This document shows positions 1 to 64,000 of a stretch of DNA of 64,000 bases, one piece after another; position 1 is the first letter of the stretch, and each line of letters starts with the position of its first letter. Both the position numbers and the translations under genes were made by a program. Below the pieces are notes generated by a model. The model saw only the letters and a program-made list of their open reading frames with translations, was not told the origin of the DNA and ran no database searches. The stretch is from Gordonia pseudamarae. GTDB lineage: Bacteria > Actinomycetota > Actinomycetes > Mycobacteriales > Mycobacteriaceae. The DNA lies in contig NZ_CP045809.1 of the NCBI RefSeq assembly GCF_025273675.1, positions 2,976,001-3,040,000 of the forward strand. The letters run 5' to 3'.

Positions 1-315
1 CACCATCGCGTCCCAGAACGAGATCCGCGTGGAGTCGGCGATCTCGGCCGCAGCGATGACATCGTGGGCCAGCGGCGAATGCACCGGCCAACGGGTCAGC
101 GCCCGCAGAGTCTCCTGCGCGTCGGCAGCACTCAGCGGGACCTCGACCTTGCGTGTGACGTTGACATAGAACTCCTGCAAGACCTGGACACTGAGCACGC
201 CTGCACGTGCACGACCCAACTCCGCAATCAGAGCCGACGCCACACCGTGCCGTCGATCGCCACCCTGATCGTAGGCGTAGAGCAGAACATTCGTGTCGAC
301 GAACTCGTGGGTCAT
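1..315 (-). CDS. VapC-type PIN-domain toxin (3' end beyond window)
   Basis: Probable PIN-domain ribonuclease toxin of a VapBC-type module. The 105 visible residues start MTHEFVDTNVLLYAYD, with the first PIN acidic residue at D7, and continue to FWDAMV, the usual second acidic region of VapC proteins. The C-terminal third lies outside the window. The ATG overlaps the stop of the upstream antitoxin gene as ATGA, the usual translational coupling of such pairs. VapC toxins cleave tRNA or rRNA and are held inactive by their antitoxin. The family is clear; the RNA target cannot be inferred. Confidence 0.85.
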   Translation of the reverse strand, partial: MTHEFVDTNVLLYAYDQGGDRRHGVASALIAELGRARAGVLSVQVLQEFYVNVTRKVEVPLSAADAQETLRALTRWPVHSPLAHDVIAAAEIADSTRISFWDAMV

Positions 316-551
316 CGCCTGTGCAACTCGTCACGCGTCCAGGTGATATCCCCGACCTTCATGGCCGTCCCACCGGACATGCGCTCGATTTCCTTCTCCC
401 ACATGGAGTCATAGTCATCGACGCCACCGGCCATGTGTTCGACCAACTCGGCAACTAATGCCGACACCGACGTATCACGCTCCGCCGCGAGCACCTTCGC
501 CTTGCGCACCAGCTCCTCGGGCAGTGAGAGCGTGATATTCCGATTAGCCAT
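312..551 (-). CDS. Antitoxin of the VapBC-type pair (ribbon-helix-helix)
   Basis: Small 79-residue protein whose N-terminus (ITLSLPEELVRKAKVLA, then a second helix rich in A, E and L) has the pattern of ribbon-helix-helix DNA-binding antitoxins. The C-terminal half (about residues 45-79) is charged and probably wraps the toxin. It is the first gene of the pair and overlaps the toxin start by four bases. A TACGCT hexamer ends 7 bases before the ATG and there is no Shine-Dalgarno, so the transcript is probably leaderless. The palindrome at 574-590 is the likely operator, since such antitoxins normally repress their own promoter. Confidence 0.8.
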   Translation of the reverse strand: MANRNITLSLPEELVRKAKVLAAERDTSVSALVAELVEHMAGGVDDYDSMWEKEIERMSGGTAMKVGDITWTRDELHRR

Positions 552-558
552 GTGAATC

Positions 559-564
559 AGCGTA
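559..564 (-). promoter_or_regulatory. -10 hexamer TACGCT, leaderless promoter of the antitoxin gene
   Basis: TACGCT fits TAnnnT and lies 7 bases upstream of the ATG at 551, so transcription would begin at or next to the start codon. No ribosome binding site is visible. Confidence 0.5.
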
Positions 565-573
565 GCACTGGAT

Positions 574-590
574 CACAGCCTTTGGCTGTG
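574..590. promoter_or_regulatory. Palindrome CACAGCC-ttt-GGCTGTG, probable toxin-antitoxin operator
   Basis: Perfect 7-3-7 inverted repeat centred about 31 bases upstream of the antitoxin start, over the expected -35 region. Position and symmetry fit autorepression by the antitoxin or the complex. Seen directly; binding is inferred. Confidence 0.5.
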
Positions 591-598
591 TCGAACAG

Positions 599-691
599 TC
601 AGGTGCGGCGCTCAACACCCCCACGGGAACAGTCGTCGTTGTTGTTTGCCGCTTCGGGCCTGACGAGAAGGTTGGTGTCGACCGCAATCAC
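599..691 (-). pseudogene. N-terminal remnant of a second VapC/PIN toxin
   Basis: A 30-codon frame starting with GTG reads VIAVDTNLLVRPEAANNNDD and then stops. IAVDTNLLVR is the typical first strand and acidic motif of VapC toxins, but the remaining about 100 residues of a PIN domain are absent from the downstream sequence. It lies next to the intact toxin-antitoxin pair and looks like a decayed neighbouring module. Short, so the call rests on this one motif. Confidence 0.55.
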
Positions 692-1135
692 GACGGCAGC
701 CCGTAGGACAAGAGGCGACCCGATCACTGATCAAGCACATAGCTGGCGGTCGGTACTGCGCCGCGTCCGGCATGATCGGCCGAGCATTGACCGATCAGGG
801 TTAGAAGGGCGTCACCAGGTGTTCGACGGCGGGCTGTGCGGTACCGAGGCGGCGACTGTCGTCGACAATCTGGGTGCTCGCGGTGCTCAACCTGATCGTC
901 AACGAGTGCTATCTCGTAACCGACCCGGACACCGATCCGATCCGGCACCATAGCGGCACTCCAGATAATCGGGTGCACTTCTCCCGTCACCCGGAAAGAA
1001 CTTGCGGCAACAGCGGTTCTGGCGGTGCCGCTGATAGAGGCGTCGATGAAGCAGCGGGCCGGGGGGCCCGTCGACGATCCGGCCGATATCGAAGCCGGGA
1101 TCTGGGATGGGCACATTCCCGGGTCCCGACACCGG
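692..1135. other. Gap without a recognisable gene
   Basis: I see no convincing coding region on either strand. Open frames here have no recognisable domain and no good start signal. It may be decayed sequence belonging to the adjacent toxin remnant, but that is a guess. Confidence 0.5.
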
Positions 1136-1765
1136 TCAGGCGGCGTGGGCGAGAATCCAGTCGACCAGCGGCCGAGTCTGACGCCAATCCTTGCGGACCC
1201 GATCGATGAGACCGGCCGTGTGGATGACCGGATCAAAACCGTAATCCTTTGCCACGGTGATGGATTTGTGCCGGAGCAGGCCGATGCGGGGGTGATCCTT
1301 CGGCCAGCCGCGCGGTGCGGTTTTCAGTTGGTCGCCGCCGACCTCCCAGCCTGCTTTCGTCAGTGTCGCCAGAATCGTCTCCAATTCGGGGCCGAACAGG
1401 TCGCTGTCGATGGCCTGCCGGACGGCGGCCAGGACCTCGGCCTCGGCGTGGTAGAAGCCTGCGGCGACCCGGACACCCGGTGCCGAGATCTCCACGTAGT
1501 AGCCGGTGGCCGGGGCCACCGCCACGAACGCCCCCTGGTGGGTCTTGTAGGGCGTCTTGTCCGTGGAGAAGCGGACGTCCCGGTACGGGCGGAACACCTT
1601 GACCTCACCGAACTCGGCGGCCAGTGCACCGGTCAGTTCGGTCATCGGCGCGGCGACCGCGTCGCGGTAGGTGTCCTTGTGCGCGTCCCAGAAGACCTTC
1701 GAGTTGTCGATCTCCAGATCGTCGTAGAAGTCGAGTGCGGCTTCCGGAAAACCCTCGAAGGTCAT
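1136..1765 (-). CDS. DUF2461 family protein
   Basis: 209-residue protein of the DUF2461/TIGR02453 family of unknown function, of normal family length. Family hallmarks are GFPEAALDFYDDLEIDNSKVFWDAHK near the start (with breaks in other members), a central RPYRDVRFSTDKTPYKTH segment and a C-terminal RRxPLVDWI-like end. The ATG at 1765 is chosen because the frame upstream runs into the 3' end of the next gene and because the family starts here. A TACGCT hexamer lies 7 bases upstream of this ATG, suggesting a leaderless transcript. No function is assigned. Confidence 0.85.
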   Translation of the reverse strand: MTFEGFPEAALDFYDDLEIDNSKVFWDAHKDTYRDAVAAPMTELTGALAAEFGEVKVFRPYRDVRFSTDKTPYKTHQGAFVAVAPATGYYVEISAPGVRVAAGFYHAEAEVLAAVRQAIDSDLFGPELETILATLTKAGWEVGGDQLKTAPRGWPKDHPRIGLLRHKSITVAKDYGFDPVIHTAGLIDRVRKDWRQTRPLVDWILAHAA

Positions 1766-1772
1766 GTGTGCG

Positions 1773-1778
1773 AGCGTA
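1773..1778 (-). promoter_or_regulatory. -10 hexamer TACGCT, leaderless promoter of the DUF2461 gene
   Basis: TAnnnT hexamer 7 bases upstream of the ATG at 1765, with no ribosome binding site between. It lies between this gene and the stop of the upstream propeller gene at 1824. Confidence 0.45.
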
Positions 1779-1823
1779 CCGGTGCGCGGACAGTCGCCTC
1801 GCCACCCGTCCGGTGTGCGCGGA

Positions 1824-3008
1824 TCAGATCCGGCGCACCTTCCAGATCCGGTCGACGCCGCGGTTCTGCGCATATCCACCGTCGAGGACGGCGCTGGACT
1901 TGTCGATCACCAGGAAGGTGTTCGGCTTCCACGCGAGGAGCTGGTTCGGCAGCAGACCGGTGGTGATCAGCCGGGTCACGCCGTAGGTCTTCTGGTCGAT
2001 GACCGAGATGTATCCGGCGAAGTAGTTGGCGGCGTACAGTGTGCCGCCGCTGACCACCATCGAATTGGTGCCGGTGCCGGTGAGCACGTCACGCAGGTGC
2101 CGGCCGGTGCGCAGGTCGTAGACCTGGACCAGGCCGAGATACAGATGGTTGACGTAGACGCGGTGGCGGCGGGTGTCGAGCGCGACGCTGCCATGCCCCT
2201 CGGGGCCGGGCTGCCTGGTGTTCCAGTTGATCTTGCTCACGACCTTGCCGCCGGGTCGGGTGATCCGGAACTGGGTGAGGCTCGAATAGTAGGAGGTGAC
2301 CGTGACCGTGGCCCCGGTTGCCGAGTCGTCGCTGATCTCGAGCCCGGCACCCATCTCATCCTGCTTGGCGTCGCCGCGCGGCATGACCGCCTGACCCAGA
2401 TACTCGAAGGTCTTCAGGTCATAGAACTTGAGGCCGCCGGGATTGTTCTGCGACACGATCGCGACGCCGAGATGTTCGGCGAACACGACCCCGTGGGCGT
2501 GGGGCACGCCGGTGATGTTTTTGAGTCGCTGGCCGCTGGTCTTGTCCCACACGTTGACCTCGCCGACCGCCGCGGCGGTGGTCCACACCGTGTTGCCGGT
2601 TTTCGGGACACCGATCTCGTACTGTGCGGCGATCGTGCCGTGTGCTGTGTTCTTGGCCTTCTGGGTGATCTGGATGCGCCGTTCGAGTCGCATCGTGGCG
2701 GGGTCGACTTCGAGGATCGCCGATTCGGAGGCGCCGTCCATCGGCGAGACGTTCGTCAGCCACAGATGCCCGGTCTCCTGGTCGAAGGCACCGCGATAGT
2801 TGCCCTTGCCGATATTGTAGCCGGTGATGCGATATCCGGGCTGCTGGGGCACCGTCGGGGCCGGAAGCGATTCCCAGTAGCGCGCCGCGGCATCGCGCTG
2901 CGGAGCCGCGTCGGCGTCCGGGGCCACCAGAAGTCCCCCGGCGACCGTCGCCGCGACCGCGACCGGCACCACGACCCGTCGACCAAGACGCTTGAACATT
3001 CTCGCCAC
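1824..3008 (-). CDS. Secreted YncE-like beta-propeller protein, probably iron-regulated
   Basis: 394-residue exported protein. Residues 1-35 form a signal peptide: basic MARMFKRLGRR, a hydrophobic core and cleavage after DADA. The rest consists of repeated blades with strings such as TGHLWLTNVSP, TVWTTAAAVGEVNVWDK, RVYVNHLYLGLVQVYD and TLYAANYFAGYISVID, the pattern of YncE/YVTN-type seven-bladed propellers. Such proteins act as binding scaffolds outside the membrane; the ligand is unknown. An IdeR/DtxR-like box sits 21-39 bases upstream of the start, so expression is probably derepressed under iron starvation. The gene is monocistronic or leads into the DUF2461 gene. Confidence 0.85.
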   Translation of the reverse strand: MARMFKRLGRRVVVPVAVAATVAGGLLVAPDADAAPQRDAAARYWESLPAPTVPQQPGYRITGYNIGKGNYRGAFDQETGHLWLTNVSPMDGASESAILEVDPATMRLERRIQITQKAKNTAHGTIAAQYEIGVPKTGNTVWTTAAAVGEVNVWDKTSGQRLKNITGVPHAHGVVFAEHLGVAIVSQNNPGGLKFYDLKTFEYLGQAVMPRGDAKQDEMGAGLEISDDSATGATVTVTSYYSSLTQFRITRPGGKVVSKINWNTRQPGPEGHGSVALDTRRHRVYVNHLYLGLVQVYDLRTGRHLRDVLTGTGTNSMVVSGGTLYAANYFAGYISVIDQKTYGVTRLITTGLLPNQLLAWKPNTFLVIDKSSAVLDGGYAQNRGVDRIWKVRRI

Positions 3009-3028
3009 CCCCGCACTCGTCCGAATGA

Positions 3029-3047
3029 TTAGGCAACCCTAACCTAC
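3029..3047. promoter_or_regulatory. IdeR/DtxR-type iron box
   Basis: The 19 bases from TTAGG through CTAACCTAC match the IdeR/DtxR consensus (TTAGGTTAGGCTAACCTAA) at 14 positions, including the outer TTAGG and the CTAACCTA half. It lies 21 bases before the YncE-like gene, where bound repressor would cover the promoter. The match is by eye; binding is inferred. Confidence 0.6.
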
Positions 3048-3101
3048 GGCTGTGCCACATACCAATAGCGGTTCACGCCGGCACACCGCGCCGCACGCGG
3101 G

Positions 3102-4004
3102 TCAGACAGGGATGTCCAGGCCCAGATCGAGCACGGTGACCGAATGGGTCAGGCCACCCACGGCGATGTAGTCGACACCGGTACGGGCGTAGTCACGTGC
3201 GACGTCGAGGGTGAGGCCGCCCGAGCTCTCCAGTTTTGTCTCCGGCGAGCGGGTGTCACGACGCTGCACCGCCATCTGGGTGGCCCACGGCTCGAAGTTG
3301 TCCAGCAGGACCAGCTGCGGCGTCAGCTCCAGCACCTCGTCGAGTTGCGCCAGCGAGTCGACCTCCACCTCGACCGGGATGTCGGGTGCGGCGGCGCGGA
3401 CCGCGTTCAGCGCGGCGGTGACCGAACCGGCCGCGGCGACGTGGTTGTCCTTGATCAGGGCCGCATCGCCGAGTCCGAGCCGGTGGTTGACGCCGCCACC
3501 GGCGCGCACCGCGTACTTCTGCAGAGAGCGCAACCCCGGCAACGTCTTTCGGGAATCACGCACCTGGGCCGCGGTGCCGTCGAGCTCGTCCACCCAGTGC
3601 GCCGTGGTGGTCGCGATCCCGGACAGATGGCAGATCAGGTTGAGTGCGGTCCGTTCGGCGGTGAGCAGCGCCCGGGTGGGCGCGTGCACGGCGAGTGCCA
3701 CGTCGCCGCGCCCCACGCGCGTACCGTCGGCTACCTGCGCGGTCACCGTGTACTCGCCCACCCCGATCACCTCGTCGAATACCGCGAGGACCACCGGCAC
3801 ACCGGCGATTACACCGTCGCCGCGGCTGACGACTGCGGCGTCGGTCACGGCGTCGGCCGCGACCGTGGCCATCGAGGTGACGTCGGGCCCGTATCGCAGG
3901 TCCTCGTCGAGGGCCGTACGGATCAGCGCGCGCACCTCGTCGGTGACCGGGTCTCCGAGCTCGGCCGCCGCCACCTGGCCGATGAAGGCACCGGCCACCG
4001 TCAC
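3102..4004 (-). CDS. nadC: Nicotinate-nucleotide diphosphorylase (quinolinate phosphoribosyltransferase)
   Basis: Converts quinolinate and PRPP to nicotinate mononucleotide, the third step of de novo NAD synthesis. The 300-residue protein has the family motifs [28 protein letters not shown], the [14 protein letters not shown] loop and VLLDNF, and normal length. The start is the GTG at 4004, which overlaps the nadA stop as GTGA; longer versions would read through nadA. Order nadA-nadC is direct: nadB, which separates them in M. tuberculosis, is absent. Confidence 0.95.
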
Positions 4005-5065
4005 TCCCCGGATCCCGGGTTGCCGATGGCGATCATCCGCTCGACGCTCTGCCGTGCCTTGGCGGCGACGTCGTCGGGCACGAACACCTCGTCCTTGCCC
4101 TCGCGCAGCGCCCGCAGCAACGCGGCCGGGGTGATCATCTTCATGTAGGGGCATGCGGCGCGGCCGTTGACCGGCTGGAAATCGATGCCGGGGGCGGCCT
4201 TGCGCAGCTGGTGCAGCATGCCGATCTCGGTGGCCACCAGAACCTGCTTGGCGTTGGTCTCACGGGCGGCGTCGATCATGCCGCCGGTGGAGAGGATCTT
4301 GACCTTCTCCGCGGGCACGAAGCCCTCCCCCGCCAGGTACAGAGCCGATGTGGCGCAACCGCATTCGGGGTGGATGAACAGGTCCGCGTCGGGGTGACTC
4401 TCGGCCTGTTCGGTCAGTTCGTCACCGTTGATGCCGGCGTGGACGTGGCATTCACCGGCCCAGATGTGGATGTTGTCGCGGCCGGTCTTGCGCTTGACGT
4501 GCGCGCCGAGGAACTGGTCCGGCAGGAACAGCACGTCCTTGTCGGGGTCGATCGAGGCGACGACCTCGACGGCATTGGACGACGTGCAGCAGATGTCGGT
4601 GAGCCCCTTGACCGCCGCGGTGGTGTTGACATACGACACGACGACGGCGTCGGGGAACTCGGCCTTCCATTCGCGCAGTTCGTCGGCGGTGATGGAGTCG
4701 GCGAGCGAGCAGCCGGCGCGCGCGTCGGGGATCAGCACCCGCTTGTCTGGGCTGAGGATCTTGGCGGTCTCGGCCATGAAGTGCACGCCGCAGAACACGA
4801 TCTCGTCGGAGTCGACCTCGGCGGCGATCCGCGACAGCGCCAGCGAGTCGCCCACGTGATCGGCGACGTCCTGGATCTCGGGCAGTTCGTAGTTGTGGGC
4901 GAGCAGTGTGGCGTTGCGGGCGCGGGCGAGCCTGCGTACCTCTTCGGCCCATTCGGCGGTGGGCTCGACGCCGGTGTAGCCGCCGGGTCCGTCCACCCAT
5001 TCGGCATCGATCAATCCGATTCCGGGCGTTGTCGCCGGGCGGTCGCTGGTGATGCTCATCGTCAC
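4001..5065 (-). CDS. nadA: Quinolinate synthase
   Basis: Condenses iminoaspartate with dihydroxyacetone phosphate to quinolinate using a 4Fe-4S cluster. The 354-residue protein has the conserved segments [54 protein letters not shown] and ACPYMKM, the last ones providing cluster cysteines. Start ATG at 5065. A strong palindrome 105 bases upstream is the likely NrtR operator, and the NrtR gene lies two genes away. Without a neighbouring nadB, iminoaspartate must come from an enzyme encoded elsewhere. Confidence 0.97.
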
Positions 5066-5169
5066 TCCTCACGAGCAAGGGCTGTTGTGCGGGCCGGCCC
5101 TTCGTTCGACCGTCCTGGCCGTATGGCCGCCGACCCGGTGTTCGGCTCATCGGTGTCGAATCGCCGAGG

Positions 5170-5192
5170 GTTTTCGACTCATGGTCGAAAAC
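5170..5192. promoter_or_regulatory. Palindrome GTTTTCGAC-N5-GTCGAAAAC, candidate NrtR operator
   Basis: Perfect 9-5-9 inverted repeat in the 254-base interval between divergent nadA and the mycolyltransferase gene, about 105 bases from the nadA start. In mycobacteria NrtR represses the nad genes, and an NrtR gene is nearby. I did not match it to a published motif, so the regulator is inferred. Confidence 0.5.
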
Positions 5193-5319
5193 TCTGCTCA
5201 TCGTAACACCGCTCACAGACAGACCATTCCCGGCAGGTAGCACATCCGGAATACCGGGATAACGGATCACTAACAAATCGATAGCTTCGCTAACTTCTGC
5301 CACGTGCGTAACGACACTG

Positions 5320-6396
5320 GTGAGTATGGAACCGCCCACTCCTGCCCCACCCGCACCACGGCACCGCGGTGAACCGCCCACCGGTCCGGGAAACACCGGC
5401 GACCGGACGCCCGGCAGTCGGCGCAGGCCCCGGCCGGGGTATCCCGTCACCCGTCCTCTCACGCTGGTCATCGCGCTGCTGGTGGCCGCCACGGGACTGG
5501 TCGCGACCCCCGGCGACGCGAACGCCGCGCGGCTGATGTCGCTGACCGAGCACACCCCGCGCGAGTCGATGCTCGCGGTGTACTCGCCGTCGATGGGAAA
5601 GGTGATCCACAACCGGGTCCTGCATATGCCCGGCACACCGAGCGCCCCGACGTTCTACATGCTGCCCGGACTCGGCGGCGCCGAGGACGGCATCTCCTGG
5701 TACGACAACACCGACATCCCGGGATTCTTCGCCCACAAACGGGTCAACGTGGTGATGCCGATCGGCGGGCGCGGCAGCCTGTTCACCGACTGGGACCACG
5801 ACGACCCCGTTCTGGGCCGCAACAAGTGGCAGACATACCTGACCCGCGAACTCCCGCCGATCGTCGACGGCGCACTGCGCACCACACGCGTCAACGCCAT
5901 CAGCGGGGTGTCCATGTCGGGCGGCCCGGCCCTCGACCTGGCCATCCAGGCACCGCACCTGTATCGGGCGGTCGCCTCCTACAGCGGCTGCCCCGGCACC
6001 ACCGGGCCACTCGGCGGTGCGGCCGTGGTGGCGATGGTGACCCGCCAGGGCGGCAACATCGGCAACATGTGGGGGCCTCCCGGCCCGCGGTGGGCGGCAC
6101 ACGATCCGACCCGCAACGCCGCCGCGCTGCGGGGCAAGACGATCTTCCTCTCGGCAGCGTCAGGAGTTCCCGGCCGGATCGACGGCAGGGTCGGCGACCG
6201 GCTCGCGGGCCTGGCCGGCGGCGGCATCATCGAGGCGGTGACCCGCCGGTGCACCGCCGACATGTCGGCGCGCCTGACCGGACTCGGGATCGCGCACACG
6301 TTCTCGGCGCGGGCCCAGGGCTCGCATTCATGGGGTCTGTTCGCCGCCGACATGCGGTTGTCGTGGCCGCGGATCGCGCGCGCCATCGGCGCGTGA
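5320..6396 (+). CDS. Secreted mycolyltransferase / antigen 85-type esterase
   Basis: 358-residue exported alpha/beta hydrolase of the Ag85/Cmt family, which moves mycolic acids between trehalose esters and arabinogalactan in the cell envelope. A proline-rich N-terminus of about 44 residues precedes a hydrophobic export segment ending GDANA at about residue 69. The nucleophile elbow is GVSMSGG with Ser at about 178, and the catalytic His is in QGSHSWG near the C-terminus, as in the family. The start is GTG at 5320, or ATG at 5326. The substrate is inferred from the family. Confidence 0.85.
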   Translation: MSMEPPTPAPPAPRHRGEPPTGPGNTGDRTPGSRRRPRPGYPVTRPLTLVIALLVAATGLVATPGDANAARLMSLTEHTPRESMLAVYSPSMGKVIHNRVLHMPGTPSAPTFYMLPGLGGAEDGISWYDNTDIPGFFAHKRVNVVMPIGGRGSLFTDWDHDDPVLGRNKWQTYLTRELPPIVDGALRTTRVNAISGVSMSGGPALDLAIQAPHLYRAVASYSGCPGTTGPLGGAAVVAMVTRQGGNIGNMWGPPGPRWAAHDPTRNAAALRGKTIFLSAASGVPGRIDGRVGDRLAGLAGGGIIEAVTRRCTADMSARLTGLGIAHTFSARAQGSHSWGLFAADMRLSWPRIARAIGA

Positions 6397-6448
6397 CCAC
6401 GTGCGACCCGACCCGCCGGCACGTCGCCGCGAATCGGGCATCGCACCT

Positions 6449-6454
6449 TAGAAT
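6449..6454 (+). promoter_or_regulatory. -10 hexamer TAGAAT, leaderless promoter of nrtR
   Basis: TAGAAT lies 7 bases upstream of the ATG at 6462, with no Shine-Dalgarno in between, the arrangement of a leaderless mycobacterial-type promoter. Confidence 0.5.
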
Positions 6455-6461
6455 CGACGCC

Positions 6462-7259
6462 ATGCCGCATGAGCCCGCCCATCCGCCGGCCGGCGATCGG
6501 CCGGCGCCGCAGGCCCCCGACCGTCAGCCGTTGCGCGTGGAGGTGCTCAGCGCGGTGTTCCAGGTGCGCACGATCGGCGACGACGGCACACCCCGACTGT
6601 GCGTGCTGCTGCACGATGTCAACGGCGCCCGCGACAACGACAACGGCGGATCCCGCGCCACCGGCGCGCCGGGCGGCCCGTGGGCGCTCCCCGGCGGCGA
6701 CGTCGGGCCGGAGGAAACCCTCGCCCAGAGCGCCAGACGTCATCTGGCCGATGATCTCGATGTCGCGGGACTGGCCCACCTCGAACAGTTGTCGGTGTTC
6801 TCGGCGCCGCACCGGATCCCGGATACCCGGACCATCGCCTCAACCTATCTGGGCCTGCTGCCCAGCGACGCCGAGACCACATTGCCCGACGGCGCGGTAT
6901 GGGCACAGGTGGACACCCCCGACCGGGCGGCCTCGGCACTGATCTACGACCACGGCGAGATCATCGATGCCGCCCGCCACCGGCTCGCCGCGAAACTCTC
7001 CTACACCAACATCGCCTTCGCCCTCGCGCCGGAGCGGTTCGCGATGTCGGAGCTGTCTGAAATATACTGTGCGGCAATGGGTTACATGGTCGACACGACG
7101 AATCTGCTGCGGGTACTGTCCCGGCGGGCGGTCGTGGTGGCCACCGGCACCGTCGGCAAGACCGGCCGCAGCGGGGGCCGACCGCCCGCGCTGTATCGGT
7201 TCGCCGATTCCGAACTGAGGGTCACCGACGAGTTCGCGGCGCTGCGACCGCCGATGTGA
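6462..7259 (+). CDS. nrtR: NrtR-type Nudix transcriptional regulator of NAD synthesis
   Basis: 265-residue two-domain protein. Residues about 20-165 form a Nudix fold, but the box GGDVGPEETLAQSARRHLADD has His where the catalytic RE glutamate should be, so it probably binds rather than hydrolyses ADP-ribose. Residues about 180-265 (LSYTNIAFALAPERFAMSEL to GRSGGRPPALYRF) form the winged-helix domain of NrtR. Mycobacterial NrtR represses nadABC, and this gene sits close to nadA-nadC; the same Nudix neighbour (Rv1593c) lies by nadA in M. tuberculosis. Its own promoter looks leaderless. Confidence 0.85.
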   Translation: MPHEPAHPPAGDRPAPQAPDRQPLRVEVLSAVFQVRTIGDDGTPRLCVLLHDVNGARDNDNGGSRATGAPGGPWALPGGDVGPEETLAQSARRHLADDLDVAGLAHLEQLSVFSAPHRIPDTRTIASTYLGLLPSDAETTLPDGAVWAQVDTPDRAASALIYDHGEIIDAARHRLAAKLSYTNIAFALAPERFAMSELSEIYCAAMGYMVDTTNLLRVLSRRAVVVATGTVGKTGRSGGRPPALYRFADSELRVTDEFAALRPPM

Positions 7260-7324
7260 CCGGACGGTGCGTCCCCGGGGGACACACAGACCAGGGACGT
7301 GCACACCCGGCCCGACAACCGGGA

Positions 7325-7936
7325 TCAGGATGCCGGGGTGAGGTCCCCGGCCTCCACCGGCAGATCGCCGACCCCCAGATCCGGGTCGGCACTGGACAGG
7401 GCGAACACGAGATACAGCAGTGTCGCGGTGAACGGCGCGCAGATCAGCAGCACCCACGGAGACGGGATGAGAGTCCACCAGTGTTCGGCGAACAGCTCGG
7501 CGCCGAACTCGTAGGTGGCCCCGACCGGCAACGTCTTCGGGTCGTCGAATCGCCATGCCGTCAGCCGATCACCGACCACGGCGGCGATCACCGACCCGGC
7601 GACCGTGGCCACACCGAGCGCCAGATATCCGACCGGACCGCGCCAGGGCCGCGCGGCCAGCCAGGCGATCACTGCGGCCACCAGCCCGAACACGAACAGC
7701 AGCACCGCCAGCCACGCCATCGACTCGTATTCGGCGGAGTCGCCGCCGCCGATGATCTCCGCGTACTGCGCCGAGAGCACCCGGCCGGTGACGGTCGGGG
7801 TGATCATCGCCCATACCGCACCAACGGCCGCCCCCAGCAACGCGATCGCACACATCACCGCGACCAGCGCCGATCGCGGAGGCCGGTGAACACCCGACCG
7901 GGCCGCGATTCCCACCACGGTCGGCGCACCGGTCAT
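7325..7936 (-). CDS. DUF2567 membrane protein, last gene of the biotin operon
   Basis: 203-residue protein with four predicted membrane segments (about residues 25-47, 75-97, 105-127 and 165-187), matching the DUF2567 family (Rv1591 position in M. tuberculosis). The ATG at 7936 overlaps the bsaP stop as ATGA, so it is translated with the biotin genes. The function is unknown; the conserved place behind bioB suggests a link to biotin or envelope physiology, but this is only context. A longer version would read back through bsaP. Confidence 0.8.
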
Positions 7937-8310
7937 CGGTGATACATTTCCGTCGAATCGACGTCGCCGTGCCGGGAACACCGCGCCGACCACCCGTCCG
8001 GACGCACCTGCACCACCATCCGGCGACCGCACTGACCACAGAAGCGCGGGGGTTCGAGCCCGAGCCGCGCGGCGGGCGGGATCGCATCGGGTGACTGCAA
8101 CTCCAGCTCGATGCCGGTGAAGACGCCGAACCTGCACGGCTCGGCGAGCGGACCCGGGATGTGGTGCTCCGGGGTGGTGACGCCGGCGGCGGACGACCCA
8201 GGTGGGACCGTGCGCCTGCGGCGTGGCGTGTCGACCATGTCCGCCACTCTAGTGCCGCCCGCCGGAGCCGCTCCCCCGCCGGCGGCCACACCCACCGGAT
8301 CGACCGCCAT
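7933..8310 (-). CDS. bsaP: Biotin synthase auxiliary protein
   Basis: 125-residue protein matching the small gene directly after bioB in mycobacteria (Rv1590), shown to be needed by mycobacterial BioB to convert dethiobiotin to biotin and reported to carry an Fe-S cluster. Four cysteines are present: C59 (EPCRF), C91 and C94 (RFCGQCGRR) and C111 (ARCSRHG), enough to hold a cluster. The first about 45 residues are low-complexity. The ATG overlaps the bioB stop as TGATG and the stop overlaps the next ATG, so it is tightly coupled. The name rests on position, size and cysteine pattern. Confidence 0.8.
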
Positions 8311-9353
8311 CAGAGGGTGTCGTTCAGCGTCTTGATCGGCATCGACAGATCGACGAGCAGATCCAGATCGTCCTCGGCGGGACGGCCGAGCGTGGTCAGG
8401 TAGTTGCCGACGATGACGGCGTTGATGCCGCCGAGGATGCCCTGCTTGGCGCCGAGGTCACCGAGGGTGATCTCGCGCCCGCCGGCGAACCGCAGGATGG
8501 TGCGCGGCAGCGCGAGACGGAACGCGGCCACGGCCTTGAGCGCCTCGGATGCGGGCAACACATCCAGATCGCCGAACGGGGTACCCGGGCGCGGGTTGAG
8601 GAAGTTCAGCGGCACCTCGTCGGGTTCGAGCTGGGCGAGCTGGGTGGCGAACTCGGCACGCTGCTCGATGCTTTCCCCCATACCGAGGATGCCGCCGCAA
8701 CACACCTCCATACCGGCCTCGCGCACCATCCGCAGCGTGTCCCAGCGCTCCTCGTAGGTGTGGGTCGTGACGACCTTGGTGAAGTGCGACTTGGCGGTCT
8801 CCAGATTGTGGTTGTAGCGGTGCACACCCATCGCGGCCAGCTGGTCGACCTGCTCCTGGGTGAGCATGCCCAGGCTGCACGCGATCTGGATGTCGACCTC
8901 GTTGCGGATGGCCTCGATACCTGCGGCCACCTGGCTGAGCAGGCGCTTGTCGGGACCGCGAACCGCGGCCACGATGCAGAACTCGGTCGCCCCGGTCTTG
9001 GCGGTCTGCTTGGCGGCCTCCACCAGCGACGGGATGTCGATCCAGGCGGTGCGCACCGGCGACTCGAACAGACCCGACTGCGAACAGAAGTGGCAGTCCT
9101 CGGGGCAGCCACCGGTCTTGAGCGAGATGATGCCCTCGACCTCGACCTCGGGACCACACCACTGCATGCGCACGTCGTGGGCGAGCTGCAGCAGTTCGGT
9201 GAGCCGCTCGTCGGGCAGGCGCAGCACCTGCAGTACCTGGTCGTAGTCGAGCGCTTCGCCGCGTTCGAGCACCTGCTCGCGGGCTACGTCGAGAATGTCG
9301 CGAGTCGCGATGTCGTCGCTGATGTCGCCGGGGCGGACGGGTGCCTGGGTCAC
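8310..9353 (-). CDS. bioB: Biotin synthase
   Basis: Radical SAM enzyme inserting sulfur into dethiobiotin. The 347-residue protein has the SAM cluster motif [10 protein letters not shown] (C83, C87, C90), and conserved [12 protein letters not shown] and [14 protein letters not shown] segments. The start is a GTG at 9353 overlapping the bioD stop as GTGA. It is followed by bsaP, which in mycobacteria supports its second sulfur-insertion chemistry. Length and motifs are normal. Confidence 0.97.
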
Positions 9354-10078
9354 GAAAGAACTCCTGTCATGGGGTGGTCTGTTGATGTGGGGAAAGCTGT
9401 GTGCCGGTCGAGCCAGCGGGGATCGAACCAGGTGGGTGCGGCGTGCCGGAAGTCTGCGGGGTTCAGCGCGCCGGCACCGCCGGGGATGACCGCGATCACC
9501 GGCACACCGGTGAGCCGGGGCAGGTCGTCACGGTTGCAGATCATGGCCAGGTCGGGTTCGGCCGACCACGAACCGATGATGAGTCCGGCGACGGTGAGTC
9601 CGCAGGCGCGGATCGCGCTGACGGTCAGTTCGGCGTGATTGAGCGCGCCGAGACCCGGATGGACCACCACGATCACCTCGGCGTCGACTGCGCCGGCGAC
9701 ATCGAGCAGCGTCAGGTTCTCGGCGAGCCGCACCAGGATCCCGCCCGCGCCTTCGACGAGGGTCAGGTCGTGCGCGGCGGACAGCCCGAAGACGGTACGG
9801 ATGATCGTGGGCAGGTCCACCGGTTCTGCTCCGGCACGCCGCGCCGCGGTCTCGGGCGCGAGCGGCTCCGGGTAGCGGGCGCATTCAGCCGTCGCCACCG
9901 GCCCCGCAAGGTGGTCGATCACGGCGAGGTCGCCCGGTTCGCCGGGCCGCATCCCGGTCTGGACCGGTTTGCAGACCGCTACCGAACCATCCGCGAAGGC
10001 CGCTGCCAGTGCCGCGGTCGCAATGGTCTTGCCGACGTCGGTGGAGGTTCCGGTGACGGCCAGGATCCGCCCGCTCAC
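9350..10078 (-). CDS. bioD: Dethiobiotin synthetase
   Basis: ATP-dependent carboxylase that closes the ureido ring of dethiobiotin from diaminopelargonate. The 242-residue protein has the P-loop GTSTDVGKT at about residues 10-18, VCKPVQTG, and VEGAGGILV. The GTG start at 10078 overlaps the bioF stop as GTGA. Usual family length. Confidence 0.95.
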
Positions 10079-11247
10079 CGAACCGTCGCCCCTACCTCGC
10101 GCAACGCCTCCAGGACCACGTCACCGACGTGGTCGAGGGTGGCGTCGTCCAGGTCGGCCCGGACGGTCAGCCGCAACCGGGAGGTGCCCGGCTCGACCGA
10201 CGGCGGACGGAAGCAGCCCACGAGCACACCGCGTTCCCGGCAGGCCAGCGCGGCGGCGACCGCCTTGTGCGGATCGCCGACGATCAGCGAGATCACCGCC
10301 GCCGACGGGGTGGGCGCGCCACACCGTTCGGCGAGCCGGACCGCGTTGGCACGCAACCGTTGCGGATAGTCGGGCCGGGCCCGCAGCAGACGCAGCGCGG
10401 CCAGTGCCGCTCCGGCGGCGGCCGGGTTGAGGCCGGTGTCGAAGATGAAGGTGCGGGCCGTGTCGATGAGATGCCCACGCAGCACGGCGCTGCCGGCGAC
10501 GAGGCCACCCTGCGCACCGAACGATTTGGACAACACCCCGGTGACGACGAGGTCGGGCGCACCGGCCACGCCGGATTCGGCGACCAGACCCGACCCGCCG
10601 GGACCCCGGACACCGAGCGCGTGCGCCTCATCGACGAGCAGCGCGGCGCCGTGATCGCGGGCGGCGGCGTACAGTTCACGGATCGGTGCGGGTTCACCGT
10701 CGACGGAATAGATCGAGTCGGTGACGACGAGGGCTCGGGTCTCGGTGCGTTCGGCGAGCACCGAGCGGACCGCCTCGTGGTCGCCCCGGTCGACGACGAC
10801 GACCCGTGCGCGCGAGAGCCGACAGCCGTCGATGAGCGAGGCGTGGGTGCCGGTGTCGCTGACGATCAGACCACCCCGACCGGCGAGCGCGGTGATGGCG
10901 CCGATGTTGGCGAGGTAGCCCGAGGAGAACACGAGCGCGGCGGGCGCACCGAGGAAGTCGGCGAGCTCGTTCTCCAGATCGGAGTGCAGACGGGTGGTGC
11001 CACACACCAGCCGCGACGACGTGGACCCGGTGCCCCACAGGTCTATCGCCGCGTGCGCCCCGGCGATGACATCCGGGTGGGTGCTCAGCCCCAGGTAGTC
11101 GTTGGAGGCGAGGTTGATCAGCGGGCGGTCCGCGTCACGGACGTACGGTTCGCGGTGCAGGCCCGCCTCGGCGCGCGCGATTCCGGCGTCGACGAGCCAG
11201 GACAACGCCTCGTCGGTGTGTACGGGGCCGGGTATGGCAGTGGTCAT
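10075..11247 (-). CDS. bioF: 8-amino-7-oxononanoate synthase
   Basis: PLP enzyme condensing pimeloyl thioester with alanine. 390 residues with LASNDYLGL, the [12 protein letters not shown] cofactor region, [13 protein letters not shown] and the PLP lysine in [11 protein letters not shown]. The ATG at 11247 overlaps the bioA stop as ATGA, which fixes the start. Confidence 0.95.
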
Positions 11248-12560
11248 CGATTCTCTCCCGGGGACGGCGACACGAGATGCCGCGCCGTGGCCGCCGAGGT
11301 GACACCCGCGCAGATCGCGGCGATATCGCCGTCGGTGCACAGGAACGGCGGCATGGTGTAGATGAGGTCGCGGAAGGGGCGCAACCAGACACCGGCGTCG
11401 ACGGCGGCCCCCGTCGCGGCGGTCATGTCGACGGGCGCGTCGAGTTGGACGACGCCGATGGCGCCGAGCACCCGGACATCACGTACGCCGGGCACGCCGC
11501 GCAACGGGTCGAGGCCTGCGGTGAGTCCGGCCGAGATCTGCGCGACCCGGTGGCGCCACGGCGAATCCAGCAGCAGGTCGATGGAGGCGACCGCGACGGC
11601 GCAGGCCAGCGGGTTGGCCATGAAGGTGGGGCCGTGCGCGAGGCCGCCGGCCTCACCGGCACTGATGGTCTCGGCGATCCGGGCGCTGCACAGGGTGGCG
11701 GCGAGGGTGAGGTAGCCGCCGGTGAGTGCCTTGCCGACGCACATGACGTCGGGGGCCACGCCTGCGTGATCGGCGGCGAAAAGCTCTCCGGTGCGGCCGA
11801 ATCCGGTGGCGATCTCATCGAAGATCAGCAGCACGTCGTGGTGGTCGCAGATCTCGCGCAGCGCGCGCAGCAGCCGAGGATCGTGAAAGCGCATGCCGCC
11901 GGCGCCCTGCACCACGGGCTCGATGATGACGGCGGCCAGTTCCGCCGCATGCGAACCGATCTCCTCGTCGAGTAGTGCGACATAGGCGTCCGCGTCGGCG
12001 TCAGTGCCGCCGAGCGCCGGCGGTTCGGGTACGAAGACCTGCGCCGGGAGCACCGACCGCCACATGGCGTGCATGCCGCCGTCGGGGTCGCAGACGCTCA
12101 TCGGCGTCAGCGTGTCGCCGTGATAGCCGCCGCGCCAGGTGAGCAGCTTGGTGCGTTCACCGCGACCGCGGCTGCGCCAGTACTGAATGGCCATCTTGGC
12201 GGCCACCTCCACCGAGACCGAACCGGAGTCGCAGAAAAACACCCGGTCGAGCCCGGCGGGGGTGTGCTCGACGAGCCGCCGCGCCAGCTCCGCCGCCGGC
12301 CGGTGGGTGAGACCGCCGAACATGACGTGCGACATCGAGTCGAGCTGGGCGGTGACGGCGGCATCGAGGACGGGATGGCGGTAGCCGTGGATGGCCGCCC
12401 ACCACGAGCTCATGCCGTCGATGACGGTACGGCCGTCGGCGAGGTGTAGTCGCACACCTTCGGCGTGGTCGACGACGAGCGGGACCGACGCCGCGGGCAC
12501 GGCACCGTAGGGGTGCCAGATGTGCTCGGCGTCGATCCTGCTGATCGTGGCCTCGTCCAC
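11244..12560 (-). CDS. bioA: Adenosylmethionine-8-amino-7-oxononanoate aminotransferase
   Basis: Class III PLP aminotransferase using SAM as amino donor to make 7,8-diaminopelargonate; first gene of the biotin operon. Motifs: [52 protein letters not shown] and the PLP lysine in [10 protein letters not shown]. The GTG at 12560 gives 438 residues, the usual length, and has GAGG about 8 bases upstream; the longer frame upstream is an arginine/proline-rich run without family similarity. The two BioQ sites lie about 90-130 bases upstream. Confidence 0.95.
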
Positions 12561-12647
12561 GGGTGGTGCCTCACTTCGTACGGGATCGGGAATCGGGGAG
12601 ATTCGGGGCCGGGGCCGGGGCCGGGTGCGGGGCTGCCGTACCGGCGT

Positions 12648-12664
12648 CCTGAACACTGTACAGG
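12648..12664. promoter_or_regulatory. BioQ-type operator 1 (CCTGAAC-act-GTACAGG)
   Basis: Imperfect 7-3-7 palindrome with one mismatched pair in the bioA-bioQ divergent interval. Its centre is 22 bases, two helical turns, from operator 2, so two repressor dimers would sit on one face. The pattern resembles mycobacterial BioQ sites; assignment is inferred. Confidence 0.6.
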
Positions 12665-12669
12665 CGATA

Positions 12670-12686
12670 CCTGTACGGCGTACAGG
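12670..12686. promoter_or_regulatory. BioQ-type operator 2 (CCTGTAC-ggc-GTACAGG)
   Basis: Perfect 7-3-7 palindrome 30 bases upstream of the bioQ start, in the same family as operator 1. A further half site CTGTAC overlaps the bioQ -10 region at 12708-12713. Confidence 0.65.
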
Positions 12687-12703
12687 AGGCGGTCCCGATC
12701 CCC

Positions 12704-12709
12704 TACCCT
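12704..12709 (+). promoter_or_regulatory. -10 hexamer TACCCT, leaderless promoter of bioQ
   Basis: TACCCT ends 6 bases before the GTG at 12716, with no ribosome binding site. The BioQ sites lie just upstream, over the -35 region, which fits autorepression. Confidence 0.5.
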
Positions 12710-12715
12710 GTACCC

Positions 12716-13285
12716 GTGAGCAACACGCGCGGCGACATCCTCTTCGCGGCCCGCGGCATCCTGACCGAGCACAGCCTCGCCGACCTGTCGATGCGCCGAC
12801 TGGCCACCGAACTCGGTGTTCGGCCGAACGCGCTGTACTGGCATTTCACCGACAAACAGACGCTGCTGGCCGCCCTCGCCGACGACATTCTCGGCGACAT
12901 CGCCCCGGCACCGGAATCGTTGCCGTGGGACGAACGCCTGGCGTGGCTGGCCACCGGGATGCGCGCGGCGCTGCTGGCCGTGCCGGACAGCGCCGAGGTG
13001 GTGTCGTCGAGCTGGGCCAGCGGCCTGTCGACGACCGAGGTGGCCGACGAGATCGCGGCGGCCGCACGACGGGCCGGCCTGGCCGAGCGGGATGCGCGGG
13101 GCGTGTCGACAGCCCTGTGCCAGTTGGTGCTGGGCCTGACGATCGAGGAACAGACCCGCGCCCAGATGGAACGGCTGGCGGTGACCGGACCGTCGGGCCG
13201 GGACTTCACCACGGAGTTCACCGACGCGCTCGGGGTGATCATCGACGGTGCCCGCACACGGGCGAATGCGACATCGGCGGGGTGA
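12716..13285 (+). CDS. bioQ: BioQ-type TetR repressor of biotin synthesis
   Basis: 189-residue TetR-family protein. The N-terminal helix-turn-helix spans about residues 20-48 ([20 protein letters not shown] then [14 protein letters not shown]), followed by a TetR C-terminal helical domain. It is divergent from bioA, as BioQ is in corynebacteria and mycobacteria, and two 7-3-7 palindromes fill the interval. Start GTG at 12716. Assignment is by family, position and operators; the way biotin status is sensed is not visible. Confidence 0.8.
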
Positions 13286-13447
13286 GAATCACACGGACGA
13301 CGCCGGGGTCCAGGTGTGTTCGGGGCATGTCCCGCCGTTGCTCGGGCACGTTCGCCCGGTAGGTTGATAGGGGTCGGCACGCGCACCCCTCGGGTCCGGG
13401 CCGACCCGGCCGTCGGCACCCGAACATACCGAGGACTGAGGCACAAC

Positions 13448-15637
13448 GTGGCAGCCCCCAACGCTGTGGAAACCGGCGCCCAGGTGCCGGCCCCGAAGGC
13501 TGTGCCCGCCCACCGAACCGATCTGGACGGACTGCGCGGGCTGGCGATCATGCTGGTCGCGTGCTTCCACATCTGGTTCGGCCGGGTATCGGGCGGTGTC
13601 GACGTCTTCTTGGCGCTGTCGGGGTACTTCTTCCTCGGGTCGTTGCTGCGGCACGCGATCGGCGCGCACGCGCCGCGCGTCAGCCTCGGGGCCACACTGA
13701 ATCCCTGGCCCCGGTTGTCACGGCTGCTACGCAGACTGCTTCCCGCGCTGTTCACGATGTTGCTGGCGGTCACGGTACTGACGGTGCTGATCTTTCCCCA
13801 GACACGCTGGGTGAACGTCGGCCGCGAGGTCATCGCGAGTGCGCTGTACTACCAGAACTGGTATCTGGCCTGGAACTCGCAGGACTACCTGGCCGCGAGT
13901 TCGGCGAACAGCCCGCTGCAGCACGTGTGGTCAATGGCGGTACAGGGTCAGTTCTTCCTGGTCACGCTGGTGACGGCACTTGCTCTGGCCGGCCTGCTCA
14001 AGGTGGGCGCCAGGGTGCTCGCGCCGCGGGCGCGGCCCACGGTGATCCGCACGATCATCGGCGCGACCGTGCTCGCGGTGGCTGCCGCCTCATTCGCCTG
14101 GGCGCAGCACCGGATGGCGATCAACCAGCCGTTCAACTACTTCGACACCTTCGCCCGGGTGTGGGAACCACTGGCCGGCGGTCTGCTCGCGATCTGGCTG
14201 CCGACGATGCGCGTGCACCGGATGGTGCGCAATGTTGTCACCGTTGCGGCACTGGCACTGATCGTCTCGTGCGGGTGGTGGATCGACGGCGTCGATGAGT
14301 ATCCGGGGCCGATGGCGCTGGTGCCGGTCGGGGCGACGCTGGCGATCATCTGGGCGGGGGCCGTCGCCCAGGAGACGAGCCGTCCGGGTGAGGGACCCCG
14401 ACCGATGCCGGAGGTCAATCGGCTACTGGCCGGGCGGTGGCCGGTATGGGTGGGATCGATCGCCTATTCGCTGTACCTGTGGCATTGGCCGTTGCTGATC
14501 TTCTACCTGTCCTGGCGTGGTGCGGACGAGGCCGGTGTGCTCGAAGGGGTCGGCCTGCTGGCCGTCTCGATCGCCCTGGCCTGGCTCACCAAACGGTATG
14601 TCGAAGATCCGTTGCGTGGTGGGGCCGGACCGCGGCACGCATCGCGCCGTGTCGCCTGGCTCTCCTATCGGGCGGTGGTGTCGGCGGTCCTGGTACTGCT
14701 GACGATGGTGGCGGGCGTGGGCATCAAGGCGTGGGAGCATCACGTGTCCGCGACCGTCGTCGACACCCGCGATCTGGATCCGGCCGTGTATCCGGGTGCG
14801 CGGGCATTTCTGCACGGCGTACCCGTACCCGCGGTCGCCCCGCAGCCGTCGCCGCTCAAGGTGTTGCACGACTATCCGGAGACCTCCACCGACGGATTCA
14901 TGAGCGACTTCACCGACGGCGAGATCCACGTCGGCACCTATGGCGCACCGAACGGCAGCAAGACGATCGCACTGGTCGGCGGTTCGCATTCGGAGATGTG
15001 GATCACCGCGCTCAACATCATCGGCAAACGCAACGACTTCACGGTCAAGACGTACCTGAAGATGGGCTGCCCGCTGTCGACCGATCCCGAACCCAAGCAG
15101 CGCGGTGTGCCGTATCCGCAGTGCTACGAGTGGGGGCAGCGGGTCGTGAAGCGGGTCCTCGAAGACCGGCCGGACGCGGTGTTCACCACCTCGACCCGCC
15201 CCCACGACACCGCGTTCGGCGACTGGGTGCCGCCGGACTATCTGCCCATCTTCGATACCTTCCTCGATGCCGGCATCCCCATCTTCGGGATGCGTGACAC
15301 GCCGTGGCCGCACAACAGTCACGGCGGGATCGACACACCGACATGCCTGGCGGACGGAGGTTCGGCCACCGACTGCGCGACCCGCCGCGTCTCGGCGCTA
15401 CTGGATGTCGATCCGGCGCGGGCGGTGGCGGCGACCCGTCCCCTGTTCCATCCGCTCGACGTGTCCGACGGGGTGTGTCAGCGGCCGGGCAGTGTCCCGG
15501 ACCCGCTCTGTCCGGCGATCATCGGCAACATCATCGTGTACAAGGACTGGCATCATCTGAGCGCCACGTATGTGCGCAGCCTGACCGACGAAGTCGAACG
15601 CCAGATGGGCCTGGCCCTCGACTGGGCGGGTCGGTGA
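13448..15637 (+). CDS. OafA/YrhL-type membrane acyltransferase with SGNH-like C-domain
   Basis: 729-residue protein. Residues about 20-445 are an acyltransferase-3 domain with DLDGLRGLAIMLVACFHIW (its His is the presumed catalytic residue) and about ten membrane segments, including SLYLWHWPLLIFYLSW. The C-terminal about 260 residues are an extracytoplasmic SGNH-like domain with LVGGSHSEMW (Ser/His) and a late DWHHLSATYV. Such proteins O-acylate envelope glycans or lipids. The start is GTG at 13448, with GAGG about 8 bases upstream. A homologue lies next to the trehalose genes in M. tuberculosis (Rv1565c). The acceptor is unknown. Confidence 0.85.
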   Translation: MAAPNAVETGAQVPAPKAVPAHRTDLDGLRGLAIMLVACFHIWFGRVSGGVDVFLALSGYFFLGSLLRHAIGAHAPRVSLGATLNPWPRLSRLLRRLLPALFTMLLAVTVLTVLIFPQTRWVNVGREVIASALYYQNWYLAWNSQDYLAASSANSPLQHVWSMAVQGQFFLVTLVTALALAGLLKVGARVLAPRARPTVIRTIIGATVLAVAAASFAWAQHRMAINQPFNYFDTFARVWEPLAGGLLAIWLPTMRVHRMVRNVVTVAALALIVSCGWWIDGVDEYPGPMALVPVGATLAIIWAGAVAQETSRPGEGPRPMPEVNRLLAGRWPVWVGSIAYSLYLWHWPLLIFYLSWRGADEAGVLEGVGLLAVSIALAWLTKRYVEDPLRGGAGPRHASRRVAWLSYRAVVSAVLVLLTMVAGVGIKAWEHHVSATVVDTRDLDPAVYPGARAFLHGVPVPAVAPQPSPLKVLHDYPETSTDGFMSDFTDGEIHVGTYGAPNGSKTIALVGGSHSEMWITALNIIGKRNDFTVKTYLKMGCPLSTDPEPKQRGVPYPQCYEWGQRVVKRVLEDRPDAVFTTSTRPHDTAFGDWVPPDYLPIFDTFLDAGIPIFGMRDTPWPHNSHGGIDTPTCLADGGSATDCATRRVSALLDVDPARAVAATRPLFHPLDVSDGVCQRPGSVPDPLCPAIIGNIIVYKDWHHLSATYVRSLTDEVERQMGLALDWAGR

Positions 15638-15692
15638 CACCGGGCGGCGGGTGAGATGTGCTGGTCGAGATGACCGGTGCGGTCATCACCGA

Positions 15693-15698
15693 TAGGGT
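15693..15698 (+). promoter_or_regulatory. -10 hexamer TAGGGT, leaderless promoter of treX
   Basis: TAGGGT ends 6 bases before the ATG at 15705; the 6 bases between are pyrimidines and contain no ribosome binding site. Confidence 0.5.
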
Positions 15699-15704
15699 TC
15701 TCCC

Positions 15705-18296
15705 ATGGATGCACCGAGCGCGGAATCGACCGAGCCCGCACAGCCCGGCGGACCGGCCGATACCGTCAGTCCGAAACCCCCGCCTGTTCAGGTGTGGCCG
15801 GGTACGCCGTACCCGCTGGGTGCCACATACGACGGTGCGGGCACCAATTTCTCGTTGTTCTCCGAGGTGGCCACGGCGGTGGACCTGTGCCTGATCGACG
15901 ACGCCGGCAATGAGCGCCGGATCAGGCTCGAGGAGGTCGACGGCTACTGCTGGCACGGCTATCTGCCGAATGTTGGCCCCGGCCAGTTCTATGGTTTCCG
16001 CGTGCACGGACCGTACGATCCGTCGGCGGGTCTGCGGTGCGACCCGAGCAAGTTGCTGCTCGATCCGTACGGCAAGGCCTTTCACGGTGAATTCGACGGG
16101 GACGCCTCGTTGTTCTCGTACAGGTTGGCCCAGAAGGCCGAACCCGGTATCGAAGACCGAGCCACACCGGACGGGGACGCCACACCGGAGGTGCCGGTGC
16201 CGCAGGTGTTCTCACCCGACGCGGCCGATAAGTCCTCACCCGACGTCACCGATCCCGATTCCGGTTCCGCGGACCCGGGCGACACCCGGACCGTGACTGA
16301 TTCTGCCGCAACAGATCCGGACCACAACGATCCGACTATGGACGCCCCGACTCCGGACGACCCGACCCAGGATGATCCGGTGACCTCGGATTCCGGTGCG
16401 GTGGCCGACTTCGCACCGGAGCCGAGCACCGATGTCCTGGTCGATGCGGTGGAAGACGCCACACCGGTCCCCGATTCCGGCGACGACGATACCGAGCCCG
16501 CGGCCGACGATGCGGCGGCGCCGGCATCATCGGATCCGGCCATGCCACAGCTCAATTCGCTGGGCCACACGATGCTGTCAGTGGTGATCAATCCGTATTT
16601 CGACTGGCAGAACGATCACACCCCGGGACATCCGTACCATCAGACGATCATCTACGAGGCCCACGTCAAGGGAATGACCGCCACCCATCCGGAGGTTCCG
16701 GAGGAATTGCGCGGCACGTACGCGGGGCTGTGCCATCCGGCGATCATCGACCATCTGACGGAGCTGGGCATCACGGCGATCGAACTGATGCCGGTACACC
16801 AGTTCATGCAGGACACCGTGCTGCGCGAACAGGGCCTTCGAAACTACTGGGGTTATAACACGTTCGGCTTTCTGGCTCCGCACATCGAGTACGCGTCCGA
16901 CCCGGATCGCCCGGCGGCGGCGGTCACCGAGTTCAAGGCGATGGTCCGCGAATTCCACAAGGCGGGAATCGAAGTGATCCTCGATGTGGTGTACAACCAC
17001 ACCGCCGAGGGCAACCACATGGGCCCGACCATCAACTTCCGCGGCATCGACAACCATGCCTACTACCGGCTCGTCGACGACAACCGCGAGATGTACATGG
17101 ATTACACGGGCACCGGCAACAGCCTCAACGCCCGGCATCCCCATGTGTTGCAGCTGATCATGGATTCATTGCGGTACTGGATCCTGGAGATGCACGTCGA
17201 CGGTTTCCGGTTCGACCTCGCATCGACATTGGCGCGTGAACTGCATGATGTGGACCGGCTTTCGGCGTTCTTCGACATCGTGCAACAGGATCCGGTGATC
17301 AGTCAGGTGAAGTTGATCGCCGAGCCGTGGGACATCGGCGAGGGCGGATACCAGGTGGGTAATTTCCCGCCGCAGTGGACGGAGTGGAACGGCAAGTACC
17401 GCGACACGGTGCGTGATTACTGGCGTGGCGAGCCGTCGACGCTGGGCGAGTTCGCATCCCGGCTGACCGGGTCGTCGGATCTGTACGAGGCCACCGGCCG
17501 GCGGCCGTTGGCGAGCATCAACTTCGTGACCGCGCACGACGGTTTCACGCTGCGGGATCTGGTGTCGTACAACGAAAAGCACAACGAGGCGAACGGCGAG
17601 GACAACCGGGACGGCGAAAGTCACAACCGGTCGTGGAACTGCGGTGTGGAGGGCCCCACCGACGATCCGGAGATCCTGGATCTGCGCGGGCGCCAGCAGC
17701 GCAACATCCTGGCCACCCTGTTCCTGTCGCAGGGCACCCCGATGCTCGCGCACGGCGACGAGATCGGCCGCACGCAGCAGGGCAACAACAATGTGTACTG
17801 CCAGGATTCGCCGCTGGCGTGGATGGACTGGTCACTGACGGACAAGAACGCCGATCTGCTGACGTTCACGCGCAAGGCGATCGCGTTGCGGACAAGGCAT
17901 CCGGTCCTGCGCCGGCGCCGGTTCTTCGCGGGCAATCCGATCCGGTGGGGCGACCAGACCCTCGACATCGCGTGGCTGACGCCTGCGGGGCAGGAGATGA
18001 CCACCGACGACTGGCACAGCGGGTTCGGCAAGTCGCTGGCGGTGTTCCTCAACGGCGACGGCATCGGCGAAACCGACACCCGCGGCCGCACGATCACCGA
18101 CGACAGTTTCTTCATCTGCTTCAACGCCCACCACGACATGATCGACTTTCATCTACCACCGTCGTGGTACGGGCTGACCTGGGAGGGTGTGCTCGATACG
18201 GCGCACCCCACCGGCGACACCGAGGTGTCGGCGGCCGCGGAGGAGGCGCTGCCGGTGCGCGGCAGGTCGGTGCTGGTGCTGCGGAAGACATCCTGA
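15705..18296 (+). CDS. treX: Glycogen debranching enzyme TreX (isoamylase type) with long acidic insert
   Basis: GH13 enzyme cutting alpha-1,6 branches of glycogen, feeding TreY-TreZ. An N-terminal carbohydrate-binding fold (about residues 30-143) precedes the catalytic barrel. Catalytic residues: nucleophile D504 ([10 protein letters not shown]), acid E540 (LIAEPWDIG) and D612 (VTAHDGFTL). Residues about 144-283 are an unusual about 140-residue insert rich in D, P, S, T and A, placed where family members go straight from LFSYR to [14 protein letters not shown]. This makes the protein 863 residues instead of about 710. The frame is intact through the insert. The stop overlaps the treY start as TGATG. 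Confidence 0.93.
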
Positions 18297-20611
18297 TGGT
18301 GCTGCGACACCCGGTGGCGACCTACCGAATCCAGTTGACGCCTGATTTCGGGTTCGACGATGTGATCGCGGTTCTGCCGCATATCGCCGATCTCGGTGTG
18401 TCCCATCTGTATCTGTCGCCGATCGGGACCGCGATGCCAGGCTCGACGCACGGCTACGACTGGGTGCCGCCGCCGCGGGTGGCGGAGGTTCTCGGCGGCA
18501 TCGATGGCTTGACCCGGCTGCGCGGCGCCGCAACCGAACTCGGTCTGGGGATCATCATCGATATCGTCCCCAACCACACCGGGGTGGCCGATGCGATGGC
18601 CAATCCGTGGTTCGCCGATCTGCTGGCCAAGGGAGCCGGTTCGGAGTTCGCCGACTTCTTCGATGTCGACTTCTCCGTGGACAACGGCGCCGACGGCAAG
18701 ATCGCGTTGCCGGTGCTCGGCACCGATGCCGGGCCGGAGGATCTGACCACCGACGACGATGGTTCGGTTCTGCGGTACTTCGATCACGCGTTTCCGGTCG
18801 CCGAGGCTACGGCGGGAGGCACCGCGGCGCAGGTCCATGACCGGCAGCATTACCGGCTGGTGCCGTGGAACTCCGGACTCGTCGGCTATCGGCGGTTCTT
18901 CACCGTCAACGAGCTCGCCGGTCTGCGGCAGGAGGATCCGCGGGTGTTCGCCGCCACGCACGAGTGGATCGCCCACCTGTTGATGGCCGACCTTATCGAC
19001 GGTGTGCGGGTCGATCATCCGGACGGGCTGTGGGATCCGCAGGACTACCTGCGCAACCTGCGCGAGCTGCTCGGCGACGAACGATTGATCTACATCGAGA
19101 AAATCCTGGCCACCGACGAGGCGCTGGAACCGACGCTGCCGGTGAACGGTACCACCGGCTACGAGCAGTTACGGGTCATCGACGCGGTGTTCACACCGTC
19201 GGCCGGTGTGGTGGAGCTGGCCGAGATCCACGACCGGATCGTCGGCAATCCCGGTGACGCCGTGTGGATCACCGAGGCCGAACAGTCCCGTAAGCTGCTC
19301 ACCCTCACCGAGATGTTCCCGTCCGAGCATCGCCGATTGGTCCGGGCGATCGCCTCGTCGCTGCCGACGGGCCAGGGCCTGCCCGAGGCCCGGATCGCCG
19401 AGGCCTCGGCCCATCTGATCGCCGAACTGGGTGTGTACCGGGCCGACTATCCGTCGCTGCGGCGACGGCTGTTGTACGCCGCCGACCGGGTGATCGCCGA
19501 CCGGCCGCACCTCGCCGACGCGCTCGCGGCCATCGCCGAACTGACGGCGCAGCCGGGGCGGGTGTCCTCGCGGCTGGCGCAGACCTGCGGTGCGGTGACC
19601 GCGAAGAGCGTGGAGGACAGTATTTTCTACCGGACCGCGCGGCTGGTGTCGGCGCAGGAGGTCGGTGGCGATCCGGCCGGGCCGGCGATGTCCCCCGGCC
19701 AGTTCCATGACATCAACATCGCACGTGCGCGCGACTGGCCGGCGGCGCTGACGGCGACATCGACCCACGACACCAAACGCGGCGAGGATGTGCGCGCCCG
19801 AATCGCGACGATCGCGCAGGTGCCGGAGCGGTGGAGCATTCTGGTTCGCCGCGTCTGGCGCGACGCCCCGCCGCCGGAACCGTTGACCGGATATTTCCTG
19901 CTGCAGAACATCATCGGTGTGTGGCCGGTCGACGCCGACGGAATACCCGACGACGCTCTCGAGGCTCCATTACGTCGCCGGCTGCACGACTACGCCCGGA
20001 AGGCCGCCCGGGAAGGCGGTATCGGTACGACGTGGACCGCCGTCGATGCGACGTTCGAGACCGAGCTGAGCGTCTGGATCAATACCGTCACCACCGGATC
20101 CGTCGCCACGGCAATCAGCACCTTCGTCGGCCTCATCGCTCCCACCTGGATTCGGGAGTCCTTGGCCCGCAAGGCGATCGCCATACTCGGCCCCGGTGTT
20201 CCGGACATCTATCAAGGCACCCAATGGTGGGACGATTCGCTGGTCGACCCCGACAACCGCCGCCCCGTCGACTATTCGCGCGCCCCGGATCAGAAGACGG
20301 AGCTGGTGCGACTGGCGCTGTCGATACGTGGCCGGCATCCATCGTCGTTCGCCCCCGGCGGCAGCTACACGCCGCTCACCGCAGACGGTCCCGCCGCGAC
20401 CCACGTGGTCGCATTCGCCCGCGGCTCCGGCGACGGATCGGTGGTGGTGGTAACGGCTCGCTGTACCCACCGGCTCGATCCGTCGGGAACCACGGTTCAA
20501 CTGCCGGCAGGCACCTGGACAGACCCCACCACCGGCAGAACGTTCACCGGCCAGGCACTCCTGGCCGACCTGCGCGCACAATCCCCCGTCGCCATCCTGG
20601 AACGCACGTGA
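18296..20611 (+). CDS. treY: Maltooligosyl trehalose synthase
   Basis: GH13 intramolecular transglycosylase that turns the reducing end of a maltodextrin into a trehalosyl unit. 771 residues. Motifs: TYRIQLTPDFGFDD at the start, LYLSPIGTAMPGSTHGYD, DIVPNHTGV, nucleophile Asp in DGVRVDHPDGLWDP, acid Glu in YIEKIL, and ATSTHDTKRGEDVRAR with the third acidic residue. Start ATG at 18296, sharing one base with the treX stop; translational coupling is expected. Followed after 173 bases by treZ. Confidence 0.95.
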   Translation: MVLRHPVATYRIQLTPDFGFDDVIAVLPHIADLGVSHLYLSPIGTAMPGSTHGYDWVPPPRVAEVLGGIDGLTRLRGAATELGLGIIIDIVPNHTGVADAMANPWFADLLAKGAGSEFADFFDVDFSVDNGADGKIALPVLGTDAGPEDLTTDDDGSVLRYFDHAFPVAEATAGGTAAQVHDRQHYRLVPWNSGLVGYRRFFTVNELAGLRQEDPRVFAATHEWIAHLLMADLIDGVRVDHPDGLWDPQDYLRNLRELLGDERLIYIEKILATDEALEPTLPVNGTTGYEQLRVIDAVFTPSAGVVELAEIHDRIVGNPGDAVWITEAEQSRKLLTLTEMFPSEHRRLVRAIASSLPTGQGLPEARIAEASAHLIAELGVYRADYPSLRRRLLYAADRVIADRPHLADALAAIAELTAQPGRVSSRLAQTCGAVTAKSVEDSIFYRTARLVSAQEVGGDPAGPAMSPGQFHDINIARARDWPAALTATSTHDTKRGEDVRARIATIAQVPERWSILVRRVWRDAPPPEPLTGYFLLQNIIGVWPVDADGIPDDALEAPLRRRLHDYARKAAREGGIGTTWTAVDATFETELSVWINTVTTGSVATAISTFVGLIAPTWIRESLARKAIAILGPGVPDIYQGTQWWDDSLVDPDNRRPVDYSRAPDQKTELVRLALSIRGRHPSSFAPGGSYTPLTADGPAATHVVAFARGSGDGSVVVVTARCTHRLDPSGTTVQLPAGTWTDPTTGRTFTGQALLADLRAQSPVAILERT

Positions 20612-20772
20612 ACCAGTGGATACGAAACCTCACTCGGACGGACCACCGGCAGACGGATTCATATCCGACGGACTCGCCCGGTCGGGTGCGGTTATCCACG
20701 TAGTACCCGGCGGGCGATAGCTTCAGACCAGAGGCGCCGCCGCGAAGCCGTGCACCCGACGCCACGTGGGCA

Positions 20773-20778
20773 TAGCGT
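20773..20778 (+). promoter_or_regulatory. -10 hexamer TAGCGT, leaderless promoter of treZ
   Basis: TAGCGT ends 6 bases before the GTG at 20785. treZ may therefore be transcribed separately from treXY. The intervening GAGGGA is too close to the start to act as a normal ribosome binding site. Confidence 0.45.
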
Positions 20779-20784
20779 GAGGGA

Positions 20785-22572
20785 GTGAGTTCTTCTTCCT
20801 GGCATCCGCTGGCACCCACGACCATCGCCGACATCGCCGTGTGGGGGCCTCTCGCGCAGCATGTCGACCTACACGTCGAGCTGCCCGATGGGGTTCGAGT
20901 AGTGGGCCTGGTTCGCGACGACGACGACTGGTGGTCGGTTCCCGCAAAGACGGCGGGCGAGCTCGGTTCCCCGGCCGATGGCGTGCGATACGCGTTTGCC
21001 GTCGACGGCGGTGATCCGGTGCCCGATCCCCGTTCACTGCGCCTGCCGGAAGGCGTGCACGGCTGGTCGCAGGTGCACACTCCCCCGGCTCCGGCGCCAT
21101 GGTCGGGTCGGGCACTGGACGGTGATGTCATCTACGAACTGCACATCGGCACCTTCACACCGGGCGGCACATTCGATTCTGCGGTCGACCGCCTCGATCA
21201 TCTCGTCGAACTGGGTGTGGGGTTCGTGGAGGTGTTGCCGGTCAACGCATTCAACGGTGAACACGGCTGGGGTTACGACGGTGTCGGCTGGTTCGCGGTG
21301 CACGAACCGTACGGTGGCCCCGATGGTCTGATCCGGTTCGTCGATGCCTGCCATGCCCGTGGTCTCGGGGTGATCGTCGACGCCGTCTACAACCATCTCG
21401 GCCCATCCGGAAACCACCTGCCGGAGTTCGGCCCGTATTTTACCGGCGGAGCGAATAATTGGGGTTCGACGATCAACCTCGCCGAAGCCGATTCGGACGA
21501 GGTGCGTGCCTACATCATGGCGAGTGTATTGCGGTGGTTTCACGACTTCGGAGCCGACGCGCTGCGTCTGGATGCAGTGCACGCGCTCGTCGACCATCGT
21601 GCCGTCCACATTCTGGAAGAACTGTCGGTGCGGGTCGCCGAGCTGTCACACGAACTCGGCCGGCCGCTGTCGTTGATCGCCGAAAGCGACCTGAATGATC
21701 CACGACTCATCACCTCGTGGACCGCCGGCGGTTTCGGTCTCGACGCACAGTGGGACGACGACGTGCACCACGCCATCCACGCTGCGGTGTCGGGTGAACG
21801 ACAGGGCTACTACGCCGATTTCGGGTCGTTCGCGTGCTTGGCAAAAGTGCTGTGCGGCGGCTTCTTCCATGATGGTACCTATTCGTCGTTCCGGCGACGG
21901 CATCACGGCCGGCCGATCCCGGTCGATCACGTGCCCGCGTCCCGGCTCGTGGTCTTCACCTGCAATCACGACCAGATCGGCAACCGCGCCATCGGTGACC
22001 GCCCGACCGCCTATCTCGACTCCGGACAGATCGCCATCACAGCGGCACTGGTGGTGCTCTCACCATTCACCCCGATGCTGTTCCAGGGTGAGGAGTGGGC
22101 GGCACGAACTCCGTTCCAGTACTTCACCTCCCACCCCGAACCCGAACTCGCCGATGCGGTGCGCACCGGTCGTCGCGCCGAGTTCGCCGAACACGGCTGG
22201 CACACCGAGGACGTCCCCGACCCACAGGACCCCGAAACCTTTCGGCGGTCGACGCTCGATTGGTCGGAACCAGCGCAGCCCGAGCACGCCGCGATGCTCG
22301 ACTTTTACCGTTCGCTGATCTCCTTGCGCAGCAGTGAATCCGAGCTATCGGACGGCAGCTTCGCATCGGTGACCGTCACCTACGACGCCGACGCCGGCTG
22401 GTTCGCGATGCATCGCCGATCATGGAGCATCGTCTGCAACCTCGGCACCAAGCCGGTCGGCGTGCCGCTGAACGTCGCGGTTGCCCTGGCCTGGGGCGAC
22501 TACCACGAGACTGGCAGTGGCCTGGCCCTGGCCGCGCACACCGTAGCTATCGGCCGCCGAGTCACCGACTGA
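20785..22572 (+). CDS. treZ: Malto-oligosyltrehalose trehalohydrolase
   Basis: Releases trehalose from the ends made by TreY. 595 residues: N-terminal beta domain (about 1-95), GH13 barrel with VIYELHIGTFTPGGTFD, YDGVGWFAVHEPYGGP, VYNHLGPSGN, nucleophile Asp in DALRLDAVHAL, Glu in LIAESDLNDPR and CNHDQIGNRAIGDRP, then a small C-terminal domain. Start GTG at 20785. Together with treX and treY it completes the glycogen-to-trehalose route. Downstream the gene order breaks down into accessory sequence. Confidence 0.95.
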   Translation: MSSSSWHPLAPTTIADIAVWGPLAQHVDLHVELPDGVRVVGLVRDDDDWWSVPAKTAGELGSPADGVRYAFAVDGGDPVPDPRSLRLPEGVHGWSQVHTPPAPAPWSGRALDGDVIYELHIGTFTPGGTFDSAVDRLDHLVELGVGFVEVLPVNAFNGEHGWGYDGVGWFAVHEPYGGPDGLIRFVDACHARGLGVIVDAVYNHLGPSGNHLPEFGPYFTGGANNWGSTINLAEADSDEVRAYIMASVLRWFHDFGADALRLDAVHALVDHRAVHILEELSVRVAELSHELGRPLSLIAESDLNDPRLITSWTAGGFGLDAQWDDDVHHAIHAAVSGERQGYYADFGSFACLAKVLCGGFFHDGTYSSFRRRHHGRPIPVDHVPASRLVVFTCNHDQIGNRAIGDRPTAYLDSGQIAITAALVVLSPFTPMLFQGEEWAARTPFQYFTSHPEPELADAVRTGRRAEFAEHGWHTEDVPDPQDPETFRRSTLDWSEPAQPEHAAMLDFYRSLISLRSSESELSDGSFASVTVTYDADAGWFAMHRRSWSIVCNLGTKPVGVPLNVAVALAWGDYHETGSGLALAAHTVAIGRRVTD

Positions 22573-22684
22573 CCCCACCACGCTTTCGTCGCCAGAAGCC
22601 CGATGACGCCGCACGATCCGGCGCCCCGCCCGGACACATCATCGAGGCAACTGTCTGGGAATCGTTGCAGACCACCCTGATTGA

Positions 22685-22987
22685 CGGCGGTGTGCCATCG
22701 AACGACTTGACTGGGACGACTTCCTCGCCGCCGCCGACCTCGCCCTCATCAGCAGCGCTCCCGATCCGGGCAACCCCGGACAGTCGCTCACCCTGTACTC
22801 CACCCCGCTCGTCTGGCTCAATGGCGAACGACTTCTGCTGGTGGAGAACGGTTCTCTCGAACGAGACGGTCATCGTCGCCGCTACGGACTGCACGTGCCA
22901 TCTGATATCTCCGATGCGCCCTCCGCGGCGGGCTGGACGTACGGCATCAGCGGCGCCGACTACGCCCGTCTCGTCCGCCGCACCTGA
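22685..22987 (+). pseudogene. Reading frame without start codon, 3' remnant of an unknown gene
   Basis: The frame after the TGA at 22682-22684 runs 100 codons and reads like a genuine protein end: ERLDWDDFLAAADLALISS, then LTLYSTPLVWLNGERLLLVE and GWTYGISGADYARLVRRT. There is no ATG, GTG or TTG near its beginning, and in-frame stops lie upstream, so the 5' part is lost or frameshifted. It ends 31 bases before the next small gene, perhaps its former operon partner. I do not recognise the family. Confidence 0.5.
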
Positions 22988-23018
22988 TCACCTACTCCCG
23001 ACAACCACAGGTACCCAC

Positions 23019-23453
23019 ATGAATGCACTGACTCTGGCCACCTTGACCGAGCTCTCCGGACTCGACGTTCTGGACTATCTCGACACCAGTGTGTCGATCC
23101 CCGTCATCGACGGCCTCCAGGCACAAGGCGATCTGATCGTCGTCCCCGAACACCTGCTCGCCGACACCGTCACTGCCGGTCCCTCGTCTCGTGCCGTCAC
23201 CGTCCCGACGTCCGGTATCGAACTGCTCCGCAGCGCCGGCGGCGGCAACCCGCACAGCCTGGTCGCCGACCAAGGTTGTTGCACCTGGTATTCGCACGTC
23301 CACGATCGGCGCACCCTCGCACTCGGCATTCTCGACGCGGGCACCGTCGCCTACCTCATCCACCCCGAACACGGCGCCACCGGGATCGCCCCCGGCCGCT
23401 ACGTGATCGGCCGCCAACGCGAAGCGAGACCCCGGCGGGGGGCCGACACGTAA
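23019..23453 (+). CDS. Hypothetical protein, possibly frameshifted at its end
   Basis: 144-residue soluble protein of unknown family starting MNALTLATLTELSGLDVLDYLD. No signal peptide or membrane segment. Central text includes SVSIPVIDGLQAQGDLIVVPE and DQGCCTWYSHVHDRRTLALGILD. A run of six G at 23437-23442 lies just before the stop; with one G fewer the frame would continue to 23514 and end DPITWTSYVED, which looks like a natural C-terminus. So the listed end may result from a slip in the run. Start ATG at 23019 without a strong ribosome binding site. Confidence 0.6.
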   Translation: MNALTLATLTELSGLDVLDYLDTSVSIPVIDGLQAQGDLIVVPEHLLADTVTAGPSSRAVTVPTSGIELLRSAGGGNPHSLVADQGCCTWYSHVHDRRTLALGILDAGTVAYLIHPEHGATGIAPGRYVIGRQREARPRRGADT

Positions 23454-24123
23454 CCGCACCCGCCCACGCAACAACCCCGACCCCATCACCTGGACCAGCT
23501 ACGTAGAAGACTGATCACCTTCCCGCGTCGTCGATTTCGTCCCGCTGATCAAATGTCGCGATATCCAATTCGCAGGACGAAGTTCACGACGCGGGAACAC
23601 ACGGTCTACGAAACTTCCGTTCAGGCAGGGCACACTGGGCAGATGACCTCGCCACAGTCGCGGCTGCGCGTTGTCGCCGCCCAGCCACACGTTGCCGATC
23701 TCGCGTCGACGGTGCGGGCACACGCACACGTCATCGACGTAGCTACACCGGATCTGGTTGTCTTTCCGGAACTCTCATTGACCGGGTACCGCTACGATGC
23801 GTTAGCCCTCTCGCCGGATCATGATGCCGACGCGCTGGAACCGATCGTGTCCGCGTGCGCCCGAACCGACGGTGTCGCGATCGTCGGGGCACCGGTGACT
23901 TATCAAGGAGCGAAAGCAATCGCGATGCTGAGGATTGACGCCACGGGCACCTCGATTGCCCACATCAAGTCCGCTCTGGGCGGTGTCGAATCCGCGCACT
24001 TCACCCCCGGTGCAGGACCATCTGTCATCGATGTCAAAGGTTGGCGGGTCGGGTTGGCGATCTGCAAGGAGAATCTCAATGAAGTTGTCAAGCCCCAGAG
24101 GGGGTGAGAATCGGAGGGTGTTG

Positions 24124-25338
24124 TCAGGCGGCCGCGCCGTGGACGTGGGTTGCGGAATCGGTTGTGGTGTAGGGCTTCTGGTCGCGGAGCATGGCCCATT
24201 GAACGTTGAGACGACGGCGTGCGAGCGCGATGACTGCTTGCACGTGTGTCTTGCCCTCGCGGCGTTTGCGTTGGTAGTAGACCTGCGAGACGGGATCGCG
24301 GTGTACTGCAACCTGCGCGGAGAGATAACAGGAACGCAGCAGTCGGCGGCTGTAGTGCCGCGGCCGGTGCAGGTTGCCGCTGATCCGGCCGGAGTCGCGG
24401 GGAACTGGTGCCAGGCCCGCGACGCCAGCGAGGCGGTCGACGGTGCCGAAGACGGTCATGTCGCCGCCGGTGGCGGCGAGGAACTCTGCGGCCAGGATGG
24501 TCCCGAAGCCGGGCATGCTGGTCAGGATTTCGGCGTGCGGGTGGCGGCGAAATCGGTCCTCGATCAGCGCTTCGGTGTCGCTGATTTCGCTGTTGAGGGT
24601 CATCACCTCCTTGGCCAACCGAGCCACGATCTGCGCGGCGACCTGCTGACCGCGGACCGTGACGTGCTGCTGATGCGCCGCGTCCATGGCGGTCTGCGCG
24701 ACCGCGGCTGCATTGCGCACCTTGCGGTTACGCAACCAGGCCTCCAGTCGTGCGTGGCCCATACGGCGAATCGAATCGGGGGTCTGGTAGCCGGTCAACA
24801 AGGTCAACCCGGCCTTGGAACTGCTGTAGTCGATGGCTCGCTCGAGCGCAGGGAAGAACTCCAGCAAGGTGGCGCGCATCCGGTTGATTGCACGGGTGCG
24901 GTCGGCGACCAGGTCTGCCCGGCGGGCGGTCAGGATCCTGAGGTCGACCGCGATGTCGTCACCCGGGCGCAGGGGTTGCAGGTCGCGGCGCATCCGCGCC
25001 TGATCGGCGATGACTGCCGCATCCTTAGCGTCGGACTTACCGTCACCTCGGTAGCCCTTCGATGCGTGGTGCACGGTCCTGCCGGGCAGATAAAGCAGCC
25101 TCTGTTGCGCGTCGATCAGCAAAGCGATCAGCAGTGCCCCGCCGCCGGCGTTGAGGTCCATCGCCCAGGTGACCTCGCCACCGGCGGCAATGTCGCCGAC
25201 CGTGGCGATCAGGTCAGTCAAGGCGGGTTCGTCGTTGTCGATCCGCCGCGACAAAAGTTGCTCCCCATCGGTATCGATTACAACGCAGTGATGCGCGGTC
25301 TTACCGGCGTCGACACCGGCCCATACTTGTCTCGCCAT
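24124..25338 (-). CDS. IS110-family recombinase/transposase
   Basis: 404-residue DEDD recombinase. The N-terminal RuvC-like domain has D10 (GVDAGK), E55 (GGEVTW) and the pair D103/D106 (DGKSDAKDA). A coiled middle section is followed by the Transposase_20 domain from about residue 270 (SMPGFGTILAAEFLAATGG, FGTVDRLAGVAGLAPVPRDSG), whose Ser in the PRDSG stretch is the expected strand-joining serine. Start ATG at 25338, with GGAGG about 9 bases upstream. The frame is intact, so the element may be active. Confidence 0.95.
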   Translation of the reverse strand: MARQVWAGVDAGKTAHHCVVIDTDGEQLLSRRIDNDEPALTDLIATVGDIAAGGEVTWAMDLNAGGGALLIALLIDAQQRLLYLPGRTVHHASKGYRGDGKSDAKDAAVIADQARMRRDLQPLRPGDDIAVDLRILTARRADLVADRTRAINRMRATLLEFFPALERAIDYSSSKAGLTLLTGYQTPDSIRRMGHARLEAWLRNRKVRNAAAVAQTAMDAAHQQHVTVRGQQVAAQIVARLAKEVMTLNSEISDTEALIEDRFRRHPHAEILTSMPGFGTILAAEFLAATGGDMTVFGTVDRLAGVAGLAPVPRDSGRISGNLHRPRHYSRRLLRSCYLSAQVAVHRDPVSQVYYQRKRREGKTHVQAVIALARRRLNVQWAMLRDQKPYTTTDSATHVHGAAA

Positions 25339-25583
25339 TCGTGCCTACCTCCGGAGTCGTTGGTGAACAGTAGGAATCCCTGCAGACGACATCCCCGGCG
25401 TGTCCTTACACAGCGATCGCATCGCGTCTCTCAATCAGCGGTCGAGTCGTCGCAGGACACCGGGCGGCCATTCTCCTTCAGCTGTACCCACCAGCAACAC
25501 GATGACAGCCATACCCGGAGCCCCAGGGCAACTCACAGCCTACGAAACCACAGGTCTCCGGTCACCCCATCTAGAAAGGTAAG
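25339..25583 (-). ncRNA. Bridge RNA region of the IS110 element
   Basis: Non-coding 5' end of the element. Two stem-loops can be drawn on the minus strand. Target loop: arms at 25508-25518 and 25460-25468; inside, 25500-25506 reads GTCATCG and pairs with the right flank CGGTGAC (25587-25593, one U-G pair), and 25472-25478 reads AAGGAGA and equals the plus-strand left flank plus core (24066-24072). Donor loop: arms at 25446-25456 and 25379-25390; inside, 25429-25435 reads ATTGAGA, identical to the element end at 24074-24080, and 25403-25409 reads GTAAGGA, complementary to the core plus other element end (25579-25585). Each left guide leaves one base before the core unpaired; each right guide includes the core. 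The exact RNA ends are unknown. Confidence 0.75.
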
Positions 25584-25876
25584 GACCGGTGACGACGTGT
25601 ATACCCACTCGCTGGCGGTCGCCGAAATCGACGTGTACGCGTGCGGCGTCGTCCACCACGAGCACGAACTCGACGAGCAAGAACGTCGTGCACGAGCAAT
25701 CGCAGCCGAATGCGGCGTACCGGTGGTGATGGCGAGCTTCGCCGGAGCCACAGGTGAGGGCTACTCGGTGACGGCGGGCCGGTCCGCTGTCTGGTCCCGT
25801 ACGGGGACGCCGCCGGCCCGCGCGAGCGCCGAACCCGACGCCTACGCGGTCAGTGTTCTCACCCGACCGGTCCAGC

Positions 25877-26161
25877 TCACGTAGCCACTCTTACAGACGC
25901 CAAGCCACCCCTGAAAGTGGCGGCATCCGGGTCAAACGCCACTCGCCTTCTGGCACGCGCCCGCACCGACGGATCGAGAAGTGCGTCCGTTCTCGCGAAC
26001 CCTCCGTCCGCTGTCATGTCCGCGAGTTCGTCCTGTTTGAGCCGACGGTCGAGTTCCCTGAGCGCCCGATCGACAATCGCTCGCGTGGACAGTCCCTCAC
26101 CCAAGCGCGAACGTATGCTCTCGATCAGTTCGTCGTCGACATCATCGCTGGTACACCTCAT
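25877..26161 (-). CDS. Solitary VapB-type antitoxin
   Basis: 94-residue protein resembling VapB antitoxins of the DUF2191 type: short strand near the start, then DDELIESIRSRLGEGLSTRAIVDRALRELDRRL, a ribbon-helix-helix arrangement. The C-terminal half is rich in R, A and D. No PIN toxin follows; the next sequence is the convergent nitrilase remnant, whose end it overlaps by 8 bases. It starts 21 bases after the fic gene with a good GGAGG, so the two are probably co-transcribed. It could be an orphan antitoxin or a partner of the Fic protein. Confidence 0.65.
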   Translation of the reverse strand: MRCTSDDVDDELIESIRSRLGEGLSTRAIVDRALRELDRRLKQDELADMTADGGFARTDALLDPSVRARARRRVAFDPDAATFRGGLASVRVAT

Positions 26162-26182
26162 CGGCCCTCCTCATATGGCTGA

Positions 26183-27388
26183 TCAGCTCAGGCGACGAGC
26201 GGCGCGGTCCGCGAAAGCGTCGAGTGCGTCGGTGACTTCCTTGACGTGCCACATCCGGTTGCGGTTGAAACCGGTGAACTCGCGCAAGATTCCGGCCTCG
26301 ACGAGCGGTTGTACGGTGCGGCCGACATTGCCGATGTTGATTCCCAATTCGGCTGCGACGGTGTCCGAATCGATGACCGGCCGGCGTAGCAGCACGTCAA
26401 GCAGTCGCCGCGATGCCGAGCCCTGCCGCGATGGCAACCGCGCCGCCCACGAGTCCGCCACGCCACGGAGATCGGCAACCAGGAGGCGACCGTTGCCGAC
26501 AGCCACCTGCGCAGCCCCGGCGACGGCGCTGACGATGGGCGTGACGTCGCCGTGCCGGTACGCATCCAAGGCATCGAAGTAGCGTTGCGTGTTCTGCAGT
26601 AGCCCGGCAGAGACTGGAACGGTCACGTTCGTGGTGAGGCCGTAGTGGCGCATCATCGACTGGATCAGCGCGCGCCCGGTGCGTCCGTTGCCATCGGGAA
26701 ACGGGTGGATGGCTTCGAACTGCGCGTGGGCGACGGCGATGAGGATCAGCGGGGCCACATCGGTCCGCCGGGCGAAGGCCACGAGGTCACCGACGAGTCC
26801 GGGGACCGATTCTGCCTGCGGCGCCACGAAATCGGCATCGTGCGGTCCGATGCTTGTGCCGCCGATCCACACCGCATCCGATCGCCACCGCCCCGCGATG
26901 TCAGGGTCCTGATCTTCCATGAGCGCATGGTGCATGGCCAGGATCGCGTCACCGTCAAGCCTGTCGGCCAGGCCGATCGCGGCGCGCATCGCCGCCACAG
27001 TGCCGACGACGGCGGTGGCGTTGCGCTTGTCCCGGCTTCCCAGTTCGGCCAGCGCGATCTGCTTGGCACCCGACGACAGATTCTCGATCTGCGAGGACGA
27101 TGCCGACTCCGACCGCAGCAGGATCGAGGAGAACGGTGCGACCTCGTCGCCCAGATCGGCGTCGAACCGGGACACCATTGCCGACGCTTCGAGGGCCGCC
27201 GCGACGATGTCCGGAGCAACGACGGGCACCTTGTCGGCAATCGGCGGTACGACCGCCGCCCGATACGGTCCGCGGTAGCGCTCGCGCTGCGCACGGGTCA
27301 GGAGATCGCGCGGGATTGTCGGCCGCCACTCGACCTCGGCCCAGGTCACCGTCGGCCAGGGTGAAAGATCACCGGTAAGTGAGGACAT
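26183..27388 (-). CDS. Fic-family protein (AMPylase type) with N-terminal inhibitory helix
   Basis: 401-residue Fic protein that probably transfers AMP to protein hydroxyls. The Fic core motif is HPFPDGNGRTGR, with His at about 208. An inhibitory helix motif of the form S-xxx-E-N (S98, E102, N103 in SSSQIENL) lies N-terminal to the core, making it a self-inhibited class II Fic. The last about 90 residues look like a winged helix (SDTVAAELGINIGNVGRTVQPLVEAGIL), suggesting DNA binding and autoregulation. Start ATG at 27388; an in-frame TTG lies one codon upstream. Repeats at 27397-27451 lie directly upstream. Confidence 0.88.
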   Translation of the reverse strand: MSSLTGDLSPWPTVTWAEVEWRPTIPRDLLTRAQRERYRGPYRAAVVPPIADKVPVVAPDIVAAALEASAMVSRFDADLGDEVAPFSSILLRSESASSSQIENLSSGAKQIALAELGSRDKRNATAVVGTVAAMRAAIGLADRLDGDAILAMHHALMEDQDPDIAGRWRSDAVWIGGTSIGPHDADFVAPQAESVPGLVGDLVAFARRTDVAPLILIAVAHAQFEAIHPFPDGNGRTGRALIQSMMRHYGLTTNVTVPVSAGLLQNTQRYFDALDAYRHGDVTPIVSAVAGAAQVAVGNGRLLVADLRGVADSWAARLPSRQGSASRRLLDVLLRRPVIDSDTVAAELGINIGNVGRTVQPLVEAGILREFTGFNRNRMWHVKEVTDALDAFADRAARRLS

Positions 27389-27396
27389 CAATCCAC

Positions 27397-27451
27397 CATA
27401 TCCTCAGTTATCGGATAAGTGAGGACATGGGATCGCTTATCCTCACTTATC
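27397..27451. repeat. Direct and inverted repeats in the fic promoter
   Basis: On the minus strand two copies of GATAA(G/C)TGAGGATA with 3' AG or TG occur at 27436-27451 and 27397-27412, and TTATC-G-GATAA forms a palindrome at 27408-27418. The 13-base TAAGTGAGGACAT also occurs twice, at 27376-27388 and 27416-27428. These lie just before the fic start and are candidate binding sites for the Fic winged-helix domain. They overlap the ilvA stop. Confidence 0.55.
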
Positions 27452-28823
27452 AGGTGAGGTAGTCGTAGGCGGGGGTGCCGGGTTCGAGGCGTTCGCAGTT
27501 CAGCCGGGAACGCGACATCCGGTCCATCACACCTGCCAGCCCGGCGGGTTCGCCGAGCTGGATACCCACCAGAGCCGCCCCTGTCTCGCGGTTGTTGCGT
27601 TTGACGTACTCAAACAGGGTGACGTCGTCGTCGGGGCCGAGTACCTCGTCGAGGAAACGGCGCAACGCACCCGGTTCCTGCGGGAAATGCACCAGGAAAT
27701 AGTGTTTCAGCCCCTGATGGACCAGGGAACGTTCGATGATCTCGCCGTAGCGGGAGATGTCGTTGTTGCCGCCGGACACCAGGCACACGACGGTGGCGCC
27801 CGCCGGGATGTTGATCTCACTCAGTCCTGTCACCGCCAGGGCACCCGCGGGTTCGGCGATGATGCCCTCGTGCTGGTACAGGTCGAGCATCGCCGAACAG
27901 ATCGCACCCTCATCGACGTGGGTGACATACGCCGCACCGGCCGCCAGTGTCACCGGACCGGCCGGCTTCACCTCGACTCCGGAGGTGATGCCGATCGCGT
28001 CGAGGACCGGATGCTCGCTGACCGCGGCCCCCATCCCCGACATCACCCGGTAGCCCAGACTGCCGATGCGTTTGACCGCGGCGCCGTCGACGAACGAGTC
28101 GATCGTCTCGAGCGTGTACGGGCCGCCGGTGGCCAGCGCCGCCGCCAGCGACACCGCGCCGGTCGGCTCGACGCCGACGATCGTCACCTCGTCGCTGATC
28201 GTGCGCAGGTACGAGGCGATACCGGCCAGGCACCCGCCGCCACCGACCGGGGTGATCACGTAGTCGGGAACCCTGCCGAGCTGTTTGACGATCTCAAGGG
28301 CAATCGTGCCCTGCCCCGCCGCGGTGCGGACATCGTCGAATGCATGAATCCAGGTGGTGCCCGAGCTCATCACATCGGCCTGCGCCGCCGCGGCGGCGGC
28401 ATCGTAGGTGTCGCCGACCGCCAGTAATTCGACGAATTCACCGCCGTGCCAGCGGATTCTGTCGCGCTTCTGTTTAGGGGTGGTGGTAGGGACGTAGATC
28501 CGGCCACGCACCTTCATCGACCGACAGGCGTACGCGACGCCCTGGGCATGGTTGCCGGCACTCGCAGCGACGACGCCTTTGGCCAGTTCCTCCTCGGACA
28601 GCTGGGCCATCACGTTGTACGCGCCGCGGATCTTGTAGGACCGCACCGTCTGCAGATCCTCGCGTTTGAGATAGACCTGCGCACCGGTGTCGGCGCTCAG
28701 GCGTGGGCAGGCCTCCAGCGGTGTGCGGGCCACCGCGCCGGCGATTCGCATCGCGGCCGCTTCCACGTTCGCCACACCCAATGCCGACGAAAGGTCGACG
28801 TCTGCCGATCGCTGCACACTCAC
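27450..28823 (-). CDS. ilvA: Threonine ammonia-lyase, biosynthetic
   Basis: PLP enzyme deaminating threonine to 2-oxobutanoate, first step of isoleucine synthesis. 457 residues. PLP lysine in VRSYKIRGAYN, the SAGNHAQGVAYAC loop, the PVGGGGCLAG phosphate-binding loop and VCLVSGGNND. The C-terminal about 110 residues (LKHYFLVHFPQEPGALRRFLDEV onward) form an ACT-like regulatory domain where isoleucine inhibits. The start is taken as GTG at 28823; a second GTG lies two codons later. Confidence 0.93.
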   Translation of the reverse strand: MSVQRSADVDLSSALGVANVEAAAMRIAGAVARTPLEACPRLSADTGAQVYLKREDLQTVRSYKIRGAYNVMAQLSEEELAKGVVAASAGNHAQGVAYACRSMKVRGRIYVPTTTPKQKRDRIRWHGGEFVELLAVGDTYDAAAAAAQADVMSSGTTWIHAFDDVRTAAGQGTIALEIVKQLGRVPDYVITPVGGGGCLAGIASYLRTISDEVTIVGVEPTGAVSLAAALATGGPYTLETIDSFVDGAAVKRIGSLGYRVMSGMGAAVSEHPVLDAIGITSGVEVKPAGPVTLAAGAAYVTHVDEGAICSAMLDLYQHEGIIAEPAGALAVTGLSEINIPAGATVVCLVSGGNNDISRYGEIIERSLVHQGLKHYFLVHFPQEPGALRRFLDEVLGPDDDVTLFEYVKRNNRETGAALVGIQLGEPAGLAGVMDRMSRSRLNCERLEPGTPAYDYLT

Positions 28824-28873
28824 GGGTTACATGGTCTCACCGTCGGTGTGCGGGTGGGCGGCAGGGGGCGGGA

Positions 28874-29095
28874 TCAGGTGCGGCGGCCGACCCACCAGAG
28901 GGTGGTGAGGGACAGGGCCGAGGCCCACATGGTGACCTCGCCCGATCCGGTGAGCACGAACGCGATCAGCGCGGCGATCACGGCCACGACCAGCGCACGC
29001 ACCTTATACACCGGCCACGCCACGCCCGCGATGTCGACGGTCTCGTACACGCGAGGACTCCGGGCGGTATCGATCACCTCGATGATCGTGGTCAT
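28874..29095 (-). CDS. Small two-span membrane protein
   Basis: 73-residue protein with two hydrophobic stretches (about residues 32-48 and 51-67, ALVVAVIAALIAFVL and TMWASALSLTTLWWV). A good GGAGG lies 6 bases before the ATG. No family recognised. It lies between ilvA and dnaE1 on the same strand. Confidence 0.65.
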   Translation of the reverse strand: MTTIIEVIDTARSPRVYETVDIAGVAWPVYKVRALVVAVIAALIAFVLTGSGEVTMWASALSLTTLWWVGRRT

Positions 29096-29191
29096 GGCGG
29101 GCCTCCAGAATCGGGTCCCATCATTCTAGGACACAAATCTTCGGTTAGCCGAACTTTCTGGACAGGTGTGACTGAAACCGCAGGCACCTCG

Positions 29192-32100
29192 CTAGGAAGT
29201 GAGGCAGCTCGGTCCCAACAGCGCCTTCAAATCGCCCATCAGTGCCGAACTGGGCGTGACCCGCAGGCTCTCGGTCAATCGCAGCAGGGTCTGCCGCTGA
29301 TCGCTGACGAGGGTGACATGCACATCGGCCATACCGGGATGCCTGGTGAGGACCTGTTTGAGCTGTTGCACCCGGTCGGGGGTACATATGCGGGCAGGCA
29401 GGGTGAGACTGACCGGTTTGGTGGCTCCGGCAGTGGCCAGGTCGGGTACGACCAGGTCGTTGGCGCTGATCATCATGGAGTCGTCACGCATGTTGACGCG
29501 CGCCTTGATGAGCACGATGTTGTCGGCGACGATGTCGAGCCCGTACGTCTGGAAGGCACGCGGGAAGAAGTACACCTCCACACCGCCGACCATGTCCTCA
29601 AGGGTGACAGCCGCCCACGGCTCGCCCTTCTTGTTCACGCGGCGGGTGACCGACGAGATGATGCCACCGATGGTGATCTGCGCGCCGTCGGAAATGTTGC
29701 CTTCCAGCAGCGAGGTGATCGAGGTGTCGGTGTGCTGGGCGATGGCGTGCTCGACACCCGCGAGCGGATGGCCGGACACGTACAGCCCGAGCATCTCCCG
29801 CTCGAGGGCCAGCTTGTGTTTGGTGTCCCATTCCTCATCGGGCACCTTGACCGCGAACACATCGGCCATCGAATCATCGGCGCCGCCGCCGGCGTCGCCG
29901 AACAGATCGAACTGCCCGACGGCCTCGGCCTTCTTGGTGCCGAGAACCGATTCGATGGCGTCACTGTGAACCAGGAACAGACCCTTGCGCGGATGACCCA
30001 GCGAGTCGAAGGCACCCGCCTTCACCAGTGATTCGGTGACCTTCTTGTTGCAGGCCACCACGTCGATCTTGTTGAGGTAGTCGGAGAAACTCGTGTATTT
30101 CCCCTTCTCCTCGCGGGCGGACAGGATTGACGACACCACACCGGTGCCGACGTTGCGGATCGCGGCGAGACCGAACCGGATGTCGGCGCCGACGGCGGCG
30201 AAGTTGCGCTGGGATTCGTTGACATCCGGTGGCAGCACGGTGATTCCGAGCTTGCGGCAGTCGGCGAGATAGATCGCGGCCTTGTCCTTGTCGTCGCCGA
30301 CCGAGGTCAGCAGACCCGCCATGTACTCGGCCGGATAGTTGGCCTTGAGGTAGGCGGTCCAGAACGAAACCAGGCCGTATCCGGCGGCGTGCGACTTGTT
30401 GAACGCGTAGCCGGCGAAGGGCAGCACCGTATCCCACAGCGCGGTGATCGCAGCCTGGGAGAATCCGTTGCCGCGCATGCCGTCGGCGAATCCGCCGTAC
30501 GCCTCGTCGAGAATCTCCTTCTTCTTCTTGCCCATCGCGCGACGAAGCAGGTCAGCCTGGCCGAGCGAATACCCGGCGACCTTCTGCGCGATCTGCATGA
30601 TCTGCTCCTGGTAGACGATCAGGCCGAACGTCTCGGAGAGGATCTCCCGGAGCGGTTCTTCGAGTTCGGGGTGGATCGGCTTGATGTCCTGCAGGCCGTT
30701 CTTGCGTTTGGCGTAGTCGGTGTGGGCGTTCACACCCATCGGCCCGGGCCGGTACAGCGCGAGGACGGCGACGATATCCTCGAAACCGGTGGGTTGCATC
30801 AGTTTCAGAAGATCACGCATAGCCGCACCGTCGAGCTGGAAGACGCCGAGGGTATCGCCGCGGGCGAGGAGTTCGTAGGTTTTGTCGTCCTCAAGGGGCA
30901 GCTTGTCGAGGTCCAGGTCGATTCCGCGGTTGAGTTTGATGTTCTCCAGCGCGTCACCGATCACCGTCAGGTTCCGCAGACCCAAGAAGTCCATCTTCAA
31001 CAGACCGATGGCCTCACACGAGGGGTAGTCCCAGCCGGTGATGATCGCACCGTCCTGGGCCCGCTTCCACACCGGAATCGCATCGGTGAGCGGCTCGGAC
31101 GACATGATCACCGCACACGCGTGCACACCCGCGTTACGGATCAGACCTTCCAGCCCGAGCGCGGTGTCGTAGATCTTCTTCACATCCGGGTCGGTCTCGA
31201 TCAGCGTCCGCACCTCGGCTGCCTCGGAGAACCGCTCATGATCGGGGTCGGTGATACCCCACACCGGAATGTCCTTGGCCATGATCGGCGGCGGCAACGC
31301 CTTGGTGATCTTGTCCGCGATAGCAAAACCCGGCTGCCCGAACTGAACCCGCGCCGAATCCTTGATCGCCGCCTTCGTTTTGATCGTGCCGAACGTGATC
31401 ACCTGGGCGACCTTGTCAGAACCCCACCGATCGGTGGCATAACGCACCATCTCACCGCGGCGACGATCGTCGAAGTCGATATCGATATCGGGCATCGACA
31501 CCCGCTCGGGGTTGAGGAACCGCTCGAACAGCAGACCATGCGGAATCGGATCGATATTGGTGATACCCAACGCCCACGCCACCAACGACCCAGCAGCCGA
31601 ACCACGACCCGGACCCACCCGGATCCCCACCTCCAGGGCATGCCGGATCAGGTCACCGACCACCAGGAAGTAGGCGGGGAACCCCATCTGGTTGATCACC
31701 CGCAACTCGTACTCGGCACGATCCAAGTACTCTTGCGGCACACTGCGCCCGGCGAACCGGCGCTGCTCCAGCCCCGCGAACACCTCCCGGCTCAGCCACG
31801 ATTCCTGCGTATAGCCGTCCGGAACCGGGAAGATCGGCATCCGATCCCGATGAGTGAACACATCCTTATAGGATTCGACACGCTCACCGATCTCCAACGT
31901 CGAATCACACGCCCCCGGCACCTGGGAGTCCCACAACTCCCGCATCTCCTGCGCCGACTTGAGGTAGTAACCGTCACCGTCGAACTTGAACCGGGTGGGA
32001 TCCGACAGCGTCTTACCGGTCTGCACACACAGCAACGCCTCGTGCGAGGAGGCGTGCTCCCGGGTCACGTAGTGGCAGTCATTGGTCGCAAGGGGTTTGA

Positions 32101-32740
32101 TGCCGAGTTTGCGGCCGACATCGAGCAGACCCTCACGCACCCGCGATTCGATCTCGATACCGTGTTCCATCAACTCCAGATAGAAGTTCTCGGGCCCGAA
32201 GATCTCCTGCCACTTCGCGGCGGCTTCGAGAGCTTCGCGGTCATGGCCCAGGCGCAGCCGGGTCTGCACCTCACCCGACGGACACCCCGTCGTGGCGATG
32301 ATCCCCTCGGCGTGGGCGGCGATCAGATCCTCATCCATCCGCGCCCACTTGCCGAGTTGGCCCTCGATCGAGGCCAACGAGGAGAGCTGAAACAGATTCC
32401 GCAGACCCGTCGCATTGGCCGCGACCATCGTCATATGGGTGTAGGCACCCGAACCCGACACGTCATCGGACTTCTGATCGCGGGTACCCCACAACACCCG
32501 TTTGGTGTCGAACCGCGAACCCGGCGCGATGTACGCCTCGATCCCGATGATCGGCTTCACATCATGTTTGACCGCCGAATTGTAGAACTCCGACGCCCCG
32601 AACATATTGCCGTGATCGGTCATCCCGATCGCCGACATCCCCAACCGCGTGGCCTCGGCGAACAACGGCGACACCTTGGCCGCCCCGTCGAGCATCGAAT
32701 ACTCGGTGTGATTATGCAGGTGAACGAAGGAATCGGTCAC
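29192..32740 (-). CDS. dnaE1: DNA polymerase III alpha subunit
   Basis: Replicative polymerase of 1182 residues. N-terminal PHP domain ([14 protein letters not shown] and [10 protein letters not shown]), palm with catalytic Asp residues in PDIDIDFDD at about residue 418, fingers, the beta-clamp and tandem HhH region, then an OB fold ([23 protein letters not shown]) near residues 985-1080. Size and PHP motifs fit DnaE1 rather than the mutagenic DnaE2. The start is GTG at 32740 with GAGGTGA 11 bases upstream. The 153 bases to the next gene hold nothing I recognise. Confidence 0.96.
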
Positions 32741-32893
32741 GGAGTCAGGTCACCTCACCAGTCGGGTACCGCACGCGGTCGTGCGTCGGGGCTTCACCCA
32801 CTCTAGGCGCCTGCTGCGACATCGCACGACGGGCACGCCAGGGTGATGGTTGGGGCTGGGTGGACATGCGATCGCCCACGGCCGGGACGCGAT

Positions 32894-33820
32894 TCAACTG
32901 CCGCGCAGAACGTCGAGGGCGTGCTGCAGGTCGTCGGGATAGTCGCTGCTGAACTCGACGCGGCGGCCGTCGGCGGGATGGGCGAAGCCGAGGGTCTTGG
33001 CGTGCAGCCACTGCCGTTCGAGGCCGAGTCTGGCGGCCAGCGTCGGGTCGGCACCGTAGGTGGGATCGCCGCAGCACGGGTGGTGCAGGGCCGAGAAGTG
33101 CACCCGGATCTGATGGGTGCGCCCGGTCTCCAGATGCACGTCGAGCAGCGACGCTGAGGCGAACATCTCCAGCGTCTCGTAGTGGGTGATGCTGGGCTTG
33201 CCGCTCGCGGTGACCGCGAACTTCCAGTCGTTGCCGCGGTGACGGCCGATCGGGGCGTCGATGGTGCCGATCGGCGGATCGAGGTGCCCCTGCACCACGG
33301 CGTGATAGCCCTTGTCGACGGTGCGCTGTTTGAACGCCCGTTTGAGCAGTGTGTACGCGCGTTCGGAGACGGCGACCACCATCACACCGGAGGTGCCGAC
33401 GTCGAGGCGGTGCACGATCCCCTGCCGTTCGTGGGCGCCGGAGGTGGAGATGCGGAAGCCCGCGGCCTCCAGCGCACCGATAACCGTCGGCCCGCTCCAG
33501 CCCAGAGACGGATGCGCGGCGACGCCGACCGGTTTGTCGACGACCACGATGTCCGAGTCGTGGTAGATGACATCGAGATCCTCGACCGGGGTCGGCTCGA
33601 CGCGCAGCGGTTCGGCGGGCGCCGGCAACACCACATGCAACAGCGACCCCGCGGCCAGCTTGTGCGATTTGCCCACCTCCACGCCGTCGACGGTCACATC
33701 ACCGGCGTCGGCCAGACCTGCGGTGACGGTACGCGACAGACCCAGGATGCGGGCCAGACCGGCGTCCACCCGCATCCCGTCGACCCCGTCGGGGACGGGC
33801 AACATCCGGGACTCACGCAT
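32894..33820 (-). CDS. RluD-type ribosomal RNA pseudouridine synthase
   Basis: 308-residue RluA/RluD-family enzyme that isomerises uridines in 23S rRNA. An N-terminal S4-like domain ([16 protein letters not shown] to [13 protein letters not shown]) is followed by the catalytic domain with the Asp in [16 protein letters not shown], and [24 protein letters not shown]. The ATG at 33820 overlaps the last 8 bases of lspA; the longer frame upstream lies in lspA. The lspA-rlu pair is conserved (Rv1539-Rv1540). Which uridines are modified is not predicted. Confidence 0.92.
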
Positions 33821-34592
33821 CGTTCTCACCGTTCTCGGCATGGGTACCGGTTTCCGACAGGCCACGGGCGGCGAATCCGGTGCGCGATCCGTCGTACTCG
33901 TAGCCCAGCAGCGACAGCACCACCAGTAGGATCGCACCGCACACGACGGCCGAGTCCGCAACATTGAACACCGGCCACCAGCCGACCGACACGAAATCGA
34001 CGACGTGACCGCGCAGCGGGCCCGGAGAGCGCAGCATGCGGTCGATGAGGTTGCCGATCGCGCCGCCCAGGACGAGCGCGATGCCGACGATCCACCACGT
34101 CGAGACCAGTCGGGAGGCGTACCGCAGGATGCCGATGACCACCACGAGCGCGACGAGGGTAAGCACCCAGGTGTAGCCGGTGGCCATCGAGAAGGCGGCG
34201 CCGCTATTGCGGACCAGGGTCAGTGTGACGGTGTCGCCGACAACCCTGATCGGATCGCGCGGGTCGATGTTGGCCACCGCCAGCGCCTTGGTCACCTGGT
34301 CGAGACCGATGACGGTCAGCGCGATGGCCGCCAGCATCGCCAGGGTGCGCCGGGCGCGACCGCCGTCGGTGCTCCCGCCGTCGTCGGTGCTGTTGTAGCC
34401 GGTGTCGTTGTCGTCGGTGCTGTTGTAGCCGGTGTTGTTGTCGTCGGTGCTGTTGTCGTCGGTGCTGTTGTCGTCGGTGCTGTTGTCGTCGATGCCGCCG
34501 GTGTCGGTGTCGGTGTCACCGGGTGCGTCTTGTCTGGGCGCTTCGAGCTTGGGCGCCGCTTCTCTGGCCGGGCTACCGGGCGATTCGCTCAT
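33813..34592 (-). CDS. lspA: Lipoprotein signal peptidase with repeat-bearing N-terminal tail
   Basis: Membrane aspartic protease removing signal peptides from prolipoproteins. The core, about residues 80-240, has four membrane segments, VRNSGAAFS, the first catalytic Asp in [11 protein letters not shown] and the second in [12 protein letters not shown]. The first about 78 residues are a cytoplasmic tail of low complexity (DDNST and GYNST units) encoded by 15-base repeats; family members normally begin near the first membrane segment. Start ATG at 34592 with GAGGA upstream. Two lipoproteins needing such processing lie directly beyond. Confidence 0.93.
34381..34500. repeat. 15-base tandem repeat within lspA
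   Basis: Eight units of 15 bases based on TCGTCGGTGCTGTTG, five of them identical, two of the TAGCCGGTG variant and one degenerate end unit. Each unit encodes five residues of the DDNST/GYNST type on the minus strand, so copy changes keep the frame. Confidence 0.85.
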
Positions 34593-34621
34593 CGGGTCCT
34601 CATCCACCTGTCCATCATCCC

Positions 34622-34653
34622 GTAGTCCTGCAATAGTGTAGTCCTGCAATAGT
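34622..34653 (+). repeat. Tandem 16-base repeat overlapping the lipoprotein promoter
   Basis: Two perfect adjacent copies of GTAGTCCTGCAATAGT at 34622-34637 and 34638-34653. The second overlaps the -10 hexamer TAGTCT at 34650-34655, so the first could supply a second, upstream -10 (TAGTGT at 34634-34639). Confidence 0.75.
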
Positions 34654-34655
34654 CT
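34650..34655 (+). promoter_or_regulatory. -10 hexamer TAGTCT, leaderless promoter of the lipoprotein gene
   Basis: TAGTCT ends 6 bases before the GTG at 34662 with no ribosome binding site, so translation probably starts at the transcript's 5' end. Confidence 0.5.
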
Positions 34656-34661
34656 GGCCCC

Positions 34662-35681
34662 GTGCCCCCGATTGCGCGTGTGTCGCTCCGTTCCGTGTCA
34701 GCCACCGACGCGCCCGCCGCACGGACCCGTCGGCGGGCGGCCGTGCCGGCGATCGCGGCCGCCACCGCGTGTGCGCTGACCCTCGCGCTCTCCGCGTGCG
34801 GCTCGGACGAGGACGACGACACCGCCGCGACCGAAACCTCGGCCACCGGCTGCGCCGCCGAATCGACCTCCGGCCGCTCCGACGTCGATCCGATCCCGGT
34901 CGCACCGGCCAAGATCACCGTCACCGACCCCGGAGCACAGCCCCGGAAGATTCCGGCGGCCGCCCCCGAGCGCGCCACCCCACAGACCACCACGGTGTCG
35001 GTCACCTCCACCGCCGTGTCGCGGACCGTCCAGGACGGGATCGACGATCGCCGCCAGACCGTCAACATTCCACTGACCGCCCGATTCGGCTGTCAGGACT
35101 CCACCGACGTCGAGATGACGCTGGCGACACCGACCTCACCCGATCCAACACTCGACGAACAACTCGCCGAAGCCGAAGGCGGCCGGGCCGGGATGGCCGT
35201 CGGCCCGGGCATCATGCCCATCTCGTTGCGTCTGCTGCCCACCGGGTCGTCGGGGCCCGAGGCCCGGCACGCCATCGAGCAGTCACTGGTGCAGGCCTTG
35301 CAGGTGTCGGTCGCACTGCCCACCGTGCCCGTCGGGGTCGGTGCGGTGTGGACCTCACAGCGTTCGATCAGCGGGGCGGTGACCGTCACGCAGGTGATGA
35401 CGATCACGCTGACATCGTGGACGGGAAACCGGGTGGTGCTCGGCGTGACCCTGGAGGAGACGCCGATCAACTCGGTGTTCGCGGTCCCGGGCACCAGCGA
35501 GACCATCACGCTGCGGCGCTACTCCAACGAGGGCACCGGGACGGTCACCGTCGATCTCGGGCGCGCCCTGCCCGACCACGCCGCCCTCACCCTCACCGGG
35601 GCGCGCGAACTGGTCGGCTCAGACGAGTCGGCGCCCATCGTGCAACGCACGGGGGCCACCGTGAACTGGCGGGCACGCTGA
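34662..35681 (+). CDS. Putative lipoprotein, unknown function
   Basis: 339-residue secreted lipoprotein. The signal peptide ends in the lipobox LSAC, with the lipidated Cys at about residue 46, followed by an acidic linker ([14 protein letters not shown]). The mature part is rich in beta-strand-like T/V stretches such as [21 protein letters not shown] and has two further cysteines. I do not recognise the family. It is divergent from lspA; start GTG at 34662. The product is expected to be anchored outside the plasma membrane after LspA processing. Confidence 0.75.
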
Positions 35682-35760
35682 TCGCTCGGTGTACCCACCG
35701 GTTCGACGGCGGCCCATGCGACCCACCACTGCCGGGGTCGCGGCTATTCGAAGACCCTGA

Positions 35761-36315
35761 TCAGCTCGCTGCCGGGCAGAGTTTTGTGGTGACGTCCCCG
35801 CTCATGCCGACCAGACCGCACACGGTGGACTGCGCCAGCTTCCAGCGGCCGTCGATATAGGTGATGCCCGCGTCGATCTTGGTGGCCGGGTTGTCGGGCA
35901 GCTTCACCTGCACCTTGACGGTGGCCTTGTTGGGTCCGGCCGAAGTCACCGGCGGCACGATCTTGTAGGTGACGTCGGGGTTCTCCTCGACGAGCTTGAC
36001 CAGCGCGTCGAAGATGGCCGGATCCTTCTCACCGCCCTCGACCAGGTCGACCTTCTCGGAGCTGTCGACGTCGGGGTCCAGCGCCGTCGAGAGCATCGTG
36101 TTCAGAGTCGCGACCGACGGCTTCACGGTGGCATCGGTCACGTCGCCGGCATCGGAACCACCGGCGTCGGTGCCGCTCGTGTCAGTCGACGCCGACGTCT
36201 GGGCCGCGGTCGTGGTGGGCAGTGGCGCGTCATCGTCGTCGGAACCACAACCGGTTGACACCAACGCTATGGATCCCGCAATGACTGCTGCCGTAATCAA
36301 CTTCGGATACTTCAC
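35761..36315 (-). CDS. MTB12-like lipoprotein
   Basis: 184-residue lipoprotein: signal peptide with lipobox VSTGC (Cys at about residue 23), a Ser/Thr/Asp-rich linker to about residue 65, and a C-terminal domain (SVATLNTMLSTALDPDVDSSEKV, ATVKVQVKLPDNPATKIDAGITYIDGRWKLA) resembling the low-molecular-weight antigen MTB12 family, a small cystatin-like fold. Two late cysteines may form a disulfide. The start is GTG at 36315, with GAGGGAGA upstream; the longer frame has no signal sequence at its end. Function unknown. Convergent with the preceding lipoprotein. Confidence 0.75.
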   Translation of the reverse strand: MKYPKLITAAVIAGSIALVSTGCGSDDDDAPLPTTTAAQTSASTDTSGTDAGGSDAGDVTDATVKPSVATLNTMLSTALDPDVDSSEKVDLVEGGEKDPAIFDALVKLVEENPDVTYKIVPPVTSAGPNKATVKVQVKLPDNPATKIDAGITYIDGRWKLAQSTVCGLVGMSGDVTTKLCPAAS

Positions 36316-36457
36316 CGAATCTCCCTCACTGTCCTTCGATCGTTGCGGCACGGGCGGGGCAGCCAGCCGTCAGCGACTGTCCCCCGGCTCCTGAGCTCAC
36401 ACCACTATGCCAAACGATGCTGAGGGTATCTGAAGGAGTGAACGGCACCACCGAAGG

Positions 36458-36513
36458 TCGGTGTATCCCGATCGTCCGGGTTGCTTCGGTGTATCCCGAT
36501 CGTCCGGGTTGCT
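36458..36513 (+). repeat. Perfect tandem 28-base repeat upstream of ansA
   Basis: Two identical adjacent copies, 36458-36485 and 36486-36513, 37 bases before the ansA start. Each contains the inverted repeat CCCG-ATCGTC-CGGG. It may be a recent slip duplication of a regulatory segment. Confidence 0.8.
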
Positions 36514-36549
36514 GTTGACGGCGCCGCCCGCAGCCGACAGGGTGGATTC

Positions 36550-37509
36550 ATGGCAGCGTCGACGATCGTCTTGCTCACCACCGGCGGCACCGTGGCCGCC
36601 ACCACCACCGCAGACGGCGCGGTCCCCGCACTCGCCGCCGCCGATCTTGTGCCGGACCTGTCCGCGCCGCACGGCGAACCCCTGCCCGACATCGCCGTCT
36701 CGCCCGTCGACCTGATGTCGGTGGACAGTTCGGCGATGACCTCGGCCGACCGGTTCGCCATCGTCGGGGCGATCGGTGCCGCGCTCTCGGACCCGGCCGT
36801 GACCGCCGTCGTGGTGACGCACGGGACCGACACGATGGAGGAGACCGCCTACCTCGCCGACCTGTTCCACGCCGACGAACGGCCCGTGGTGTTCACCGGT
36901 GCCCAGTTTCCGGCCGACACGCCCGAGGCCGACGGGCCACGCAATATCGAGGACGCGCTGCGGGTGGCGGCCGACCCGTCCTCGCGGGGCAAAGGCACCC
37001 TGGTGGTCCTCGGCGGCCGGATGTGGTCGGCCCGAGGCATCTTCAAGGTGTCCACCGACAATCCGATCGCCTTCGACACCGCCCATCCCGATCTGCCGCG
37101 GCCGCTGGTGGAGGCCGACGTGGCCGCGGTGGGTCACGCGCGGGTCGACGCCTTCACACTGTATCCGGGGGTGTCGCCCGGCATCATCGCCGCGGCCGTT
37201 TCGCAGAACGCCGCCGGAATCGTGCTCGCCGCAACAGGTTCGGGCAACACCCACCCCGATGTGACCGCACAGGTGGCCCGGGCCGTCCACGACGGCGTGG
37301 TGGTGGTGGTGACCAGTCGCGTCCCGTACGGCCCCATCGTCCCCACCTACGGCGGTGGCGGTGGCGCCGTCGATCTCGAACGGGCCGGCGCCATCATCTC
37401 CCGCTGGCTCCGTGCGCCGCAGGCCCGCATCGCCCTGGCCGTACTGCTGGGCGCCGGCTACGACGCCGCCGACATTGCCGAGTTCTTCCGGGCCAGTGAC
37501 CCGGAGTAG
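36550..37509 (+). CDS. ansA: L-asparaginase
   Basis: Hydrolyses asparagine to aspartate and ammonia. 319 residues with the two catalytic Thr motifs: LLTTGGTVAAT near the start and VVTHGTDTMEETAY at about residue 80. No signal peptide, so it is cytoplasmic. The ATG at 36550 has GGTGG just upstream and is the start of family similarity. The order ileS, dinB, ansA, lspA matches M. tuberculosis (Rv1536-Rv1539). Confidence 0.93.
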   Translation: MAASTIVLLTTGGTVAATTTADGAVPALAAADLVPDLSAPHGEPLPDIAVSPVDLMSVDSSAMTSADRFAIVGAIGAALSDPAVTAVVVTHGTDTMEETAYLADLFHADERPVVFTGAQFPADTPEADGPRNIEDALRVAADPSSRGKGTLVVLGGRMWSARGIFKVSTDNPIAFDTAHPDLPRPLVEADVAAVGHARVDAFTLYPGVSPGIIAAAVSQNAAGIVLAATGSGNTHPDVTAQVARAVHDGVVVVVTSRVPYGPIVPTYGGGGGAVDLERAGAIISRWLRAPQARIALAVLLGAGYDAADIAEFFRASDPE

Positions 37510-37543
37510 CCGGGCCGCCGTCCGGCACAACGGCATCGGAGTG

Positions 37544-37561
37544 GGTCGAATACGTTCGACC
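37544..37561. terminator. Hairpin between convergent ansA and dinB, possible terminator
   Basis: Perfect 7-base stem GGTCGAA/TTCGACC with loop TACG, in the 106 bases between two converging genes. No T-run follows, so termination is only suggested by position. Confidence 0.35.
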
Positions 37562-37615
37562 GCCACGTGGTCCATTGGTTCCGCGACCGAGAGGCGCGCA
37601 CAAACCCGATCGGAC

Positions 37616-39013
37616 CTACACCCACACCAGGCTGTCGAGCGGGTCGGCCCGGCGAAGTTCGGAGGTGGCGGACGAGAAGGTGACGGCGCGGCCGGGGCCG
37701 GTTGCGCTGGTTTCGAAGCGGACCGTGACGACGCCGTGGCCGGCGCCCTGCACCCAGCCGTGGCCGTGTTCGGCGTGGACGACATCGGCGCCCGTCACCC
37801 ATTCGGTCGTGCCCGGATCGCCCTTCTGCACACTCACCACCCCTTCGGATACCGGTTCGGTTGCCGTGGTGGACGCCTCCGGACCGGCCGGGGTGGTGAG
37901 GTCGTCGAACAGGGCGTATTGCTCGGTGTCGGTGAGACCCGAAAAGCTCACGCCGACCAGGCGGATCGGGCCGATCTCCACCGGGTCGAGGGCCAGACGC
38001 TGGGCTGTCGCGGTCAGGACGTCGAGGTCGGTGGTGCCCGATCCGAGGGTTGCCGACCGCGTGAGAATCGACATGTCGGCGCGTTTGAGTTTGAGCACCA
38101 CGGTGCGGGCGCCGCGGCCGTCGGCGAGCAGTCTGCGATGAGCGTCGGCGGCAGCTCTGGAAAGGGCGGCCCGCAGTCCCGACAGCACCGTGATGTCTTC
38201 CGGGAACGTCGATTCGGCACTGATCTGTTTGGCGGAGGCGCGTTCGGCAACCGGCCGGTCGTCGATGCCCTGGGCGAGGCGGTGCAGCGTAGGACCGAGG
38301 GTGACGCCCAGAACCGAGGACACCTCCAGATCGGAGAGCGCGGCGAAGTCGCCGATGGTGTCGACGCCGAGCCGGGTCAGCTTGTCCCCCGACACCGGGC
38401 CGATCCCCCACAGTTTGCGAACCGGGAGTGCGTGCAGGAAGCCGAGTTCGGCGCTCGGTGCCAAAGCCAGTACGCCGTCGGGTTTGGCCATGCCGGAGGC
38501 GATCTTGGCGATCTGCTTACCGCTGCCGAATCCCACCGACGCGGTCAGGCCCGTGTCGGACCTGATCCGGGTGCGGATGGTCTCGGCGAACGCGGTGGCC
38601 TCGGCGACCGAAGCGCCGACCAGTTCGACCGGCTCGCCGAACGCCTCGTCGAATGAGAGCATCTCTATCACCGGAATCGCCTCGCGCACAATAGAAAATG
38701 TACGCTCGCTGGCCTTGCGGTACACCGACCCGCGCGGCGGCAGGACCACCGCGCCCGCCCCTATCAGGCGCCGGGCCTGATGCATCGGCATCGCCGAACG
38801 GGCACCGAACGCGCGCGCCTCGTAGCTCGCCCCGGCGACCACTCCCCGACCGCCGAGCCCGCCGACCAGAACCGGGCGTCCGCGCAGCGTCGGGCGGGTC
38901 AACTGTTCGACGGAGGCGAAGAACGCATCCATGTCCAGGTGCATCACCCAGCGCGCGCCGCGTTCGTCATCGGATGAATAGGGCACAGCGCCATCGTAGT
39001 TCGGTGCACGCAT
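37616..39013 (-). CDS. dinB: DNA polymerase IV (Y family)
   Basis: 465-residue translesion polymerase. Palm with [14 protein letters not shown], the catalytic acidic pair in MLSFDEAF (Phe where most have Ile or Val), [19 protein letters not shown], and the HhH region [21 protein letters not shown]. The little finger ends near residue 340, followed by EQYALFDDL, a likely beta-clamp motif, and an about 100-residue actinobacterial C-terminal extension. It corresponds to DinX/DinB1 (Rv1537). The start is ATG at 39013; the longer frame lies over the upstream gene. No SOS box is visible upstream. Confidence 0.93.
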
Positions 39014-39038
39014 GATTCGGTGCGGGGTCGGTCCCCCG

Positions 39039-39494
39039 TCAGTCGGCGGGGCACACGATGAACACGGGGAGTTTGTGGGCGTGGGCGGCGATCTCGTCGA
39101 CCGTCGCACCAGGGGCCAGACCGTCGGGCAGGAACCGGCCCACCTCCCAGCCCCACTTGCCGAGGTATGCCTCGATAATCGGGGCGCGGTCGGCCACCGG
39201 AGTTTCGGTCAGCACAATGTGGCGCACCGTGCGCCCCCGGCCCAGTTGGGCCATCGGGGTGGCTCGCACGTTGCGGACCCACTGCGTCTCGCCGCGGACG
39301 GCGACCAGGTACTCGGCGCCGTCAAATGTCAGTGGATTCACCGGGATCTGTTGTGGCCGTCCGGTTGTCCGCCCGGTGACGGTCAGCGTCCGGGCACCGG
39401 CGAGGTTGATGCCGAACGCGGCGAGCCGGCCGACGACGGCATTGAAGACTCGGTCGGTTCGGGTCGGCGGGACGTAGTGGGCGGCGGTGTTCAT
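39039..39494 (-). CDS. Deazaflavin (F420)-dependent nitroreductase family protein
   Basis: 151-residue protein of the DDN/F420H2-dependent reductase family: [35 protein letters not shown] (quoted with breaks in the family) and [17 protein letters not shown] are characteristic. Such enzymes reduce quinones or nitro compounds with F420H2. It starts with a good GGAGG, and is divergent from a TetR gene; two palindromes in the shared 121-base interval suggest that regulator controls it. The substrate is unknown. Confidence 0.85.
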
Positions 39495-39531
39495 GCGGTC
39501 CTCCTCAGGTGCTGATCCGGTTCGGGATGTT

Positions 39532-39548
39532 CGAGAGCGCTGCTCTCG
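39532..39548. promoter_or_regulatory. TetR operator 1 (CGAGAGC-gct-GCTCTCG)
   Basis: Perfect 7-3-7 palindrome 38 bases upstream of the reductase gene, in the interval shared with the TetR gene. It is the same motif as operator 2, so it is very probably bound by that regulator. Confidence 0.7.
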
Positions 39549-39579
39549 CTATGAGTGTGCGCCCCGACTCCGGCAATTG

Positions 39580-39596
39580 CAAGAGCACCGCTCTCG
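39580..39596. promoter_or_regulatory. TetR operator 2 (CAAGAGC-acc-GCTCTCG)
   Basis: 7-3-7 palindrome with one mismatched pair, 20 bases upstream of the TetR start, just before a -10-like CATGAT at 39604-39609. Fits autorepression. Confidence 0.65.
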
Positions 39597-39615
39597 TTTC
39601 TGGCATGATCGGGAA

Positions 39616-40323
39616 GTGACCACGAACGACACGCCGAAGCCCGGCCGCGGCCGGGCGGCCAACCGGGAGGCGATGGAACGGCAGATCCGTGACCTCGGCC
39701 GCAGCCACCTGCGCACACACGGAGCGGCGGGACTGTCGCTGCGGGCGATCGCCCGGGAATTGGGCATCGTGTCGTCGGCGGTGTACCGATACGTGCCCAG
39801 CCGGGACGATCTGCTCACCCTATTGCTGGTGGACGGGTACACCGACCTCGCCGACACCGTCGACGCGGCGCTCACGCAGGTCCGCGACGATCCGCGGGCG
39901 CGGCTCTTGACTGTGGCGACGGCGGTACGACTCTGGGCCGTCGATGATCCGGCGCGCTGGGCCCTACTGTACGGCAGCCCGGTGCCCGGCTACGCGGCGC
40001 CCGCCGAACGAACCGTACTCCCCGGCACGCGGGTGGTCGCGACCCTGTTACGTGAGCTCGGCGGCGCGTATGAACGCGGGCTGGTGTCCGAGGATCTACC
40101 GGCCGCGTCCACCGAACTGTCGGTGGATCTCGATGTGATCCGGGACGAATTCGACCTCGAATTGCCCGATCCGGTGGTCGCCGCCGGATCGGCACTGTGG
40201 GCCATCCTGATCGGAGCGGTCAGCCTGGAAGTGTTCGGGCAGTACGGAACCGATACGTTCCGGCACCCGGAGACGTTGTTCGACGCGCAGATCTGCCTCC
40301 TGCTGTCCCGGATTCTGCGGTAG
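39616..40323 (+). CDS. TetR-family repressor
   Basis: 235-residue regulator. Helix-turn-helix at about residues 35-62 (LSLRAIARELGIVSSAVYRYVPSRDDLL) and a long C-terminal domain of the WHG-containing type that binds an unknown ligand. It is divergent from the deazaflavin reductase gene and has two operators between. The GTG at 39616 is chosen since upstream codons would run through the operators. A CATGAT hexamer 6 bases upstream suggests a leaderless transcript. Confidence 0.85.
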   Translation: MTTNDTPKPGRGRAANREAMERQIRDLGRSHLRTHGAAGLSLRAIARELGIVSSAVYRYVPSRDDLLTLLLVDGYTDLADTVDAALTQVRDDPRARLLTVATAVRLWAVDDPARWALLYGSPVPGYAAPAERTVLPGTRVVATLLRELGGAYERGLVSEDLPAASTELSVDLDVIRDEFDLELPDPVVAAGSALWAILIGAVSLEVFGQYGTDTFRHPETLFDAQICLLLSRILR

Positions 40324-40333
40324 CTGAGGACGA

Positions 40334-40378
40334 GGCAGCGGTGCCGCCGGGGGAAAGCCCCACTGCGGCACCGCTGCC
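40334..40378. terminator. Bidirectional terminator hairpin between tetR and ileS
   Basis: Perfect 14-base stem (GGCAGCGGTGCCGC with its complement) and 17-base loop, lying within the 71 bases between two converging genes. No T-run, as is common in actinobacteria. Confidence 0.65.
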
Positions 40379-40394
40379 CGAACAGGCGCACCTG

Positions 40395-43300
40395 TCAGGC
40401 GTCGGCCTTGGTGATGTCGGCGGTGACGCCGTCACCGAGTTCGATGGCACCGGAATCCGATTCGGCGGATACCACGTCGAAGACGACGGCGAGGACCTCG
40501 CCGGCGATCAGCCCGGCGTGCCGCTGTGCCCACTCGAGCCGTTCGGCGGGCACCACCAGCCGCACCTCGATGCGGTCGGAGACATCGAGACCCAGTGAGC
40601 GACGGGCATCCTGGAGCTCACGTACCCGATCCTTCGCCCACCCCTCGGCCTCCAGTTCCTCGGTGACTGCGGTGTCGAGCACCACCAGACCGCCGCCGCC
40701 CGGCAACTCCGCCGTCGAATCCGGTTCGACCGCGACGAGTTTGCGGGAAAACTCGCCCTCGACCAGGTCGACGCCACCCGCCGATACCACCTCGGTGCCG
40801 TCCGGTTCTGTTCGTACCGACCAGTTCCCGGCCTTGACCGCCTTGATCACCTGCTGCACCTGCTTGCCCAGACGCGGTCCGGCGGCCCGGGCGTTGACGG
40901 TCAGCTCGTACCGGCCGAACCTGTCGGCGTCGGTCGCCAGGGTCACCGACTTGACGTTCATCTCGTCGGCGATCAGATCGGTGAACGGACGCAACCGCTC
41001 GGCGGTGGGCGATGCCACGGTCAGTCCGGGCAGCGGCAGGCGCACGCGCAGTTTGTTTGCCTTGCGCACACTCGACGCCGTGGAACACACCGCCTGCACC
41101 TCGTCCATCGCGGCCACCAAATCCGCGTCGGCGGGCACCTCGTCGGCAGACGGCCAATCCGTCAGGTGCACCGAGCGTTCCCCGGTCAGGCCCCGCCAGA
41201 TGGCCTCGGTGGCCAGCGGCAGCAGCGGCGAGGCGAGCCGGCACGCCACCTCCAGCACCGTGTACAGGGTGTCGAAGGCGTCACCTTCGGTGTCCTGCCC
41301 GGCCCAGAACCGCGACCGCGACCGGCGCACATACCAGTTGGTCAACGACTCGACGAACTCGCGGAACGCCTCGCACGCACCGGCGATGTCGTACACGTCG
41401 AGTGCCTCGGTCATCGTCTCCCGCGTGGCGGCGAGCTTGGCCAGGATGTACCGGTCGAGCACATGCTCGGAGTCGGTGCGCCAGGCGGCCGGACGGTCGG
41501 CGTAGAGCTGCAGGAAGCTGTAGGCATTCCACAGCGGCAGCAGCGCCTGACGCACACCTTCGCGGATACCCCGTTCGGTGACGATGAGGTTACCGCCGCG
41601 CAGCACCGGCGATGCCATCAGGAACCAGCGCATCGCGTCGGAGCCGTCGCGGTCGAAGACCTCGTTGACATCCGGGTAGTTGCGCTTGGACTTGGACATC
41701 TTCTGACCGTCGTCGCCGAGCACGATGCCGTGCGCGATCACACTCTTGAACGCGGGCCTGTCGAACAGGGCGGTGGCCAGCACGTGCAGGTTGTAGAACC
41801 AGCCGCGGGTCTGCCCGTTGTATTCGACGATGAAATCACCTGGATTGTGCGCGGTTTCGTGCGATCCATCCCCTGCCGACCCCCCGTCGAACCAGCCCTT
41901 GTTCTCGAACGGGTAGTGCACCTGCGCGTAGGGCATCGATCCCGACTCGAACCAGCAATCGAGCACCTCCGGCACCCGACGCATCGTCGAATGACCGGAC
42001 GGGTCATCGGGATTGGGTCGAGTCAGCTCGTCGATGTACGGACGGTGCAGGTTGGTCGGGCGCACGCCGAAGTCGCGTTCGAGCTCATCGAGCGAGCCAT
42101 ACACGTCCACGCGCGGGAACTCGGGGGCGTCCGACACCCACACCGGGATGGGCGCACCCCAGTACCGGTTGCGGCTGATGTTCCAGTCACGTGCTCCCTC
42201 AAGCCATTTGCCGAACTGGCCGTCGCGGATATGCGAGGGTGCCCAGGTGATCTCCTGGTTCAGTTCCAGCATGCGCGCCTTGATCGGGGTGACCGCCACA
42301 AACCAGGACGGCACCGCCATGTAGATGAGAGGCTGTCCCGACCGCCACGAGTGCGGGTAGGAGTGCTCGATGGTCTCGTGCCGCAACACCTTTCCTGCGG
42401 CTTTGAGGTCCTTGATGATGACCGGGTTGGCGTCGAAGACCATCAGGCCGTCATACGGCGGCACCTGCGAGGTGAACCTGCCACCCTGGTCGAGGGGCTG
42501 GACCACCTCGATGCCGTTGGCGGCGGCCACGTCCATATCCTCTTCACCGAACGCGGGTGCCAGGTGCACGACGCCGGTACCGCTGTCGGTGGTGACGTAG
42601 TCGGCCAACAGCACCCGGTGCGCGTTCGGATGCCCGACGAAAAAGTCGAACGGCGGTGTGTACGAGAGGTTTTCCAGGTCGCGACCCAGATGGGTCGCCA
42701 CTTCGGTGACCTCACCGAACTCCTTGGCGTACACCCCCAGCCGTGCCTTGGCGAGCAGGTAGTCCTGGCCGTCCGCGGCCTTGACATGGACGTACTCGAC
42801 GTCGGGATGGACCGCGACGGCCAGGTTGGACGGCAGGGTCCACGGCGTGGTGGTCCAGATGAGCGCGTTCACACCGTCGAGCGGGTTTCCGGGGGCGACG
42901 ATTGGCATCCGCACGGTGAGCGCCGGATCCTGCCGCATCCGGTAGGCATCGTCGAGTTTGGATTCCTGGTTGCTCAGCGGGGTCTGCTCGTACCAGGAGT
43001 ACGGCAGCACCCGGTAGCCCTGGTAGATCAGCCCCTTGTCGTGCAGGCGTTTGAACGCCCACATCACCGACTCCATGAAGTCGAGGTCAAGCGTCTTGTA
43101 GTCGTTGTCGAAGTCGACCCACCGAGCCTGGCGGGTCACGTAGTTGCGCCATTCGCCGGTGTACCGCAGAACCGAATCGCGGCAGAAGTCGTTGAACTTC
43201 TCCACGCCCATCGTCTCGATCTCGGACTTGTCGGTGATGCCGAGTTGCCGTTCTGCTTCGAGTTCGGCGGGCAGACCGTGTGTGTCCCAGCCGAAGCGGC

Positions 43301-43628
43301 GCTCGACCTTCTTGCCGCGCAACGTCTGATAACGGGGCACCACGTCCTTGACATAGCCGGTGAGCAGGTGACCGTAGTGCGGAAGACCGTTGGCGAACGG
43401 CGGTCCGTCGTAGAACACGAACTCGTCGGCGTCGGCGCGGTTGTCGATGGACGCCGCGAAGGTGCCGTCGGCCTGCCAGTAGTCCAGGACGAGCTTTTCG
43501 ACGTCGGGGAAACTGGGCGCGGTGCGGCCGGTTCCGCCGGTGAGGTCGACGAGCGGGTAGGTGCGTCCGACGCCGCCGACAGCGGTGTTGTGCTGGGGGT
43601 GTGCGTTGTCCCCGGGTGTGTCTGTCAC
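40395..43628 (-). CDS. ileS: Isoleucyl-tRNA synthetase
   Basis: Class I synthetase of 1077 residues. HIGH motif as [14 protein letters not shown] as [15 protein letters not shown], the [12 protein letters not shown] segment and an editing domain with [19 protein letters not shown]. The large size and sequence type correspond to the eukaryote-like IleS of mycobacteria. The GTG at 43628 is preceded by GGAGG and lies directly after the T-box; upstream codons of the open frame belong to the leader. Expression is probably controlled by uncharged tRNA-Ile. Confidence 0.95.
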
Positions 43629-43915
43629 AGTGCCTCCTCGTGCCGAACTCTCGAAGTGCCGCATCGGTTGTCGGCTCTTCGCGAGAGTGCTTGCACGGGG
43701 ACGCATCGGTGTCGTCTCCCGACACCGGGCGCGGTACCACCCCGCTTGCGTCGCACACGGCGACACCCCTCCACGGTCTGCGCATCTGTGGTCGGCGATG
43801 CACACACCTGCGGCTGTGACGGGCCGCTACCCGCCTGGGTCTAGTGAGGACTGCGGTGGGCGGTCCCGTTCTTCCAGGTGCTCCCCGGTGATGGCCGGAT
43901 CGACGCGCGCACCGC
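43629..43915 (-). promoter_or_regulatory. T-box riboswitch of ileS (translational, short stem I)
   Basis: Leader read on the minus strand. The T-box core GGGGTGGTACCGCG lies at 43730-43743. Stem I is short, closed by GGTGC/GCACC (43909-43913 with 43877-43881), with the Ile codon ATC at 43890-43892 in GCCATCACCGGGG. A 7-base hairpin (GGTGTCG/CGACACC) follows at 43708-43726, and the Shine-Dalgarno GGAGG lies near 43635-43641. This matches the ultrashort ileS T-boxes of actinobacteria, which gate ribosome access rather than transcription. Confidence 0.85.
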
Positions 43916-43952
43916 TGCGTGCCCTGTGCCGGGCCCTTCGGTGCAAACGACA

Positions 43953-43979
43953 GTGTAGCGCCGCCGAGCAGCGCTACAC
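43953..43979 (-). terminator. Hairpin before the ileS leader
   Basis: Perfect 9-base stem GTGTAGCGC/GCGCTACAC with 9-base loop, 70 bases after the end of the upstream membrane-protein gene and 38 bases before stem I. Probably terminates the wag31 transcript; the following bases have only a weak T stretch. Confidence 0.5.
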
Positions 43980-44050
43980 AATCGGTTTTCCCTGTTCAGG
44001 CGGTTTCCCTGGTCAGGGTTCGTTGCTGCGGCGCTGTCGCCGCAGCCGGT

Positions 44051-45139
44051 TCAGGTACCAGGACGCCACTCCGGATCGAGCGGGTCGATCTTGCGACGAC
44101 GACCGGTCACCGGGGGCGCACCCGCGGTGTCACTGTCCGGCCGGCCGGGCTGCTCGGATGCGGCCGAGGGCAACCAGGGACGTGGGGTCTCCTGCGAGTT
44201 GGTGCTCGGACCGTCGACCGGACCGAACTGTCCACGCCGGGCGCCGGGCGCCGGGTACTGCGGTCGCGGTGGCTGCGGAACACCACCGGTCGTGGGCTGG
44301 CCACCCCATGTGTCGGTACGGCCGTCCTGCGGGTTCTGCTGCTGCGGGCTTGTCGGCCGCAGGTTGTGCGGCTGCGGATTCTGCGGGGGCACCAGCCGTT
44401 GTGGCGGGGCCTCCGGCAGACCGCCGACCGACCTGAGGTAGTCGTCGTAGCCACCGGCCGGGCGACCCGGCGAAGGTGCGGGCTGCCGACCCGACGGGGG
44501 CGCGGACTGCGGTCGCGGCGGTGTCGGTGCGGGCTGGCCATAGCCGGCCACGTCCGGTTGCTTGCCCAGTACCGGGCCGTTCAGGCCGGCCGGTATCGAG
44601 CCCTGGCCGGCGCCACCGACAGCGGATGGTCCGGCCGTCGGTGCCCCGAGGCGTTGCGTCGAGGCATTCCCCGGCCCCGATGCCCGAACGCCTGGTTCAC
44701 GAGCGGCTGGTTCTTCGACGTCGGCGAACGCCCGAGGACCCGATGCGGCCGCATCGTTCCACGCCGGGGCCGCGGTGGGCACGACGACAGAACGCGGCTG
44801 AGCCGGGATCGAGCCCGAGCGGGTGGCCCCGCGGGGTCCGCCCGGCCGGTGACGCACGGGTGTGCCACCGACCTCCTCCGCCTCGTCGTCGAGGGAACCG
44901 TCATCGGTGAGGGCGCTGGTGGAGGCCGCCCGACGACCGCCGACCGATGCCCCGACCATCTGCTCGACGCTGCGTGAGGGCGCGCGACGAGCCGATCCGA
45001 TGACGTCGGCGATCAGGAATCCCAGACCGCCCAGACACACGAGGATACAAGTGATAGCGAGCCAGACCGTGCCGGTCACCAGTCCCAGAATCAGCAGGAC
45101 GAACGCGATCAGTGTGGCGGCAAGTGCCAATGCGAGCAC
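44051..45139 (-). CDS. Membrane protein with long proline-rich tail, wag31 neighbour
   Basis: 362-residue protein. Two membrane segments at about residues 2-22 and 25-45, then over 300 residues of disordered sequence rich in P, G, A, Q and R (for example PPRPQSAPPSGRQPAPSPG). The position between wag31 and ileS corresponds to the small Rv2144c membrane protein of M. tuberculosis, which lacks so long a tail. The start is a GTG at 45139, 27 bases after the wag31 stop. A role in the polar growth machinery is only suggested by context. Confidence 0.75.
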   Translation of the reverse strand: MLALALAATLIAFVLLILGLVTGTVWLAITCILVCLGGLGFLIADVIGSARRAPSRSVEQMVGASVGGRRAASTSALTDDGSLDDEAEEVGGTPVRHRPGGPRGATRSGSIPAQPRSVVVPTAAPAWNDAAASGPRAFADVEEPAAREPGVRASGPGNASTQRLGAPTAGPSAVGGAGQGSIPAGLNGPVLGKQPDVAGYGQPAPTPPRPQSAPPSGRQPAPSPGRPAGGYDDYLRSVGGLPEAPPQRLVPPQNPQPHNLRPTSPQQQNPQDGRTDTWGGQPTTGGVPQPPRPQYPAPGARRGQFGPVDGPSTNSQETPRPWLPSAASEQPGRPDSDTAGAPPVTGRRRKIDPLDPEWRPGT

Positions 45140-45166
45140 GATGTATGCCTTACCTTGTTCTCCCGG

Positions 45167-45979
45167 TCAGTTCGTGTAACCCGCGGAGTATCCGCCGGAA
45201 TTCTGCTGTTCGGCGGGATAGCCGCTCTCGACCGGTGCTGCGCTACCCCGCTGCTGGAGCTCCTCGAGCTGCGATTCGAGATAGGTCTTGAGGCGGGTGC
45301 GGTATTCGCGTTCGAACGTCTTGAGCTGTTCGATGCGGCCTTCGAGAACGGTGCGCTGCTGGTTGATGGTGCCCATGATCTCGGAATGCTTGCGCTCGGC
45401 GTCGGCCTGCAGTGCATCCGCGCGTTCCTGCGCCTGGCGTAGCTGGGTTTCCGATCGGGTCTGCGAGTCGGCGAGAATGGCCTCGGAGCGCTGACGGGCA
45501 TCGGAGAGAAGGGCGTCGGCCTTGGCCTGGGCTTCGTTGACCATGGTGTCCGACCGCGTGCGCGCGTCACCGAGAAGCGTGTCCGCCTCGGCCCGGGCGC
45601 TGCCGGCCACTCGATCGGCGGTGTCCTGGGCCAGGGCGAGAACCTTGGCCGCACGCAGGCTGGCGTCCTGGTCGACGGCGCCGGGCCGTGCCGCCGCCGC
45701 CGCGACCGGGGCCACCTCCGTGGGTACCGGGGGTGCAACCTTGAGGACCTGCGTCTGCTCGTCGCCCGCCTGGTCGTCGGCGGCGCCGCCACCGGCGGCG
45801 AGATCGGCTTCGAGTTCTTCGACCCGCTGTTTGAGATCGGAGTTCTCTTCGATCAGCCGGGCCAGTTCCTGCTCGACGAAATCGAGGAACTGATCGACCT
45901 CGTCCTCGTTGTAGCCGCGTTTACCGATCGGCGGTTTACTGAACGCGACGTTATGCACATCAGCTGGTGTCAGCCGCAT
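45167..45979 (-). CDS. wag31: DivIVA-family polar growth scaffold
   Basis: 270-residue coiled-coil protein marking cell poles and organising peptidoglycan synthesis in mycolata. The N-terminal DivIVA domain reads [20 protein letters not shown] then [18 protein letters not shown], followed by a first coiled coil (about 28-65), an acidic/alanine linker, and a second coiled coil (about 105-240). The tail is rich in G, S and Y. Start ATG with GAGGGG upstream. Confidence 0.95.
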
Positions 45980-46355
45980 GTCGGTCCCCTCATTCTCGTC
46001 TCGAGGCCGCTTGTCGTCTCGAGTTCGTTCGTAAGTATCTCGATGTTCTCGTGGTCCAGGCTATCGGAGTCCGGGCCACCGGGTGAGCGACCCGCAGGAA
46101 CGGGACCCGGTCAGGTCCACATCCTCGGCCAAACGCCACCCCTACAGTTTGACACTACTAGCAATTCATATCAGTCAAAATTTGTCACTCCGGCGCCATA
46201 CTGTCACACCCACCCCATCTGTCACATCGGATCGATGCAGTCTCGAAATACAATAGTGACTCGATCATGACATCTATAGTGCCAGTTGCCCAGTTTCGGG
46301 TTCGGTGGGTCGCGATGAACGCGCAATTGGGCGACCGGTCACCGGTCAGAGGACG
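45980..46355. other. Intergenic region upstream of wag31
   Basis: 376 bases without a gene. The part at about 46145-46290 is clearly less GC-rich than its surroundings and probably carries the wag31 promoter; a TTGACT hexamer is seen on the minus strand at 46173-46178, but with no -10 at ideal spacing. No hairpin of note. Confidence 0.5.
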
Positions 46356-46676
46356 TCAGAGGACGAGCGCGAGTGCGGTCCCGGACGAGTTCGCGGCACC
46401 TTGCGCGATTCGCATCCCGATGATGACAACAATCATGACGATCATCAACGAGAGGTCCAGGCGCACGGGACCGAGCGGGATCGGCGGGATCAGCCGCCGG
46501 AGAAGTTTGATGGGCGGGTCGGTGGCGGTGAAGACGGCCTCGATGATCACCACCGTTATTCCGGTGGGCCGCCACTCACGTGCGAACGAACGCACCAGCT
46601 CGACCACGAGACGGCCCAGGAGCAGGAGCCAGTACACGAACAGGATGTAGTAGAGAACCAGATAGAAGGTGGTCAC
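46356..46676 (-). CDS. yggT: YggT-family membrane protein
   Basis: 106-residue integral membrane protein with two hydrophobic regions (about residues 5-28 and 76-98) and the family text REWRPTGITVVIIEAVFTATDPP and IPPIPLGPVRLDLSLM. It lies in the conserved sepF-yggT-wag31 order (Rv2146c). The start is the GTG at 46676, where family similarity begins. Role in division or osmotic balance is not established. Confidence 0.88.
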   Translation of the reverse strand: MTTFYLVLYYILFVYWLLLLGRLVVELVRSFAREWRPTGITVVIIEAVFTATDPPIKLLRRLIPPIPLGPVRLDLSLMIVMIVVIIGMRIAQGAANSSGTALALVL

Positions 46677-46859
46677 AACACAAGGTTGCCTGATCGGTCG
46701 GTACACGTCTCAACGCGGTGCCGATTTTGCGGAGTTCCGGCGGGTCGGTCGGGCGGGTCGGTCGGGCGACGGACCGAGGAGCGAGCGGGAGCCTGCGACC
46801 GGTGAGCGACGAGGGAAGACGATGCACGGGCCCGGCCTGTCAGCAGACCAACCAGCAAT
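46677..46859. other. sepF-yggT spacer with G-rich and inverted repeats
   Basis: 183 bases without a gene. It contains GGTCGG/GGGCGG repeats and a near-palindromic stretch with GAGGAGCGAGCG and GAGCGACGAGGG. A dispersed repeat or processing hairpin is possible. Confidence 0.35.
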
Positions 46860-47636
46860 TCAGTGGTTGTAGAAGCCGGTTTCGGCGATCTTGCGCCGGT
46901 CCTCGGGGGTGACGTCGACGTCGGCGGGTGAGAGCAGGAAGACCTTGGTGGCGACCTTGTCGAAGGAGCCGCGGAGCGCGAAGGCCAGACCGGCGGCGAA
47001 GTCGACGAGTCGTTTGGCGTCGTCGTTGCTCATGTTGACCAGGTCCATGATGACCGGGCTGCCGTCGCGGTAGCGTTCGCCGATGGTGCGGGCTTCGCTG
47101 TAGTCGGAGGGCCGCAGGGTGGTGATCTTGTGCAGTGGCCCGTCGGCGAAGATCCGGTCGAGTTCGTGCTGGTCACCGACGCCGGGGCGGGTGTTGGTGG
47201 TGCGGAGGGTGGCGGAGGCGCTGCGCTGGAGCGGTTCGAGGCGCGCGGGCTGGCGCAGGCGCTCGTTCGGTTCGTTGATGTGCCGTCCTCCGGCATAGGC
47301 GTATTCGGGCTTGTCGTAGCCACGCTCGTCGTGGCGGCGGTCGTCATCGTAGCCGTAGTCGGCGCCGCGGGCTCCGTCGGCGAATGCGCCGCTGCGGTAG
47401 TCGGCGTCGCGGTAGCCGCTGTCGCGGTAGCCGCCGTCGGCGTAGTCGGGTTCCCGGTAGTCGCTGTCGCGGTATCCGGAGTCGCGGTAGTCGGAGTCGC
47501 GGTAATCGTCGTAGTCGTCGTAGCCGCGGTCACGAACGGCACGCAGGGGCGCGCCGGGCTCTTCGAGGTAGTCGTCTTCGTACTCGCTCGGAGGCACCAT
47601 GCCGAAATATGCCTTGAACTTCTGCATTGTGGTCAT
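46860..47636 (-). CDS. sepF: Cell division protein SepF
   Basis: 258-residue protein that links FtsZ to the membrane. N-terminal amphipathic start MQKFKAYFGMVPPSEYEDDY, then a low-complexity linker with repeated YRDSDY/YRDSGY units at about residues 38-84, and the conserved C-terminal domain (ITTLRPSDYSEARTIGERY, PVIMDLVNMSNDDAKRLVDFAAGLAFAL). The ATG at 47636 has GGAGA upstream. The linker is longer and more repetitive than in most relatives. Confidence 0.93.
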   Translation of the reverse strand: MTTMQKFKAYFGMVPPSEYEDDYLEEPGAPLRAVRDRGYDDYDDYRDSDYRDSGYRDSDYREPDYADGGYRDSGYRDADYRSGAFADGARGADYGYDDDRRHDERGYDKPEYAYAGGRHINEPNERLRQPARLEPLQRSASATLRTTNTRPGVGDQHELDRIFADGPLHKITTLRPSDYSEARTIGERYRDGSPVIMDLVNMSNDDAKRLVDFAAGLAFALRGSFDKVATKVFLLSPADVDVTPEDRRKIAETGFYNH

Positions 47637-47908
47637 TGCGGGTCTCCGATCGTCGCGACACAAGTTGAAGCTGTTGTCACAGTGCTTGATGGTTCTTATG
47701 TGACCGATGTGATTAATGAGAGACTAGCGCCGTCTCACCGCCGGAGCGGCGACCGACACGCAGGCATCACCAACGATCTTCGATCCGGTATTCACGATCC
47801 CGACACATGCGGTCGCAGCACCGATTGTTGTTGCGCGGGAGCGGAACTGCCGGTCAGGACGATCACCGGCCCAGATCGGGCAGAGCGGCTGACCGGCCTT
47901 CATCGACG
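47637..47908. other. sepF-pgeF spacer; yggS absent
   Basis: 272 bases without a recognisable gene. In mycobacteria the PLP protein YggS (Rv2148c) lies here. No trace of it can be read. The spacer probably carries the sepF promoter. Confidence 0.5.
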
Positions 47909-48676
47909 TCAGCCCTCCATCCAGATGACCGACGCGAGCCGGCCAGTGGGCGCGCCCCCGCGGTGACTGAAGAGGCTGGAATCGGCGATCGTGCACCGCG
48001 GATCGACCGCCACCGCCCCGACGCCCGCGTCGAGAAGTTGCCGGTGCACCCCGGCACGGATGTCGAGTCCGGGAGTGTTGCGGGTGGTGGTGCAGGCGCT
48101 GCCCGGCAGATGTGCCTCCACATCGCGCTGCATCGGCAGTGGCACCTCATATCGGGCACCGGAGGCTGCGGGTCCGAGCAGCGCACCCATACGATCGGGG
48201 CGCGCGCCGAGTTCGATCATCGCGCGCAACACCTCGCCGATGATGCCGATCCGGGCACCCACCCGGCCCGCGTGGACGGCGGCGATCACACCCGCCTCGT
48301 CGTCGCTGAGCAGGACCGGCACGCAGTCGGCGGTCAACACGACCAGCGCGAGCCCCGCGGCGGTGGTCACCAGGGCGTCGGTGGCGGGCACCGCGGAGGC
48401 GGTCGGCTCGCGGACGATGGTGACGTTCCTGCTGTGAATCTGCTCCATCCATACCATCGACGACGGCGGCAGACCGATGTGGTCGGCCAGCCTGCGCCTG
48501 TTGGCCGCGACCGCCGCCGGATTGTCTCCGACGTGGTCACCGAGATTGAAGGAGTCGTAGGGAGGCCGTGACACGCCTCCGGCACGAGTGGTGACGACAC
48601 GCCGCACGGTGGCGGGTCCGGGAGTCGATCTCCCGGACCTGGCACCTGTGGTGGATCCGGACATGCCGTTCATCAT
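47909..48676 (-). CDS. pgeF: Peptidoglycan editing factor PgeF (YfiH, multicopper oxidase-like fold)
   Basis: 255-residue cytosolic protein of the YfiH/DUF152 family, which in E. coli removes wrong amino acids from UDP-MurNAc precursors. Motifs: VVTTRAGGVSRPPYDSFNLGDHVGD, MEQIHS with the metal-binding His, TADCVPVLLSD with the metal-binding Cys and AAVHAGRVG. Related proteins were once called polyphenol oxidases. The start is the first ATG at 48676; ATG codons follow at 48673 and 48664. It follows ftsZ by 16 bases, in conserved order (Rv2149c). Confidence 0.88.
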   Translation of the reverse strand: MMNGMSGSTTGARSGRSTPGPATVRRVVTTRAGGVSRPPYDSFNLGDHVGDNPAAVAANRRRLADHIGLPPSSMVWMEQIHSRNVTIVREPTASAVPATDALVTTAAGLALVVLTADCVPVLLSDDEAGVIAAVHAGRVGARIGIIGEVLRAMIELGARPDRMGALLGPAASGARYEVPLPMQRDVEAHLPGSACTTTRNTPGLDIRAGVHRQLLDAGVGAVAVDPRCTIADSSLFSHRGGAPTGRLASVIWMEG

Positions 48677-48692
48677 CGGGGTCGGACGGGCC

Positions 48693-49886
48693 TCAGCGCT
48701 TCATGAAAGACGGCACATCGACGTCGTCGTCGTCGATCCGCACACTGTTGGCGCGGGGTGCCTCCTCGTTGGTGCTGAAGGGATCGCCGGATGTCGGCGC
48801 CTTACCGAAGAGCGGATCGGTGGCCGGGGCCCGGCCGACGCTGCCGGCCTGCCCCGCGCCGACCACTCCGGTCCGCGTCGTGGTGGCCGTGGTGGTCGCC
48901 GCCTTGGCCGGAGCCGCCGGGGTCTCGGTCCGCTGACGCGGCCCGCCGTCGAAACCGGCTGCGATCACGGTGACCCGCACCTCGTCGCCGAGGTTGTCGT
49001 CGATGACCGTTCCGAAGATGATGTTGGCATCTTCGTGCGCGGCCTCCTGCACCTGCGTGGCGGCGTTATGGATCTCGAACAGGCCGAGATCGCTGCCGCC
49101 GGCGATCGAGATCAGGACGCCCCGGGCACCTTCCATCGATGCCTCCAGCAGCGGCGAGTTGATGGCCGATCCGGCGGCCTTCTTGGCCCGGTCCTCTCCC
49201 CTGGCCGAGCCGATGCCCATCAACGCGCTGCCGGCATCGCTCATGACGCCCTTGACGTCGGCGAAGTCGACGTTGATCAGACCCGGGGTGGTGATCAGAT
49301 CGGTGATGCCCTGAACGCCGTTGAGCAGCACCTCGTCCGCGCTGCGGAAGGCGTCCATCAGGGTCACCTGGGCGTCGCCGAGCTGGAGCAGTCTGTCGTT
49401 GGGGATCACGATGAGGGTGTCGCAGGATTCGCGCAGCGCCACGATGCCGTTCTCGGCCTGGTTGCCGCGGCGCTTGCCCTCGAAGGAGAAGGGTCGGGTG
49501 ACGACCCCGACAGTCAGCGCGCCGAGCTTGCGCGCGATCTGGGCCACGACGGGCGCACCGCCCGTGCCGGTGCCACCACCCTCGCCCGCGGTCACAAACA
49601 CCATGTCGGCGCCTTTGAGCAGCTCCTCGATCTCGTCGCGCGCGTCCTCGGCAGCACGACGGCCCACCTCCGGATCGGCACCCGCGCCGAGTCCGCGCGT
49701 GGAGTCACGGCCGACGTCGAGCTTGACGTCGGCATCGCTCATCAGGAGCGCCTGGGCGTCGGTGTTGATCGCGATGAACTCGACTCCTTTGAGTCCTTGT
49801 TCGATCATCCGGTTGACGGCGTTGACGCCGCCGCCGCCGATGCCGACGACCTTGATCACGGCCAGGTAGTTGTGCGGTGGCGTCAT
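48693..49886 (-). CDS. ftsZ: Cell division tubulin homologue FtsZ
   Basis: 397-residue GTPase forming the Z ring. GTP-binding loop [15 protein letters not shown] at about residue 98, N-terminal [20 protein letters not shown]7 loop [11 protein letters not shown], and the C-terminal peptide [10 protein letters not shown] that binds FtsW, SepF and others. The mycobacterial-type start [10 protein letters not shown] is the ATG at 49886; the ATG at 49892 two codons upstream is also possible because GAGG lies 6 bases before it. The 270-base upstream region gives room for its own promoters. Confidence 0.97.
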
Positions 49887-50156
49887 ATCCATCGCCTTCC
49901 TCATCGGTGTTGTAGCTGCAGCTGCGGACGGAGGTTCCGTGACGGCGGGATCTGGATAACCCTCCGGTAAACCCTAAACCTCAACCATAGACTTAGAGTT
50001 ATGTCAAGTAGTTCCGTGTTGGTCACGACGCTAGGCACGTCGCGGCCGATGAGCCAGTAACGGCGCGGCGTGTCGCGAAGTTGCTCAACGAATTCGCCTC
50101 AACGGTGCCCGTTTCGCCTTGTCGGACACCGCGAACACGGCTACCTGAGACCAGGG
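49887..50156. other. ftsQ-ftsZ intergenic region (ftsZ promoter region)
   Basis: 270 bases without a gene and with an AT-rich centre. On the minus strand TTGACA lies at 50002-50007, followed by ACTCTAAG and a TTGAGG/TTTAGGG block, resembling the conserved ftsZ promoter region of mycolata. No well-spaced -10 can be fixed for the TTGACA. Confidence 0.5.
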
Positions 50157-50855
50157 TCACTTGAAGGCCGGGAAGTCAGGGCTCGATACGTTATAGAGCG
50201 TTCCCTTACGTGTCAACAAGTTCTTGAGTGCCCTGGCCTTTTCCTCTCCCCGATCGCTGTCGCCCCAGACCACGGTGCGCTCGCCCTTGAGGGCGAGCTC
50301 GATGTCGACCGGAGAGGTCGCCGCCACCGACACCAGGAGCCGGGTGAGATACGCCGGCAGGTCTGCCACCACCGACACCGCCGCCTTGGTCGTCGGGTCG
50401 GTGGGACCCGGATGTGCGGTGGTGAACCGCGGCAGCGCCGCGAACTCCGCGGGGATCGTCGTGCCCTCGCCGAATGTCAGATACGCCACTCCGAGACGGT
50501 CCAGGATCTGCGTGGTCCCACCGTCGACGATGCGGACCACGGGTCGTCGCTCGACGACCGAGATGGTCAGCGTCGACGGATACGAACGCTGCACCCGCGC
50601 CGACTCGATGGATTCGATCGCCGCGACCCGCCGCGCCACCGCCGCGGTGTCCACCCGCAACAGCGGCGTCCCCTGCGTGACATCGGCGACCGCGAGAATC
50701 TCACTCTCGGAGACTACCCGGTTGTCGAGAACCTCGGTGCTGCGCACCGACATGAGCGGCGTGTAGTAGGCGACCACCGCGCCACCGACAACCACCACGA
50801 CGGCGAGCACCGTCCAAATCAGTCCCCGCCGGCGCAGCGCCGTGCGGCCGATCAT
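50157..50855 (-). CDS. ftsQ: Cell division protein FtsQ
   Basis: 232-residue bitopic protein: short cytoplasmic N-terminus, membrane segment at about residues 12-32, POTRA domain ([28 protein letters not shown]) and beta domain ([11 protein letters not shown] onward). It joins early and late divisome proteins. The cytoplasmic tail is unusually short compared with the mycobacterial protein. ATG at 50855 overlaps the murC stop as ATGA. Confidence 0.93.
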
Positions 50856-52423
50856 CCCGCCGGCTCCCCCACCTGCGTCCGTGACCCGTCCGGCCGGTCG
50901 GCCAACGCGGCCAGGATCTCCGGACCCTGCATCGTGATGTCCCCGGCGCCGATCGTCAACACAATGTCACCCGGACGCGCCCGCTGCGCCACCAACTCAG
51001 GCAAGGCCGACAGGTCGGCGACGAACCGGCCCGGAACACTGAGCAGATCACTGATCGTCGCACCGCTGACACCCGGCTGCGGTGCCTCACGCGCACCGTA
51101 GACGTCGGCCACGAACACCTCGTCGGCCAGATCGAGAGCGGCGGCGAACTCATGCGCGAAATCAACCGTCCGCGAATACAGATGCGGTTGGAAGACCGCC
51201 AGGACACGGCCGGGCGGGCGGGCACCCGGCCCGCGATCGCGGGCCGCCGCCTCAGCCGCGGCGGCCACCACGTCACGCGCCGCCGTCAACACCGCACGCA
51301 CCTCCGTGGGATGGTGGGCATAGTCGTCGACCACGGCCACGTCGTCAACAATCCCGCGCACCTCGAACCGCCGGTGCACACCGCCGAACGCGGCGATGCC
51401 CGCCAGTACCGCCCCGAGGCCGCCGCCGACCAGGACACAGCCCAGAACCGCACCGATTCCGTTGAGCGCCATATGCTTTCCCGGAAGCGTCACCGACAGT
51501 GGCAGTGTCCGCCGCTCATCTCCGGCAATCGTCTCCGCGAACCGCACCCGTGCCGCTCCCCCCGAGACACGTGGCGTGTACTCCTCCAGAACAGCCACAT
51601 TGGGCACCTCGGCCGCCGACTCGGCATAGGTGCCCTCGCCGTATCCGACGACCTCGACGCCGCGCGCACGCAACGTTCGCGCACACCGTCCGCCCAATGC
51701 CGCCGCCCCCGGATCATCCAGACAGACGATGAGAGTGCCCCCGTCGGCGATACATTCGGTGAACCGGTCGAAGATCTCGACGTACGCCTCGCGGGTGCCG
51801 AAATGATCGAGATGATCGGCCTCGATATTGGTCACCACCACCACGTCGGGCCGGTATTCGAGCAACGAACCGTCGCTCTCGTCCGCCTCGGCGACGAACA
51901 CATCGCCGGTGCCGTGGTGGGCGTTGGTGCCCGACTCGTTCAGCTCACCGCCCACCGCGAACGACGGATCGAGCCCACAGTGCTGCAGAGCGACCACCGA
52001 CATCGATGTGGTGGAGGTCTTGCCGTGGGTGCCGGCGATCAGCAGCGTGCGGAAACCGGCCATCAACTCGGCCAGCACCACCGGCCGCAGCAACACCGGG
52101 ATGCCCCGCGAACGGGCCGCGACGAGCTCGGGATTGGTCTTGGGGATGGCCGCGTACGTGGTGACGACCGCCGTCGGTCCGCCCGGAAGCTGATCGAGCG
52201 CCGACTGATCGTGCCCGATCTGCACCCGCGCACCCCGGGTGCGCAGCCCCAGGATGGCGCGGCTGTTCTTCGCGTCGGACCCCGACACCTGGCCGCCGCG
52301 GGCCAGCAGGATGCGCGCCAGACCCGACATGCCCGCCCCGCCGATACCGACCATGTGCACACGCCGCAATCCGACGGGCAGCGGCCGGTCCCGGTGGACG
52401 CCGCCGGACTCCCCGCCGGTCAT
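50852..52423 (-). CDS. murC: UDP-N-acetylmuramate--L-alanine ligase
   Basis: Adds L-Ala to UDP-MurNAc. 523 residues. Rossmann start [20 protein letters not shown]-loop [24 protein letters not shown], and the C-domain [16 protein letters not shown]. The ATG at 52423 overlaps the murG stop as ATGA; upstream codons of the open frame are the murG end read out of frame. Confidence 0.95.
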
Positions 52424-53670
52424 CGCCTGCCCCGTGCCAGCTCCAGCGCCGCCGTGGCCACGGCCTCCGCGGCGTCGCGCGAACCCGTCGCCGACGCCGC
52501 CGCCGACATCGCCGCCAGCGCACCGCTGTCGGCCATCATCGCCGGAACGTGCTCGGCCACCCACTCGACGGTCATGTCGGCATCATCGACCAGCACCCCG
52601 CCACCGGCCTCGACCACCGGGACAGCGTTGAGCCGCTGCTCGCCGTTCCCGTGTGGCAACGGCACATAGACGGCGGGCAGACCGGTGGCCGAAACCTCCG
52701 CCACCGTCATCGCCCCGGACCGGCAGATCACCAGATCTGCCGCCGCATAGGCCAGATCCATACGCTTGAGATACCCCACACCGCGATACGGCGGGGCGCC
52801 GTCCGGGGACTTCGGCTCGATCGAGTTCTTGGGCCCGTAGGCGTGCAGCACCCCGATCCCGGCGGCACCGAGCGCCTCTGCGGCACCGGCCACCGCGTCA
52901 TTGATCCGTTGGGCACCCTGCGAGCCACCGAAGACCAACAGCGTCGGCACATCGTCCAGCCCGAAATAGTGCCGGGCCTGCGCACGCAGCGCCGCACGGT
53001 CGAGTTCGACGAGCGCACCGCGCACCGGCATACCCACGACCTGCGCGTCGAGTCCCGAATCGGGCACCGCGGCCAACACCTTGTCGGCGAACCGCGCGCC
53101 GACCTTGTTGGCCACTCCGGCGCTGGCGTTGGCCTCATGGATGACGATGGGAATCCGCCGGCCGGATCGCACATACATGCGCGCGGCCAGATAAGCGGGC
53201 AACGACACATAGCCGCCGAATCCGATCACGACATCGGCGCGGACCTCCTTGAGCACCGCCCGGGTCGCCGCCACCGAACGCACCAACCGCACCGGCAGCC
53301 CGATCAGGTCCTTGTTCAGCTTACGCGGCAACGGCACCGGCGGAATCAGTTTCAGCGTGTACCCCCGCTCGGGTACCAGGGTGGTCTCCAGACCACGGGT
53401 GGTGCCCAGCGCGGTGATCGTGGCAGACGGATCGAGTCGGCGAACGGCGTCGGCCACCGCGAGCGCGGGTTCGATATGGCCGGCGGTGCCGCCGCCGGCC
53501 ACGACCACCGACAACCCGCCGGCGCCGTCGCTTCGCTCGCGCGGCATTCCCCCGTCGCTTCGCTCGCTCGACATTCCCCCGTCGCTTCGCTCGCTCGACA
53601 TTCCCCCGTCGCTTCGCTCGCTCGGGCCGATCGATCCTGATCCGGTCGGACCCGTTCCCGAACTCGTCAC
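52420..53670 (-). CDS. murG: UDP-N-acetylglucosamine transferase MurG, with repeat-bearing N-terminus
   Basis: Glycosyltransferase that makes lipid II from lipid I at the inner face of the membrane. The GT28 fold begins at about residue 53 ([19 protein letters not shown]), with [39 protein letters not shown] and [13 protein letters not shown]. Residues about 17-52 repeat SERSDGGMS, coded by the 27-base repeats at 53527-53625; relatives lack this. Start GTG at 53670, with GGAG 10 bases upstream; a later start within the repeats cannot be excluded. Confidence 0.93.
53527..53625. repeat. 27-base tandem repeat at the murG 5' end
   Basis: 3.7 units of 27 bases beginning GTCGCTTCGCTCGC; units 2 and 3 are identical and unit 1 differs at three positions. 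In frame, each codes for nine residues of the SERSDGGMS type. The stretch GCTTCGCTCGC resembles dispersed short repeats of actinobacterial genomes. Confidence 0.85.
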
Positions 53671-53721
53671 TGAACTACCGCTCCATTTCCGGTTGCTGTG
53701 GTGCCTGCCCGGTGAGACCGG

Positions 53722-55374
53722 TCACGCGGAGTAGCGTCCACCGCCCCGGCGCTCCCGGCCTTGTGTGCGTGGGGCCGGGTCTGCCCGGAGGTTGGCGCTG
53801 TACCCCGTACGGTAGTCGATCCGCAGCCGCGCGGTCCGCTCCCATCCGCTCGCGCCATCTGTGCCGGTGCCCACATTCATCCGGCCCGTCGCCCCCCGCG
53901 CCCGGCCCGTCGCCCCCCGCGCCCGGCGCGTTGCCGCGCCGCGGGTGCCGGTGGTGCGCTCGGCCGACCGGGGTGTCCCGCCCCGGCCCAACGACCAGCC
54001 GCCACGTGCGGCGGACGGACGGTTGGCCGGTGCCGACGGAACCTGTCCGCCCTCGCGTCTGTGGGTGTCCTGGGTGCGCTGCGATTTCCCGCGCTGGGTG
54101 GGAACCCGCGCCGCCCGGTACGGCACCGGTGCGGGCAACCGCGCCCAGCGGGTGCGTCCGGTGCGCCTGCCTACGGCCAGCGCGGCGACCGCGTCGGGTT
54201 CGTGGCGGGCGGCGTTCGCCATCAGCCCCAGCATCGCCAGCACGGTGAGCGCCGACGTACCGCCCGCCGACACCAACGGCAACTGGATACCGGTGACCGG
54301 CAGGATCCCGATCACATACCCGATGTTGATGAATGCCTGGGCGACGATGAGCACCGTGATGGTGGAGGTCAACAGCCGCAGGAACGGGTCGACCGATCTC
54401 GACGCGATGCGGAATCCGACATAGGCGAACAGCCCGAACAGCCCGACCACCATCAGCCCGCCGAGCAATCCCAGCTCCTCGCCGATGATCGCGAAGATGA
54501 AGTCGTTGTGCGCGTTGGGCAGGTAGTTCCATTTGGCCCGGCTCTGACCCAGGCCCTCACCGAAGACCCCACCGTTGGCCAGCGCGTACCCGGCCTGCCT
54601 GGACTGGTAGCCGGCACCCTGCGGATCGTCGATATGCCCGAGAAAGCTCATGACGCGCTGGGACCGGTAGCCGGCGACGAGGGACAGCAGCACCGCCAGC
54701 GCGGCACCGATCACGGCGAACGACCCGAACGCGGCCAGCGACAGCCCGGAGAACCACAGCAGTGCCGCGACGATGATGGCGATGGTGATGGTGGTGCTCA
54801 GGTTGGGTTCGAGCATGATCAGGACGCAGATCAGCACTGCCATCGGCAGCAGCGGAATCAGCAGTTCCTTCAGGCCCGCGTTCTCCTTGCGGCGGGCGGC
54901 CAGCACATGCGCGCCCCACACGCAGAGCGCGACCTTGACCAACTCGGACGGCTGCACCGACAGCCCCGCCACGGTGAACCACCGGCGCGCACCGTAGCTC
55001 TCGATGCCGATGCCCGGGATCAGTACCAGCACCAGCAGCACTGTGGTCACGGTGATCATCACCGCGGCCAGCCTGCGGAACATGCGCACCGGCATCCACA
55101 GGGTGAGGTAGAACACCACCACACCCATGAGCGCGAACACCAGCTGGGTGGTGAACAGCCCGTACGCCGACCCTTCCTTGGAGTAGCCCTCCACCGAGGA
55201 TGCGGACAGGACCATCACCAGGCCGATCGTGGTGAGCGTTCCGGCCAGTGCCAGCACGAGATGGTACGAGGCCAGCGGCCGGCTCAACAGGCTGCCGACA
55301 ACCTCCCGTACCGCGATGGTCACCGAGGTGACCTGTGCGCGGACACCCCGCTGCGCCGACGACGCGGACGTCAT
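53722..55374 (-). CDS. ftsW: Peptidoglycan glycosyltransferase FtsW with arginine-rich tail
   Basis: SEDS-family lipid II polymerase of the septum, 550 residues. About ten membrane segments in residues 30-405; hallmarks RRWFTVAGLSVQPSELVKVAL (with the SEDS region), the LPNAHNDFIFAIIGEELG loop and LPLVSAGGTSALTVLAMLG. The last about 140 residues are a disordered, strongly basic tail with ARGATGR repeats. The ATG at 55374 overlaps the murD stop as ATGA. It is expected to act with PbpB encoded upstream. Confidence 0.94.
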   Translation of the reverse strand: MTSASSAQRGVRAQVTSVTIAVREVVGSLLSRPLASYHLVLALAGTLTTIGLVMVLSASSVEGYSKEGSAYGLFTTQLVFALMGVVVFYLTLWMPVRMFRRLAAVMITVTTVLLVLVLIPGIGIESYGARRWFTVAGLSVQPSELVKVALCVWGAHVLAARRKENAGLKELLIPLLPMAVLICVLIMLEPNLSTTITIAIIVAALLWFSGLSLAAFGSFAVIGAALAVLLSLVAGYRSQRVMSFLGHIDDPQGAGYQSRQAGYALANGGVFGEGLGQSRAKWNYLPNAHNDFIFAIIGEELGLLGGLMVVGLFGLFAYVGFRIASRSVDPFLRLLTSTITVLIVAQAFINIGYVIGILPVTGIQLPLVSAGGTSALTVLAMLGLMANAARHEPDAVAALAVGRRTGRTRWARLPAPVPYRAARVPTQRGKSQRTQDTHRREGGQVPSAPANRPSAARGGWSLGRGGTPRSAERTTGTRGAATRRARGATGRARGATGRMNVGTGTDGASGWERTARLRIDYRTGYSANLRADPAPRTQGRERRGGGRYSA

Positions 55375-56930
55375 CGCGACGCCGATACGTCCGTACCCCG
55401 CAGCCCTCGGGCCGCGACGGCGAACGAATCGCCGCGACGGCCGTAGCCGGCGAACATGTCGAGCGAGGCCGCGGCAGGGGCGAGCAGGACCGCCTCGACC
55501 GGTTCTGAGCCCGGAGCGCTGTTCGCCTCGACCGCCAGACGCCACGCCTGGCGCACCGCGTGCCGCATCACCAGATCGGCCGGGGACTCAGCCCCGGCGG
55601 GACCGGGGTTCTCGGCAACCGGGACTCCGGCGACGAATCGCTGCACATTCACCGCACCATCGTCACCTGTGAACACTGTGACAGCTGGGACATCTGGGGC
55701 GTGTCGTGCAATCGAGTCGATGATGACGTCCCGATCCGTGCCGATCGCCACCGCCCCGGCGAGCCGATCACGCATCTCGACGAACAGATCATCGACCGAG
55801 GCACCCTTGAGCAGTCCACCCGCGATGAGCACCACCCGGTCGTGGGCGGCGATCGCCGCCCGCGCCGCATGCGGGTTGGTGGCCTTCGAATCATCGACGA
55901 AATCGATTCCGTCGATGGTCTCGACGACCTCGCCGCGATGTGCGGCCGGGGTGAAGTCGGTCAGTCCGGCCGTCACCGACAACGGCGCGACGCCCACCGC
56001 CAATGCCAGTGCCGCGGCGGCCAGGGCATCCGAGCAGCCGGACGGGCCCGCCGGGCGCACCTGTGCCGCCGGGATCAGCCGGCCCGCCCCGAACGCCCGA
56101 TCGACGAGTACCCCGTCGTCGACGCCGAGTTGTCCGGCATCGGGTGCCGCCAGCGTGAAGCCGACGCGGCGGGTGGCGGTTCCGGTCTCGATCCCCGACG
56201 CCACCGCGTCGTCGAGGCCGACGACGCCGACCCGCCCGTGCAGGGCGGTCGCCTTGGCGTCCCGATAGGCGCCGAATGAGCCGTGCCAGTCGAGATGGTC
56301 CTCGGCGACGTTGAGGACCACACCGGCATCCGGCACGATCGACGGCGCCCAGTGCAGCTGAAAGGACGATAATTCGGCGCAGAGCACCTCGGCGCGGGGT
56401 TCGGCGGCCAACGCGTCCAGCACCGGCAGACCGATGTTCCCGCAGGCCGCGGCCACCCGGCCGTCCGCCGAGACGATGGATTCCAGCATCGAGGTGGTGG
56501 TGGTCTTGCCGTTGGTACCGGTCACCACCAGCCAGGTGCGCGGCGTGCCGAACCAGCCGGCCCGATCGATCCGCCAGGCCAGTTCCACCTCACCCCACAC
56601 CGGTACGCCGGCCGCGGCGGCGGCCACGACCAGCTGATGCGTCGGCGCGAAACCCGGCGAGACGACCACCAGACCGGTGCGGTCGGTCCACCCCGGGTCG
56701 GCGAGCAGTTCATCGATCCCGACGCACCGGGCACCCGCCGCCCGCAGCTCCGCCGCGACCGGAACACCGGCATCCTGCGCGTCGGCGAACCTGGTGTCCG
56801 CGACGACCACCGGCACATCGGCCGCCAGCAGGTGCCGGGCCGCCGACGAGCCGGCGACCCCCGCGCCGCCGACGACGACCTCGCCGACGGTCAGCTCCAC
56901 GATCGGTGTCCTCCGCATTCCGGACGACAT
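55371..56930 (-). CDS. murD: UDP-N-acetylmuramoylalanine--D-glutamate ligase
   Basis: Adds D-Glu to UDP-MurNAc-Ala. 519 residues. N-terminal Rossmann VVVGGAGVAGSSAARHLL, P-loop VTGTNGKTTTTSML, LNVAEDHLDWHGS, and C-domain FVDDSKATNPHAARAA. The ATG at 56930 lies next to the mraY stop; an in-frame GTG at 56900 with GGAGG upstream is an alternative start closer to family length. Confidence 0.95.
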   Translation of the reverse strand: MSSGMRRTPIVELTVGEVVVGGAGVAGSSAARHLLAADVPVVVADTRFADAQDAGVPVAAELRAAGARCVGIDELLADPGWTDRTGLVVVSPGFAPTHQLVVAAAAAGVPVWGEVELAWRIDRAGWFGTPRTWLVVTGTNGKTTTTSMLESIVSADGRVAAACGNIGLPVLDALAAEPRAEVLCAELSSFQLHWAPSIVPDAGVVLNVAEDHLDWHGSFGAYRDAKATALHGRVGVVGLDDAVASGIETGTATRRVGFTLAAPDAGQLGVDDGVLVDRAFGAGRLIPAAQVRPAGPSGCSDALAAAALALAVGVAPLSVTAGLTDFTPAAHRGEVVETIDGIDFVDDSKATNPHAARAAIAAHDRVVLIAGGLLKGASVDDLFVEMRDRLAGAVAIGTDRDVIIDSIARHAPDVPAVTVFTGDDGAVNVQRFVAGVPVAENPGPAGAESPADLVMRHAVRQAWRLAVEANSAPGSEPVEAVLLAPAAASLDMFAGYGRRGDSFAVAARGLRGTDVSASR

Positions 56931-56931
56931 G

Positions 56932-58023
56932 TCAGCCGCCCGTGACGAACTCGCTGTAGAACAGCGACAGGCCCAGTGCGCAGGCGATGGCCGTGAGCAG
57001 CCAGAACCTGATGATCACGGTCGTCTCCGCCCAGCCGCCGAGCTCGAAGTGGTGATGGAACGGCGCCATCCGGAACACCCGGCGCCCCGTGGTGCGGAAG
57101 AATGCGATCTGGATGACCACCGACATGATCTCGGCGACGAACAGCGCGCCGATGATCACGGCCAGTAGTTCGGTGCGGGTGGTGATGGACAGCCCGGCCA
57201 GCATGCCGCCGAGCGCGAGCGAACCCGTATCGCCCATGAAGATCTTCGCCGGTGCCGCGTTCCACCACAGGAATCCCAGACACGCTCCGCCGCCGGCGAC
57301 CGCCACCACCGCCAGATCCAGCGGGTCACGCACCTGATAGCAGCCCGAGGTGATCTCCGCCGTCGACTTCGGCCCGCCCGCGCAGGCGTTGCGGTACTGC
57401 CAGAACGTGACCAGCACGTACGATCCCAGGACCATCGCCATCGAGCCGGCGGCGAGACCGTCAAGACCGTCGGTGAAGTTGACCGCATTGGACCAGGCCG
57501 CCACCACGAGCCAGCAGAACACCACGAACGCGACCGAACCCATCTTCATGACGTCGATGTCGCGCACGTACGACAGCGTGGTGCTGGCCGGGGCGTATCC
57601 GGCGTCGTTGCGGAACTGCAGCACCAGGACGCCGAACAGGATCGCGGCCACGAACTGTCCGACCGACTTGGCCGTCTTGTTCAGGCCGAGGTTGCGATGT
57701 TTGCGGATCTTGATGATGTCGTCGAGGAAACCGACACCACCGAGTACCGTGGCCAGACCCAGCACCAGCAGACCCGAGGCGGTGGGCCCTTCCCTGTCGG
57801 TCACCCACGCCACCAGGTGCGATCCGAAATATCCGGCCCACAGGGCGGCGATGATCGCCACCCCGCCCATCGACGGCGTGCCGCGTTTGGTCTGGTGACT
57901 CTGCGGGCCCTCGACCCGGATCTCCTGTCCGAAGCCGCGGTGCGAGAACAGCCGGATCAGGACCGGCGTCAACAGGATGGACACCGCGAGCGCGATGCCT
58001 CCGGCGATCAGAATCTGTGTCAC
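56932..58023 (-). CDS. mraY: Phospho-N-acetylmuramoyl-pentapeptide transferase
   Basis: Integral membrane enzyme making lipid I from UDP-MurNAc-pentapeptide and polyprenyl phosphate. 363 residues with about ten membrane segments and catalytic motifs [33 protein letters not shown] and [12 protein letters not shown]. Start GTG at 58023. The 98 bases upstream separate it from the MurF-like gene. Confidence 0.96.
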
Positions 58024-58121
58024 AGCAGCTCCCCGCCCGTCAGTCGTTCCGGCCGACCGGGCAGCCGCATCGGTCCCAGGCGGTCATTCTCGCCCGCACA
58101 GCTCGTCACGTCGTACTCCAT

Positions 58122-58649
58122 CTACTCATCACCGGGCCCAGACGCACCGCCGGCCGCCCAGTCCAGCTCGTATCCCAGCACCGTCGGCCACTGCCGCACC
58201 ACATCAACCAGTTCTGCGGGTCCGGCGACCACCACGATGTCACCGGCCCGGGGGCGCCACGACTCGTCATCCTCATCTGCCGTCATCTCCAGCGCCTGCG
58301 CGGCATCCGGTACGATCCGTACCTCGTCGCCCCACGAACCCTCCATGATCGCGCCCTGGTACAGCGCGCGCACCGATCGGGAGCCGCCGACGCACAGGGT
58401 CTTGTCGATGGCCAGACGCACCACCAGCCGACCCACGAGATCGTGCTCGACGACGCGTTCGTTCTCACTGCGACCATCGGGTGCGGACGTATCGGCGGGC
58501 AGTTCCAGCTCACCGATCAACGCCCAGATCCGCACCGGCCCGTCCACCGGCACGGCACCGGCACGTAGTTGGGCGGCGGTCCGCAGCAGCTCCCTGATCT
58601 CGGCGACGCCGGCCGGGGCGTCGACCGACAGGATCGTCACCGTGCTCAT
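58122..58649 (-). CDS. Stand-alone MurF C-terminal domain-like protein (murF slot)
   Basis: 175-residue protein in the place of murF between murE and mraY. From residue 3 it aligns by eye with domain III of Mur[23 protein letters not shown], the [22 protein letters not shown] stretch and [11 protein letters not shown] MurF has about 500 residues; here the N-terminal and central domains, including the GTNGKT P-loop, are missing and the usual VKxS(N/R) of domain III reads VAGPAE. So it cannot be a complete D-Ala-D-Ala-adding enzyme. The ATG overlaps the murE stop as ATGA and the frame is clean. Either a deletion derivative or a paralogue; the true MurF must be elsewhere in the genome. Confidence 0.75.
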
Positions 58650-60322
58650 CGGGCGGCCCCCAGCGCGTCGACTGCGGCGGCGAGTTCGACCCGGTCGTCA
58701 AAGGGATGCTTCACGCCGTCGATCTCCTGACCGGTCTCGTGTCCTTTTCCGGCCACCACCACGATGTCGCCCGGTCGGGCCCACTCGACGGCGGTGGCGA
58801 TGGCGGCGCGCCGATCACCGACCTCCAGGATGTCGACGGCACCTGCGGGGCGATCGGCGGCCGGGACCCCCCGGGCACCGGCCATCACCGCGGACCGGAT
58901 CGCCGCCGGCTCCTCGCTGCGCGGATTGTCGTCGGTGATCACCACCAGTTCGGCACCGCGGGCCGCGGCGGCACCCATCAACGCACGCTTGCCGGTGTCG
59001 CGGTCGCCACCGGCGCCGAGCACCACCGCGACGCGGCCGCCGATGGGCACACCGGACTCCCGGCCACCGGCGTTCACTTGGGCGCGCAAGGTGGCCAGCA
59101 TCGCCTCGACCGCGCCGGGCTTATGCGCGTAGTCGACGAGCGCCAGAAACCCCTGCCCCCGCTCCACACGCTCCAGCCGACCCGGCACGCGGGTTTCCGC
59201 GATCCCCCCGATCGCCACGGGGGTCGCCACACCGGCGCCGGTGGCGATGGCGAGCGCGGTGAGTGCGTTGGCGATGTTGTACCCGCCCGGCAGCGGCACG
59301 GTCAGCTCGTACCGCACGCCGCGCGGACCGGTCACCGTCACCACCTGTTTGCCGTCGGCTGCCACCCGCGGCGCACCGGCACCCCAATGTGCGCCCACGC
59401 CGGTGGTGGAGACGGTCACCGGATCCGGTCGTGACCCGGTCGCCGCACCGCGCGCGACCTCGGCCATCCGCCGGCCCCACTCGTCGTCGACGCAGATCAC
59501 CGCGCGCGACGCGTGTGTGGGCGAGCCCGCGGCGAACAACCGCGCCTTCGCGTCGAAGTACGCCTGCATCGTCTCGTGGAAGTCGAGATGGTCCTGCGAC
59601 AGATTGGTGAAGGCGCCGATCGCGAAATGTGCGCCGTCGACCCGGCCGAGCGCCAGCGCATGGCTGGACACCTCCATCACCACAGAGTCGACCCCGTCCT
59701 CGACCATCGCGGCCAGGACCGCCTGCAGGGTGGGTGCCTCGGGGGTGGTCAGCGAACTGGGCACGGCCACACCGTTGATCCGGGTCCCGACGGTACCGAT
59801 CAACCCCACCGATCGGCCGGCGGCCAGCAGGGCTGCCTCCACCATGTAGGCCGTGGTGGTCTTGCCCGATGTACCGGTGATCCCGATCAGTTTCAGACGT
59901 TGCGAGGGGTGGGCGTAGATGCGGGCGCTGACCGCCCCCAGGATGCGCCGTGGGTCCGGGTGGATGAGCACCGCGCAGCGGGCGTCCGGTGGCAGCGTCC
60001 GGGACAGTTCGGCCCTGCCCGCCGGGTCGGTGAGGATGGCGGTCGCACCCGCCTCCACTGCCGCGGCCGCGAACCTGGCGCCGTGGGTGTTGGCACCGGG
60101 AAGTGCCGCGAACAGGTCTCCGGGCTGAACATCCTGGCCACGCAGGGTCACGCCGGTGACCTGCGCGTCGTGGCCGTCGGCGCCGATCAGGTCGAGTCGC
60201 GCACCGGTCGCCGCGGACAGTACCGATACCTCGGTCGGCGCGACGACGCGTGGCCTGCGCGGTCCGCCGGAGCGGGCCTTGCCCTGGGCGCCCTGGTTAC
60301 GCGGACGGCGATTCGAGGCCAT
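58646..60322 (-). CDS. murE: UDP-N-acetylmuramoyl-tripeptide synthetase MurE
   Basis: Adds meso-diaminopimelate to UDP-MurNAc-Ala-Glu. 558 residues. Domain I with [19 protein letters not shown]-loop [27 protein letters not shown], domain [17 protein letters not shown] and the diaminopimelate-recognising DDNPRSEEP. The ATG at 60322 has GAGGAG upstream; the longer frame adds a His/Gln-rich run over the intergenic repeats and is rejected. Confidence 0.95.
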
Positions 60323-60644
60323 GCGATCTCCTCTCCGCACTCTTTCCCGCACCGGAGCTCGCGGTCCGGCGGGTGGTCGCTGTTGGTGTCGGCTGTTCTG
60401 TTGGTGGCTGTTTTGCTGGTGGCTGTCTTGCTGGTGATGGACGTTTCGCGGCACCCGGCCGGGCGTCGGGCCCGCACATGCCGGGGATCGCCGACGAGCG
60501 CCCGTGGTGTGCGGTGAACCGCCGTTCCGCCGCCGACGGACAACTCACGATACCGACACCCCACGGCTCCCATCCGCACCCCCACCGGCGGGGCGCATTC
60601 TCGCTGACAGTTCCCGGATGCGCGGCCGGGCAGAGTGCGTGTCC
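60323..60644. other. pbpB-murE intergenic region
   Basis: 322 bases without a convincing gene. It includes short tandem units of the GGTGGCTGTTTTGCT type at about 60382-60436. It probably carries a promoter for murE and the genes after it. Confidence 0.45.
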
Positions 60645-62630
60645 CTAGTCCGCCCGCAGCACCAGTCGCGGCGCCGGATGCGCGGACAGCGGCACCCTGT
60701 CGCGTTGCAGCATCCACGAGGCGATGCCGGCGAACAGCGGTGCCGCCGACTGTCCGCCGGACCCGTCAGAACTGCGCTTGGGGTTGTCGAGCATGATCCC
60801 GATGACGTACCGCGGGTTGTCGGCGGGCGCGATGCCGGCGAAGGTGATGTTGTAGGAGTCGTTGGAGTAGCAGCCACAATCGGGATTGACCTGCTGCGCG
60901 GTTCCGGTCTTGCCCGAGACCTGGTAGCCGGGAACTGCGGCCTTGGTGCCGGTGCCCACCTGCACGCCCATCGGATCGTCCTGGACGACCGCGCGGAACA
61001 TGTTCCGGACCGTCTTGGCGGTCGCCGGGCTCACCACCCGCACACCCCGCGGATGGGTGTCGTCGGCGCCGGACGAATTGTGCGCGCCGGTGCCCTCGTC
61101 GATGATGATCCGCGGCGGGATGCGGAGGCCGTCGTTGGCGATGGCCTGATACATCGCCGTCATCTGCAGCAGCGTCATCGACAGGCCCTGACCGATCGGC
61201 AGGTTGGCGAACGAGCCGCCGGACCACTGGCTCAGGGCGGGTACGGTGCCGGCGCTCTCGCCCGGCAGCCCCACATCGGTCCGGGTGCCGAGGCCGAATT
61301 TGGCGAGCAGGTCGGCGAAACGCTTCTCACCGACCTGTTTGGCCAGCATCAGGGTGCCGACGTTCGACGACTTCCCGAAGATTCCGGTGGTGGTGTACGG
61401 CTCGGGTCCGTGCGCCCAGGCGTCGTTGACCGTGACACCGGCCAGCTGAATGGAACCGGGAACCCGGTGCACCTGGTCGGGCGTGGTCAGCCCGTATTCG
61501 ATGGCCGCCGCCGCGGTCACCAGCTTGCCCACCGATCCGGGCTCGAACGGCGAGGTGACCGACGGGTTGCCGAGGTTGGCGTTCTCCTGTTCGGACAGCG
61601 GTTCGGAGGCGTTGAAGGTGCTGTCGTTGGCCATTGCCAGCACCTCACCGGTGCGCGCGTCGAGGACCACCGCCGAGGCGTTCTTGGCGCCGGAGGCATC
61701 CTTGGCCTGTGCCACCGCCGTCTGCACGTACCACTGCACATCGGAGTCGATGGTGAGCCGCACGGTCTTGCCGTCGATAGCCGGGTGCGCGTTGCGAGTG
61801 CTGCCCGGGATCACCGCGCCGTCCGAACCCCGGTCGTAGGTGCGTGACCCGTCGGTGCCACCGAGCACCGGCTCCATGGATGCCTCCAGGCCGAGCAAGC
61901 CCTGACCGTCGTAGTCGACGTCGCCGACGATGTTGGCGGCCAGCGAGCCACCGGGGTACAGGCGGATCTGCTGCGGGTCGGCGCCCACCTCGGGGAACTC
62001 CTCGGTGATACGGGCACTGACCTCCGAACTCACCGACCTGGCCAGGTACTCGAAGTCATTGGTGCTGTTGAGCTTTGCCAACAGATCGGCCTCGCTGATC
62101 GATCCGCCCAGGGCCGAGGACACGCCCTTGGCGATCTCGGCCAGCCGCGTCTTCACCTCGGGCGCGGTCGAATCCTTGGCATGTGCGTCGGCGATGCTCT
62201 TGCGGACCGCGTTGGGCAGGAACGTCAGCGACCGGGCCTCGTCGGTGTAGGCGATCGGTCGGCCGTTGCGATCGAGGATGGCCCCGCGCTTGGCCGACAG
62301 GACCTGAGTGTATTCACGCTGCTGGGCGGCCTCGGCCGACAACGATCCGGCATCGATGACATGCACGAACACCATCCGCACGGCCACCACGATCACCGCG
62401 AGGATGATGGCGGCTCCGGCGATCTTGGCGCGGAAGGCGAATCCTCCTGTGCCCGTGGAATCGTCGTCCGATCGCGGCCCGGCCGGTCCGCCCGTGCCCG
62501 ACGCACCGCCGCGCGCGCGGGGTGCGGCGGGATCGGACCGGGCTTCCCGCCTGCCCGACAGCACGGCCGAACCACTGCCCCAGCCGCCGGCCGATCGGCT
62601 ACCCGACCGATCAGAGGTGGTTCGTGTCAT
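60645..62630 (-). CDS. pbpB: Septal transpeptidase PBP3/FtsI (PbpB)
   Basis: Class B penicillin-binding protein crosslinking septal peptidoglycan, partner of FtsW. 661 residues. Long cytoplasmic, glycine/arginine-rich N-terminus, membrane segment at about residues 68-88, PBP dimer domain (AKRGAILDRNGRPIAY), and transpeptidase domain with SVGK (in FEPGSVGK), SSN (in FGKSSNVG) and KTG (in SGKTGTAQQ). Start ATG at 62630; a TTG three codons upstream is possible. Confidence 0.95.
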   Translation of the reverse strand: MTRTTSDRSGSRSAGGWGSGSAVLSGRREARSDPAAPRARGGASGTGGPAGPRSDDDSTGTGGFAFRAKIAGAAIILAVIVVAVRMVFVHVIDAGSLSAEAAQQREYTQVLSAKRGAILDRNGRPIAYTDEARSLTFLPNAVRKSIADAHAKDSTAPEVKTRLAEIAKGVSSALGGSISEADLLAKLNSTNDFEYLARSVSSEVSARITEEFPEVGADPQQIRLYPGGSLAANIVGDVDYDGQGLLGLEASMEPVLGGTDGSRTYDRGSDGAVIPGSTRNAHPAIDGKTVRLTIDSDVQWYVQTAVAQAKDASGAKNASAVVLDARTGEVLAMANDSTFNASEPLSEQENANLGNPSVTSPFEPGSVGKLVTAAAAIEYGLTTPDQVHRVPGSIQLAGVTVNDAWAHGPEPYTTTGIFGKSSNVGTLMLAKQVGEKRFADLLAKFGLGTRTDVGLPGESAGTVPALSQWSGGSFANLPIGQGLSMTLLQMTAMYQAIANDGLRIPPRIIIDEGTGAHNSSGADDTHPRGVRVVSPATAKTVRNMFRAVVQDDPMGVQVGTGTKAAVPGYQVSGKTGTAQQVNPDCGCYSNDSYNITFAGIAPADNPRYVIGIMLDNPKRSSDGSGGQSAAPLFAGIASWMLQRDRVPLSAHPAPRLVLRAD

Positions 62631-62651
62631 GGTTGGCAATTGTCCATCGGT

Positions 62652-63425
62652 TTACCCCGACTGCCCCGAATTTCCGCCCGGCGGGTTGCTCACAGCCGTC
62701 GGCAGAACGTTGGGCGCGAGGGTGGTGCCCGACGTCTCCGGCGTCCGGGTGGACGGCGAATTCGACTGTGCACCGGAGGAGTTGGTATCGGCCGCCGGGG
62801 TCTGTGACGATGCGGACGGGTTGTCGTTGCCGTCCAGTCCGTTCGAGTCGTCGACCTTGGTCTTGTCGATCTTGTCGAGGGGGTCCTCGGTCTTGGCGGT
62901 GTCGTTGATGGACGGCAGCGACCGCCCCTGCGCGGGCGACAGCTGCCCCACCACCCGGCGCGTTCCGTTGCCCTCGACGATCATCCGCGGCGGATTGTCC
63001 GACGGGATCATCCCGAGCTTGCCGGCCTTGTCCGAGAGCGCCGTCGCCGAATCTCCGGATTCGAAGGTCTGCTTGAGGGTATCCACCCGATCGGACAGGC
63101 TCTGATTCTCGTTGCGCGCCACGCCGAGGCGATAGGAGTCCTGCGCCGCCTTGGTCGACAGCCACAGACTCAGCCCCAGTCCCGCGACCAGCACGATCAC
63201 GATCGGAACCACGAAGGGGATGCGACGGACGCGGCCGGTGCGCGAGGCCGCCGCATCGCCACCGCGGGCGATCCGGCGGCTGCGACGGTCGATCGCACGC
63301 TGTGCCAGTGCCGACCTGCTCGCCCGCTCACCACCGGCCGTCCGGCCTGCCCTGCGGCCGGTCGTCGTGGTCGCCGCCGTGGCCGCACCCCGGGTTCTGG
63401 TCGCCTTGTCGTGCAGGAGGGTCAT
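62652..63425 (-). CDS. FtsL-like division protein
   Basis: 257-residue bitopic protein in the ftsL slot between rsmH and pbpB (Rv2164c position). About 70 basic cytoplasmic residues, membrane segment at about 70-92 (IPFVVPIVIVLVAGLGLSL), a short coiled coil (YRLGVARNENQSLSDRVDTLKQ), and a disordered Ser/Thr/Asn/Pro-rich tail. Low conservation is normal for FtsL. ATG at 63425, four bases after the rsmH stop. Confidence 0.85.
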   Translation of the reverse strand: MTLLHDKATRTRGAATAATTTTGRRAGRTAGGERASRSALAQRAIDRRSRRIARGGDAAASRTGRVRRIPFVVPIVIVLVAGLGLSLWLSTKAAQDSYRLGVARNENQSLSDRVDTLKQTFESGDSATALSDKAGKLGMIPSDNPPRMIVEGNGTRRVVGQLSPAQGRSLPSINDTAKTEDPLDKIDKTKVDDSNGLDGNDNPSASSQTPAADTNSSGAQSNSPSTRTPETSGTTLAPNVLPTAVSNPPGGNSGQSG

Positions 63426-63429
63426 AGGG

Positions 63430-64000
63430 TCAGCCCTTCTCCTCGATTCGCTCGATCACCCGGACACGTACCGGGGCCGAACGTGGATTGGTGTGCAGTT
63501 CGTCATCGTCCGGTCGGACCGCACCGCGCGTGATGAGCGCGAACTCCGGTCCGCTGCCCGGCAATTCGACGGGCAACCCGGGCGGGGTGCGCGAGGCCGT
63601 CCGCACGGCGAACTCACGCTTGACGATCTTGTCCTCGAGCGACTGATAGCTCATCACCGCGACCCGGCCGCCGACACGCACCAGGTCCAGAGCCGCCGGC
63701 AACGCCTCCGACAATGCGGCGAGCTCACTGTTGACCTCGATCCGCAACGCCTGGAACGTCCGCTTGGCCGGATGCCCGCCCGTCCGCCGGGTGGCCGCGG
63801 GAATCGTCTCGTACAGCAGCGCGACGAGCCTGGCGCTGTTGGTGAACGGTTCGCGTTCCCGCTCACGCAGCACCGCCGAGGCTATCTTTCCGGCGAAGCG
63901 CTCCTCGCCGTACTCGTGCAGGACGCGGGCGAGTTCACCGTGGGAGTAGGTGTTCAGGATGTCGGCGGCGGTGAGCGTGCCGGACGGATCCATCCGCATG
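63430..64000 (-). CDS. rsmH: 16S rRNA (cytosine1402-N4)-methyltransferase, 5' end beyond window
   Basis: C-terminal 190 residues of RsmH (MraW), which methylates C1402 in the ribosomal decoding centre using SAM. Family text: LDMRMD-type start at the edge, [64 protein letters not shown]. The N-terminal SAM-binding part lies beyond base 64000. It heads the visible part of the dcw cluster. Confidence 0.93.

Follow-up and report, generated by a model that had tools for sequence, protein, structure and literature searches.

A predicted bridge RNA in an IS110-group element of Gordonia pseudamarae has target guides that spell a ribosome-binding site and start codon, with a gap between the target halves that may vary

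IS621 inserts in REP elements, and an older target consensus of IS900 of Mycobacterium avium subsp. paratuberculosis includes a variable spacer of 4-6. IS900 reportedly targets translation-initiation signals, to go by the title of a 1997 study by Doran. In excerpts of the published work, a bridge RNA is predicted in 85.7% of IS110-group elements (PMC11208160), and the RNA of IS621 lies in the left end, with its target loop before its donor loop (PMC11208160), its left guide pairing with the bottom strand and its right guide, which includes the core, with the top strand (PMC11208160, PMC11208158), and with handshake nucleotides (PMC11208158). All of these features recur in the element described here, in a window (the whole stretch of DNA analysed, 64,000 nucleotides of the G. 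pseudamarae contig NZ_CP045809.1). However, the same excerpts give IS621 a CT core and a contiguous left guide of 9 nt (PMC11208158), whereas here the core is TC and the right guide comprises 5 nt plus the core; furthermore, unlike IS621, the window element appears to target a Shine-Dalgarno sequence plus start codon, with a loose left register. IS900, which we compared by its published description, is closer in this respect: its target motif, CATGNNNNNNTCTCCTT, shares the right half and carries a start-codon left half some distance away, and it has an antisense frame ('hed') and a similar length, 1451 bp (PMC8141618, in the part of that paper available to us). The window element also has in common with the seekRNAs of IS1111/IS110 elements that an RNA from a noncoding region would choose the target (PMC11187229, in excerpt); IS1111 elements differ from it in carrying the RNA in the right end (PMC11208160, likewise in excerpt). 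The parts of the element and its target, by position in the window, are as follows.

24071 to 25585, minus strand: IS110-group element of 1515 nt, counting the TC core at each end; six identical genomic copies with ends at the same base
24124 to 25338, minus strand: transposase/recombinase of 404 aa, with PF01548 and PF02371; PDB matches ISCro4 9t56 and IS621 8wt6
24066 to 24072, plus strand: right half of the target plus core copy, AAGGAGA on the gene strand (Shine-Dalgarno-like)
25584 to 25593, plus strand: left half of the target plus core copy, GACCGGTGAC, in register -1 relative to the guide
25339 to 25585, minus strand: left end with the bridge RNA region; upstream region conserved in homologues, 34-pair consensus with covariation
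25454 to 25524, minus strand: target-binding loop, in which an outer stem encloses the left guide, a hairpin and the right guide; consensus helices 1 and 2
25496 to 25506, minus strand: left target guide region GTCATCGTGTT, which reads the context of a start codon (CGATGAC, of which GTCATCG is the reverse complement)
25481 to 25495, minus strand: hairpin between the two target guides; two consensus pairs kept in 14 of 15 sequences
25472 to 25478, minus strand: right target guide AAGGAGA including core guide GA, which reads the Shine-Dalgarno sequence; 5-nt match to the right flank in 41 of 53 copies
25470 to 25471, minus strand: target-loop handshake nucleotides AT, complementary to the AT that precedes the core in the donor; complementarity at donor -1 in 24 of 28 distinct elements
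25385 to 25451, minus strand: donor-binding loop, consensus helices 3 and 4
25429 to 25435, minus strand: left donor guide ATTGAGA; donor-end 7-mer present in the RNA of 36 of 38 elements
25403 to 25409, minus strand: GTAAGGA, the right donor guide with the core guide; covaries in homologues with the start of the element, a match that also served to locate that start
24086 to 24091, minus strand: TTGACA in the right end, found in 38 of 38 elements; putative -35 box of a promoter that would exist only once the ends are joined in a circle
25576 to 25581, minus strand: TACCTT in the left end, putative -10 box of the junction promoter

The recombinase matched DEDD_Tnp_IS110 (PF01548, 164.1 bits) and Transposase_20 (PF02371, 64.7 bits), which places the element in the IS110 group, and two related solved structures were found, those of ISCro4 (9t56) and IS621 (8wt6). 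Homology to the IS621 recombinase is in the C-terminal part, and S316 aligned with the serine of the IS621 SG motif; D10, D61, D103, D106, S316 and G317 were invariant among nine aligned sequences, the query included, with position 61 being D. The architecture is that of a long left end (247 nt) and a short right end (about 50 nt), with the core dinucleotide at both. The host genome carries six sequence-identical copies at six sites (L001 to L006, L001 being the window copy). Another genome of the genus (G007) encodes a transposase identical to a protein named for Gordonia humi. The flanks of L001, AAGGA-GA (24066-24072) and GA-CCGGTGAC (25584 onward), are those given in an earlier note on this DNA, and when joined, they yield a single open frame across the interrupted nitrilase-type gene, the part of which before the element contains a CN_hydrolase domain.

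That note had claimed a bridge RNA with four guide segments, and all four are present on the minus strand where it placed them: ATTGAGA (25429-25435), GTAAGGA (25403-25409), GTCATCG (25500-25506) and AAGGAGA (25472-25478). Along the transposase strand, the left target guide GTCATCGTGTT comes first, followed by the hairpin, AAGGAGA plus AT, ATTGAGA and GTAAGGA. Because a MAFFT alignment of the 153 upstream regions contained too many gaps (517 columns), motif anchors took its place. In an alignment of 15 chosen homologues (A1), a two-loop structure was conserved, with the 34 consensus pairs formed in 97.3% of cases and changes on both sides in 8 consensus pairs, compared with a shuffled mean of 4.1. 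When the pairing partners were slid by 1 to 3 columns, only 28 to 57% of the pairs formed, a control biased towards the structure, which had been derived from this very alignment. Folding of the RNA region as a single sequence gave no gain in stability over shuffles (z -0.19), and an Rfam search of this region matched no family. The note had named two findings that would count against it, namely a lack of conserved structure in homologues and identical loops at unrelated flanks; the structure is common to the homologues, with compensatory changes in the stems, and all six own copies have fitting flanks.

The guides were compared with flanks and donor ends across 153 homologous rows, 85 of which, our own six copies included, gave a left end and both target guides; the other 68 were dropped because anchors or ends were missing, several of them appearing by eye to fit but remaining uncounted. 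A right flank was available for 53 of the 85 retained rows and lacking for 32. The 5-nt right guide matched the right flank perfectly in 41 of these 53 copies, representing 22 guide-plus-core types, versus 0.2% when guides were set against flanks of other types (foreign pairings), the homologues being mutually related, with some flanks near-copies, and the shuffles ignoring kinship. Matching pairs included AAGGA/tcctt, TAGGA/tccta, AGGAG/ctcct, CTACT/agtag and CAGGT/acctg; G629 is a counterexample, its CACAT facing atgaa, atcgc and agctg. For the left guide, a seed fit (at least 5 of 6 positions, wobble pairs included, at distances anywhere from 0 to 7) was found in 69 of 85 rows, compared with 22% of foreign pairings. 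Left guides track left flanks across types, for example TCAAGCA, ACAAGTG and GATCGCC: the guide runs up to the core as TCAAGCA-TC three times in G629, as ACAAGTG-GC four times in one Streptomyces plasmid (three of them with near-identical right flanks) and, read by eye, as GATGGTTC-TC in L168.

On the donor side, guide and element start change together (GTAAGGA/TCCTTAC, ATAAGGA/TCCTTAT, GTATGGA/TCCATAC, GTAGGGA/TCCCTAC and GTAGGAC/GTCCTAC); agreement between the two was a selection criterion of our script, and only the variety of these pairs counts as evidence. The donor-end 7-mer was found in the RNA of 36 of 38 elements, just 7 of which also match at -1. The target-loop handshake was complementary to donor position -1 in 24 of the 28 distinct elements (P = 0.0003 by permutation) and to position -2 in all 28, the latter being invariant; the donor-loop handshake was weaker, with target -1 complementary in 31 of 85 rows (P = 0.08) and target -2 in 42 of 85 (0 of 10,000 shuffles). 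The covariation of guides and flanks that the earlier note proposed to look for is thus present: right guides vary with flanks across the 22 right-guide-plus-core types, and the guides vary with the donor ends as well. Pairing and joint change of guides with both target and donor across homologues are what is expected of an IS110 bridge RNA, and together with the conserved structure, they indicate that the left end of the window element encodes one. We therefore regard the earlier observation as confirmed at the level of sequence comparison. Its claim of a new natural bridge RNA with a native target stands as to the native targets, which are known; the RNA is new only as a member of the IS110 bridge-RNA class. 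What we add concerns what the target guide appears to spell and how loosely its left half may be read.

Two groups of homologues may be recorded here. G109, the genome of one relative, contains ten copies (L110, L118 and L178 to L187) of three related IS110 types with 43 to 48% identity to the window recombinase; several have right flanks that begin CGGCC or CTTTC after the core and therefore have different targets. A Streptomyces branch (L202, L193, L203, L196, L015 and L019) has the left guide TCAACC or TCAAG and the right guide CTACT, and its insertion sites are of the AGTAG type and are not start codons by the open reading frame (ORF) rule given below.

The flanks of the six own copies, written as left flank, core and right flank, are as follows.

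L001 (window): gtcgtcaccgg-TC-tccttgc
L002: gttcatcggggtg-TC-tccttgt
L003: ggtcatcgtg-TC-tcctccg
L004: ggctgcatcgca-TC-tccttgc
L005: tggtcatcgga-TC-tccttga
L006: cttcatcgttgt-TC-tcctttt

The right half occupies a fixed position at all six sites; the left half is also present at all six, but its distance from the core varies from -1 to +3. According to the earlier note, left guides end one base before the core is reached. This is true of the donor guide, as the small number of matches at -1 illustrates, but the target guide directly abuts the core in L003, L004 and L005 and in relatives (GTCATCGTG-T in the window element); the guide of the window copy looks one base short because its site is shifted by -1. 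The contiguous guide CATCGTG-T matches L003 and L004 at 7 of 7 positions and L005 at 6 of 7 with wobbles, and L001 fits it only after the -1 shift. L002 is ambiguous, since a reading in register is also possible with 4 of 7 matches; its empty site was not found in relatives, the only matches besides the own genome being short partial ones in 10 of 58 genomes. For L006, with a +2 site, nine loci of relatives were compared, six of which cover the junction: two same-genus genomes (L286 and L288) carry the uninterrupted site with identical sequence and spacing, and the other four have diverged there. The +2 shift of L006 therefore predates the insertion.

Read on the strand opposite the transposase, the target is a Shine-Dalgarno sequence plus start codon, and four of the six own copies lie exactly between the two. 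The empty sites read AAGGAGA-CACCCCG-ATG (L002), GAGGAGA-CACG-ATG (L003), AAGGAGA-TCCG-ATG (L005) and AAGGAGA-ACAACG-ATG (L006), and the genes displaced there match AMP-binding, ABC transporter, LapA-domain and solute-binding families. L001 lies inside the nitrilase-type gene and L004 inside an alpha/beta hydrolase gene, both at look-alike sequences and not at start codons. Sites were scored automatically as start-codon sites if an ORF of 80 codons or more began 3 to 7 nt away, a rule by which L004 was counted spuriously, and guides were classed as CAT type if CAT occurred close to where the left guide begins. A start codon stood beside the site in 25 of 31 cases with CAT-type guides, 3 of 54 with other guides and 23 of 156 background TCTCCT sites (Fisher P below 1e-11); without the own six copies, the CAT-type count was 20 of 25. 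The target of the IS900 subgroup, TCTCCTT with a start-codon half at translation-initiation signals, was thereby found in four of the six own copies and in 25 of the 31 CAT-type cases. These data suggest that the element tends to insert just before genes, its target-reading guides spelling the ribosome-binding site and the start codon. When the Shine-Dalgarno type, as defined by its guides, was mapped onto a quick tree of the transposases (56 rows), 6 changes were required, 5 of them forced by well-supported branches; the type is therefore either old, with losses, or repeatedly gained, and it is found with cores TC, GT and GC.

The gap between the two target halves may vary. Two or more left flanks were available for 17 guide types, giving 50 sites: 35 in register, 7 shifted and 8 that fitted no register. 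Shifted sites made up 6 of 17 with CAT-type guides versus 1 of 33 with other guides, that one being weak (Fisher P = 0.004); when sites fitting no register were left out, the contrast was weaker (6 of 17 versus 1 of 25, P = 0.012). One guide type common to four mycobacterial elements occurs in registers -1, 0, 0 and +1, and three sites of G739 have three different lengths. The exact register nevertheless appears to be preferred, accounting for 3 of 6 insertions versus 8 of 100 candidate sites among the matches listed (P = 0.009).

One explanation, which we consider rather likely, is that this is a lineage with a generalist guide, in which the bridge RNA would encode the host's Shine-Dalgarno sequence and start codon as a two-part target with a variable gap, so that no fixed register is needed across the whole target; in several branches, the guides would have been rephased as the core changed (TC, GT or GC), keeping the target. 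Alternatively, slack in the register may be general to IS110 recombinases and not an adaptation of this lineage, becoming visible here since pairs of Shine-Dalgarno sequence and start codon abound in genomes at variable spacing, whereas other guides would meet shifted sites by chance alone. We regard this as a serious possibility, a little short of even odds. The own genome is indeed rich in shifted sites, with 121 matches to CAYCGN{1,6}TCTCCT versus 10 to the reversed pattern, as expected of a translation signal, and the scarcity of shifts with other guides (1 of 33) is what would be seen where shifted sites are scarce; the contiguous 9-nt left guide in the IS621 structure, as excerpts of PMC11208158 describe it, argues against a general slack.

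Far less probable is a choice of site by the right guide and core (TCTCCTT) with hardly any contribution from the left guide, in which case start codons would lie nearby simply since Shine-Dalgarno sequences precede them. The right half is in one register in all copies read, with perfect 5-nt matches in the 41 of 53 copies, and 23 of 156 background TCTCCT sites have a start codon nearby in any case; these points would fit. However, CA(T/C)CG stands 1 to 5 nt before TC-TCCT at all six insertions, compared with 6 of 165 background TCTCCT sites in 400 kb of the own genome, and left guides go with left flanks across types (TCAAGCA, ACAAGTG and GATCGCC). It is more doubtful still that the ribosome, the mRNA or the transposase protein steers the element to initiation sites, with the RNA match as a by-product: four of the six own copies do lie between a Shine-Dalgarno sequence and a start codon, as do most sites in relatives whose guides are of this kind, but the other two own copies are at look-alikes inside genes, and relatives that carry other guides insert into other sequences (at start codons in 3 of 54 cases), using transposases of that same family. 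Seven-base matches are individually weak evidence, but chance similarity within GC-rich DNA is refuted by the six copies, the 22 right-guide-plus-core types and the covarying stems.

We thus consider it highly probable, from the sequences compared, that this is an IS110 bridge RNA aimed at translation-initiation sites or their look-alikes, with its left half read with slack. Excision to a circle would join the TTGACA of the right end to the TACCTT of the left end, creating a promoter for the RNA. At the circle junction, TTGACA would stand 17 nt before TACCTT; TTGACA is present in all 38 full-length elements compared, and TAnnnT follows at 17 nt in 35 of 38, so that the boxes are consistent with a circular form. 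Each loop would then pair around the dinucleotide TC, the donor loop at the circle junction and the target loop at its target site, and strand exchange would fall to the recombinase, as homology to IS621 suggests. The target loop would be aimed at no unique locus: a Shine-Dalgarno sequence is spelled by its right guide, and a start codon with its surrounding bases is complementary to its left guide. Insertion would occur between Shine-Dalgarno sequence and start codon, or at look-alikes, with the transposase divergent from the gene. In the left half, the start-codon part could lie one nucleotide nearer to the core, or up to 3 further from it, than the guide spells, with the exact register preferred; the tolerated shift would lie within the natural variation of Shine-Dalgarno spacing.

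On this account, a bridge RNA would explain the targeting of translation-initiation signals by IS900, and decades-old observations of IS900-type insertion at such signals would be tied to a specific RNA and its guides. It would also represent a natural route to a host-portable guide, namely, to aim at a signal that every host has. If the slack is real, off-target searches for bridge-RNA recombinases must allow gaps in the left half and not mismatches alone. We found no paper mentioning both IS900 and bridge RNA among the openly licensed papers searched; none of the matches listed from those papers combined bridge RNA, IS110 and Shine-Dalgarno, and one review mentions bridge RNA, IS110 and start codon together. 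The available text of the seekRNA work (PMC11187229) contains neither 'IS900' nor 'spacing' and has 'start codon' once, in connection with transposase annotation.

The left end of the element reads GAAAGGTAAGGA on the gene strand (25574-25585), which is Shine-Dalgarno-like and would directly precede the displaced start codon. A Shine-Dalgarno swap by this sequence was considered as a special adaptation and rejected, since anti-Shine-Dalgarno pairing of the left ends is the same with and without start-codon guides (mean of -6.55 kcal/mol for 10 distinct ends versus -6.45 kcal/mol for 21 others).

An antisense, hed-like ORF (24079-25884, plus strand) starts from an ATG in the right end of the element, 6 nt behind the host AAGGAGA, and is open through the element; such openness is expected because the frame is codon-aligned antisense to the transposase. 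From the right-end ATG, the frame extends over at least 479 codons in 7 of the 9 elements nearest to that of the window and over at least 410 codons in 5 of the other 29, being closed earlier or without an ATG in 24 of these 29. The hed-like ORF was therefore rejected as a conserved feature of the IS900 subgroup, since it is not conserved beyond the nearest relatives.

Near the interrupted nitrilase-type gene, a 402-aa ORF (26183-27391, minus strand) contains the motif HPFPDGNGRTGR, which we take to be Fic-like, and is followed downstream on the same strand by a 94-aa ORF (25877-26161, minus strand); the two are possible Fic-type neighbours of that gene.
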